DNA of 36,748 nt. Source: Opitutus sp. (GTDB taxonomy: Bacteria; Verrucomicrobiota; Verrucomicrobiia; Opitutales; Opitutaceae). A program made the translations under genes and the position numbers. The first letter of the stretch is position 1; every line of letters starts with the position of its first letter. Below the pieces are notes generated by a model. That model ran no database searches. It had not been told where the DNA came from and saw nothing but the letters and a program-made list of their open reading frames with translations. The stretch is from the NCBI GenBank assembly GCA_013822585.1, contig PNKG01000005.1:1-36748 (forward strand), read 5' to 3'. This document shows positions 1 through 36,748 of this stretch, piece by piece.

Positions 1-1554
1 GCACGCGCCCGTCAGCGCGCCCTTGGCGCGGGCGGTCTCGGTGGCGAGGCGCATGACGCCGCCACCGCCGCCGGTGAGCACACCGATGTTGGGGCCGATG
101 AAGGCGCCGAGCTTGTCGACCAGCGAGGCGATGCGTGCGGTGTCGTCGGCGTCGAGCTGCACGGCCGAGCCGTAGAAGGCGAGGACGGGGCTCTCCTGGA
201 ATTTCCTGGCCATCTCCTCGCGCACGAAGAAGCCGTGGCCCTTCTTGTAGGTGTGGAGGTAGAGGTCGTTCGTCATTTCGTCGTGCCAGTAGACGGGGAT
301 GCCGAGGGAGTTGAGGGTGTCGAGGCGCGCGTGGGCGTTGCTGGAGAGGAAGTAGCCGTGGGTGCGCGAGGCCTTGCGGAAGATGAGGCGGCGGAGTTTC
401 ACGTCGCCGAGGCGGGTGACGAGTTCCATGTGCTCGAGCAGGTCGGGGAAGTAGTCGACCACGAGCGTGTCGGCGTCGGCCGGCGCGCTGTCGAGCGTCT
501 CGATCATGGTGGTGGCGCCGAACGGGCAGGGGCCGCCGTCGACGAGTTTCCGGAGCTCGTCGTCGTTGGCGCGGACGAGCACGGCGCGGTTGGGGATCGT
601 GGCGCTCTGGCCGCGGACGGTGATTTTGGTTTTCGGGCGCGCGCCGGCGGAGTCGACGGCCGGATAGTCGTCGAGGCATTTGTAGAGGCTCTTGACCGTG
701 CCGAGGAGGCGCGTGCGGCGTTTGGTGAGGGATTTGAACTCGGTGTCCTCCGACGGGGGGCTGCGGAAGACCTCCATCGAGACCATGGGGTTCACGACCG
801 GCTGGTCGCCCTTGTTGTAGATCTCGAGCATGACATTCGTGCCGAAAGTCTTCACCGGGTCGAGCAGCACGGCGCTGGTGTGGAGGCCGAAGTTGCCCTC
901 GCCGGGGTTGAGCACGACGAAGTGCTCCTTCAGATACATCGAGCAGCTGGTGAGGATGCCGGAGTGGGGCGGGATGGCCAGCGGCGAGGCGTCGTGGCGG
1001 AGCTGGACCTTGTCGATGAAGCTGCGGCCGGCGTAGCCGGAGACGATGTGCTCGAAGTTCAGGCGCTGGAGCCGCGGGTTGAGGGTGTAGCTGACGGCGT
1101 GCGGCGTGAAGAACACGCGGCCCTGCGAGTCGATCGAGGTGGTGTGCGGGAGCTTGAGGGAATTGGCCTGCACGGCCTGCCAGATCTCGGTCGAGGTGAG
1201 TTTGGCCGAGGCCGGGGCGAAAAACAACCGGCCGGCGGGCACGCCCGGGCGGAGGAGTTTCTTCCAATAGGAGGCGTTGGGAAAGCTGCGGTCGAAGAGC
1301 GAGGACTCGACTTCGAGCAGCAGGCGGTTGCCGTCGACCGTGGGGGCGCCGAGGGCGATCATCTCGATGCCGATGCGGGCGAGCGAGCTGCGTTCGGTGA
1401 AGCGCAGGGCCGGGAAGTGGGTCTTGAGGAATTCCATTTCCGTGGGATTCCGCGGCCAGAAAGCAAGGGTCAGACCGACGGACTCCCCGCCGTTGCGGGT
1501 CTTGACTGTCAGAATCTGGCCGTCGGAGCTGTGCCAGAATTGGTTTTCTTGCAT
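1..1554 (-). CDS. LOG-domain protein with long N-terminal extension (3' end outside window)
   Basis: The reading frame is open from an ATG (MQENQFWHSSDG) to the window edge, 518 codons with no stop, so the C-terminus is missing. About residues 457-518 match the start of a LOG / lysine-decarboxylase-like Rossmann fold: a strand VLAFYGSAV followed by the glycine-rich loop GVLTGGGGGVMRLATE. LOG proteins cleave the ribose-base bond of nucleoside monophosphates; whether this one does cannot be judged because the PGGxGT motif lies beyond the edge. The preceding 450 residues are globular and mixed alpha/beta with no family I recognise, and are far longer than the N-terminal part of PpnN/YgdH. It is divergent from the FKBP gene. 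Base pattern and codon use look normal. A second, short LOG gene lies at 24065. Confidence 0.8.
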   Translation of the reverse strand, partial: MQENQFWHSSDGQILTVKTRNGGESVGLTLAFWPRNPTEMEFLKTHFPALRFTERSSLARIGIEMIALGAPTVDGNRLLLEVESSLFDRSFPNASYWKKLLRPGVPAGRLFFAPASAKLTSTEIWQAVQANSLKLPHTTSIDSQGRVFFTPHAVSYTLNPRLQRLNFEHIVSGYAGRSFIDKVQLRHDASPLAIPPHSGILTSCSMYLKEHFVVLNPGEGNFGLHTSAVLLDPVKTFGTNVMLEIYNKGDQPVVNPMVSMEVFRSPPSEDTEFKSLTKRRTRLLGTVKSLYKCLDDYPAVDSAGARPKTKITVRGQSATIPNRAVLVRANDDELRKLVDGGPCPFGATTMIETLDSAPADADTLVVDYFPDLLEHMELVTRLGDVKLRRLIFRKASRTHGYFLSSNAHARLDTLNSLGIPVYWHDEMTNDLYLHTYKKGHGFFVREEMARKFQESPVLAFYGSAVQLDADDTARIASLVDKLGAFIGPNIGVLTGGGGGVMRLATETARAKGALTGAC

Positions 1555-1741
1555 GGGATTGAAGAGGGTGGGGCGTGACGCAAGAGGTGACAAGCCCCGG
1601 TTCCGGTGGTTTCATCCGCCCCGGCCGGGGCGGAAACTTGCCGCCAAAGGGATTGATTTTTGCCCGGGGCCTGCGCAAGGTCGCGGTTTTTACGGCACAA
1701 AGTGTCCGGGCCGTCATCCAACTCGGGCACCCCCCATCCTC
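1555..1741. promoter_or_regulatory. Divergent intergenic region with perfect 18-bp palindrome
   Basis: This gap separates two divergently transcribed genes and must hold both promoters, but I could not assign -35/-10 boxes with confidence. It contains a perfect palindrome CCGCCCCGGCCGGGGCGG at 1616-1633, flanked by TTTCAT and AAACTT, which could fold as a hairpin in either transcript or be a protein site. A half-site AGGTGACAA near 1585 resembles one arm of the GTnACCT...AGGTnAC palindromes found elsewhere in the window, but has no matching second arm. Confidence 0.3.
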
Positions 1742-2584
1742 ATGAAAGTAATCCGTTCTCTCAGTGCTGGCGTCAGCGCCCTCGGCCTGCTCGCCGCGGC
1801 AATCGCCCAGCAGAACCCCGTCAAGTTCGAGCTGCCCCAGGTCGGCGGCGGTGCGGCCGCCACCGCCGCGCCCGCGGCCCCGGAGCAGACCCAGCCCGCT
1901 GCGCCCGCGGCCCCGGCGGTCAAATTCACCGAGGCCCAGCTGATGGAAGTCTACGGCTACATGCTCGGCGTCCGTTCGAACCTGGCCGAGATGGAATTCA
2001 CGCCCGCGCAGATCGAGGCGATGGCCCGCGGCATGACCCTGGCCGCCACCGGCAAGCAGCCGGGCTACGATGGCGCTCAGATCGGGCCCCAACTCCAGGA
2101 GCTGCTCCAGAAAAAGCAGCAGGCTTTCCTGACCAAGCTCCGCAACGCCAACCTCGCCGACGCCGCGGCCTTCTTCACCAAGCTGAAGGACAACAAGAAC
2201 GTGAAGGAACTCCCCAGCGGTCTCCGCTACGAGGTGGACACCGAGGGCAAGGGCGCCGTCGCGAAGCCCGGCCAGGTCGCCAAGATCCACCTCGTCGGCG
2301 CGTTCATCAACGGCCAGGTGTTCGAAAGCACCCGCACCGCTCCGGAGGGCCAGACGGCCGAGCCCGTCGAGGTTCTCGTGCAGGACGGCGCCAACATCCC
2401 CGGCATCGTCGAGGCCCTCAAGATGATGCCTGTCGGCTCGAAGTGGCGTCTCTACGTGCCGCCGCACCTCGCGTTCGGCGATGATGGCAACCGCGGCATC
2501 CCCCCCGCCGCCACGTTGCTCTTCGAAATCGAGGTCTTCGACGTCAAGGACGCCCCGAAGCAGCCCGACGAGGCCAAGAAGTGA
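1742..2584 (+). CDS. FKBP-type peptidyl-prolyl cis-trans isomerase, exported
   Basis: A 280-residue protein that should catalyse cis-trans isomerisation of X-Pro bonds during folding outside the cytoplasm. Residues 1-23 form a signal peptide (MKVIRSL, then a hydrophobic Ala/Leu core ending AIAQ). A Pro/Ala-rich linker follows, then an FKBP_N-like helical dimerisation segment (about 60-140; YGYMLGVRSNL, many Gln/Lys near QKKQQAF). The FKBP_C domain (about 150-268) has the family hallmarks GLRYEV, GQVFEST, IPGIVEALKMMPVGSKWRLYVPP, FGDDG and LLFEIEVFDV. This layout matches the periplasmic FkpA/Mip class. The frame is open well upstream, but this ATG is the one followed directly by a signal peptide. 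A strong terminator follows the gene, so it is probably monocistronic. Confidence 0.92.
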   Translation: MKVIRSLSAGVSALGLLAAAIAQQNPVKFELPQVGGGAAATAAPAAPEQTQPAAPAAPAVKFTEAQLMEVYGYMLGVRSNLAEMEFTPAQIEAMARGMTLAATGKQPGYDGAQIGPQLQELLQKKQQAFLTKLRNANLADAAAFFTKLKDNKNVKELPSGLRYEVDTEGKGAVAKPGQVAKIHLVGAFINGQVFESTRTAPEGQTAEPVEVLVQDGANIPGIVEALKMMPVGSKWRLYVPPHLAFGDDGNRGIPPAATLLFEIEVFDVKDAPKQPDEAKK

Positions 2585-2608
2585 GCCTCGCGCAGATTTG
2601 AGACGAAG

Positions 2609-2639
2609 CGCCCTCCCGGCCGGGAGGGCGTTCTTTTTT
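2609..2639 (+). terminator. Rho-independent terminator of the FKBP gene
   Basis: An 11-bp perfect inverted repeat CGCCCTCCCGG / CCGGGAGGGCG is followed immediately by TTCTTTTTT. It begins 24 bases after the FKBP stop codon. The T-run is on the plus side only, so it serves the FKBP transcript; the convergent aldolase gene ends just beyond it. Confidence 0.88.
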
Positions 2640-2661
2640 GCAGGATTCGCGTTCGGCTCGG

Positions 2662-3717
2662 TCAGCGCCCCGCGGCGCAGGCGCGGAGCTCGGCGAGGAA
2701 GCGGTCGACGGTTTCCGCCCTGGTCTCCCACGAGCACATGAGCCGGTAGCCGTGCTCGCCGATGAACCGGTGGAAATGCCAGCCGCGCGCCCACATGGCC
2801 TCGGCGGCCGCGAGGGGCAGCTCGACGAAGACACCGTTGGCCTCGGGCTCGGCCAGCAATCGCGCGGCCGGCAGCGCGCGCAGGCCGTCGGCCAGCCGCC
2901 GGGCCATGGCGTTGGCCTGCGCGGCATGGCGGAGCCACGCGCCGTCCCCGAGCATGCCGCACCATTGGGCGCTGGCGAAACGCTGCTTCGAGGCGAGCTG
3001 CGCGCCCTGCTTCACGCGGTATTCAAACTCGCGCGCGAGTTCGGGGCGGAAGAACACGACCGCCTCCGTGGTGTTCATGCCGTTCTTCGTGCCGCCGAAA
3101 CTCAGCACGTCGACGCCGGCGCGCCAGGTGAAGTCCGCGGGCTTGAGACCGCGCGCGGCCAGCGCCGCCGCGGCGTTGGCGAAGCGCGCGCCGTCCATCT
3201 GCAGCGTGCAACCGTGTCGCCGGGCGAGTTCGCCGAGCGCACGGACCTCGTCGGGCGTGTAGACCGTGCCCCATTCGGTGCTCTGCGTGAGAGAGAGCGC
3301 GCCGGGTTTGGGATAATGCACGCCGTGCCCGCGGGTGAAGACCGGCGCGAGGTCGGCGGGCCGGAGCTTCGCGTCCGGGCCGTCGACCGGGATGACCTTC
3401 GAGCCGCCGGTGAAGAACTCCGGCGCGGCGCATTCGTCGGTCTCGACGTGCGACAGCGCGTGGCAGAGCACGCTGTGGTGGCTGCGGCAGGTTTGCGCCA
3501 GGGCGAGCGAGTTGGCCGCGGTGCCGTTGAAGACGAAGAACACCGCGCAGTCCGTCTCGAACACTTCGCGCACCAGCCGTTTCGCGCGGGCGGTCCAGGG
3601 GTCGCCGCCATACGACGGCACGGCGCCGGCGTTGGCGGCGACGAAGGCCTGCAGGGCTTCGGGCGCCATCCCGGCGGTGTTGTCGCTGGCGAACGTGCAG
3701 TCGTCGGACGCGGACAT
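2662..3717 (-). CDS. ltaE: Low-specificity L-threonine aldolase
   Basis: A 351-residue PLP enzyme of the threonine aldolase / beta-eliminating lyase family, which splits L-threonine or L-allo-threonine into glycine and acetaldehyde in the cytoplasm. Visible family features are an N-terminal FASDNTAGMAPEAL, YGGDPWT, the FNGTAANSLAL cofactor-phosphate loop, HVETDECAAPEFF, LSLTQSTEWGTVYTP, LQMDGARFANA with the PLP-nitrogen Asp, and SFGGTKNGM whose Lys (about residue 211) forms the Schiff base. The chosen ATG gives MSASDDCTFASDN, the usual N-terminus; upstream extension in frame is Arg-rich and not family-like. It is divergent from aroK, about 90 bases between starts, and appears monocistronic. 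Confidence 0.92.
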   Translation of the reverse strand: MSASDDCTFASDNTAGMAPEALQAFVAANAGAVPSYGGDPWTARAKRLVREVFETDCAVFFVFNGTAANSLALAQTCRSHHSVLCHALSHVETDECAAPEFFTGGSKVIPVDGPDAKLRPADLAPVFTRGHGVHYPKPGALSLTQSTEWGTVYTPDEVRALGELARRHGCTLQMDGARFANAAAALAARGLKPADFTWRAGVDVLSFGGTKNGMNTTEAVVFFRPELAREFEYRVKQGAQLASKQRFASAQWCGMLGDGAWLRHAAQANAMARRLADGLRALPAARLLAEPEANGVFVELPLAAAEAMWARGWHFHRFIGEHGYRLMCSWETRAETVDRFLAELRACAAGR

Positions 3718-3808
3718 GCGGCCAGCGTGCGGTTTCTGACGCGCCTTGCCGAGAGCGAAGTGGAAGCGCGCTTGCCCCGGGGGGCGCGGCGGTGTTCGTT
3801 GGCGGCGG

Positions 3809-4354
3809 ATGCAAGCGCCGCGGCCCAACCTCTACCTCGTCGGCTTCACCGGCGCCGGCAAGAGCACGGTCGGCCGGCACGCGGCGCGCGAGCTGGGCTT
3901 CGAGTTCATCGACAGCGACCACGCGATCGAGGCCGCGCACGGCAAGCCCGTGGCGCGGATCTTCGCCGAGGAGGGCGAGCCGGCGTTCCGGGCGCTGGAG
4001 CGGAAATTCATCGAGTCGGGCCACCCGGCGCACGGCTGTGTGGTGGCCTGCGGCGGGGGCCTGATCGTGCCCGAGGGCATGCTCGGGCTGGTCAAGTCGC
4101 GGGGCGTGGCCGTATGCCTGCACGCCTCGCTGGCCACCGTGCTGCAGCGCACCGCGCGCACGGCGCACCGGCCGCTGTTGCAGGTGGAGAACCGCGAGGA
4201 GCGCCTGCGCACGCTCTTCGCCGCGCGCGAGGAGATCTACCGCCGCACCGGCGCCACGGTGCTGACCGACGGACGTCCGCTGCGCGAGATCGTCGCCCAC
4301 GTGCTGCGGGTCTATCTGGCCGAGGAACGCGCCTGGAAGCCGCCGGTGGCATGA
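3809..4354 (+). CDS. aroK: Shikimate kinase
   Basis: A 181-residue P-loop kinase that phosphorylates shikimate at O3 in the chorismate (aromatic amino acid) pathway. It has the Walker A motif GFTGAGKST (about 12-20), the Mg/shikimate Asp in DSDHAIE, an Arg-containing FRALERKFIE segment, and ACGGGLI, the shikimate-binding glycine stretch. The lid region has TARTAHRPLL with the usual Arg. The start ATG (MQAPRPNLYLVG) was chosen because upstream in-frame codons run back through Arg/Gly-rich sequence unlike the family. The stop overlaps the start of queG by four bases (ATGA), so the two are translationally coupled. Confidence 0.93.
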   Translation: MQAPRPNLYLVGFTGAGKSTVGRHAARELGFEFIDSDHAIEAAHGKPVARIFAEEGEPAFRALERKFIESGHPAHGCVVACGGGLIVPEGMLGLVKSRGVAVCLHASLATVLQRTARTAHRPLLQVENREERLRTLFAAREEIYRRTGATVLTDGRPLREIVAHVLRVYLAEERAWKPPVA

Positions 4355-5508
4355 GCGTGCCGGGGCCAGCGCCGATCACCGGCGAACGCCGGGAAGAATT
4401 GCGCCGCCGGCTCGCGGCGCTCGGTTTCGACGAGGTGCGCTTCGCCGCGGTGGGGCCGGCTGGCGGCGAGGCCTTGCGCGCGTGGCTCGCGGCCGGCCAT
4501 CATGCCGACATGGCGTGGATGGCGCGGACCGCGGACAAACGCGGCGACGCCCGGCTCGTGCTCGACGAGGCGCGCTCAGTCATCGTGCTCGGCGTGAATC
4601 ATTGGCCGGGCCCGGCCGCCCCCGCCGGCCGGCCCCGCTGGGCCGCCTATGCGCTGCACGAGGACTATCACGACACGCTCAAGCCCGGGCTCATCGCCGC
4701 CGGCCGCGTGCTCGAGGAGAGGTTCGGGTTGGGGGGCACGGACCACCGTCATTACACCGATACCGGACCCGTGCTGGAGCGCGGCTGGGCGGCGCGCGCC
4801 GGCCTCGGGTTCCGCGGCAAAAACGGCATGCTCATCTCGCGCCGCCACGGCAACTGGCTCTTCCTTGCCACAATCCTCGTGCGCGCCGAGATCGAGCCCG
4901 ACGCGCCGCTGCGCCCGGAGGTGCCGCGCGGCGATGGCGACGAGCCCGCCGGGCTGCTGTGCGGCAAGTGCACGCGCTGTGTCGATGTCTGCCCGACCGC
5001 GGCGATTCCCGCGCCGGGTCTGGTCGATGCACGGCGCTGCATTTCCTACCAGACGATCGAGAACAGGGGTGTCATCCCGCGCGAGCTGCGCGCCGGCATC
5101 GGCGATCGCGTCTACGGGTGCGATGCGTGTCTTGACGTCTGCCCGTGGAACCGCTTTGCGCGGACCGCCCGCAGCGCTCTGCTCGTGGCGCGGCACGACC
5201 TGGCCGGATTGGAGCTGCGCGGCCTGCTCGGGCTGACTCCCGAAAGTTTCGCGCGGATTTTCCGGCGCACGCCGATCAAGCGCGTTAAGCTCGCCGGGCT
5301 CCTGCGCACCGCCTGCATCGTGGCGGGCAATTCCGGGGATCAGGCGCTGCTGCCGCCACTTTGCGGCCTGGCGCGCCACGAATCGCCCCTCGTGCGCGCC
5401 CATGCCGTGTGGGCCGTGCGCCGTCTGGCCGGCGCCGGGGCGGAGGCGCTGCTGGCCGAAGCGCGCGCGGCCGAGGCCGACCCCACGGTGCGGGCGGAAT
5501 ACGCCTAG
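4351..5508 (+). CDS. queG: Epoxyqueuosine reductase
   Basis: A 385-residue iron-sulfur and cobalamin enzyme performing the last step of queuosine synthesis in tRNA, reducing epoxyqueuosine to queuosine. The N-terminal domain has the family signatures WMARTADKRGD, SVIVLGVNHW and DTGPVLERGWAARAGLGFRGKNGMLI. Two 4Fe-4S motifs follow: CGKCTRCVDVCPT plus the following RRCISYQTIE Cys (about 204-232), and CDACLDVCPWN (about 256-266). The C-terminal 120 residues are HEAT-like helices (SPLVRAHAVWAVRRLAG), as in the long QueG form. It follows aroK with an ATGA overlap. No other queuosine gene is in the window. Confidence 0.93.
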   Translation: MSVPGPAPITGERREELRRRLAALGFDEVRFAAVGPAGGEALRAWLAAGHHADMAWMARTADKRGDARLVLDEARSVIVLGVNHWPGPAAPAGRPRWAAYALHEDYHDTLKPGLIAAGRVLEERFGLGGTDHRHYTDTGPVLERGWAARAGLGFRGKNGMLISRRHGNWLFLATILVRAEIEPDAPLRPEVPRGDGDEPAGLLCGKCTRCVDVCPTAAIPAPGLVDARRCISYQTIENRGVIPRELRAGIGDRVYGCDACLDVCPWNRFARTARSALLVARHDLAGLELRGLLGLTPESFARIFRRTPIKRVKLAGLLRTACIVAGNSGDQALLPPLCGLARHESPLVRAHAVWAVRRLAGAGAEALLAEARAAEADPTVRAEYA

Positions 5509-5514
5509 CGGTGT

Positions 5515-5892
5515 TCAATCGAAGCCGAAGAGCCGGCCCATGTCGCGGCGGTCCTTTTTGGTCGGCCGGCCGCGCCCGCGCTCGCGGGCGAGCCTGTGCT
5601 CCAGGCCGGCCTGCCGGGCGCGCTCGTATTCGGCGGCGGGAGTGAGATCCTGGGCGAAGCCCGGCAGCTGCCTGGCTCCGACACGGGAGCGGGGGAAGCC
5701 CAGCACCTTGAGCGTGCGCGTGACCAGGCCGACCTTGGCCGTGACGGTTTCGCCGGCATGCACATCGCGGCCGGGCTTGGCGTCGAGGCCGTTGACCTGC
5801 ACCCGGCCGTTGCGGCAATGCGCGGTGGCCTCGGCGCGAGTCTTGAACACGCGCACGCTCCAGAGCCATTTGTCCAGCCGGGTCTCGTCCAT
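5515..5892 (-). CDS. hslR: S4-domain RNA-binding protein, Hsp15-like
   Basis: A 125-residue basic protein. The N-terminal S4 fold (about 4-60) has ETRLDKWLWSVRVFKTRAEATAHCRNGRVQVNG, followed by KPGRDVHAGETVTAKVG, which is the Hsp15 arrangement. In E. coli, Hsp15 binds 50S subunits carrying stalled nascent chains after heat shock. The C-terminal half is rich in Arg/Lys (RERGRGRPTKKDRRD), as in Hsp15. The start used is MDETRLDKW; an ATG five codons upstream is also possible. It is convergent with queG, stop to stop within 10 bases. A perfect GTCACCT/AGGTGAC palindrome lies about 73 bases upstream of the start. Confidence 0.85.
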   Translation of the reverse strand: MDETRLDKWLWSVRVFKTRAEATAHCRNGRVQVNGLDAKPGRDVHAGETVTAKVGLVTRTLKVLGFPRSRVGARQLPGFAQDLTPAAEYERARQAGLEHRLARERGRGRPTKKDRRDMGRLFGFD

Positions 5893-5964
5893 CGGGCGAC
5901 AGACCATTGCCACAAAGTCCCGCGAAAAGACACCCAAAGTTACGCGGGCGGGGCCACGGAAAGG

Positions 5965-5981
5965 GTCACCTATCAGGTGAC
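5965..5981. promoter_or_regulatory. Perfect 17-bp palindrome, candidate operator upstream of hslR
   Basis: GTCACCTATCAGGTGAC has 7-bp arms around a 3-base centre. It sits between the divergent hslR and DUF6498 genes, 73 bases upstream of hslR. Two sister sites (GTAACCTATTAGGTTAC) lie upstream of the MOSC gene near 34.45 kb. Read on the minus strand, this copy shares a preceding ATTTGT with one sister and a following TTTCC with the other. The arm differences compensate each other (C with G here, A with T there), so the dyad symmetry is kept, as in a site for a dimeric regulator. The regulator is unknown. Confidence 0.5.
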
Positions 5982-5990
5982 AAATCCCGC

Positions 5991-6035
5991 CCCCCACGGA
6001 GCCGCACCGGCGACGAAGGACCGCACCGGTGGGGG
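5991..6035. repeat. Inverted-repeat element (CCCCCAC...GTGGGGG)
   Basis: CCCCCAC and GTGGGGG flank 31 bases that contain GCACCGG twice. A second small hairpin, GCGCTGGCTCGCCAGACGC, follows directly. The block fills the gap before the DUF6498 gene. It resembles the REP-like hairpin pairs at other gene junctions in this window but shares no obvious sequence with them. Confidence 0.3.
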
Positions 6036-6080
6036 AGCGCTGGCTCGCCAGACGCCGGGGAATGGCCCAAATTCGCCGAC

Positions 6081-6773
6081 ATGAACGAGACCGCCGTCCC
6101 CACGTCCCGTTGGGCCGGGGCTTGGCCCGACGCGCTGGCGTTTGCGACTGGCCTGGCGCTGGCGCGGGTCTTCCGGTGGGAGACGCGCGACCTCGTGTGG
6201 AGCCTCTGGCTGTCCAGCCTGCTGGTCGGCTACGCGATGATCCTCTGGAGCATCTTCAGCCCGGTGGTGGTGCTGAAGCGCGAGGGACGGACAGGCGGGG
6301 CGATCGCCGCGTTGGCCGGCGGCCTGTTCACCCTGCTGTTCTTCACCTTCCACTTCGGGATGTTCCATTTTGTGCATTCGGCGTTTCTGAACGGCTTCTT
6401 TCCGGTCGCGGACAAACCGGAGGGGTTTCCGGAGCCCTCGCTCTACGCCGAAGTGCTGGCGCGCTACTGGTGGTTCGTGCCGGTGGCGCTGCTGGCGGAG
6501 CGGCAGGCTTTCAAACTGCAGCCGGCGCCACCCGAGCCGCCGCCCACGTCGGTCAAGGCCGCCGACATCGCGCAGCGCAAGGCCCGGCAGGCGCACCTCA
6601 ATCCCACCGCGGGAGCCATGCAGCCCTACAAGAACGTCGTGCGGCTGCATCTGCTGATCTTTTTCTTCGCCGGCGCGCATTTTGCCAAACTCGACAGCTT
6701 CCTCGTGTATTCGGCCGTCTACGCCGCGTATTTCTTCCCCTGGCGGTTGCTGCAGGCCGGGAAGGCTGCCTGA
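6081..6773 (+). CDS. DUF6498-like polytopic membrane protein
   Basis: A 230-residue inner-membrane protein of unknown function. Hydrophobic segments are visible at about 13-27 (ALAFATGLALARVF), 35-60 (VWSLWLSSLLVGYAMILWSIF), 72-100 (IAALAGGLFTLLFFTFHFGMFHF), 130-145 (YWWFVPVALLAE), 190-205 (LHLLIFFFAGAHFA) and 212-225. The FFTFHFGMFHFVHS His/Phe cluster and overall order resemble DUF6498 proteins, a family assignment made from memory. The ATG (MNETAVPTSRW) was preferred because the upstream in-frame sequence is basic and runs through the palindrome and repeats. It is convergent with the glycosylase gene, ending 10 bases from its stop. Confidence 0.75.
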   Translation: MNETAVPTSRWAGAWPDALAFATGLALARVFRWETRDLVWSLWLSSLLVGYAMILWSIFSPVVVLKREGRTGGAIAALAGGLFTLLFFTFHFGMFHFVHSAFLNGFFPVADKPEGFPEPSLYAEVLARYWWFVPVALLAERQAFKLQPAPPEPPPTSVKAADIAQRKARQAHLNPTAGAMQPYKNVVRLHLLIFFFAGAHFAKLDSFLVYSAVYAAYFFPWRLLQAGKAA

Positions 6774-6783
6774 CCCGGATGCA

Positions 6784-7674
6784 TCAGCGCCTGCGGTGGC
6801 GGCGCTCCCAGGCGAAGAGGCATTGCTGGGCGTAGCCGGCCGACGGCCCGAAGTGCGCGCGGCCGAACTGCGCGACCTGCGCGGGTTTCCAGCCGTCGAG
6901 CCCGTAGCGGCGCGCCAGCGACTTGAGGATCCACGTGTCGACCGGGAAGGCCTCGAGCTTGCCCGCGCCGAAGAGGAGCACGCAATCCGCGACCTTCCCG
7001 CCCACGCCGGGCAGTTCCATCAACCGTGCCTTGGCCACGGGGTAGGGCGCGGCTTCCGTCTCGTCCAACCAGCCGGGCTGCGTCGCAAGGAAGCGCGCGG
7101 TCTCCGCGATGTAGCGGGCGCGGAAGCCGAGCAGGCAGGCACGGAGGTCCTTCTCCGGCAGGGCGGCGAGTTCGGCCCAGGTCGGCAGGCGGCGGAAAGG
7201 TGCGTCGTCAGCCAGCGGCGCGCCGTGGCGATCGGCGAGCAGGGCGACCATCTGTTTGATCTGCACGATCTGCTTCGTCGCGCTGCAAAGGAACCCGAGC
7301 AGGGTCTCGCCGAAGGGTTGGCGCAGAAGCCGCAGGCCGCGGAAATCACCGAGGCAACGCGCCAGGTGCGCGTCGCTCCGCCACGGAAGGGCGTCGGCCA
7401 GTGCGGCCCAGTTGTGTTCGCCGCCGAGATACCGCGGCAGCGCGGCCGAGACGCGCGACTCGAGCGCCTGCGGCGCGCGCCATTCGGGCGCGCCGGCTCC
7501 GGTCAGGCGCAACTGGGCGGCGCAATCGCCCCAGAGGCCGGTCCACACGCCATCGGGGTCCTGTTGCCAGCGGAAAGACTGGCCGCCGTCGAGCGTCTCG
7601 GCCAGCCCGGCGGCCGCGGGAGACCAGCCGGCGAAGCCCCGCCACGGGCACCAGTCCGGCGCGCGGAATCTCAC
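6784..7674 (-). CDS. ogg: 8-oxoguanine DNA glycosylase, OGG1 type
   Basis: A protein of 296 residues that should excise 8-oxoguanine opposite C and nick the strand (base excision repair). The OGG_N domain hallmark GQSFRW is at about 31-36. The helix-hairpin-helix reads MELPGVGGKVADCVLLFG, with the catalytic Lys at about 227, followed by EAFPVDTWI holding the conserved Asp (about 246). This is the eukaryote-like OGG1 form rather than MutM. The GTG start used overlaps the upstream gene's stop (GTGA); a TTG six codons further up is the alternative. It is the last gene of a minus-strand unit with a small secreted protein and an oppA-like gene, a grouping with no obvious functional logic. Confidence 0.88.
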   Translation of the reverse strand: MRFRAPDWCPWRGFAGWSPAAAGLAETLDGGQSFRWQQDPDGVWTGLWGDCAAQLRLTGAGAPEWRAPQALESRVSAALPRYLGGEHNWAALADALPWRSDAHLARCLGDFRGLRLLRQPFGETLLGFLCSATKQIVQIKQMVALLADRHGAPLADDAPFRRLPTWAELAALPEKDLRACLLGFRARYIAETARFLATQPGWLDETEAAPYPVAKARLMELPGVGGKVADCVLLFGAGKLEAFPVDTWILKSLARRYGLDGWKPAQVAQFGRAHFGPSAGYAQQCLFAWERRHRRR

Positions 7675-8138
7675 TGGGAGGGTTTTTCCCAAAGATAGCT
7701 CTGCTGCGCGGCGAGCGGCTCTCCGGCGGCGTTGCGCAGGTCGAGTTTCCAGGCGACGGCGCCGGTCTTGGAGTCGGGCCAGTCGGCGCCGGTGACGCCG
7801 AGATGGAAGACCGCTTCGCCCGCCGGCACGGCGGCGGGGAACCGGAAGGCGCGGGGCTGCGGCGAGTTCGGCAGAACGACCTGGAACTCGAAGCGGCCAT
7901 CGAACGGCGCGCCGGTGTTGCGCGTGCGCACGAGGAAGTAGTAGCCGGCGCGCTGCTCCGGGTGCGTGCGCACGACGATCTCGCCGCCGGTGTTCTCGCG
8001 GCCGGTGAAATATTCCGAGATGCGCTTGAACGACCCAGCGTCGCGCCAGCCGCTGTAGACGCGCACGATCCGCAGGTCTGCGGCGGAAGCGGCGGAAGCG
8101 GCGGAAGCGAGGGCGAGGAAAAGCGCGAGGAATCGCAT
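7671..8138 (-). CDS. Small secreted protein of unknown function
   Basis: A 155-residue protein with a clear signal peptide (MRFLALFLALASAASAASAADL; cleavage expected near residue 19-22). The mature part is beta-rich: VYSGWRDAGSFKRISEYFTGRE, YYFLVRTRNTGAPFDGRFEFQVVLPNS, AVFHLGVTGADWP, AVAWKLDLRNAAGEPL. This looks like an immunoglobulin-like or C2-like sandwich, but I do not recognise a named family. The ATG used starts the signal peptide; a GTG three codons upstream is possible. It lies 16 bases after the oppA-like gene and overlaps the glycosylase gene, so all three are likely co-transcribed. The signal peptide codons contain a GCGGAAGCG tandem. Confidence 0.75.
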   Translation of the reverse strand: MRFLALFLALASAASAASAADLRIVRVYSGWRDAGSFKRISEYFTGRENTGGEIVVRTHPEQRAGYYFLVRTRNTGAPFDGRFEFQVVLPNSPQPRAFRFPAAVPAGEAVFHLGVTGADWPDSKTGAVAWKLDLRNAAGEPLAAQQSYLWEKPSQ

Positions 8139-8154
8139 CGGGCGCACGGTGCCG

Positions 8155-9750
8155 TCAGGGCGCGGCGAGGTAAACCTTTTTGTATTGGTGAAAGCCGAGC
8201 AACGCCGGCTCCCAGCCGCGGACGGCCGGATGGATCAGATACGAGCGCGTTCCGAAGAACACGGGCGCGATGGGGGACTGCCCGAGCAGGCGGGCCTCGG
8301 CCCGCTGGAAGGCCGCGAAGCGGTCCTCCCGCGCGCCGGCGCGCGCGGCGGCGGCGAGGGCCGCGTCGTAGTCCGCGTCGGCCCAGCCGGTCCAGTTGTT
8401 GGTGCCGCCGCCGACGAACATGTCGAGGAATGTCACCGGGTCGACGAAGTCGCCGACCCACCGGGCGGTGGAGATGGCGTAGGCGAGCGACTGCTGGTTC
8501 TTCACCCAGGTCTTCTGCTCGACAGGCGAGATCGTGACGGTGACGCCGAGTTCGCGCCGCCACATTTCCTGGATGATTTCCATGACCTTGGCGTGGAGTT
8601 CGTCGTTGCGCACCTGCGCGTCGAGCGGGGGGAAGCCCTGGCCGCCGGGAAAGCCGGCGGCGGCGAGCAGCGCGCGGGCCTGCGCCGGATCGTGCGGCAC
8701 GCGGGCCTGGGCGTTGTAGCCGGCGCAGTCCGGTGGCGTGTAGTGCGCGGCGGGAGCGCGCGTGCCGCGGAGCAGTGTGCGGGAGAGCTGAGCGCGGTCG
8801 ATCGCGAGCGAGAGGGCGCGGCGCACCCGGGCGTCGCCGAGCGGCGCGCGCGTGGTGTTGAAGCGGAGGAAGAAGGTTTCGAGGAACGGGTCGAGCCGCA
8901 GGCTGGCCGGCGCGGATTTGCGGTAGCTGTCCACCTTGGCGAGCGGCAGCTCGGCGGTGAGGTGCACCTGGCCCGCGCGGAAGGCGCGCTCGTCGACGTC
9001 CATGTTCTCCGTCGGGAAAAACGTGATCCCGCGCAGGCGGACCGCGGCGGCCTCCCAGTAGTGCGGGTTGTGCACGACCTTCACATGGGCGTTGGGCGAC
9101 CACTCCGCGAGGGCGAAGGGGCCGTTGCCGACGAGGTGGCCGGGGCGGGTCCAGGCTGTGCCGCGTTGCGCGAGGCCTTTGAACTTCGCGAGCGTCGGTC
9201 CGTGGACCGGGAACCAGACCGGGTTGGCCGTCAGCGCGGGCAGGTAGGGCGTGGGGCGTTCGAGCGCGAGGCGGAGTGTGCGGTCGTCGACGGGCTCGGC
9301 GCCCAAGGCCGCGGGCGGCAGCCGGCCGGAGGCGACGGCTTCGGCGTTCTTGAGCGGGAAGAGCAGGTAGGAATACTCCGCCGCGAGCGCGGGCAGCAGG
9401 GCGCGCCGCCACGAGTCGACGAAGTCGGCCGCGGTCAGGGGCGAGCCGTCGGACCACTTCAAGCCGGCGCGCAGGTGGAAGGTCCATGTCAGGCCGTCGT
9501 CGTCGGCCTCCCAGCGTTCCGCCGCGGCGGGGACGGCCGCAGAGGTTTTCTCGTCCAGTGCGCAGAGTCCCTCGAAGAGGGCGAGCGCGATGTTCTGGTC
9601 GGTGAAGGCTGTCATGACCTGCGGATCGAGGTCCTGGGGCTCGGCGCCGTTGCCGACCAGCAGCACCTGGTCGCGGATGCCGTCGTCGACGAGCCGCGCG
9701 GGCAAGGTCGCGGCGGACAGCAGGGCGAGGGCGAGCAGGCGGTGGCGCAT
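8155..9750 (-). CDS. Peptide ABC transporter substrate-binding protein (OppA-like)
   Basis: A 531-residue family-5 solute-binding protein that captures oligopeptides for an ABC importer. The N-terminus MRHRLLALALLSAATLPARL is a signal peptide without a lipobox Cys. Family blocks are visible: EPQDLDPQVMTAFTDQNIALALFEGL, WTFHLRAGLKWSDGSPLTAADFVDSWRRAL, GNGPFALAEW, VRRALSLAIDRAQL, FPPLDAQVRNDELHAKVMEIIQEMW and the C-terminal SPIAPVFFGTRSYLIHPAVRGWEP. No permease or ATPase genes are adjacent, so it must be an orphan binding protein or work with a transporter elsewhere. The next genes on the strand are a small secreted protein and an OGG1-type glycosylase. Confidence 0.9.
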   Translation of the reverse strand: MRHRLLALALLSAATLPARLVDDGIRDQVLLVGNGAEPQDLDPQVMTAFTDQNIALALFEGLCALDEKTSAAVPAAAERWEADDDGLTWTFHLRAGLKWSDGSPLTAADFVDSWRRALLPALAAEYSYLLFPLKNAEAVASGRLPPAALGAEPVDDRTLRLALERPTPYLPALTANPVWFPVHGPTLAKFKGLAQRGTAWTRPGHLVGNGPFALAEWSPNAHVKVVHNPHYWEAAAVRLRGITFFPTENMDVDERAFRAGQVHLTAELPLAKVDSYRKSAPASLRLDPFLETFFLRFNTTRAPLGDARVRRALSLAIDRAQLSRTLLRGTRAPAAHYTPPDCAGYNAQARVPHDPAQARALLAAAGFPGGQGFPPLDAQVRNDELHAKVMEIIQEMWRRELGVTVTISPVEQKTWVKNQQSLAYAISTARWVGDFVDPVTFLDMFVGGGTNNWTGWADADYDAALAAAARAGAREDRFAAFQRAEARLLGQSPIAPVFFGTRSYLIHPAVRGWEPALLGFHQYKKVYLAAP

Positions 9751-10020
9751 GCCGCCACGATGCACGCGGTCCGGTCTCGCGCAAGCGGCTGAATGGCCGC
9801 CCCATTCCCGCGGCTTGCTGCGGGGTTTTCCGAGTGAGATGAGGACGCCGCCCGGCCAGTCCCGCGCCAGCGGGGCTGTGCAGCCGCGGGGAGTTCCGAG
9901 CGCCAGCGAGAATCCGTCATCCCCGGAGCCTGCTCCGGGGGGTAGCGCGGGCGGAAGGGCGGCGTTCAATTGCCGGCCGCCTGTGCCGATGCAAGAGCCA
10001 GGCCCCGCGCCCCGCGCTTT
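9751..10020. promoter_or_regulatory. Divergent intergenic region with hairpins
   Basis: This gap lies between the divergent oppA-like and sigma-vWA fusion genes. It holds a perfect hairpin CCCCGGAG-CCTG-CTCCGGGG at 9921-9940 and a weaker one ending in GTTTT near 9810-9834 (CCCGCGGCTTGCTGCGGG). Neither follows a gene on its strand, so they are more likely repeats or attenuators than terminators. No convincing promoter boxes were identified. An ATG at 9989 opens only an 11-codon frame whose TGA overlaps the TTG chosen as the start of the fusion gene. Confidence 0.3.
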
Positions 10021-12495
10021 TTGAGCAACCCACAGCATTCCTCCGCAAACTCCGCGGTGGTCGAGGCCGCCCGTCGGCGGCACGCCACGGCATTGCGGAG
10101 CTACGCCGTCGAACTTCGCCCGGGCGACAAGATCGATGCGGAGGCGTTGCTCGCGGCGACCTGGGAAGCGCTCTCGCGGCAGCCCGAGCCGGAGTCTGAC
10201 GACAAACTCGCCGCCTGGCTTTTCTCCGACGTCCGCCGCCGGGCATTGGCCGGGCACCGCAGCGGAGGCTTGGCGGACGACCGAGGCGCCGAGGACGACG
10301 TCTCGGCCGAGGCGATCTTCGAGCGGTTGACGCCGAAACAACAGGAGGTGCTGCTGCTGAAATTCGCGCATGGCTTCCGCCACGGGCAGATCGCCCAGAT
10401 TGTCGAACTGTCGCCGGCGAACGCCGCGCAACTCCTGCATGTCGCGCTCACCCGGCTGGCCCCGGCCTTTCGCGCGGAGGGGTCGGGAGGCGATGCGGGC
10501 CTGCGGGGCGATCACCGGCTGACCCTGGCCGCACTCGGCGAACTCGACGGCGAGGCCTGGCGCGCTTGGGAGGCGGAACAGGTCGACGTCGCCGCGGCAA
10601 ACGGGCGGCTCGAGCAGGTGCGCCGCGCGGGAAAATGGACGACCGGCTATCTGGTGAGCGGTCGACGCCGCCGGCAGCGGGGCAAGAAACGCAGCGGGCG
10701 GCCTTGGATCATCGGGGCGGCGATGATTTTCCTGGGCGTGGCGGCCACCCTGTATTGGCCGCGCGGGGAAGAACCCCGGGAGGAGAAACCCCTGCGGGAA
10801 CAAGCCCGGCCGACGAAAGCCCGTGTGGCCGTGCCGCAGGGCGGGGGAAAAGGGCAAACGGCCGACCCCGTCGACGGCGGCACGGAGGCGGTCAGCCTGG
10901 GTGTTTACCGGGAACCGGAGAGCCGTCTGCGCGAGACAACGAGCCGGCCGGAACCGGTGGGTGCAGTGCCCGCCGGATCAGACGATTCGCTGAAGATCGC
11001 GGAGCCCGCGGCGCCGCCCCGCGGCGCCGCCGATGCACTCAAAGTCACCGCTCCCAAGGCCGAGTTGCGCGGCATCGTTCAAGGCATGGATGAGCCGGCC
11101 GGTCACTCGGCTCCTGTTGTCCCGGCTGGGGCGGCGCCAAGGGCGACGCCTGAGGCACAGTCTGCCGGCCACAGCGTCGTCATCATCGAGCACAACCTGG
11201 CGGCGCCAAGGGCGACGCCTGCGGCACAGTCTGCGGCGGACGAAGTCGTGAGGCAGGGACCGGTCAAGCCGAGCCAGGCGGCGACGGTCGCGCCGACCGA
11301 CACCGCGGCGATCGTCGCCCTGAAACGCGCGCTCGGCCACGGACGCTGGCCGCAGCCCGAAGAGGTGAATCCCGTCCGGTTGGCGGCGTATTTCTCGCCG
11401 CCGGCACGAGGCGGCGAACGGGCTGCGCTGTTCGGGAAGTCGCTCGAATCCGCCACGGCGCCATGGGACTCAGGGGCGGTGTTGCTGCGCGCGACCGCGC
11501 AGGCGCCGGAGGCGCCGCCAGCCCTGCGCGCCCCGGCCAATGTGATCCTGTTGCTCGATGTTTCAGGCTCCATGGACGCGCCAAACCGCCTTCCGCTCGT
11601 GCAGGAAGCCGTGCGCGGCCTGCTCGACCGCCTGCGGCCGGAGGACCGGGTCGGGCTCGTGACCTACGCGGGAGAATCGCGCGTGCTGCTGGCGCCGGCC
11701 GAACTGACGGATGTGCGCCGGGTGCGCGAGACGGTGCTCGGGCTCGAGGCCCGCGGCCGGACCAACGGCGGCGCCGGGTTGGCCAAGGCTTTCGCGCTCG
11801 CCCGCCAAGACGGACGGGCGCACGGCGAACACGTGGTCATCCTGTGCACGGACGGCGATTTCAACATGGGTGAGACCAGCGAGGAGGAACTGGCGGCCGG
11901 CGTGCGGGTGGCGGCCGGGGCCGGCGTGCGGCTGGCGATCTTCGGCTTCGGCCGGCCGGGCGAGATCGACCCGCGGCTCGAGCGACTGGCGGCGCTCGGG
12001 CGCGGCGGCAGCGGCTACGTGAACACCCGCGCCGACGCCATCAGCGTGATGCTCGCGCAGCTGGACGAGTTGATCGCCCCGTCGGCCACGGATGTCCGTC
12101 TGGGGTTGAGGACGGAAGGCGGCGCGCGCGGCGCGGCTTTGGCCGAGAAGCTCCTGCCCTCCGACACGGTCGCGACGCTGGTGGCGACGCGGCCGGACGA
12201 TCCGGCCGAGGCGGTGCTCGAATACCGGCTCGCGCGCGGCGGGGAGGAGCGCACGGAGTCCGCTCGCGGGCGGGCGGCGTTGCGGGAATTCCGCGCCGCG
12301 AGCCCCGAATTCCGTTTCGCGGCGGCGGTGCATCGATTCGCCGAGCTGCTGTCCGGCCCGCCCGCGCAGGCGGAGGCCGAGTTCGACGATCTCGAGGTGT
12401 GGGCGCGCGAATCGGTCGACGACGCCGGCGGCTATCGGGCGGAATTCCTCGCCTTGCTCGCGCAGGCCCGCACGGCGGCCGCCGCGGCGCGTTGA
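10021..12495 (+). CDS. Fusion: ECF sigma-like domain + anti-sigma-like segment + TM helix + vWA (YfbK-like) domain
   Basis: An 824-residue protein. Residues about 12-80 resemble sigma-70 region 2 (KLAAWLFSDVRRRALAGHR) and 100-150 region 4 (ERLTPKQQEVLLLKFAHGF, then a helix-turn-helix). Residues 163-205 (DHRLTLAALGELDGEAW) match the anti-sigma-like N-terminus of the vWA gene two genes on. A very basic stretch RRRRQRGKKR precedes one membrane helix (229-246), so by the positive-inside rule the sigma part is cytoplasmic and the rest outside. A Pro/Ala linker leads to a vWA domain with complete MIDAS: DVSGSM (about 513), RTNGGAG, CTDGDFN. The C-terminus DDAGGYRAEFLALL matches YfbK-like proteins. 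The start is uncertain: no ATG fits; TTG gives MSNPQHSSAN, with GTG at 10057 or TTG at 9970 as alternatives. The sigma part is diverged from consensus, so promoter recognition is unproven. Confidence 0.82.
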   Translation: MSNPQHSSANSAVVEAARRRHATALRSYAVELRPGDKIDAEALLAATWEALSRQPEPESDDKLAAWLFSDVRRRALAGHRSGGLADDRGAEDDVSAEAIFERLTPKQQEVLLLKFAHGFRHGQIAQIVELSPANAAQLLHVALTRLAPAFRAEGSGGDAGLRGDHRLTLAALGELDGEAWRAWEAEQVDVAAANGRLEQVRRAGKWTTGYLVSGRRRRQRGKKRSGRPWIIGAAMIFLGVAATLYWPRGEEPREEKPLREQARPTKARVAVPQGGGKGQTADPVDGGTEAVSLGVYREPESRLRETTSRPEPVGAVPAGSDDSLKIAEPAAPPRGAADALKVTAPKAELRGIVQGMDEPAGHSAPVVPAGAAPRATPEAQSAGHSVVIIEHNLAAPRATPAAQSAADEVVRQGPVKPSQAATVAPTDTAAIVALKRALGHGRWPQPEEVNPVRLAAYFSPPARGGERAALFGKSLESATAPWDSGAVLLRATAQAPEAPPALRAPANVILLLDVSGSMDAPNRLPLVQEAVRGLLDRLRPEDRVGLVTYAGESRVLLAPAELTDVRRVRETVLGLEARGRTNGGAGLAKAFALARQDGRAHGEHVVILCTDGDFNMGETSEEELAAGVRVAAGAGVRLAIFGFGRPGEIDPRLERLAALGRGGSGYVNTRADAISVMLAQLDELIAPSATDVRLGLRTEGGARGAALAEKLLPSDTVATLVATRPDDPAEAVLEYRLARGGEERTESARGRAALREFRAASPEFRFAAAVHRFAELLSGPPAQAEAEFDDLEVWARESVDDAGGYRAEFLALLAQARTAAAAAR
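11131..11234. repeat. 35-bp direct repeat inside the fusion gene linker
   Basis: Two 35-base copies (11131-11165 and 11200-11234) differ at one base and begin 69 bases apart, so both are read in the same frame. Each encodes AAPRATP(E/A)AQSA. They lie in the Pro/Ala-rich linker between the membrane helix and the vWA domain of the sigma-vWA fusion, suggesting local duplication in a disordered tether. Confidence 0.75.
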
Positions 12496-12555
12496 GCCGG
12501 GCGGGCAAATTTCGCTGGTTTGCAGCCTAATAAACCGCAGGCTGGCCCGTCGGGC

Positions 12556-13095
12556 ATGGCAGGTGACGTGAACACCCGAGAACACACCGATGAGAACCAG
12601 GCTTTCGTGGAGAAGGCGGTCGCCGCCCATCAAGCGCCCTTGCTGCGCTACGCCACCCGCCTGCTGCACGGCGACGCGGACCGGGCGCGCGACGTGGTGC
12701 AGGACACGTTCGTCCGCCTGCTCGGCCAGAAGCGCGCGGCGATCGAGGATCATCTGGCGGAGTGGCTCTTCACCGTCTGCCGCCACCGCGCGCTCGACTG
12801 CCTGCGCAAGGAGGGCCGCGTGAGGCTTTTCGAGGAAGGCCAGGCCGAGCGCCTCACGGCCGAAACGCCGCGCCCCGGCGCGGCCGTCGAGCGCAACGAA
12901 GCGCGCGCTGCCGTGCTGAGGTTGTTGGAGCGGCTGCCGTCCAACCAGCAGGAGGTCGTGCGCCTCAAGTTCCAAAACGGTTTCAGCTACAAGGAAATCA
13001 GCCGCATCACGTCGCTGTCGGTGACGAACGTCGGCTTCATCCTGCACACCGCCGTGGCGCGGCTGAGAGAGGAGATGGCGCGGCAGCCCGAGTGA
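12556..13095 (+). CDS. ECF-type RNA polymerase sigma factor
   Basis: A 179-residue sigma-70 family protein with regions 2 and 4 only. Region 2 (about 14-85) has LLRYATRLLHGDADRARDVV, QDTFVRLLGQ, and EWLFTVCRHRALDCLRKEGR. Region 4 (about 120-172) has LERLPSNQQEVVRLKFQNGF and the helix-turn-helix YKEISRITSLSVTNVGFILH. The ATG giving MAGDVNTREH was chosen; a TTG 12 codons earlier and a GTG four codons later are possible. It lies 60 bases after the fusion gene and 22 bases before the membrane vWA gene, so the three probably form one operon. Its sequence aligns end to end with the sigma part of the fusion (for example EWLFTVCRHRAL against AWLFSDVRRRAL), showing the two are paralogues. Confidence 0.92.
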   Translation: MAGDVNTREHTDENQAFVEKAVAAHQAPLLRYATRLLHGDADRARDVVQDTFVRLLGQKRAAIEDHLAEWLFTVCRHRALDCLRKEGRVRLFEEGQAERLTAETPRPGAAVERNEARAAVLRLLERLPSNQQEVVRLKFQNGFSYKEISRITSLSVTNVGFILHTAVARLREEMARQPE

Positions 13096-13117
13096 GCGCG
13101 CCCCAGGAGACCAGACC

Positions 13118-15217
13118 ATGAGCACTTCGGAATTCAACCCCGACGATCCCCGGCTGACGGCCTACGCCCTCGGCGAGATGGAAAACTCCGAGCGCGTCGA
13201 GTTCGAGCGCTGGCTGCAGACCAACCCGGCGGCGCGGCAGGCCGTGGAGGAAATCCGCGCCACCGCGGCGCTGCTCGGCACGGCGCTCGCCGCCGAGGCC
13301 GGGCCGGAGGCGGCGAAACCGATCGCGGCTGCGGCGATCATCCCCAAGCTCGGCCCCGGCGGGGTCCCGGGGCAGCTCGACGGCGGCCCGCTGCCGCCGG
13401 TCGACGACTACGTGCGCCAAGGCAGCAAGCTGCTGAGATTTCCCGCGCTATACTACACGACGGCCGGTCTCGCCGCGGCGTGCTTTGCGGTGGTGTTCTT
13501 TTCCACGGCCGGGAGGCAGGAGAGGAAAGAGAAGACGCAGCTGATCGAGATGGATGCCGCCCTGGCGGGGGCGCTGCGCAGTGCCGAACCCCGATCCGAC
13601 GTGCAGAAAGCGCGGGAAGTCCGGGCGGCCGTCGCGGCGCAGACCGAACATGCGGTCGCGATGGCGTCGCCGGTGGCGGAGCCGGCGCCGGTGGCCCCCG
13701 GAGCGCTGAAGCCCGGGAGATTCGCGGTCGCCGGAACGGCGCCGGTGGCCCGGGCGCAGCCGTCCGTCGCGGAACAGGAGTTCAACACCGAGAATTACGC
13801 GGCATTCGGCGAGAACCCCTTCCTCGCTGTGGCGCAGAACCCGCTGTCGACCTTCGCGGCCGACGCCGACACGGCCTCGTATGCGAACGTCCGGCGCTTC
13901 CTCCGTGCCAAGCAGCGTCCGCCGAAATCCGCGGTGCGCATCGAGGAGCTGGTGAACTATTTCCCGTATCGCTATGCGCCGCCGGCGGCCGGGGCGGCGC
14001 CGTTCGCGGCCCACCTCGAAGTCGCGAGCGCGCCCTGGGTGCCGGAGCACCGGCTCGTCCGCATCGGCCTGAAGGGCCGCGAGGTGAGCGATGCGGCGCG
14101 GCCGCCGGCGAACCTGGTGTTCCTGCTCGATGTGTCGGGCTCGATGAACGCGCCGGCCAAGCTGCCGCTGGTGAAGCAGTCGCTGCGGCTCCTGCTCGAG
14201 CGGCTGCGGCCCGACGACCGCGTGGCGATCGTCGTCTACGCCGGGGCGTCCGGCCTGGCGCTGCCGTCCACGCCGGTGCGCGAGAAGGCGAAGATCGTCG
14301 CCGCGCTGGAGGAGCTCCGCCCCGGCGGCTCGACCAACGGCGCGGCGGGCATCCAGCTCGCCTACGACATCGCGAAGGCGAATTTCGTGGCCGGCGGCGT
14401 CAACCGCGTGGTGCTCACCACGGACGGTGACTTCAACGTCGGCGTGTCGGGCGAGAGCGAGCTGGCCGAGCTGATCCGCGAGAAGGCGCGCAGCGGCGTG
14501 TTTCTCAGCGTGCTTGGTTTCGGGATGGGCAACCTGAAGGACAGCACGCTCGAGTCGCTGGCGGACAAGGGCAACGGCCACTACGCCTCCATCGACTCGC
14601 TGGCCGAGGCGAAGAAGGCGCTGGTCGGGCAGGCCGGCGGCACGCTCGTGACGATCGCGAAGGACGTGAAGCTGCAGGTGGAATTCAATCCCGCCGAGGT
14701 GCAGGCCTACCGCCTGATCGGCTACGAGAACCGGATGCTGCGCCAGGAGGACTTCAACAACGACCGCATCGACGCCGGCGAAATCGGCGCGGGCCACACG
14801 GTGACGGCTCTCTATGAAATCGTGCCGGTGGGCGCCGCCCTGCCGGATACCGGCTCGGTCGATGCGCTGAAATATCAGCGCACGGAGGGTCCGGCCCGGA
14901 AGGCGGAAGAACGCGCCCGCGGCGAGTTGCTCACGCTCAAGATCCGCTACAAGGAACCGGATGGCGACGTGAGCATGAAGCTCGAGTTTCCGCTGCGGGA
15001 TACCGGACGGGCCTTCGCCGAGGCCAGCGCGGACTTCAAGTTCGCGGCGGCGGTGGCGTCGTTCGGGATGATCCTGCGCGACTCGCCGCACCGCGGCGGG
15101 GCGACGCTGGCACAGGTGGCCGCTTGGGCGCGGGAAGGCACGATGGACGACAGCGGCGGCTATCGCGCGGAATTCGCCGGCCTCGTGGCCGAGGCGGCCG
15201 CGGTGCTGCAGGAATGA
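13118..15217 (+). CDS. Membrane vWA protein, YfbK-like, with anti-sigma-like N-terminus
   Basis: A 699-residue protein. Residues 1-60 (DPRLTAYALGEMENSERVEF, LQTNPAARQAVEEIR) resemble the short cytoplasmic helical domain found at the start of many anti-sigma factors, but lack zinc-finger Cys/His. One membrane helix is at about 108-130 (ALYYTTAGLAAACFAVVFF). After a Pro/Ala linker comes the YfbK-type N-terminal block (NPLSTFAADADTASYANVR, RIEELVNYFPY), then a vWA domain with complete MIDAS: DVSGSM (about 338), GSTNGAAG, TTDGDFN. The C-terminal YfbK domain follows (ENRMLRQEDFNNDRIDAGEI, DDSGGYRAEFAGLV). A CAGGAGA ribosome site precedes the ATG. Lying directly behind an ECF sigma gene, it is the natural candidate for that factor's membrane regulator; this is inference. 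Confidence 0.9.
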   Translation: MSTSEFNPDDPRLTAYALGEMENSERVEFERWLQTNPAARQAVEEIRATAALLGTALAAEAGPEAAKPIAAAAIIPKLGPGGVPGQLDGGPLPPVDDYVRQGSKLLRFPALYYTTAGLAAACFAVVFFSTAGRQERKEKTQLIEMDAALAGALRSAEPRSDVQKAREVRAAVAAQTEHAVAMASPVAEPAPVAPGALKPGRFAVAGTAPVARAQPSVAEQEFNTENYAAFGENPFLAVAQNPLSTFAADADTASYANVRRFLRAKQRPPKSAVRIEELVNYFPYRYAPPAAGAAPFAAHLEVASAPWVPEHRLVRIGLKGREVSDAARPPANLVFLLDVSGSMNAPAKLPLVKQSLRLLLERLRPDDRVAIVVYAGASGLALPSTPVREKAKIVAALEELRPGGSTNGAAGIQLAYDIAKANFVAGGVNRVVLTTDGDFNVGVSGESELAELIREKARSGVFLSVLGFGMGNLKDSTLESLADKGNGHYASIDSLAEAKKALVGQAGGTLVTIAKDVKLQVEFNPAEVQAYRLIGYENRMLRQEDFNNDRIDAGEIGAGHTVTALYEIVPVGAALPDTGSVDALKYQRTEGPARKAEERARGELLTLKIRYKEPDGDVSMKLEFPLRDTGRAFAEASADFKFAAAVASFGMILRDSPHRGGATLAQVAAWAREGTMDDSGGYRAEFAGLVAEAAAVLQE

Positions 15218-15233
15218 CGGCGCGTCCGTCGGT

Positions 15234-15342
15234 TCAGCCCGCGGGCGCGAAGTGTTTCTTCAGGTTCGCCAAGACTTCCGACCGGGCGGCGACGAAATAG
15301 TCGCGCCCCTTCCGCCAGTCCGCGCCCTCGCGCGCTCTGCAA
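15234..15342 (-). pseudogene. Possible C-terminal remnant of a lost gene
   Basis: In the gap between the vWA and PEP-CTERM genes, one minus-strand frame reads DWRKGRDYFVAARSEVL followed by ANLKKHFAPAG and a stop. It has protein-like composition (Tyr, Phe, Trp, paired Lys) unlike the Arg/Ala shadow frames nearby. It has no start codon in the gap and upstream merges into the PEP-CTERM gene in another frame. I do not recognise the family; chance cannot be excluded. Confidence 0.25.
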
Positions 15343-18300
15343 TCAGACCCGGCGGCGGCGCCAAGCGGCGAGGCCCGCCAAGCCGAGGCCAAGGCCGAAG
15401 AGCGCGTAGGTCGAGGGCTCGGGCACGGCGGTGAAGTTCAGGAGAAGTTCACCGGAGCCGCTGAGATTGGTGAACTCGAGCGAGAGGGTCCCGGAGATCG
15501 AGGTTTGCCAGTAGCTGGAGAGAGTGGGATCGAGGGCGATGTTGGCCGGGTTGATCGATTGGGTCACGCCGGCGATGCTCTGGTAGCTGATCAGGGTCCA
15601 GGAGTAGGTCACGCCGGGCGTCAGTCCGCCGAGGATGCCGTCGACACCGGCGGAATTGAGGCTGACGGGACGGATCAGGAACGGCGATTCGGGGGTTGAA
15701 GAGACGGTGAGAGTCGTCGGCAGGGAGACCAGGATCTTGTCGTGGCCGGCTTGGGCGGAGTTGTCCGCATCGATGATGTCCCATTCGAATACGCCGCCCG
15801 AGGCGAGGGTGAGTTCGCTGATGGAGAGTTCACCGATGCGGCCGTGGGTGTCGTCGTAGCCGGCCATCAGCTTTGCTCCGTTGCCGATGGTCACGGAGGA
15901 GTCGATGGTGCCGCGGCCGCCCAGCGCGCCGGCGCTGACGATGATCGGATTGGAGAGGCTGGTGTCGGCGAGGATGAGTGCGCCCCCGTTGACCCAGAGG
16001 CTGGAACTCGAGTCATCGAGGTAGAAGCCGTTGCCAAGCACGAGGGTGCCGTTGCGGACCTCCAGGAGGACGTTGGGGTCGCCCGCCAAGCCGGTGCCGC
16101 CGAAGCCGGTGGCGTAGAAGCCGTAATCTGCGTCCTCTTCGCCGCCTTCGAGGCTGAGGACGCCCGGGCCGTCCTTGACCAGGCGGGCGTTCTGGCCGTT
16201 GGCGCTGATGTAGCCGCGGAAGGAACTGCCCTGTTCGAGCAGGGAAGGCTGGTTGACCGTGAGAACGGTGTTGTCGACCGTCAGGTAGATCTCGCTGTAA
16301 TCCGGGCTGGAGAGGCCGCCGATCACCGGGGCGTTCGTCGTTGCGCCGACAAAATTGACCACCGCCGAGGAGTAGGCGGAGCTTTCGAATTGCAGCGGCC
16401 CGGCTCCGAGGCCGGTGTTGCTGGCGACGTTGACCGTGCTGTCGCCGCTGACGTGGACGCCGCCGGTGAAGGTGTTGTTGCCGCTCAGGGTGAGCGTGAA
16501 GGCGCCGTTGGTCTCCTCGCCGACGTAGAGTTCACCGCCGCCGCTGATGTTGCCCGCGAGGGTGAAGGAGCTGTCGCCGCCGACGTCGATCTCGGTCTGC
16601 AGGGAAATATTGTTCGGCACGATGATGTCGGCCGTGGTGGCGGAGAGGAGCGGGTAGGGCGGCTCGTCCTCGCCTTCCAGGGTGAAGGCGACCGGTGCGA
16701 TGGTGAGGGGGCCGGCGCCGAGGGCGTTGGTGGGGTCTGTGCCGATGACGCCGTTGGACTGGCCGATCATGAGCCGGCCGCCGTAGAAGGTGGTGCCGCC
16801 GGCGAGGCCGGTGCCGTTGTTGCCGGTGAGCAGCACGGTGGAATACAACTCGCGGATCCGGTCGCCGAAGGCGCCGAGGGCGTCGGGTTGGCCGATGACG
16901 AGCGCATTGCCGGTGAGCGTGCCGGCCACTTCGAGGGCGCCGCCCTTGTAGGCGGCGAAGCGGTGCACGCCGTCGCCATCGGGCTCGATGGTGCCGGTGA
17001 GGCGGACGCCGGGACCGGCGATCTCCTGCGTCGCGCTGCTCCAGAGAAACGAGCTGGTGCCGATGTAGGCCTGAGTGAAATCGGTCGAGGGGGAGTTGCC
17101 CACCTGCACGCCGGTGAGATCGATCACGCGCGTGGAAAGGGCGTTGGGGGCGATGTCGAAGCCGATGATGCCGGGTGTGGTGGTGGAAAAGCGGGAGAAC
17201 ATGGCCTGCGCGGTGAGGTCGGGATCCTCGCTGCCGATGTAGGAACCGGAGTCCATGGTCATCGTGCCGGCGGGGAGGTAGGCCGTTTCGGCGGTCTGGT
17301 TGTCGCCGAAGACAAGGGCGGAATCGGTGACACTCACCGCGCCGGTGAAATTGTTGGTGGTGTTCATCAGCCGCAGGGTGAGCGGCAGCTGGGCGGGCGA
17401 ATCGACCACGAGCCCGCGGCTGCCGGTGAGCTGGGTGGCGACCGAGAGCACGCCGCCGCCGCCGCCGAAGCGGTAGTCGCCGCCCTGCGGGGTGATCGTG
17501 GCGTAGGGACCAAGGATGGCGTGGCTGGCGGAACCGAGACGGAGGTTGGCGTTGAAACCGGAAAGGTCGATGGCGATGGCGGTCTCGGCGGAGCTGCCGA
17601 AGGTGCTTTGCGGTTGATCGAGCGGAGAATCGAAACCGATGGCGCCGGACGAGGTGGTGTTGAGCTGGCCGAGGAATCCGCCGACGTTCTGGCCGGTGGT
17701 GATGCCGACATAGCCCAAGGGTCCCACCGTGATGCCGCCGGTCGTGCCCGGGGTGTTGTTTTCGCCGGCGAAGACGAGCACGCCCTTGTCGACCTGCGTG
17801 CCGCCGGTCCAGCCGTTGCTGCCGGTGAGGATGATGGCACCGGCGGCGTTGACGGTCACTTTCCTGCCGGCGGAGGCTTCGCCGATGGCGCCGCTGATCG
17901 TCAGGGAGTCTCCGCTGGAATTGAAGGTCGTGTCGCTGTTGAGGGTGATGGCGCCGCTCAACTCGAATTCCACATCATTTCGGGTGTTCAGGACGCCGTT
18001 GAGGATGAGGTTGTTTCCCAACAGAACGGTGGCGTCTTCGTCGACTTGGTCGCGTGCGACCAGCGCCGGGAGTCCGGCGCCCGTGGCGGGCCCGATGGTG
18101 AGCGTGCCGGTGCCGAGGGCGGTGTTGGCCATATGGCCGCCAGTGCCGACGATCTCGATGCTGCCGTCGTTGAGTGCGATGTTGGAGGCGAGCCCGGTGT
18201 TGCCGTCGCGGAGCACCAGGCGTCCGGCGCCGGTCTTGGTCAGTGTCGCATCGCTTGATCCGGCAAGATACCCTTCGAAATCGACCGTGCCGCCGTTGAT

Positions 18301-18687
18301 GGCCCAAGTCTGATCGGTGGAGAGCTGAATCGCGAGAGACTCGTGGAACTTCAGCCACGCCGAGGATGAGGAAGGGGAGAACAGAAGGCCGCCCGCGCCA
18401 AGTGTCAGGGTGGTCACCCAGCCTTCGAAGCGATAGGAGTCGTATATTTTCAGCCCGTAGATGCCGCTCGAAGAATTGACCGTCACGAAATTGCCCGTGG
18501 CGTTTCCGAAGAGGAGGGACGCCGTTCCGTCGGTGAGGGGCGGCAGCAAGTCCGCCTCCCAATTTGCCGCATTGTCCAGATATGGCGTGGAGCCGGAGCC
18601 GGTCCAGACTGAGTCTGCCGCAGACCCGTGAAGTGGAGCAGAGGACGTCAGAGCCGCCGCCACGGCGAACAAAAGGAGACGTTTCAT
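15343..18687 (-). CDS. Autotransporter-associated beta-strand repeat protein with PEP-CTERM anchor
   Basis: A 1114-residue secreted protein. The signal peptide is MKRLLLFAVAAALTSSAPLHGSA. The mature start DSVWTGSGSTPYLDNAANWE is the typical opening of autotransporter-associated repeat (PATR, TIGR02601) proteins. Repeats of the form LTKTGAGRLVLRDGNT, GNNTFTGGVHVSGDSTVNV, LVKDGPGVLSLEGG and GALILADTSLSNP indicate a long right-handed beta-helix. The C-terminus VPEPSTYALFGLGLG, then a helix and WRRRR, is a PEP-CTERM sorting signal, cleaved by an exosortase in known systems. There is no autotransporter beta-barrel. No exosortase gene is in the window. Likely a surface or matrix protein. The ATG chosen opens the signal peptide directly. 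Composition is richer in Thr, Ser, Asn and Gly than its neighbours. Confidence 0.9.
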   Translation of the reverse strand: MKRLLLFAVAAALTSSAPLHGSAADSVWTGSGSTPYLDNAANWEADLLPPLTDGTASLLFGNATGNFVTVNSSSGIYGLKIYDSYRFEGWVTTLTLGAGGLLFSPSSSSAWLKFHESLAIQLSTDQTWAINGGTVDFEGYLAGSSDATLTKTGAGRLVLRDGNTGLASNIALNDGSIEIVGTGGHMANTALGTGTLTIGPATGAGLPALVARDQVDEDATVLLGNNLILNGVLNTRNDVEFELSGAITLNSDTTFNSSGDSLTISGAIGEASAGRKVTVNAAGAIILTGSNGWTGGTQVDKGVLVFAGENNTPGTTGGITVGPLGYVGITTGQNVGGFLGQLNTTSSGAIGFDSPLDQPQSTFGSSAETAIAIDLSGFNANLRLGSASHAILGPYATITPQGGDYRFGGGGGVLSVATQLTGSRGLVVDSPAQLPLTLRLMNTTNNFTGAVSVTDSALVFGDNQTAETAYLPAGTMTMDSGSYIGSEDPDLTAQAMFSRFSTTTPGIIGFDIAPNALSTRVIDLTGVQVGNSPSTDFTQAYIGTSSFLWSSATQEIAGPGVRLTGTIEPDGDGVHRFAAYKGGALEVAGTLTGNALVIGQPDALGAFGDRIRELYSTVLLTGNNGTGLAGGTTFYGGRLMIGQSNGVIGTDPTNALGAGPLTIAPVAFTLEGEDEPPYPLLSATTADIIVPNNISLQTEIDVGGDSSFTLAGNISGGGELYVGEETNGAFTLTLSGNNTFTGGVHVSGDSTVNVASNTGLGAGPLQFESSAYSSAVVNFVGATTNAPVIGGLSSPDYSEIYLTVDNTVLTVNQPSLLEQGSSFRGYISANGQNARLVKDGPGVLSLEGGEEDADYGFYATGFGGTGLAGDPNVLLEVRNGTLVLGNGFYLDDSSSSLWVNGGALILADTSLSNPIIVSAGALGGRGTIDSSVTIGNGAKLMAGYDDTHGRIGELSISELTLASGGVFEWDIIDADNSAQAGHDKILVSLPTTLTVSSTPESPFLIRPVSLNSAGVDGILGGLTPGVTYSWTLISYQSIAGVTQSINPANIALDPTLSSYWQTSISGTLSLEFTNLSGSGELLLNFTAVPEPSTYALFGLGLGLAGLAAWRRRRV

Positions 18688-18737
18688 CGCACGGATGCGT
18701 CTACTCCGACCTGCGGGGAAGGACAAGGTCTTATTGC

Positions 18738-18773
18738 AAGAAAATGGCCCGACACGTCATGCGCGCCGGGCCA
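18738..18773 (-). terminator. Rho-independent terminator of the small Cys-rich gene
   Basis: On the minus strand, TGGCCCG and CGGGCCA pair (extended inward by a G-T and a C-G pair) around a loop of about 11 bases, and are followed by TTTTCTT. It starts 28 bases after the stop of the small Cys-rich gene and lies just before the start of the PEP-CTERM gene on the same strand, separating their transcription. Confidence 0.75.
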
Positions 18774-18801
18774 GCCGAACCGGGATGCTGTGAGGCGAGG
18801 A

Positions 18802-18987
18802 TTACTTCTTTTCCGGGGCCTTGTCGGCCTTCTTCCCGGCCTTGCAGCCGCACTCCTTGCCGTCCTTGCAGCATTCGGCGCAGTCTTTGCAATCCTTGCA
18901 GGCTTCCGCCTTCTTGTCCGAAGCGTAAGCGAAGGCGCCGAGCGAGAGGGCAGCGAGGAGGGAGACGAGACGAACGATGGATTTCAT
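18802..18987 (-). CDS. Small secreted Cys/Lys-rich protein
   Basis: A 61-residue product. Residues 1-22 (MKSIVRLVSLLAALSLGAFAYA) are a signal peptide. The mature part is almost all Cys, Lys, Asp, Glu and Ala: EACKDCKDCAECCKDGKECG, then CKAGKKADKAPEKK. Seven Cys in CxxC-like spacing suggest metal binding, in the manner of small exported metallothionein-like proteins, but no named family is recognised. It has its own downstream terminator. Upstream, TTGGCA followed about 17 bases later by GAAAGT is a weak promoter candidate near 19.06 kb, in a local dip of GC content. Confidence 0.72.
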   Translation of the reverse strand: MKSIVRLVSLLAALSLGAFAYASDKKAEACKDCKDCAECCKDGKECGCKAGKKADKAPEKK

Positions 18988-19479
18988 GTCGGTGGAGAGG
19001 GTTGAGGGTGTGAGTGGTTGCTAATCGCGCTCCAACTTTCACTCTCTCGCCGTTTTTTGCCAACCCATAGTTGATCTTTGCCGTCGACTTTCCAATCGCT
19101 CCATACGGCCAGCGTGATGCTGTCGGCATCGGTGAAATGGAAGCGATGTCCGTTGGGACGGTGTGCGGCGCCACCCTGATCGGAGCGCGGGCTTGGTCGG
19201 GCCCGGTTCCAGCCGGCGGGCGCGGCGCCGAAGGCTGCGGTGGTCCAATCACTGCTTGCGGGAGCGGGGCAGGGATCTCAGAGCTGACGGGCTGACGGGC
19301 GAGGCATGGTCGGGAGGAGGGGGGGAATGAGGCGTGCAGGTTCGAGGGACGCCCTCCGGACCTCATGCGCCGGCGGCCAACATCGCGCATCCGGCGTCCG
19401 AAGCATGTCCGGTTGCGTCCGAAGCGCCAAAACGCTCTTACGCTCTTGCGACGGCGTGCCGCCGCTGGTTTCCCGGTGC
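18988..19479. other. Intergenic region of about 490 bases, lower GC in its left part
   Basis: No complete gene is seen. The left part (about 19020-19140) has clearly lower GC than its neighbours and includes GTTTTTTGCC. On the minus strand a stop-free but start-less frame of 97 codons (19277-18984) reads GHRFHFTDADSITLAVWSDW and then KVDGKDQLWVGKK before ending inside the start codon of the small Cys-rich gene; its composition looks protein-like and it may be a gene remnant. A short tandem GCTGACGGGCTGACGGGC lies near 19285. Plus-strand extension of the YhcH frame across the right part looks non-coding. Confidence 0.35.
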
Positions 19480-19977
19480 ATGGCTCAATTCGGTCCGCTC
19501 TCCCCGCTCCGCCGACGGAACAACGATCCGCGGCTTGCAGCGGCTTTCGCCTATGCGGCCGAGGCGCTGCGGGCCGGCTCGCCGGTGCACGCGCGGCTGA
19601 CGGCGATGCCGGCGGGCACCTCGGAACGGGTGGAGCTGGGTGGCGGCGTCTTCGCGGTGGAGCAGGTCTACCACGCCAAGCCGCGCGCGGAGGGGTTCTT
19701 CGAGTCCCACCGCAACTACATCGACGTGCAGGTGATCGTCGAGGGGACGGAATTGATGGAAGTGGAGGAAATCGCCCGGCTGACTGTCGCGCAGGACTAC
19801 GATGCCGAACGCGACTTGGTCAAATACGCCACCGATGTGCCGGACGCGGCCAAGCTCGTCCTGCGCGCGGGCGACGTCGCGTTGTTTTTCCCGACCGACG
19901 GCCACATGCCTTCGCTCCGCGTCGCGGGGCGGCCGACCCTCGTGCGCAAGACGGTCGTGAAAGTGCCCGCAGCGTGA
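19480..19977 (+). CDS. YhcH/YjgK/YiaL family protein
   Basis: A 165-residue cupin-like protein of the DUF386 (YhcH/YjgK/YiaL) family, small cytoplasmic metal-binding proteins often linked to sugar acid metabolism; the exact reaction is not settled for most members. Family features visible are MPAGTSERVELGGGVFAVEQ, KPRAEGFFESHRNYIDVQVI, EGTELMEVEEI, DYDAERDLVKY, and GDVALFFPTDGHMPSL with the conserved metal His. Sequence upstream of MAQFGPLSPL in the same frame is Arg/Ser/Cys-rich and lacks family resemblance, so this ATG was chosen. It lies 13 bases before rlmJ and is probably co-transcribed with it. Confidence 0.87.
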   Translation: MAQFGPLSPLRRRNNDPRLAAAFAYAAEALRAGSPVHARLTAMPAGTSERVELGGGVFAVEQVYHAKPRAEGFFESHRNYIDVQVIVEGTELMEVEEIARLTVAQDYDAERDLVKYATDVPDAAKLVLRAGDVALFFPTDGHMPSLRVAGRPTLVRKTVVKVPAA

Positions 19978-19990
19978 GCCAGGCCGCGCG

Positions 19991-20866
19991 ATGAACTACC
20001 GGCACCATTACCACGCCGGCAACTTTGCCGACGTTTTCAAGCACGCGCTGCTCCTCCGGCTGGTCGCCGCGCTGCAGCGCAAGGAGAGGGGGTTTCTCTA
20101 CCTCGACACCCACGCCGGGCGCGGCGGCTACGATCTCGGCGCCACGACCCTTTTGCCCGACGGACGCGAGCGCGCGCCCGAGTGGCCGGCCGGCATCGGC
20201 CGCTTGTGGGGCGCGGCGGATCTGCCACCCGTGCTGGCGGATTACGTGGCGCTTGTCGCGCAGTTCAATGCCCGTCACGGGGACACCGGCGGCGAGCTGC
20301 GGCACTATCCCGGCTCGCCCTGGCTCGTGCAGCGGGCGCTGCGGCCGCAGGACCGCGCGGCGCTCTGCGAGCTGCGCGCGGAGGACGCCGAGGCGCTCGA
20401 GTTCATGTTCCGCGGCGAGCGGCGGGTGTCGGTGCACGCCATGGACGGATACACGGCGCTCAAGGCCATGCTGCCCCCGCCGGAGAAGCGTGCGCTCGGG
20501 TTGATCGACCCGCCTTTCGAGGCGCAGACGGAATTCGCCGACATCGCGCGCGCGCTGGGCGAGGCGCTGAAGCGATTCCCCGCCGGCACCTATGCCCTCT
20601 GGTATCCGATCACGGAGCGCGCGCGGAGCGATCGCTTCATCGAGGATCTCGCCCTGGCGCCGGAGGCTCCGCCCACGCTCTGCGCGGAGCTGCAGATCGC
20701 GGGCGACTCCGCGCAGGTGCGGATGAAGGGCTGCGGCCTGCTCGTGCTCAACCCACCGTGGCGGATCGACGGGGAATTCCGTGCGATGTTGCCGGTGCTG
20801 GCCGGGAAACTCGGACTGGACGCCGGGGCGCGGGCCGAGCTGCGCTGGCCGGTGCCGGAGCGTTAA
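19991..20866 (+). CDS. rlmJ: 23S rRNA (adenine(2030)-N6)-methyltransferase
   Basis: A 291-residue SAM-dependent methyltransferase that modifies A2030 of 23S rRNA. The N-terminus MNYRHHYHAGNFADVFKHAL is diagnostic for RlmJ. SAM-fold blocks FLYLDTHAGRGGYDL, LRHYPGSPWLVQRALRPQDR and VHAMDGYTALKAMLPP follow, then the catalytic-type motif LIDPPFE (about 172) and TYALWYPI. The C-terminus CGLLVLNPPWRID is also typical. Length matches the family (about 280). The start ATG is 13 bases after the YhcH-family gene. Confidence 0.93.
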   Translation: MNYRHHYHAGNFADVFKHALLLRLVAALQRKERGFLYLDTHAGRGGYDLGATTLLPDGRERAPEWPAGIGRLWGAADLPPVLADYVALVAQFNARHGDTGGELRHYPGSPWLVQRALRPQDRAALCELRAEDAEALEFMFRGERRVSVHAMDGYTALKAMLPPPEKRALGLIDPPFEAQTEFADIARALGEALKRFPAGTYALWYPITERARSDRFIEDLALAPEAPPTLCAELQIAGDSAQVRMKGCGLLVLNPPWRIDGEFRAMLPVLAGKLGLDAGARAELRWPVPER

Positions 20867-21057
20867 CGGCCGCCCGGCAGCCGGGTGATGCGCGCGGCGG
20901 TGAAGGGCAGCGGCTCGGTGGCGGGCCGCACGGTCAGTTGCGGCGCCCGGAAAACCGGTCGTCCCCACAGCACGTCGCGCACGCCGCCCCTGGCGGGTGT
21001 CGTCGCACCGGTCGCAGGGGCGACCGGGCGGCTGGAGCGTTGTGGGAAGTGCGTCAT
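20863..21057 (-). CDS. Hypothetical small protein
   Basis: A possible 64-residue product with an ATG start (MTHFPQRSSRP) whose stop overlaps the end of rlmJ by four bases. The second half, DVLWGRPVFRAPQLTVRPA followed by TEPLPFTAARITRLPGGR, has a more protein-like mix than the Pro/Ala/Thr-rich first half. No family is recognised and no signal peptide or membrane segment is seen. It would lie downstream of the Hsp20 gene and its terminator. It may equally be spurious. Confidence 0.35.
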   Translation of the reverse strand: MTHFPQRSSRPVAPATGATTPARGGVRDVLWGRPVFRAPQLTVRPATEPLPFTAARITRLPGGR

Positions 21058-21169
21058 GCGGTTCGGGGTTGGTGTCTGTGAACTCTGAACCCGCCAGACG
21101 CGGAAATGTTCCAGGAAAATTCCGCGCGACGAAGAATTCCGCTCTCCACCCGCCCCGGATACGGAACGG

Positions 21170-21203
21170 AAACAGAAGCGGGCCGCCCACCCCTGGGCGG
21201 CCC
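21170..21203 (-). terminator. Probable terminator of the Hsp20 gene
   Basis: A perfect 10-bp stem GGGCCGCCCA / TGGGCGGCCC with a 4-base loop lies 68 bases beyond the Hsp20 stop. On the minus strand it is followed by GCTTCTGTTTCC, a T-rich but interrupted tail. The plus strand has no T-run directly after it, so it fits Hsp20 best. Confidence 0.55.
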
Positions 21204-21270
21204 GCCATTGCTGTTATCTACCCCAAACCTCCGCTTGCGCGGAGGAAAGCGATCCACGCTTCAGCCGGTT

Positions 21271-21663
21271 CTATGCCACCCGGCGGGCGTGGATGCGTGC
21301 GACGCCGGATTGCCGCTTCGGCACCACGATGTGCAGGACGCCGTCGCGCATGTCCGCGTGGAGGGCGGTGAACTCGAACCCGAGGCCGAGGCGGAGCTTC
21401 AGCTCGTAGTCGTGTTGCGCCGCCTCGAGGTGCAGCGCCCGCCAGTTGGGGCGAACGCGCTGAGGCTTGCGGGCGCGGACGACGAGGTCGGGGCCGCGCG
21501 TCGTGATCTCGACGTCGCCCGCCTCGACGCCGGGGACGTAGACGTCGAGCTGCAGCGCCGGCGCGAGGTCGCGGCATTCGAAGTGCGGCTGGCGCACACG
21601 GGGACTGGCGTCGGTTTCGTCGGACTGGCGGCGGCTGAGGGCGGGGATGATGGTCGGATGCAT
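21271..21663 (-). CDS. Small heat-shock protein, Hsp20/alpha-crystallin family
   Basis: A 130-residue ATP-independent chaperone that holds unfolding proteins. The alpha-crystallin domain (about 30-120) has ALQLDVYVPGVEAGDVEI, LVVRARK, YELKLRLGLGFEFTALHADM and DGVLHIVVPKRQ, the last being the family's GVL-type element. The short C-terminal tail SGVARIHARRVA lacks a clear IXI anchor motif. The N-terminal arm of about 30 residues is short and polar. A hairpin terminator follows. The long gap upstream presumably carries its promoter. Confidence 0.87.
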   Translation of the reverse strand: MHPTIIPALSRRQSDETDASPRVRQPHFECRDLAPALQLDVYVPGVEAGDVEITTRGPDLVVRARKPQRVRPNWRALHLEAAQHDYELKLRLGLGFEFTALHADMRDGVLHIVVPKRQSGVARIHARRVA

Positions 21664-22014
21664 GACGGGTGAGGCTCGTCGGTTGGTTTACCGGCGGGGT
21701 CTCCTGGAGGAGGGACTTGTTCCGTGGGTTCGGTGTCCCGTCAGGCCAGGCAGCCCGCGACGGTAAGTTTGGAGACCCAAATCGTGGCGCGGCGGCACTG
21801 CTGCAGCGGTTGCTGCATGCCAACGCACTGCGGGGCCTTCGTGAACGAAGCGCCGCGCAGGGAGCGTTGGACTGTGTGGGCCGGAGCCATTGGGTCGATG
21901 ATGCGGACGATGCATCGGTCCATCGGCGCAACAAGCCGTTTCTGCACCACGAGCCGCCTATGACGCAAAACCCCCGCGCTTGCGCCGCGCGCGCGGCCGC
22001 GGCAGCGTCGCGCC
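21664..22014. other. Intergenic region of about 350 bases between Hsp20 and MazG-like genes
   Basis: The divergent gap has lower GC than the genes around it. Two short frames cross it, one on each strand: plus, with CCSGCC and several Cys/Met; minus, MDRCIVRIIDPMAPAH onward. Neither has a ribosome site or a recognisable family, and because they are antisense to each other at most one could be real. No tmRNA, SRP, 6S or RNase P signature was found. It presumably holds the Hsp20 promoter; I could not place its boxes. Confidence 0.3.
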
Positions 22015-22383
22015 ATGATGCAAGACGCGACAACCACGGTGGCCGCCCTGCGCGAGCGCGTGATGGCCTTCGCCCGCGAGCGCGAGTGGGAGCAGTTCCA
22101 TTCGCCGAAGAACCTCAGCATGGCGCTCGCCGCGGAGTCCGGCGAGCTGATGGAGCATTTCCTCTGGGCCGAGTCGGCCGCCTCGCACGCCGTGGTGCGC
22201 GACCCCGTCCGGCGCGAGAAGATCGCGGAGGAGATCGCCGACGTCGTGATCTACGCCCTGGAATTCGCCAACATCACGCAGCTCGACCTCGCCGCCGCCA
22301 TCGAGGCGAAGCTGGCGAAGAACGCCGCGAAGTATCCGGTCGAGAAGGCGCGCGGCAACGCCAAGAAATACACCGAGCTCTGA
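22015..22383 (+). CDS. MazG-like nucleotide pyrophosphohydrolase
   Basis: A 122-residue all-alpha NTP pyrophosphatase of the MazG / dCTPase-like group, which converts non-canonical or excess (d)NTPs to monophosphates. The signature REWEQFHSPKNLSMALAAES, GELMEHFLWAE and EEIADVVIYALEFANI supplies the paired Glu/Glu and Glu/Asp residues that bind Mg2+. The C-terminus NAAKYPVEKARGNAKKYTEL is typical of the compact bacterial form (about 110-120 residues). Two adjacent ATGs are possible, the second three bases in. Confidence 0.9.
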   Translation: MMQDATTTVAALRERVMAFAREREWEQFHSPKNLSMALAAESGELMEHFLWAESAASHAVVRDPVRREKIAEEIADVVIYALEFANITQLDLAAAIEAKLAKNAAKYPVEKARGNAKKYTEL

Positions 22384-22398
22384 GCGGTTTCCCGGCGC

Positions 22399-22647
22399 TC
22401 AGCCCGGCGCGGGGATGCGCGGGCCCGCGTGGCAGGCGCAGCCCGGCGCACAGGGCGCGGCGGCCGGCGCGGGGGATTTCTCGCCCACACCCATCAGCCC
22501 GTAGCCGCCGGAGATGATGCGGCGCACCGGCGCGCCCGTGGCCGGGTCGCGGGTGAGCGGGGCGTCCTTCATGCTCTGCACCACCTCGAAGCGGCGCGGG
22601 GCTTCGCCGGCGTGCCGGGGGATGGTCTCGTAGACGTAGGTGGCCAT
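22399..22647 (-). CDS. FmdB-type small protein lacking the zinc-ribbon cysteines
   Basis: An 82-residue protein. MATYVYETIP, RRFEVVQSMKDAPLTRD, GAPVRRIISGG and YGLMG follow the FmdB/CxxC regulatory-protein pattern (MPxYEYxC...FEVxQSMxDPxLxxC..CGGxVRRxIS.G) residue for residue in spacing, but both CxxC knuckles are replaced (IPRHAGEAP and DPATG). The C-terminus instead carries a Cys cluster, APCAPGCACHAG. Zinc binding by the ribbon is therefore unlikely; the tail might bind metal. Function is unknown. The ATG chosen matches the family start. It is convergent with the MazG-like gene. Confidence 0.7.
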   Translation of the reverse strand: MATYVYETIPRHAGEAPRRFEVVQSMKDAPLTRDPATGAPVRRIISGGYGLMGVGEKSPAPAAAPCAPGCACHAGPRIPAPG

Positions 22648-22730
22648 GGACGACACCGGTTGAAACGCGGAACGGCGATTAGGCAAGCGCGCGACTTCGC
22701 TGTTTACGCGCCGCCGGGCGCGTTGCAGAG

Positions 22731-23099
22731 ATGCAGGCGATGAAGGCCTCCGCCGCGCTCGAGCGCTATTACGTGCTCCCCTGCTGCCTGCTGCTGCTCA
22801 ACCTCGTGAACGAGGTCGTCGCCTACAAGGCGAGGCTCATCCACGACGGCCTGCTGCGGACGCTGTTCATCATGGGCATGGTGCTCTTCGGGGCCTCGCT
22901 TGTGGCCTTCGCCATCGCGCCGGGCATCGTGTGGGCGGTGCAGTCGCTGCGCCGCACCAGCCGCTCGGCCGCGGGCAGCGCGGGCGAGTGGGCCTTCCTC
23001 GGCGTGCTCGGCCTGCTGATCTTCTGGCTCTATCACCGCAACTATCTCCTCGGCACCGAGGCGATCCTGCCGGACGCGTGGCGGAATCCGGCACCTTGA
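22731..23099 (+). CDS. Small membrane protein of unknown function
   Basis: A 122-residue protein with three hydrophobic segments: about 15-32 (VLPCCLLLLNLVNEVVAY), 43-70 (LLRTLFIMGMVLFGASLVAFAIAPGIVWAV) and 87-105 (EWAFLGVLGLLIFWLYHRNYLL). I do not recognise a family. A second ATG lies three codons in (MKASAALERYY). It ends one base from the convergent gluQ stop. Confidence 0.7.
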   Translation: MQAMKASAALERYYVLPCCLLLLNLVNEVVAYKARLIHDGLLRTLFIMGMVLFGASLVAFAIAPGIVWAVQSLRRTSRSAAGSAGEWAFLGVLGLLIFWLYHRNYLLGTEAILPDAWRNPAP

Positions 23100-23100
23100 G

Positions 23101-23973
23101 TCACCACCCGGCACGCAGGTCCTCCGGGGTGCGGCCGGCGGCGCGGAGGGCGCGGAGCGCGAGGGCGTCGTGTCGCTTGGCGAGGCGCACGCCCTGTTCG
23201 TCGGTGACGAGGGGACAATGGAAGAAGGCCGGCGCGGCGTGACCGAGGGCGCGATAGAGCAGGAGCTGGCGGAAAGTCGAAAGCAGGAGATCGGCGCCGC
23301 GGACGACTTCGGTGATGCGCATCGCGGCGTCGTCGGCCGCGCAGGCGAGCTGGTAGCTCGGCACGTCGTCCTTCCGCCAGACGAGGAAATCGGTGAAGTC
23401 GCGGCCGGTCACGGCGCGCTGCGGACCGAAGTGCCCGTCGACGAACTCCAGCGTCCGGCCATCGGGCACGCGGAATCGCCAGTTCACGCCGTTGCGCGGC
23501 CAGGCGGCGCGGCGGATGCGCTCATCGGCGGAGAGATTTTCCGGCCGGCAGGCGCCGGGGTAATGCAGCTCGTCGCCGAAGCCGACCGGCGCCTCGTGCG
23601 GGGCACCGGCGGCGTCCTGCACATCCTTGCGCGAGCAGGTGCACGGGTAAATCGCGCCGACGGCGCGGAGTTGCCCGAAGGCTGCGGTGTAGACCGCGCC
23701 GCGCCGGCTCTGGTCGTAGGGCGCGTGCGGCCCGCCGATGTCGGGGCCCTCGGTCCATTCGAACCCGAACCAGCGCAGGTCCTCGAGCATCGCGGCGACG
23801 AATTCCGGGCGGCAGCGCGCGCGATCGAGGTCGTCGTTGCGGAGGATCAACTCTCCGCCGGCGGCCCGGGCGCGCTGCTGCGCCGTCCAGAACGTGCGCG
23901 CATGGCCGCGGTGCAGCCAGCCCGTGGGGGAGGGGGCGAGGCGGCCGCGGTAACTGGATTTTTCTTCAACCAC
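23101..23973 (-). CDS. gluQ: Glutamyl-Q tRNA(Asp) synthetase
   Basis: A 290-residue truncated glutamyl-tRNA synthetase homologue that attaches glutamate to queuosine in tRNA(Asp). The HIGH-type motif is APSPTGWLHRGHART (about 13-27) and the KMSKS-type motif is RLAKRHDA (about 263-270). The zinc site is CTCSR plus YPGAC. There is no anticodon-binding domain, as expected. The only suitable start is a GTG lying inside the decamer repeat that fills the intergenic region; downstream starts would remove the first strand. No good ribosome site is seen. It is functionally connected to queG at 4.35 kb, since it acts on the nucleoside queG completes. Confidence 0.9.
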   Translation of the reverse strand: MVEEKSSYRGRLAPSPTGWLHRGHARTFWTAQQRARAAGGELILRNDDLDRARCRPEFVAAMLEDLRWFGFEWTEGPDIGGPHAPYDQSRRGAVYTAAFGQLRAVGAIYPCTCSRKDVQDAAGAPHEAPVGFGDELHYPGACRPENLSADERIRRAAWPRNGVNWRFRVPDGRTLEFVDGHFGPQRAVTGRDFTDFLVWRKDDVPSYQLACAADDAAMRITEVVRGADLLLSTFRQLLLYRALGHAAPAFFHCPLVTDEQGVRLAKRHDALALRALRAAGRTPEDLRAGW

Positions 23974-24059
23974 AGATGGCCCCAGATGGACACAGATCGG
24001 GATGACCGGCCACGGGATTTTTGCGTTTCATCTGTGTGCATCTGTGTCCATCTGTGGTT
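23968..24059. repeat. Inverted pair of ATCTGTG decamer arrays
   Basis: The left arm (23968-23997) and right arm (24030-24059) are each 30 bases, built of a degenerate 10-mer, (AC)CACAGATGGA or its complement, and pair at 27 of 30 positions around a 32-base loop. It fills nearly the whole gap between the divergent gluQ and LOG genes: the left arm contains the gluQ GTG start and the right arm ends five bases before the LOG ATG. A third, single-arm copy is at 34376. Similar ATCTGTG repeats are known to me from several bacterial genomes; their role is not established. Confidence 0.85.
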
Positions 24060-24064
24060 CTCCC

Positions 24065-24643
24065 ATGAAGTCCCTGTGCGTCTACTGTGCGTCGAGCGAC
24101 CGGCTTGAACCGAAATATTCCGGAATGGCGGAGATGGTCGGCGCGGAGATCGCGCGGCAGGGCTGGGCGCTCGTCTACGGCGGCGGCAAGACCGGCCTGA
24201 TGGGCGCGGTGGCGCGCGGCACGAAGAATGGCGGCGGCAAGGTCATCGGTGTCATCCCGGAGTTCATGAAGGCGCGCGAGCTGGAGTTCACCGAGGCCGA
24301 CGAGCTCATCTCGGTCATCACGATGCGCGAGCGGAAGATGATCATGGAGACGCGCTCCGACGCCTTCCTCGCGCTGCCCGGCGGCTGGGGCACGCTGGAG
24401 GAGATGCTCGAGATCCTGACGCTCGCCCACCTCGAGGTGCTGCACAAGCCGATCGTGATCTTCAACCAGGGCGGCTATTACGACGACCTGCTGCGGATGT
24501 TCGACCGCGTGGTGGAGGAGCGGTTCATGCGGGAGACGATCCGCGGCAAATATGCCGTTGCGCGGACCATCGGGGAAATCTTTCCCTTGATCGATGGTTG
24601 GAAGCACCAGCCCGGCGACGCCAAATGGTATCAGACGCGATGA
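24065..24643 (+). CDS. LOG-family nucleoside 5'-monophosphate phosphoribohydrolase
   Basis: A 192-residue LOG protein (TIGR00730), of the type that releases the base from cytokinin-type or ordinary nucleoside monophosphates. It begins KSLCVYCASSDRLEPKY. The phosphate/substrate loops are YGGGKTGLMG (about 38-47) and the diagnostic PGGWGTLEEMLEILT (105-119), with the MRERK Arg/Lys segment between them. Length is normal for the family. It is divergent from gluQ, and its promoter must lie within or across the decamer repeat. It is separate from, and much shorter than, the LOG-domain gene at the left edge. Confidence 0.92.
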   Translation: MKSLCVYCASSDRLEPKYSGMAEMVGAEIARQGWALVYGGGKTGLMGAVARGTKNGGGKVIGVIPEFMKARELEFTEADELISVITMRERKMIMETRSDAFLALPGGWGTLEEMLEILTLAHLEVLHKPIVIFNQGGYYDDLLRMFDRVVEERFMRETIRGKYAVARTIGEIFPLIDGWKHQPGDAKWYQTR

Positions 24644-24659
24644 GCGCGCCGCGTGTGCA

Positions 24660-24731
24660 GGAGGTGGGGGCTTTGTGCCCCGACAATTGCGCGACCGAAG
24701 CGTCGGGGCGCAAAGCCCCTCCCACACCTCC
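24660..24731. repeat. REP-like inverted pair between LOG and Nudix genes
   Basis: Arms GGAGGTGGGGGCTTTGTGCCC and a near-identical reversed copy containing GGGGCTTTGCGCCCCGAC on the other strand flank a 17-base loop. Each arm itself folds (GGGGC...GCCCC). The element occupies most of the 94-base gap between two same-strand genes and ends six bases before the Nudix start codon, so it would be transcribed as a strong hairpin in any readthrough mRNA. Confidence 0.7.
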
Positions 24732-24737
24732 GGCTGC

Positions 24738-25277
24738 ATGACGCTCGCGGACACCGTGGCGCTGCTGCGCCGCCATGCGGCGCGCGCCGAACCCGGCCAT
24801 GAAGCGGCGATGCTGGCGGAGTATTTCCCGTTCATCGCTGCACATCCCGACTGCCTGCACCGCACCTGCCTCGAGGGGCACCTGACCGCCTCGGCCTGGG
24901 TGGTGGACGCGGCGCGGTCGCGTGTGCTGCTGACCCATCACCGCAAGCTCGACCGCTGGCTCCAGCTCGGCGGACACGTCGACGGCGAGGCGGACCTGCT
25001 GGCCGCCGCCCTCCGCGAGGTGCGCGAGGAGTCCGGTCTCCGGCGTGCGCGACCCGTGTCGGTGGAGATATTCGATGTCGACCGCCACCGCATCCCGGCG
25101 CGCAAGACCGAGCCGGAGCATTGGCACTTCGACGTGCGTTTTCTGCTCGAGGCCGACCCGGCGGAGACGCTGACCGTGAGCGACGAGTCGCACGACGTGG
25201 CCTGGGTGCCGCTGGCGGAGCTCGGGCGCTACAGCCCGGAGGAGTCGCTGGCGCGGATGGTGCGGAAGACGGGGTAG
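24738..25277 (+). CDS. Nudix hydrolase
   Basis: A 179-residue Nudix-fold pyrophosphatase of unassigned substrate. The Nudix box runs from GGHVDGEADLLAAA to LREVREESGL (about 79-101) and has all the required Glu and Gly residues. ASAWVVDAARSRVLLTHHRK and WLQLGGH precede it and EHWHFDVRFLLEA follows, as in the DUF-like YjhB/IPP-isomerase-adjacent Nudix group. Sequence upstream of MTLADTVALL in the same frame runs through the repeat and is not counted. Its TAG stop is part of the next repeat's GTAGGGC end. Confidence 0.88.
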   Translation: MTLADTVALLRRHAARAEPGHEAAMLAEYFPFIAAHPDCLHRTCLEGHLTASAWVVDAARSRVLLTHHRKLDRWLQLGGHVDGEADLLAAALREVREESGLRRARPVSVEIFDVDRHRIPARKTEPEHWHFDVRFLLEADPAETLTVSDESHDVAWVPLAELGRYSPEESLARMVRKTG

Positions 25278-25378
25278 GGCGCTGAGTCCCTCAGCGCCGC
25301 GGAGGCCTTCGATTGCGTTCTATCTCGCGGGAGCGAGCAATGTGCCCGTTCGCGGCGGGCCCAGCGGTCCCGCCCTAC
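25274..25378. repeat. REP-like inverted pair containing the Nudix stop codon
   Basis: Two hairpin units face each other with matching outer ends GTAGGGC and GCCCTAC. The left unit is a perfect 9-bp hairpin GGCGCTGAG-TCC-CTCAGCGCC. The right unit is GGCGGGCCCAGCGGTCCCGCC. A small third hairpin CTCGC-GGGA-GCGAG lies between them. The block spans the junction of the convergent Nudix and batD/E genes; its first bases include the Nudix TAG. This layout is like the BIME arrangement of REP sequences. It may also act as a bidirectional terminator, though it has no T-run. Confidence 0.7.
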
Positions 25379-25392
25379 CGCCAAGCCACGGC

Positions 25393-28092
25393 TCAGCGAT
25401 AAAGCTTCGCGAGGTCCTCGCTGCGGGCCCAGCCGGTCTGGCCGCCGGCGAAATTCAGGCGGCTCCAGCCGAGGAAGGTCTTGTCGACGACGGCGATCGA
25501 GCCGGCGGAGAGCGCGGTGATTTTCTGGGTGTCGGCGTCGGTCGGGATGCTGCGCAGGGTCGAGGCGCGCACGACCAGCACGGCGTCGGGGTGGGCCAGC
25601 TGGCCGTAGGTGTTGAGCGCGAAGGTGGCCGCGGCGGCGGCGAGGATCGCGATGATCACGATGGTCAGCGCGACGGGGCGCGTCCAGGCGCCGGCGCGGC
25701 GGTAGCCGCGGAAGAGCAGCAGCCCCAACGCGACGGCGATGAGCAGGGCGGCGCCGACGAGCACGAGCTGCCATTCGCCGGGCGAGGCCTCGCGGGCGAA
25801 CGCATAGCGGCCTTCGCCGCGGGAGAACTCGACCAGCTCCGGCGGAGCCATGCCCGAACGCTGCAGGCCGAGGGCGAGGTCCCAGCGCGCGAGTTCGCTG
25901 CGGGCATCGAGGAGGAAGGCGCTCGTCCACTGCGCGGCGGCCTCGGGCCAGCGGTCCTGCTGGGCGAGGACGAGGCCGAGGTTGTGGCGCGCGGCCCAGT
26001 CGGCCGGGTCGGCCGCGACGGCCTTTTGCCAGGCGGCCTGGGCCGCGGCGTAGTTGGCGCGCTTGTAGTCCTCGGCGGCGTCGGCCCGCGCGACGGCCGG
26101 GGCGAACGCGACCGACAGCGCGAAGAGGAAGGGCAGCAGGTGGCGCGGTGTGAAGAGCGAGAACACGGGCCAGCCGGGAACCTTCACGGCCTGCAGGGCG
26201 CCCTCGGCGCGGAGCACCCAATCCTGCGGCAGCCTGCCGTCCCGTCCGTGCTGGGCGCGGTCGGCCTCGTTCCAGAGCGTGGTCCAGGCGGAGGCGGCGT
26301 CCTTGGAGTGCGCGGACACGCAGCCGTGCACGAGCGGCGTGGCCGGCGCGGCGTGCGGGATTTCCCAGAGGGCGGCGGCGTGCTGCTGCCAGGCCTGAAG
26401 TTGAGAGTGGAGAGTGGGGGGCTGGGAGCCGCCGGAGCGAAGTTCGGTAAGAATTTTGGCGAGAGCCGCGTGCGCCTCGCGGCGGCGGCGCTGGGGATCG
26501 AGCGCGCGCGAACGGATCGCGGCGAGGACGAGCCAGAGGAGCAGGGGGGCGAGGACGGAGGACAGGAGGCAGAGGACGACGAGCCGGTCGATGGGCAGAG
26601 GCACGAAGCCCCGGGCGGATTCGGTGAGCGGGTCGCGCGGGAGATTCTCCGGCGGGACGGGTGGCACGGCCTCGGGCAAAGCCGGGGTAGGGGTGGCGAC
26701 CGGGGCGCCTTGGGGATTGAGCGAGAATTGCACCGGGCCGGTGGGCTGCGGTTGGGCGGGGGCGGGGGCGCCGGGACCGACGTTCACCGTCACGGTCTCG
26801 GTGGCGATCGTCCTGTAGGTGCCGCTGGCGGTGTCGAAGTAGGTGAAGCGCACCGGCGGCAGCGTGTAGCGGCCGGGTTTGGTCGGCACGAGGACGACAT
26901 CCTCGATGAGCGTGCCCTCGAAGAGCGCGCCGTCCTTCATCGTGCGTTTGGACTTCGGCTGCACGACGGAGAAATCGCTGGAGACCTCGCGCTGGGGCAG
27001 GCCGCCGAAGTCGGGCCAGTTGCCCGTGCCGGTGAGCTCGAGCGTCCAGGTGACGGGTTCGCCGACGGCCGGAGCGGTGGGGACGACCTTGGAGACGAGT
27101 GCGAACTTGCCGACCGCGCCGGAGAAGTCCGCCGGGCCGGGCGGCAGCGGCCTGATGGTGAGGTCGAGCGGCTGGGTGGCGAGGACGCGCTGCTCGACGG
27201 CGGGAGTGGAGAACAGGCCGAAGCCGGTCGAGCCCACGACGAGGTTCACCAGCTGCTGGGCGGGCTTGAGGCTGAGGCTGCCCGGGGTCTTGGCATAGGC
27301 GCGGGTGGACTGCGTGGCCACGATGCGGCGCTCGCCGCGGATCATCGCCTCGGCCGGCTCGGGCTTGGACCATTCCTCGGTGACGAGCGGGGCCGACGGC
27401 CATTCGACCAGCGTGGCGGGCGAATGGAAGTAGCGCTTGATGACGCTCAACGTGTAGGTCACCGGGAAGACCTCGCCGGCCCACAAGGTGGTTTTCGGCA
27501 CGGCGAGCGTGACGGAGGCAACGTCGTCCACCGACAAGCCGCTGTTGCCGACCGTGGCGTCGCCGACGGAGTAGGTGGCCGGCGCGACGCGCAGCGCACC
27601 CTTGTCGGTCTGCACGGTGAAGCCGGGGATGGTGATCGACGCGCGCTTGCCCGGGCGCACCGGGTAGACGAGGGAGAACTTCCGGGTGACGCTGAAGTTC
27701 ACCATCGAGGTTTCGCTGCGCTGCGAGGGCCGGCCGAAAACGAGGCCGGCGACCGCCGGGAGCTGCGGCTGACCGTCGGGCTCGCACTCCTCGAACACGA
27801 GCGAGAGTTCGCTCACCTGGTTGTAGCCCAGCTGGCCGGAGGGCGGGTCCCAGCGGACGGATTGGGCGCGGAGCGTGGTGCCGGCGACGAGGGCGGCGAG
27901 GAGCGCGGCGAAGAGAAGGAGGGGCGTGGTCTGAATGCTCCCGTGTGGGCTGGGTGTCCACACCCGGCGGGGTCTGGGCGGCGATGACGGGAGTTCGCGG
28001 GGTGAGGACCCCCCGCCCACAGCATCGCTGGCGTGGCGCGAGCGCGCCCCGGCTTGGCGTAACTTGGCGAACATGGAAACGAAACGGCGCAT
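25393..28092 (-). CDS. batD: BatD-BatE fusion protein (Bat operon)
   Basis: An 899-residue envelope protein. Residues about 55-78 (TPLLLFAALLAALVAGTTLRAQ) are the export signal, preceded by an unusual 50-residue Arg/Ser/Pro stretch made by a repeat. The BatD part (about 80-500) has several beta-sandwich domains (GLVFGRPSQRSETSMVNFS, WAGEVFPVTYTLSV, GEPVTWTLELTGTGNWPDFG) and then a membrane helix near 510. A second signal-like helix, LLPFLFALSVAFAPAVARA (about 648-668), opens a BatE-like part: TPR units (EDYKRANYAAAQAAWQKAVA, NLGLVLAQQDRWPEAAAQW), two membrane helices (about 775-825) and a C-terminal SH3-like domain ending GWSRLNFAGGQTGWARSEDL. BatD/BatE are usually separate. The start overlaps the batB stop (TGATG). 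Bat proteins are linked to stress and oxygen tolerance; the mechanism is unclear. Confidence 0.85.
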   Translation of the reverse strand: MRRFVSMFAKLRQAGARSRHASDAVGGGSSPRELPSSPPRPRRVWTPSPHGSIQTTPLLLFAALLAALVAGTTLRAQSVRWDPPSGQLGYNQVSELSLVFEECEPDGQPQLPAVAGLVFGRPSQRSETSMVNFSVTRKFSLVYPVRPGKRASITIPGFTVQTDKGALRVAPATYSVGDATVGNSGLSVDDVASVTLAVPKTTLWAGEVFPVTYTLSVIKRYFHSPATLVEWPSAPLVTEEWSKPEPAEAMIRGERRIVATQSTRAYAKTPGSLSLKPAQQLVNLVVGSTGFGLFSTPAVEQRVLATQPLDLTIRPLPPGPADFSGAVGKFALVSKVVPTAPAVGEPVTWTLELTGTGNWPDFGGLPQREVSSDFSVVQPKSKRTMKDGALFEGTLIEDVVLVPTKPGRYTLPPVRFTYFDTASGTYRTIATETVTVNVGPGAPAPAQPQPTGPVQFSLNPQGAPVATPTPALPEAVPPVPPENLPRDPLTESARGFVPLPIDRLVVLCLLSSVLAPLLLWLVLAAIRSRALDPQRRRREAHAALAKILTELRSGGSQPPTLHSQLQAWQQHAAALWEIPHAAPATPLVHGCVSAHSKDAASAWTTLWNEADRAQHGRDGRLPQDWVLRAEGALQAVKVPGWPVFSLFTPRHLLPFLFALSVAFAPAVARADAAEDYKRANYAAAQAAWQKAVAADPADWAARHNLGLVLAQQDRWPEAAAQWTSAFLLDARSELARWDLALGLQRSGMAPPELVEFSRGEGRYAFAREASPGEWQLVLVGAALLIAVALGLLLFRGYRRAGAWTRPVALTIVIIAILAAAAATFALNTYGQLAHPDAVLVVRASTLRSIPTDADTQKITALSAGSIAVVDKTFLGWSRLNFAGGQTGWARSEDLAKLYR
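26396..26416. repeat. Heptamer tandem repeat inside batD/E
   Basis: Three degenerate 7-mers, TGAAGTT, GAGAGTG and GAGAGTG, lie within the coding sequence of the batD/E cytoplasmic or periplasmic segment (encoding ...PTLHSQLQAW). The period matches the other heptamer arrays in the operon, but no inverted partner is seen here. Confidence 0.45.
27944..28021. repeat. REP-like inverted pair inside the 5' end of batD/E
   Basis: The left unit begins TGTGGGCTGGGTGTCCACACC and the right unit, on the other strand, TGTGGGCGGGGGGTCCTCACC; both continue with CSGCG, so they are copies of one hairpin element facing each other. The block lies wholly within the batD/E reading frame and encodes the Gly/Ser/Pro/Arg-rich stretch between MRRFVSMFAKLRQ and the hydrophobic core of the signal peptide. 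Confidence 0.75.
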
Positions 28093-29921
28093 CACCAATC
28101 CTTGCCTTTCTTGGGCTGTTTGGCCGGGCGGCCCTGCATGAGCTGCTGGAGCTGGGCGGGCGAATCCTGGTTGCGGACCTGGTCGAGCTTCTGGAGCGGC
28201 ACGGCGAGGTCGGGATCGAGCGGCATCTCCTCCTTTTTCTCCTTCTGCCCGCCGACCTTCCGGGTCTGCGGCTTGGGCGGGGGGGGCTGCTTCTGCTCGT
28301 CGGCCTGCTGCTGGTCCGGCTGATCCTTCATGTCGCCGAACGCATCCTGTTTCTGCTGCTGCTCCTGCTTCTGTTGCTCGGATTGCTGTTGGTCCTGCTG
28401 CTGCTGGTCCTTGTTCTGCTGATCCTGGTTTTGCTGGTCCTGCTTTTGGTCCTTGTTCTGCTTTTGCTGCTGGTGATTTTGCTGGTCGTTCTTTGGGTCC
28501 TGTTGCGGCGGAGGCTCCTGTTTCTCCAACAGCTCTTCCAGCTCCTTGCGCAGGCGCGGCCAGTCGGCGGCCTTCGGGTCGGCCTTCTCGCCGAGATCGA
28601 CGGCGGCGAGTCCGTCGCGCACGACGCCTTCGGGCGACTTTCGCTGGGCGGATTTCAGGCGCTGGCCGAAGGTGATGGTCGTCTGCGCGAGGTCGGCGCA
28701 GTCCCTGGCCGAGAGCGCGGCCTTGTCGGCGAGGCGGGCGACGGTGGTGGTGAGCGGTTTGGCCAGGGTGTCGTCGGCGGGCGGCGCCGCCTGAGCCGAC
28801 GCGGAGCGCGGAGTGCTGAGTGCGGAGAGCCAGAACAAAGCCGCCGCGGCTGAAACCACCGCCTTTCCGGCGTTCCGCGTTCCGCGTTCCGCGCTCCGCG
28901 TTTTGCCGCCCAGCGGCAGCGCGCGCTCGCGCGGGCGGACGGGGAATTCGGCCCAGAAGCTGATGCAGAGCAGGAGCAGGCCGGGGGCGAGGAACCATTG
29001 GAAACGCTCGATGAGGCGTGCGGTGTTCTTCTCGGAAAACTCGCCCTTCTTGCCGGCCTCGACGGTCTTCCTGAGCAGCACCGGGAGGTCGACCCAGCCG
29101 CTGGCGTCGGTGTAGGCGCCGCCGGTCGTCTGCGCGAGGTCCTGCAGGGTGGAGCTGTTGAGGCGGGAGAGCACGACCGCGCCGCGTTCGTCCTTCACGA
29201 AGGCGCCGCTGCCGTCGGGGATGAACGAGCCCTGCGGCGTGCCGACGCCGAGGCCGATGACGCGGATGCCCTTGGTCTTGAGGGACTGTCCCAGTTCCTT
29301 CCAGCCCTCCTCGGTGCTCTCGCCGTCGGAGAGGATGATGAGATAGCGGTCGGCCGTGGAGGTGCCGAAGGCCTGGATGGAGGTCTCGAGCATGGCCTGG
29401 TAGTTCGAGCCGCCCTCGGGGAGGTAGTCGGGTTTGAGCGAAGGCAGGAACTCGCGGAGGATCTCGTAGTCCGCGCTCAACGGGCTTTGCAGGAAGGCCG
29501 TGCCGGCGAACAGCACGAGGCCGACGCGCTCGCCCTTCAGGCCGTCGAGCAGGGAGGTGATGAGGAGCTTGGTGCGGTCGAGGCGCGAGGGCTTCACGTC
29601 CTGCGCCAGCATCGAGCGGGAGAGGTCGACGGCGATGAGCACCTCGCGCGACTGGTCGAAGACCTGTTCCTCGACCACGCCCCATTGCGGGCGGGCGAGG
29701 GCGACGAGGCAGAAGGCGAGGCCGAACCAGAGCCAGATGCGCGGGCGCGTCTCGGCCGTGGTGTGGCGCGTGCCGAGCGAGACGTTGAAGGCCCCGGCCC
29801 AGGCGCGCGCGATCTTGGGGAAGGTCGACCCCGCGCCCGCGGCCCGCCGCGCCAGCTCCCATGAGAAGAGGAGCACGAGCGGCACGAGCAGCCAGAGGAG
29901 GTGCGGGGAGTGGAAGCTCAT
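28092..29921 (-). CDS. batB: BatB-like vWA membrane protein with Gln-rich C-terminal tail
   Basis: A protein of 609 residues. Two N-terminal membrane helices (about 8-20 and 62-77, ending LVALARPQWG) precede a vWA domain with DLSRSM (about 99), EGGSNYQAML where Ser replaces the usual MIDAS Thr, and ILSDGES. A third helix FLAPGLLLLCISFW follows. A short linker holding heptamer repeats leads to a second hydrophobic stretch (AVVSAAAALFWLSAL). The last 200 residues are soluble: a helical part, then a low-complexity Gln/Lys/Asp run at about 467-527 (QQQDQQQSEQQKQEQQQKQ), then Pro/Lys-rich sequence. The tail sits where BatC is encoded in other operons, so this may be a BatB-BatC fusion. It overlaps batA by ATGA and batD/E by one base. 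Confidence 0.87.
   Translation of the reverse strand: MSFHSPHLLWLLVPLVLLFSWELARRAAGAGSTFPKIARAWAGAFNVSLGTRHTTAETRPRIWLWFGLAFCLVALARPQWGVVEEQVFDQSREVLIAVDLSRSMLAQDVKPSRLDRTKLLITSLLDGLKGERVGLVLFAGTAFLQSPLSADYEILREFLPSLKPDYLPEGGSNYQAMLETSIQAFGTSTADRYLIILSDGESTEEGWKELGQSLKTKGIRVIGLGVGTPQGSFIPDGSGAFVKDERGAVVLSRLNSSTLQDLAQTTGGAYTDASGWVDLPVLLRKTVEAGKKGEFSEKNTARLIERFQWFLAPGLLLLCISFWAEFPVRPRERALPLGGKTRSAERGTRNAGKAVVSAAAALFWLSALSTPRSASAQAAPPADDTLAKPLTTTVARLADKAALSARDCADLAQTTITFGQRLKSAQRKSPEGVVRDGLAAVDLGEKADPKAADWPRLRKELEELLEKQEPPPQQDPKNDQQNHQQQKQNKDQKQDQQNQDQQNKDQQQQDQQQSEQQKQEQQQKQDAFGDMKDQPDQQQADEQKQPPPPKPQTRKVGGQKEKKEEMPLDPDLAVPLQKLDQVRNQDSPAQLQQLMQGRPAKQPKKGKDW
28801..28900. repeat. Inverted pair of GCGGAAC-type heptamer arrays inside batB
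   Basis: On the plus strand, GCGGAGC, GCGGAGT, GCTGAGT and GCGGAGA follow each other at 28801-28828. At 28871-28900 the complementary motif appears as CGTTCCG three times then CGCTCCG. The two arrays face each other around 42 bases. Both are in the batB frame, in the linker between the vWA-following helix and the Gln-rich part (GGKTRSAERGTRNAGK and SALSTPRSASAQ). Confidence 0.75.
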
Positions 29922-30955
29922 GCGGCGGACTTGCGGCCGAAGGGCCATTGGGGCGGCAGCGCGAGCAGCGCACCGAGGAAGAGGAGCACGAGCCCCGGCG
30001 CCGCGAACCACGCGAAGAGCTCCGTGGTGAGCAGGTAGGACTTGGCCTGGAACTCGATCTTCTGCGCCTTGTCGATGGCGGCGAAGGCCTTCTCGATCGT
30101 GTCCGAGTCGAAGGCGCGGAAGAACCGGCCGCCGGTCGTGTCGGAGATGGCGCGCAGCTGGCCCTCGTCGAGGTCGGAGATGGCGCGGCGGTAGCCGATC
30201 TTCTGGCCGTTGTCGTCGAAGACCGGCATGGGCACGAGGCCGTCGCGGCCGGCGCCGATGGTGTAGACCGGCACGCCGCGGGAGCGCGCGACCTCGGTCG
30301 CCTGCTCCGGCGTGAGGAGGCCGCGGTTGTTGGCGCCGTCGGTCAGGAGGACGACGAAGGCGCCCTTGCGCTTGTTGCCTTCTTCGCGGCCGGCCTGCTC
30401 GAGGCGGGTGAGCGCGACGCCGAGGCCGTCGCCGATGGCGGTGCCGTCCTCGATCAGGCCGAGCTTCAGGCGCTCGACCTGGCGGGCGAGCCAGTCGTGG
30501 TCGAAGGTGAGCGGGGCGAGCGTGTAGGCGCGTCCTGCGAACACGACCATGCCGATGCGGTCGCTCGTGCGCTGGGTGATGAAGGCCTGGATGACGGGCT
30601 TGATCGCCTGCAGGCGGTTGATGCGGTCGCCGCCGCGCTCGTAGTCCTCCGCCAGCATCGAGCCGGAGAGGTCGATGGAGAGCATCAGGTCATAGCCCTG
30701 CTGCTTCACCTCGCGCTTGTCCTCCACGATCTGCGGCCGGGCGAGGGCGACGATGAGCAGCACGAGGCCGGCCGAGGCCAGCGCCGCCGGCCAGCGCGAA
30801 CTCGGGATGAGCGAGGGCCGGTGCCACGACGCGGCGAAGGGCACCACCAGCACCGGCGCGCCGCGCCGGCCGCGCGCCCACACCAGCAGCGGCAGGGCCA
30901 GCAGCGCGAGCAGCCACCAGGGGGAGGCGAGGGTGTAGTTGGTCAGGGTGTTCAT
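29918..30955 (-). CDS. batA: BatA-like vWA membrane protein
   Basis: A protein of 345 residues. It begins with helix WWLLALLALPLLVWA (about 13-27), then VVPFAASW, a second helix (about 56-72, ending ARPQIVEDK), and a vWA domain with complete MIDAS: DLSGSM (about 95-100), EDGTAIGDGLG, LLTDGANN. ISDTTGGRFFRAFDSDTIEKA is the typical BatA segment near the end, and a last helix FAWFAAPGLVLLFLGALLAL (about 312-332) follows. This is the classic BatA layout with the vWA domain in the periplasm between helices. The ATG used gives MNTLTNYTLASPWWLL. It overlaps batB by four bases. No DUF4381 gene is found between it and the DUF58 gene, where one is usual. Confidence 0.92.
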   Translation of the reverse strand: MNTLTNYTLASPWWLLALLALPLLVWARGRRGAPVLVVPFAASWHRPSLIPSSRWPAALASAGLVLLIVALARPQIVEDKREVKQQGYDLMLSIDLSGSMLAEDYERGGDRINRLQAIKPVIQAFITQRTSDRIGMVVFAGRAYTLAPLTFDHDWLARQVERLKLGLIEDGTAIGDGLGVALTRLEQAGREEGNKRKGAFVVLLTDGANNRGLLTPEQATEVARSRGVPVYTIGAGRDGLVPMPVFDDNGQKIGYRRAISDLDEGQLRAISDTTGGRFFRAFDSDTIEKAFAAIDKAQKIEFQAKSYLLTTELFAWFAAPGLVLLFLGALLALPPQWPFGRKSAA

Positions 30956-30966
30956 CGCGCTGGAAT

Positions 30967-31085
30967 AGCTCCAAGCTCCAAACGCCAAGCTCCCGAGAAA
31001 CACCCGGAGGCAAACACCAGGAGTGTAAGTTCGGCAATCATCGGGGCGCGACGAGGTTGGAGATGGGAGCTTGGATGGGGGAGCT
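30967..31085. repeat. Inverted pair of AGCTCCA heptamer arrays between DUF58 gene and batA
   Basis: The left array (30967-30994) reads AGCTCCA, AGCTCCA, AACGCCA, AGCTCCC on the plus strand. The right array (31053-31085), read on the minus strand, is AGCTCCC, CCATCCA, AGCTCCC, ATCTCCA, ACCTC. They face each other around 58 bases and fill the 141-base gap inside an otherwise tightly packed operon. A start codon (MIAELTLLVFASGCF) opens a short frame in the loop, probably without meaning. Confidence 0.7.
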
Positions 31086-31096
31086 TTCGCGGGGCG

Positions 31097-32032
31097 TCAG
31101 CGGCGGTTTCCCGCGGCCATGCGGGCGTGGAAGAAGCGGACGAGCGACTCGAGGCGATCCTCCTCGGTGCTGACGACGAGGCGGCTGAGCGGGTTGGGGA
31201 AGAGGGCGCGGAATTCCGCTTCGCGCTGGCCAGTCCACGCGGCATGGGCCGAGCGCTGGGCGGCGGAGGCGCCGTTGAGGTTCACCAGCCGGCCGCCGAC
31301 CGGATCGTAGGCGGTGAGGACGCGGCCGGGGGGCAGTTCGCGGTCCCACGGGTCGTCGACGCGGAAGCCCATCGTCTGGTAGCGGCGCGAGAGCACGGTC
31401 CAGCCCTCGGGCTGGAAACGCGGGGGAAAGTCGCCGAGCCAGATGAGGATCGAGTGGCGCGGCGCGGCGTGGGCCAGCATGCGCCAGGGGATGAGCGCGG
31501 CCGGCGAGGTGGCGTCGCCCGGCGGCACCGCCTCGAGCGAGGGGGCGGCCTTGCCGAGCAACTGCGCGGCGAGATGGAGGATCTGACCGCGGCCGCGCAC
31601 GGGTTCCTTCAGGGTATAGCCTTCGGCTGAGGCGTGGAGGAAGCCGACGCGGTCGCGGTTGACCGCGCCGAGCAGCATGACGAGGCCGGCCAACTCCAGC
31701 AGCGCCTCGCGCTTGGACTGGCGGGACGAGCCGAACTGGAGGCTCACGCTGTCTTCGAAGACGAGCAGCAGCGTGACTTCGCGCTCCTCGATGAACTTCT
31801 TGCGGTAGGGCTCGCCGAGGCGGGCGGTGACGTTCCAGTCGATGTCGCGGATGTCGTCGCCGTAGGTGTATTTGACGACCTGGTCGAACTCCATGCCGCG
31901 GCCGCGGAAGGCCGAGCGGTATTCGCCGCTGAGCACGTTCTCCACCGCGTGGCGCACCTTCCACTCCAGCTGGCGCAGCAGCGCGAGCTGGGAGGTGACG
32001 ATCGAGGTGTGCTCTGTGAGGGGGTTGGGCAT
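31097..32032 (-). CDS. DUF58 domain protein of the MoxR/Bat operon
   Basis: A 311-residue cytoplasmic protein of the DUF58 family, with a vWA-like fold, found next to MoxR ATPases. Hallmarks are NVLSGEYRSAFRGRGMEFD, the diagnostic YGDDIRDIDWNVTARLGEPY (about 77-96), RKKFIEEREVTLLLVFEDS and RDRVGFLHASAEG. A later segment HSILIWLGDFPPRF fits the second half of the fold. The ATG chosen (MPNPLTEHTS) is right after the inverted pyrimidine repeat; a longer frame upstream is basic and repeat-derived. It is second in the operon, 116 bases after moxR. Confidence 0.9.
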   Translation of the reverse strand: MPNPLTEHTSIVTSQLALLRQLEWKVRHAVENVLSGEYRSAFRGRGMEFDQVVKYTYGDDIRDIDWNVTARLGEPYRKKFIEEREVTLLLVFEDSVSLQFGSSRQSKREALLELAGLVMLLGAVNRDRVGFLHASAEGYTLKEPVRGRGQILHLAAQLLGKAAPSLEAVPPGDATSPAALIPWRMLAHAAPRHSILIWLGDFPPRFQPEGWTVLSRRYQTMGFRVDDPWDRELPPGRVLTAYDPVGGRLVNLNGASAAQRSAHAAWTGQREAEFRALFPNPLSRLVVSTEEDRLESLVRFFHARMAAGNRR

Positions 32033-32049
32033 TGTGGACCGAACTCTTA

Positions 32050-32137
32050 TCCTCTTTCTCTTAATCCTTCTCTTTCTCCTGGTCAGATCCGCGGTGCGGG
32101 CCGCCAAAGTTGGGGAGAAAGATTAAGAGAAAGAGGA
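32050..32137. repeat. Inverted pyrimidine/purine repeat between moxR and DUF58 genes
   Basis: The left arm (32050-32079) has TCCTCTTTCTCTTAATC and then, after six extra bases, TTTCTCC. The right arm (32114-32137) is the exact complement of these two blocks, GGAGAAA then GATTAAGAGAAAGAGGA. So 24 bp can pair with a 6-base bulge and a 34-base loop. The arms are strand-asymmetric, all pyrimidine or purine apart from TTAAT, and look like degenerate 7-mers. The element occupies most of the gap. Confidence 0.75.
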
Positions 32138-32148
32138 AAGATTTGGGA

Positions 32149-33153
<1,005 letters not shown>

Positions 33154-33313
33154 AAGCGGGCAGTGAAGGGTGCGGGGGAGGGAGAGACAAGCGCCGAACC
33201 GCCCGCGGCAAGGCGGGCGAGTCCAACCGGGCGGACCGCACGGTGGAAGGTATCCGGGCGGCGGTGATTTGACTCATCGGGCGGGTTGGAGTTTCACTCT
33301 GTGGCGCAAAAAG
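33154..33313. promoter_or_regulatory. Divergent promoter region of moxR operon and GGQ-protein gene
   Basis: The gap of 160 bases separates two divergent genes and must carry the promoter of the five-gene moxR/Bat operon. It is GC-rich over its first 100 bases; towards the right it becomes more mixed (TTTGACTCATCGGGCGGGTTGG). No box pair was convincing. A ribosome site for the plus-strand gene may be AAAAAGATG, which is weak. Confidence 0.25.
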
Positions 33314-33724
33314 ATGGCTGATTTTCCGAAGTTTGTGGAAGCGCCGCTGCGGGCGCGATTTGTCTCCCTCGGCGTGCGGCCGGAGGAGATCGAGGAGCGC
33401 TTCGTCCGCGGCGCCGGGGCGGGCGGGCAGAAGATCAACAAGACCTCCTCGACCGTCTGGCTGCGGCACCGGCCGAGCGGGGTCGAGGTGCGCTGCCAGC
33501 GCGAGCGCGAGCAGAGCGTGAACCGCCTGCTCGCCTGGCTGGAGCTGGCGGGAAAATTGGAATGGCGGCGCGCCGAGTCCGCCAACGCCGCGCAGGCCGC
33601 CCGCGAACTGGCCCGCCGCCAGACCCGCCAGAAGTCCCGCGGCCAGAAGGCGCGGATGATCCAGACAAAGAAGCACCGCGCCCGCCTCAAGGGCGCTCGC
33701 CGCGCCGGCGGTGACGGGTGGTGA
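33314..33724 (+). CDS. GGQ-motif release-factor-like protein
   Basis: A protein of 136 residues with the RF-1 catalytic domain only. ERFVRGAGAGGQKINKTSST contains the GGQ tripeptide (about 37-39) that triggers peptidyl-tRNA hydrolysis in release factors, followed by VWLRHRPSGVEVRCQRERE and QSVNRLLAWLELAGKL. The C-terminal 40 residues are strongly basic (RRQTRQKSRGQKARMIQTKK), as in ribosome-rescue proteins that sense an empty mRNA channel. It lacks codon-recognition domains. Closest in plan to the C12orf65/ArfB-like proteins; rescue of stalled ribosomes is likely but inferred. The ATG giving MADFPKFVEAPL fits the family. Confidence 0.85.
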   Translation: MADFPKFVEAPLRARFVSLGVRPEEIEERFVRGAGAGGQKINKTSSTVWLRHRPSGVEVRCQREREQSVNRLLAWLELAGKLEWRRAESANAAQAARELARRQTRQKSRGQKARMIQTKKHRARLKGARRAGGDGW

Positions 33725-33741
33725 AGCCGCAACTCGCCGGC

Positions 33742-33996
33742 TCAACGGCGGAGAAATCCGGCGAGGGTCAGCAGGGTGCCCAGAACCACCGCAGCGGAGG
33801 CGTAACGATTGCCGTGGCGTTCCCAATGGTTGAGCGGGCGCGGGGCCTCGGTGCGCCCGCCGCTGAGGCGCTGATGTTGGCGCTCGCCGGCCAGGCGCCG
33901 TTTGGTGGCGCGCGCGGCGCCGCGCAGGGCGACGCCGATGACGATCAGGCTGACGCCTGTTGCGACCAAGGCCTCGTAGCCGAAGGGCGAGTTCAT
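33742..33996 (-). CDS. Small two-helix membrane protein
   Basis: A protein of 84 residues with two hydrophobic segments, YEALVATGVSLIVIGVALRG (about 6-25) and YASAAVVLGTLLTLAGFL (about 64-81), separated by a basic loop (ATKRRLAGERQHQRLSGGR) expected in the cytoplasm. Family unknown. Its ATG overlaps the stop of the MOSC gene by four bases (ATGA), so the two are co-translated. It ends 17 bases from the convergent GGQ-protein stop. Confidence 0.7.
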   Translation of the reverse strand: MNSPFGYEALVATGVSLIVIGVALRGAARATKRRLAGERQHQRLSGGRTEAPRPLNHWERHGNRYASAAVVLGTLLTLAGFLRR

Positions 33997-34358
33997 GCCG
34001 GCAGCGGCACGAGTCCGTCGCCGACGAGCACGGTGCCGCACTTCGTCTCGTGCACGAGGTTGATGCCGAAGTTCACGTCGGTCGGGTCCCGGGGGTCGCG
34101 GCGGAACGTGGCCAGGGTGCGGAGCGGCTCCTTGCCGCGCTCGGCGGTTTCCTGGTCGGTGGTCGTCACGACGCAGTGGGCGCAGGGCCAGCCGTTGCGG
34201 AACTCCACGTCGCCGAGCCGGAAGCGGCCGTCGGCCGCCGACACGACCAGGTAACGCCGGTCATCCACGAAGCCCCACGCATCCACCGTCGTCTCGCGCA
34301 GCGAGTGCCCCCGGCAGGATTTGACGGGATCGATGAAGAGGCCGGAGACGCGGGGCAT
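33993..34358 (-). CDS. Shortened MOSC-domain protein
   Basis: A protein of 121 residues. The first 45 (VSGLFIDPVKSCRGHSLRET, VDAWGFVDDRRYLVVSAADG) match the start of MOSC_N. The rest (RFRLGDVEFRNGWPCAHCVV, then TTTDQETAERGKEPLRTLAT, VNFGINLVHETKCG) matches the C-terminal part of a MOSC domain, including the conserved Cys. Family members have about 250-270 residues; the central part is missing and the two ends are joined in frame at DGRF. Known MOSC proteins handle sulfur carried on the molybdenum cofactor. It may be a functionally dead or altered deletion product. Two GTAACCTATTAGGTTAC palindromes and an ATCTGTG repeat lie upstream. Confidence 0.72.
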   Translation of the reverse strand: MPRVSGLFIDPVKSCRGHSLRETTVDAWGFVDDRRYLVVSAADGRFRLGDVEFRNGWPCAHCVVTTTDQETAERGKEPLRTLATFRRDPRDPTDVNFGINLVHETKCGTVLVGDGLVPLPA

Positions 34359-34375
34359 GGGACGCTCAGGGAAAG

Positions 34376-34402
34376 CACAGATGGCCACAGATGCACACAG
34401 AT
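34376..34402. repeat. Single-arm copy of the ATCTGTG decamer repeat
   Basis: CACAGATGGC, CACAGATGCA and CACAGAT follow one another, matching one arm of the inverted pair at 23968-24059 apart from a missing base. No facing arm is present. It lies 18 bases upstream of the MOSC start codon on the opposite side from the two palindromes. Confidence 0.75.
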
Positions 34403-34438
34403 AATCCAGCGGGGAGAAAGAAGGGCCCCGCGACAAAC

Positions 34439-34457
34439 TGTAACCTATTAGGTTACA
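34439..34457. promoter_or_regulatory. Perfect palindrome, candidate operator (copy nearest MOSC gene)
   Basis: TGTAACCTATTAGGTTACA is a perfect 19-bp dyad about 81 bases upstream of the MOSC start. Its core GTAACCTATTAGGTTAC is identical to the next copy, with centres 52 bases apart, close to five helical turns, so regulators bound at both would face the same side of the DNA. A related core lies upstream of hslR. Confidence 0.55.
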
Positions 34458-34489
34458 AATGTCCATCGTCACTCTGAGGGAAGTGGAAA

Positions 34490-34510
34490 GTGTAACCTAT
34501 TAGGTTACAC
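34490..34510. promoter_or_regulatory. Perfect palindrome, candidate operator (distal copy)
   Basis: A 21-bp perfect dyad, core GTAACCTATTAGGTTAC extended by GT/AC on each side. It lies between the stop of the TIGR03067 gene (20 bases away) and the MOSC gene on the same strand. On the minus strand it is followed by TTTCC, as is the copy upstream of hslR. As RNA it could form a 10-bp stem, but the single-base centre makes an RNA hairpin less likely than a protein site. Confidence 0.55.
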
Positions 34511-34529
34511 GCCAGGGATGCGGGAGGGT

Positions 34530-34877
34530 TCATTTGCGGCGGTAGGTGACGAGGTAGAGGTGCGCGCCGGGGGCGGTGCGGAAATTTTTCGGCCGGACGC
34601 CGCCGAGGCCGTAGCAGATCATCAGGGTGTCCCCGATGAACTTGAAGAGGCAGGGGATGGTGCGGCCGGCGTTGGATCCGGCGGTGCCGCGCAGGGTGAG
34701 GTGATGCGGGGCGGCCTCGACCTCGAAGGCGCCCGTGTCGGCGGCGATGCCGCCGAAGCGCACGGTGTAGGCGCCGGCGCTCAGCTCGAACTCGGTCTGG
34801 GCGAGCACCTCGGCCGGGGCCTGCTCGCCGTCGAGTTCAGCGTAGAGCGGCTGCCAGCGCCCCTCGGGGGAGTTCAT
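34530..34877 (-). CDS. TIGR03067-domain protein
   Basis: A protein of 115 residues made of one TIGR03067 domain, a family named from Planctomycetes and found across the PVC group, function unknown. It has GRWQPLYAELDGEQAPAEVL, the TEFELSAGAYTVRFGG strand pair, and TIPCLFKFIGDTLMICYGLG before PKNFRTAPGAHLYLVTYRRK. No signal peptide. The ATG overlaps the rmuC stop by four bases (ATGA), so it is translated from the same mRNA; this link to RmuC is not something I can explain. Confidence 0.85.
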   Translation of the reverse strand: MNSPEGRWQPLYAELDGEQAPAEVLAQTEFELSAGAYTVRFGGIAADTGAFEVEAAPHHLTLRGTAGSNAGRTIPCLFKFIGDTLMICYGLGGVRPKNFRTAPGAHLYLVTYRRK

Positions 34878-36121
34878 GGCTTCAGTTCCGGAGCAGTGAG
34901 CGCCTTCGGGGTCTCGTCGACAAGGCGCGGCTCGGAGATTTTTCTTTCGGAGCCGGAGCCGAGTTTCTCGAGCTTGCGGCCGGTGACGAGCACGCGACCT
35001 TCGACGGAGGAGACGGTGCTGTTGTAGGCGGTGACGGCTTGCGTGAGGCGCTGGCCGAGCGCGTCGAGGTTGTCGGCCACGGTGGCGATACGTTCGTGGA
35101 GTTCGACGCCGAGGCGGCGGATCTCGTCGGCGTTCTTGGAGAGAGCTTCCTGTTTCCAGCCGTAGGCGGCGGCCTTGAGGAGGGCGATGAGCGTGGCGGG
35201 CGAGGCGAGGATGACGCCGACGCTGGTGCCGCGCTCGAAGAGGTCGGGCTCGGAGCGCAATGCGGCGCTGTAGAAGGCTTCGCCGGGGATGAAGAGGACG
35301 ACGAACTCGGGCGCGGGCTGGATGGATTTCCAGTAGGCCTTGGCGCCGAGGGCGTCGATGTGGCCGCGGACGGCGCGCGCGTGTTCGGTGAACTTGGCCT
35401 TGCGCAGGTTCTCGTCGGCCGCTTCGAGGGCCTCGAGGTAGGCCTGCATGGGGGCCTTGGCGTCGACGGCGATGGATTTGCCGCCGGGCAGACGCACGAT
35501 CATGTCGGGCCGGATGTCGCCGGCGGCGGTCTGCTGGATGAAGTCGACGTTCTCGACCATGCCGGCGAGCTCGACCACGCGCTGGAGCTGGACTTCGCCC
35601 CAGCGGCCGGCGGTGGAGGTGGAACGGAGCGAGCGCGAGAGCTTGGTGGTTTCGGTCTGGAGTGTGGCGCTGGTGCTGGCGAGGCCCTTGAGTTGCTCGC
35701 TGAGCGAACCGTAGGCCTCCTGGCGCGCCTTCTCGAGGGCGACGATCTTGGTGTCGACCTTGTCCAGGGATTCTTTGATCGGCTTCACCAGCGAGTCGCC
35801 GGCGCGCTTGAGGAACTCGTCGTTGTTGCGGCTGAGGGCGTCGGCCGCGAGGGCCTTGAAGGTATCGGTCAGCTGCGTCTGGGCGCGCTGCAGCGCGTCG
35901 CGCTCGGCGGTCAGGAGGGTGTCGAGGCGGACCTTGTCGGTTTCGAGCGTGGAGAGTTGCTGACGGAGCGCGGCGAGTTCGGCCTGGGTGGCGGCGAGCT
36001 GTGCGGCGGCGAGGCGGGCGCGCTCGGCGAGGGCGGCCCCCTTTGATTTCATCACCAACCAGACGATGGCGCCGGCAACGGCGGACAGCAGGAGTCCCGA
36101 GATGAGGGCGAGTTGGATCAC
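34874..36121 (-). CDS. rmuC: DNA recombination protein RmuC
   Basis: A protein of 415 residues. One N-terminal membrane helix (about 3-23, QLALISGLLLSAVAGAIVWLV) is followed by a coiled coil (about 30-150, LAATQAELAALRQQLSTLET). The RmuC nuclease-like domain has STAGRWGEVQLQRVVELAGM, RPDMIVRLPGGKSIAVDAKA with the PD-(D/E)xK type Asp and Asp-Ala-Lys, EFVVLFIPGEAFYSAAL and GVILASPATLIALLK. RmuC limits inversions between short inverted repeats in E. coli, which is notable in a genome region rich in such repeats. The start is GTG; the next ATG would cut off the membrane helix. Confidence 0.93.
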   Translation of the reverse strand: MIQLALISGLLLSAVAGAIVWLVMKSKGAALAERARLAAAQLAATQAELAALRQQLSTLETDKVRLDTLLTAERDALQRAQTQLTDTFKALAADALSRNNDEFLKRAGDSLVKPIKESLDKVDTKIVALEKARQEAYGSLSEQLKGLASTSATLQTETTKLSRSLRSTSTAGRWGEVQLQRVVELAGMVENVDFIQQTAAGDIRPDMIVRLPGGKSIAVDAKAPMQAYLEALEAADENLRKAKFTEHARAVRGHIDALGAKAYWKSIQPAPEFVVLFIPGEAFYSAALRSEPDLFERGTSVGVILASPATLIALLKAAAYGWKQEALSKNADEIRRLGVELHERIATVADNLDALGQRLTQAVTAYNSTVSSVEGRVLVTGRKLEKLGSGSERKISEPRLVDETPKALTAPELKP

Positions 36122-36184
36122 GCGCGCAGTGAAGCCCCGGGGGAGGCCCCGCGCAAGCGCGCAACCTGCCGCGCTGGCGCGCCG

Positions 36185-36748
36185 TCAGCCGGGGAACGGG
36201 TTCATCGAGTTGCTCGGCTCCTTGGCGGGCAGGTAGATGGTGAAACGGGTGCCTTCGCCGAGCTTGGTCTTCACATGGATGAGGCCGTTGTGGTGCTTCA
36301 CGAGGCGTGTGACGATGGCGAGGCCGAGGCCGGTGCCGGTCTGGGCCTTGGTGGTGAAGTAGGGCTCGAAGATGCGGGAGAGCACGTCGCGCGTGATGCC
36401 CGGGCCCTGGTCGAGCACGGAGAGGGCGACGAGCGGCGGGTGGTTGGCGAAGGACTCGAGGTTGATGAAGCGTTCCTCGGGGGTGTCGCGGAAGCTCCCG
36501 ATTTCCAGCGGCTGGTCGTAGCGCTCGGCGGCGATCCAGACGGTCTGCGGGCGCTCGGAGGATTGGAAGGCGTTGACCGAGAGGTTGAGGAGGATCTGGA
36601 TGAGTTCGGTGCCGCCGATCTGCGCGGCGGCGTCGCGGTCGAGGTGCTTGGCCGAGAGTTTGCCGCCGCGGAGGCTGGGGTGGTTCCTCATCAGCGTGTG
36701 GACGTCGTCGATGACCTGGTTGACGGAGACCTCGGGGGCATGGGCGGA
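36185..36748 (-). CDS. Histidine kinase, ATPase-domain end (5' part outside window)
   Basis: The frame is open to the right edge and ends with a stop, so the C-terminal 187 residues are present. They form a HATPase_c domain: N box ELIQILLNLSVNAFQSS, G1 box VLDQGPGI, F box IFEPYFTTK and G2 box GTGLGLAIVTRLVKHH, then EGTRFTIYLPAKEP. The group with LLNLxxNA and FEPYFTTK boxes matches NtrB/PAS-type kinases. An insertion (RYDQPLEIGSFRDTPEERF) lies between N and G1. The His-containing dimerisation part and sensor are beyond the edge. It lies 63 bases before rmuC on the same strand. Confidence 0.9.
   Translation of the reverse strand, partial: SAHAPEVSVNQVIDDVHTLMRNHPSLRGGKLSAKHLDRDAAAQIGGTELIQILLNLSVNAFQSSERPQTVWIAAERYDQPLEIGSFRDTPEERFINLESFANHPPLVALSVLDQGPGITRDVLSRIFEPYFTTKAQTGTGLGLAIVTRLVKHHNGLIHVKTKLGEGTRFTIYLPAKEPSNSMNPFPG

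Follow-up and report, generated by a model that had tools for sequence, protein, structure and literature searches.

Fusions that join a sigma factor to an anti-sigma domain have been described before: the relevant sections of PMC8999054 and PMC5411451 present ECF48, ECF52, ECF53 and IutY as sigma/anti-sigma fusions carrying a transmembrane (TM) helix. Another similar system is PhyR, whose regions for core RNA polymerase (RNAP) and promoter look degenerate and which titrates NepR, as outlined in part of PMC8103513; the same section names sigma2.2-beta-prime as the principal contact between ECF factors and core. Sigma-anti-sigma-TM fusions being already known, it is the version with a von Willebrand factor A (vWA) domain that appears new here, in agreement with our searches. 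The first-pass annotation of this DNA likewise knew of no sigma-TM-vWA fusion, and none was found in the literature searched, where PMC12826043 and PMC8195603 proved to deal with other subjects, though this does not by itself establish absence from print.

Architecture and distribution of the fusion gene

The window is the whole stretch of Opitutus sp. DNA that was analysed (36,748 nucleotides), and all features below lie on its forward strand. Positions 10021-12492 translate into 824 residues without a stop, followed by TGA (gene 10021..12495), and encode in turn a sigma2-like domain, a sigma4 domain, an anti-sigma-like segment, a TM helix, a linker, a vWA domain and a partial YfbK_C. This order of sigma-like, anti-sigma-like, TM and vWA parts had been proposed beforehand and is borne out by Pfam, hydrophobicity, alignment and the helices of the AlphaFold model. 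The start is probably TTG, as the aligned position is TTG or GTG in 12 of 12 genus copies; the Pfam scan used an 841-residue reading that begins 17 codons upstream of the 824-residue form. Third-position GC is 0.76-0.88 across all five segments tested.

Of the 13 genomes of the genus, 12 hold the fusion, as do 6 genomes from 4 other genera of the family, so it is neither chance nor an assembly error of a single genome; its recurrence in 17 further genomes rules out such an artefact, and the single frame claimed in the first-pass annotation is real. The one genus genome that lacks it (G011) is 74% complete. Eleven genus copies lie in a single open frame (that of G010 reaching the contig end) and the copy in G003 is divided between two contig ends with matching flanks, while outside the genus the frame in G150 is cut within the vWA by a contig end. 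The architecture thus recurs in 18 genomes within the family, but we found it nowhere outside the family among the matches listed from an order draw (273 genomes) and a phylum draw (288 genomes), which include family members; for each genome, 10 candidates at E <= 1e-6 were scored in the order draw and 9 at E <= 1e-8 in the phylum draw. The remaining long frames that match the sigma part in these draws measure at most about 330 codons among the matches listed, and long frames in G070, G080, G147 and G022 proved to be separate genes rather than fusions.

The anti-sigma-like helices (residues 164-213, DHRLTLAALGEL..., 10510..10659) match the N-terminus of the YfbK-type protein encoded downstream, and the AlphaFold model places helices at 165-171, 177-185 and 190-213. 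Related partner N-termini give sub-threshold zf-HC2 matches in 4 of 10 scanned; residues 164-213 of the fusion contain no cysteine for a zinc finger as in ECF52. These helices are retained in most fusion copies. A single membrane helix follows at about residues 228-246 (10702..10758), preceded by a basic stretch and recognised by hydrophobicity (the best 19-residue windows begin at 228/229, mean KD 1.63); by the positive-inside rule, the predicted topology is N-in/C-out. The Pro/Ala-rich linker (10759..11289), with a 51-nt direct repeat at 11130 and 11199 (84%), evolves fast, and TM plus linker have a dN/dS of 0.52 and 0.50 (here and below, in two close genome pairs).

The claim of a vWA domain with a complete MIDAS holds. 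The domain (11539..11994) scores 56.3 bits with Pfam VWA (cut-off 23.8) and carries the motifs DVSGSM, RTNGGAG and CTDGDFN, and D513, S515, S517, T581 and D611 are invariant across 11 aligned fusions; its dN/dS is 0.05 and 0.07. YfbK_C (PF12034, 12250..12471) also passes (33.4 bits, cut-off 25), though with its C-terminal half only, and PF12450 (vWF_A) is a remnant (11290..11490; 14.9 bits, below the cut-off of 25). Of 10 other fusions scanned, 5 have all three families over cut-off (L040, L042, L045, L086 and L087).

The sigma-like part and the neighbouring pair

A region 2/region 4 sigma-like pair had been read at the N-terminus, and the HMM search confirms its second member. The sigma4 domain (residues 96-150, 10306..10470) scores 33.9 bits with Sigma70_r4_2 (cut-off 25.7), whereas the sigma2-like domain (residues 8-79, 10042..10257) reaches 15.2 bits with Sigma70_r2, below the cut-off of 24. 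Among 10 other fusions scanned, a region 4 model is over cut-off in 7 (L034, L040, L042, L045, L086, L087 and L089) and slightly under it in L035 and L037, and L038 gives no sigma-70 family at E <= 0.1. Sigma70_r2 is over cut-off in none of these 11 fusions, that of the window included. Sigma2 and sigma4 are nevertheless the sole sigma domains, as in ECF factors, for sigma2 can be seen in the structure predicted by AlphaFold and in what that structure matches.

Region 2.2 (10135..10176) is degenerate: it reads DAEALLAATWEALS in the window fusion and RARDVVQDTFVRLL in the neighbouring sigma. All 28 two-gene (pair) sigmas, but 0 of 18 fusions, have its full Q-D/E-F triad, which we take to be the residues that grip the beta-prime clamp helices of RNAP; the fusions thus lack the full set of region 2.2 residues of an ECF factor. 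D46 and D50 are likewise retained in none of the 18, all of which keep Q131, E133, F143 and L154 of sigma4. When the copies of 14 matched genomes are compared pairwise, region 2.2 has an identity of 0.28 among the fusions vs 0.85 among the pairs, and region 4.1 one of 0.65 vs 0.89. An L-T-x-K-Q signature (residues 103-107) is exclusive to the fusions, with its T and K in 18 of 18. Judged from dN/dS, sigma4 is under purifying selection (0 and 0.05); the values for sigma2 are 0.39 and 0.09.

Directly downstream lies a two-gene pair: an apparently intact ECF sigma factor (12556..13095; start ATG 12556 or GTG 12568; Sigma70_r2 37.5 bits, r4_2 46.1 bits) and a YfbK-type protein (13118..15217) with an anti-sigma-like N-terminus, PF12450, vWA and YfbK_C, the counterpart of the second half of the fusion. 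The two proteins show 39% and 35% identity to the fusion. Since this pair adjoins the fusion and a single branch separates all 18 fusions from the pairs in both trees, sequence comparison supports the descent of the fusion from a pair of ECF sigma and anti-sigma/vWA protein; the fusion branches are long.

Fifteen of the 18 fusion genomes were found to hold the pair as well. G179 has a truncated pair sigma whose region 2.2 is altered, and no YfbK-type partner could be located there; in G199 neither member was found. Both genomes keep an open fusion, so the fusion cannot always act via this pair. The partner has lost its vWA, keeping both flanking halves, at 7 of 10 loci with fusion and pair at most 2.3 kb apart, in 3 of the 14 pairs whose genomes showed no fusion, and at 0 of 4 loci with the fusion 9-10 kb off. 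It is as if the vWA of such partners were now provided by the fusion.

Two upstream elements were noted. A promoter-like element of ECF type, CTAAKAAA-N13-CGT, precedes the neighbouring sigma gene (12527..12550), and the fusion is preceded by a loose counterpart (9965..9990) of the bipartite TGAAWTY-N13-CCGAT, which visual inspection showed ahead of the fusion gene in eight further genomes of the genus. In 13 genus genomes, TGAAWTY-N13-CCGATRAG has 5 exact matches, every one beside the fusion (reversed-pattern control, 0), and its one-mismatch matches are scattered, some adjoining the fusion; as the exact matches adjoin the fusion only, a regulon under this element was rejected. Counts of CTAAKAAA-N13-CGT against control were 2 vs 4 in G179 and 1 vs 7 in G199, 3 vs 2 in G150, 5 vs 2 in G131 and 4 vs 1 in G018. 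They are not informative on sigma loss, since genomes with the pair are also at or below control (G048, 4 vs 5; G135, 2 vs 2; G193, 3 vs 4).

At E <= 0.001, the fused sigma-like domain has 8 matches in a PDB profile search, of which 3 are PhyR (9cb6, 1.5e-8; 2lfw, 4.6e-6; 9by5, 3.3e-4), whereas the neighbouring sigma has 20 and none to PhyR. RNAP-bound SigL ranks first for the fused domain and is also first by E-value in Foldseek (6dv9_F, 4.5e-4, the sole match at E <= 0.001). The AlphaFold model that includes the anti-sigma-like segment is compact and resembles 5uxx_C (Z 11.1, 137 residues, 3.5 A), with RNAP-bound ECFs at 25-27 A; among class I complexes, RpoE/RseA (1or7) fits over one domain only and SigK/RskA (4nqw) at 9 A. 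A model of residues 1-154, without the segment (pLDDT 82.5), is closed in the same way: it fits 5uxx_C with Z 13.9 over 139 residues at 3.3 A and, when superposed over the whole length, RNAP-bound ECFs at 24-27 A. The compactness was thus rejected as evidence of clamping by the segment.

Possible roles of the fusion product

Since region 2.2 has been lost while sigma4 and mostly also the anti-sigma-like helices have been kept, our leading interpretation, with a probability of about 0.45, is that the product is a membrane-anchored sigma-factor mimic that engages its own or the partner's anti-sigma bundle to free the real ECF sigma. Neighbourhood and trees support that a tandem copy of an ECF sigma gene and its YfbK-type anti-sigma/vWA gene merged into one gene, whose sigma half has, as the sequences show, shed the residues of the presumed RNAP grip and retained sigma4. 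At rest, the cytoplasmic sigma-like domain may occupy the helix bundle of the fusion itself; upon binding of a ligand by the outside vWA through its MIDAS, it would engage the bundle of the downstream YfbK-type protein, and the real sigma, its anti-sigma now occupied, would be released. Such an action would be PhyR-like, with membrane helix and vWA replacing the receiver domain. More tentatively, one may see here a transmembrane counterpart of PhyR, in which a metal-dependent extracytoplasmic vWA would act, through one helix, on a sigma look-alike that sits on the anti-sigma segment of the same protein. What it would thereby switch is the anti-sigma of the adjacent ECF sigma, the latter driving TonB/ExbD and envelope genes. 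A mimic is favoured by the PhyR matches of the profile search, by the presence of the pair in 15 of 18 fusion genomes and by the loss of the vWA from 7 of 10 partners close to the fusion. Several observations speak against a mimic: SigL is the top match by profile and Foldseek, the compact model form arises equally without the anti-sigma-like segment, partners have also lost their vWA in some genomes without a detected fusion and at none of the loci with the fusion 9-10 kb off, G001 and G007 have copies with an eroded anti-sigma-like motif, and no intact pair was found in G179 and G199. Moreover, the lost surface is partly that on which anti-sigma factors dock, because class I anti-sigma domains also contact sigma2.1/2.2, according to part of PMC7406223.

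Alternatively, the fusion could be a second anti-sigma with a built-in plug, its helices holding the neighbouring ECF sigma and its sigma-like domain being a pseudo-substrate exchanged on a vWA signal. The segment is under purifying selection (dN/dS 0.24 and 0.105), shows recognisable kinship with the start of the YfbK-type protein downstream and shares its gene neighbourhood, but we consider this unlikely, given that the partner has such a domain already and that in G001 and G007, where the pair persists, erosion has affected the motif. The first-pass annotation had considered a working sigma, tethered and releasable by regulated proteolysis; IutY is such a case, and ECF52 a proposed one. That no fusion has a complete triad and that Sigma70_r2 stays below cut-off in all 11 scanned make this highly unlikely, despite a domain order like that of IutY/ECF52 in the pertinent sections of PMC8999054 and PMC5411451, a sigma4 over the Pfam cut-off and RNAP-bound SigL as top match. 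The one-protein sigma/anti-sigma/sensor system envisaged there is partly supported: the data favour its domain order, and a descent from a pair, but not a working sigma for release. The alternatives that the annotation named, a decoy or a membrane-bound DNA-binding protein, fit better, the decoy being the best explanation.

As a membrane-bound DNA-binding regulator, the fusion would not be a sigma factor, and its sigma4 would serve as a helix-turn-helix that recognises -35 elements. Sigma4 is indeed the best-conserved cytoplasmic part, and in G179, G150 and G199, a clade that includes both pair-deficient genomes, the recognition helix is still like that of the pair sigma. In the remaining fusions, however, this helix is variable and mostly unlike that of the pair, the best-kept block is region 4.1, and a search limited to the fusion's own upstream element found no target motif, so that we give this idea as little credence as the tethered sigma. 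The least probable explanation is that the sigma part is a non-functional relic borne by a functional vWA protein: long branches in both trees, a degenerate sigma2 and the L038 copy would fit, but not the dN/dS of sigma4, values below 1 in sigma2 or a T and K kept in every fusion.

If the transmembrane mimic is real, partners without their own vWA would make up a split receptor with the fusion, and sigma-factor mimicry, as in PhyR of Alphaproteobacteria, would have evolved anew, from an ECF pair that was duplicated and then fused, and would act across the membrane. The intact neighbouring pair is a relative at hand with which the fusion can be compared. Genomes in which the partner has or lacks its vWA, and those that lack the pair, amount to natural experiments. 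For annotations of the type "sigma fused to X", region 2.2 needs checking before the label sigma factor is given.

Comparison with known systems

In its second half, the fusion is probably a divergent form of the YfbK-type vWA proteins (PF12450-VWA-PF12034) found beside ECF sigmas; it differs in that the window fusion retains the vWA, with PF12450 and half of YfbK_C eroded. Like IutY (ECF243) and ECF48/52/53, as treated in parts of PMC8999054, PMC5411451 and PMC5826349, the fusion combines a sigma part, an anti-sigma part, a TM and a further domain in one protein. Those proteins, none of which is described with a vWA in the sections concerned, work as sigma factors once proteolysis has occurred, or are expected to do so, whereas the fusion has lost region 2.2 and, going by its sequence only, would not bind core after release.

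With PhyR, going by portions of PMC8103513 and PMC4598750, the fusion shares a sigma2-sigma4-like domain with a degenerate core-binding region, joined to a signal-input domain, and PhyR is also among the profile and structural matches of the fused domain. PhyR_sigma-like (PF22233) scores 14.3 bits on the window fusion (cut-off 27), and no receiver domain is among the 11 Pfam families found in it at E up to 10. PhyR receives its input through a receiver domain and targets NepR; the fusion has instead a TM and a vWA and, unlike PhyR, an anti-sigma-like segment in cis and a descent from a local ECF pair.

Architecture and distribution of the fusion gene

The fusion gene is one reading frame (10021-12492, + strand) of 824 open codons followed by TGA, and both the coordinates and the MIDAS strings of the first-pass annotation proved correct. 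Its domain assignment stood in part: in the fusion protein, Sigma70_r4_2 (33.9 bits; Pfam cut-off 25.7), VWA (56.3; 23.8) and YfbK_C (33.4; 25) were recognized, but Sigma70_r2 reached only 15.2 bits (cut-off 24), and vWF_A was also below its cut-off (14.9; 25). An AlphaFold model of residues 1-252, built with 12 aligned genus sequences (pLDDT 82.9, pTM 0.76), places sigma2-like helices at 9-79, sigma4 helices at 96-150, and further helices at 165-171, 177-185, 190-213, 215-225 and 228-244, the last of which is the predicted membrane helix.

The fusion is present in 12 of the 13 genomes of the genus, in 11 of them as a single frame; it was not found in G011 (74% complete). In G003, it is divided over two contig ends, whose flanks (an OppA-like gene on one, the sigma gene on the other) agree with the usual order. 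At the family level, at least 16 of the 200 genomes drawn carry it, namely ten of the genus and six others (G135, G193, G131, G179, G150 and G199) from four other genera. No fusion outside the family appeared among the matches listed, in the order draw (273 genomes) or in the phylum draw (288). The divergent gene for an OppA-like solute-binding protein (8158-9750, - strand; SBP_bac_5, 304.7 bits) stays beside the fusion gene in 14 of the 18 other loci compared, and is followed by a candidate DNA-glycosylase-like gene, assigned by reading (6784-7692, - strand).

Sequence divergence and constraint in the sigma part

The Q, D/E and F of region 2.2, which we take to matter for RNA polymerase contact, occur together in 28 of 28 sigmas of the neighbouring two-gene pairs versus none of 18 fusions. 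Q is retained in three fusions (G010, G135, G131), the D position is acidic in two (E in G008 and G003), and F is kept in one (G150). When sites nearly invariant in the pairs are scored in the fusions, retention is 73% in regions 1.2/2.1, 29% in 2.2, 46% in 2.3/2.4, 68% in 4.1 and 62-63% in 4.2. A signature specific to the fusions, L-T-x-K-Q, opens region 4.1; its T and K are present in all 18. Sigma70_r2 exceeded its cut-off in none of the 11 fusions scanned, while a region 4 model did so in eight, with L035 and L037 narrowly below; for the L038 fusion, Pfam found no sigma-70 family at E ≤ 0.1. According to two papers, the contact between sigma2.2 and beta-prime is the main one of ECF factors with RNA polymerase (PMC8103513, PMC4598750). 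Given the loss of the region 2.2 residues and the failure of Sigma70_r2, the fusion is probably not a sigma factor, which speaks against the working sigma of a one-protein sigma/anti-sigma/sensor system proposed at first.

Nor is the sigma part probably a relic, as dN/dS is low, for instance 0 and 0.05 in sigma4 (Nei-Gojobori counts by our own script for the close genome pairs G012/G002 and G001/G007, respectively, with few changes per segment). The other segments gave 0.39 and 0.09 (sigma2), 0.31 and 1.15 (short sigma2-sigma4 linker), 0.24 and 0.105 (anti-sigma-like segment), 0.52 and 0.50 (TM plus linker) and 0.05 and 0.07 (vWA), again from few changes, compared with 0.067 and 0.052 for the pair sigma. 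We therefore favour a predicted membrane-anchored sigma-factor mimic that would act through the pair.

Relationship with the downstream pair

The fusion gene is immediately followed by an ECF sigma gene that appears intact (12556-13095; Sigma70_r2 37.5 bits, r4_2 46.1 bits) and by the gene for a YfbK-type protein (13118-15217) with PF12450, vWA and a full YfbK_C. Convergent with them is a large protein that has a PEP-CTERM motif and matches the PATR repeat below threshold (15343-18726, - strand), relatives of which adjoin the pair in several loci. The fusion is 39% identical to the pair in its sigma part and 35% in its vWA part, and its segment DHRLTLAALGEL is the counterpart of DDPRLTAYALGEM at the N-terminal start of the YfbK-type protein. 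In trees that combine the 18 fusions with either 28 pair sigmas or 18 pair proteins still carrying vWA, a single branch divides fusions from pairs (support 100/96 and 100/100, respectively), which fits an origin by one duplication plus fusion. Several separate events may have occurred instead, since the trees are unrooted and several fusion branches are long (F_G199, F_G010, F_G150 and F_G003). The window fusion clusters with G008/G012/G002 and its pair sigma with G006/G001/G007, so the locus (10021-13095) may have a mixed history through exchange or gene conversion.

At ten loci, the pair is no more than 2.3 kb from the fusion (the window, L034, L035, L036, L037, L040, L042, L043, L084 and L088); in four genomes, they are 9-10 kb apart (L038, L039, L041, L085). 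The partner lacks vWA, with PF12450 and YfbK_C kept, at seven of the ten near loci (L034 to L037, L040, L042, L043) and at none of the four distant ones; in the window, both proteins carry it. This hints at a division of labour, although related genomes are non-independent events and vWA loss also occurs in 3 of 14 pairs from genomes with no fusion detected (L051, L052 and, by BLAST only, L091). Because PF12450 and PF12034 both stay where vWA is missing (the same seven loci, L051 and L052), sequence comparison suggests that they form one domain with vWA inserted.

The element CTAAKAAA-N13-CGT (12527-12550) precedes the neighbouring sigma gene and is also common to sigma genes of other genera. 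The 13 genus genomes hold 43 exact sites versus 15 for the reversed pattern (six of them in G005). Among 30 sites fetched, five precede the sigma gene itself and four had no assignment; by eye, the N-termini of the others are TonB-like (five), ExbD-like (five), TPR (four), S55-peptidase-like (four), one serpin, one DUF4139 and one other TPR gene. Pfam, run on nine of the 30 genes, bore out two TonB, one ExbD, two TPR, one S55, the serpin and DUF4139, and found nothing for that of L070. These genes point to envelope functions or TonB-energised uptake as the pair's regulon. The fusion gene has no such site upstream; its own upstream element has five exact matches, all beside fusions.

Evidence against the proposed mimic and comparison with known systems

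Some genomes fit a mimic acting through the pair poorly. In G179, an open fusion adjoins a truncated pseudogene of the pair sigma (L087, 5183-5404) with altered region 2.2, an early stop and a near-match of the promoter-like element still 5′ of it, and the YfbK-type partner was not found. Neither pair gene was found in G199, where the fusion is open (93% complete in 340 contigs, such that a gap is possible), nor the pair in G010 (86% complete). Hence at least one genome seems to have kept the fusion after losing its presumed partner. In addition, the surface of sigma2 that anti-sigma factors bind overlaps with region 2.2 (PMC7406223), so the loss of residues there could weaken anti-sigma binding too.

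A PDB profile search with the fused N-terminus gave eight matches at E ≤ 0.001: SigL (top, 1.1e-10), three PhyR, NepR-complex RpoE, SigD region 4 and two further ECF sigmas; the neighbouring sigma gave 20 at this threshold, all sigma factors. RNAP-bound SigL was also the top Foldseek match of the fusion model by E-value. In VIA-align, NepR-bound RpoE (5uxx_C; Z 11.1, 137 residues, 3.5 Å), CnrY-bound CnrH, RsiW-bound SigW and PhyR fit sigma2 and sigma4 jointly (3.5-4.7 Å), and RNAP-bound ECF sigmas fit by single domains or at 25-27 Å. These fits are not taken as a sign of clamping, because a control model without the anti-sigma-like segment gives the same ones.

The literature searched, the main ECF classification excepted, yielded no membrane-spanning sigma mimic and no sigma-vWA fusion, in keeping with the first-pass annotation, to which a sigma-TM-vWA fusion was unfamiliar. 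PhyR is a soluble sigma mimic, whereas the fusion protein, as a putative mimic, would span the membrane. Its combination of sigma-like, anti-sigma-like and TM segments resembles ECF48, ECF52, ECF53, some ECF36 and IutY, in which sigma and anti-sigma parts are likewise joined with TM (PMC8999054, PMC5826349, PMC5411451).
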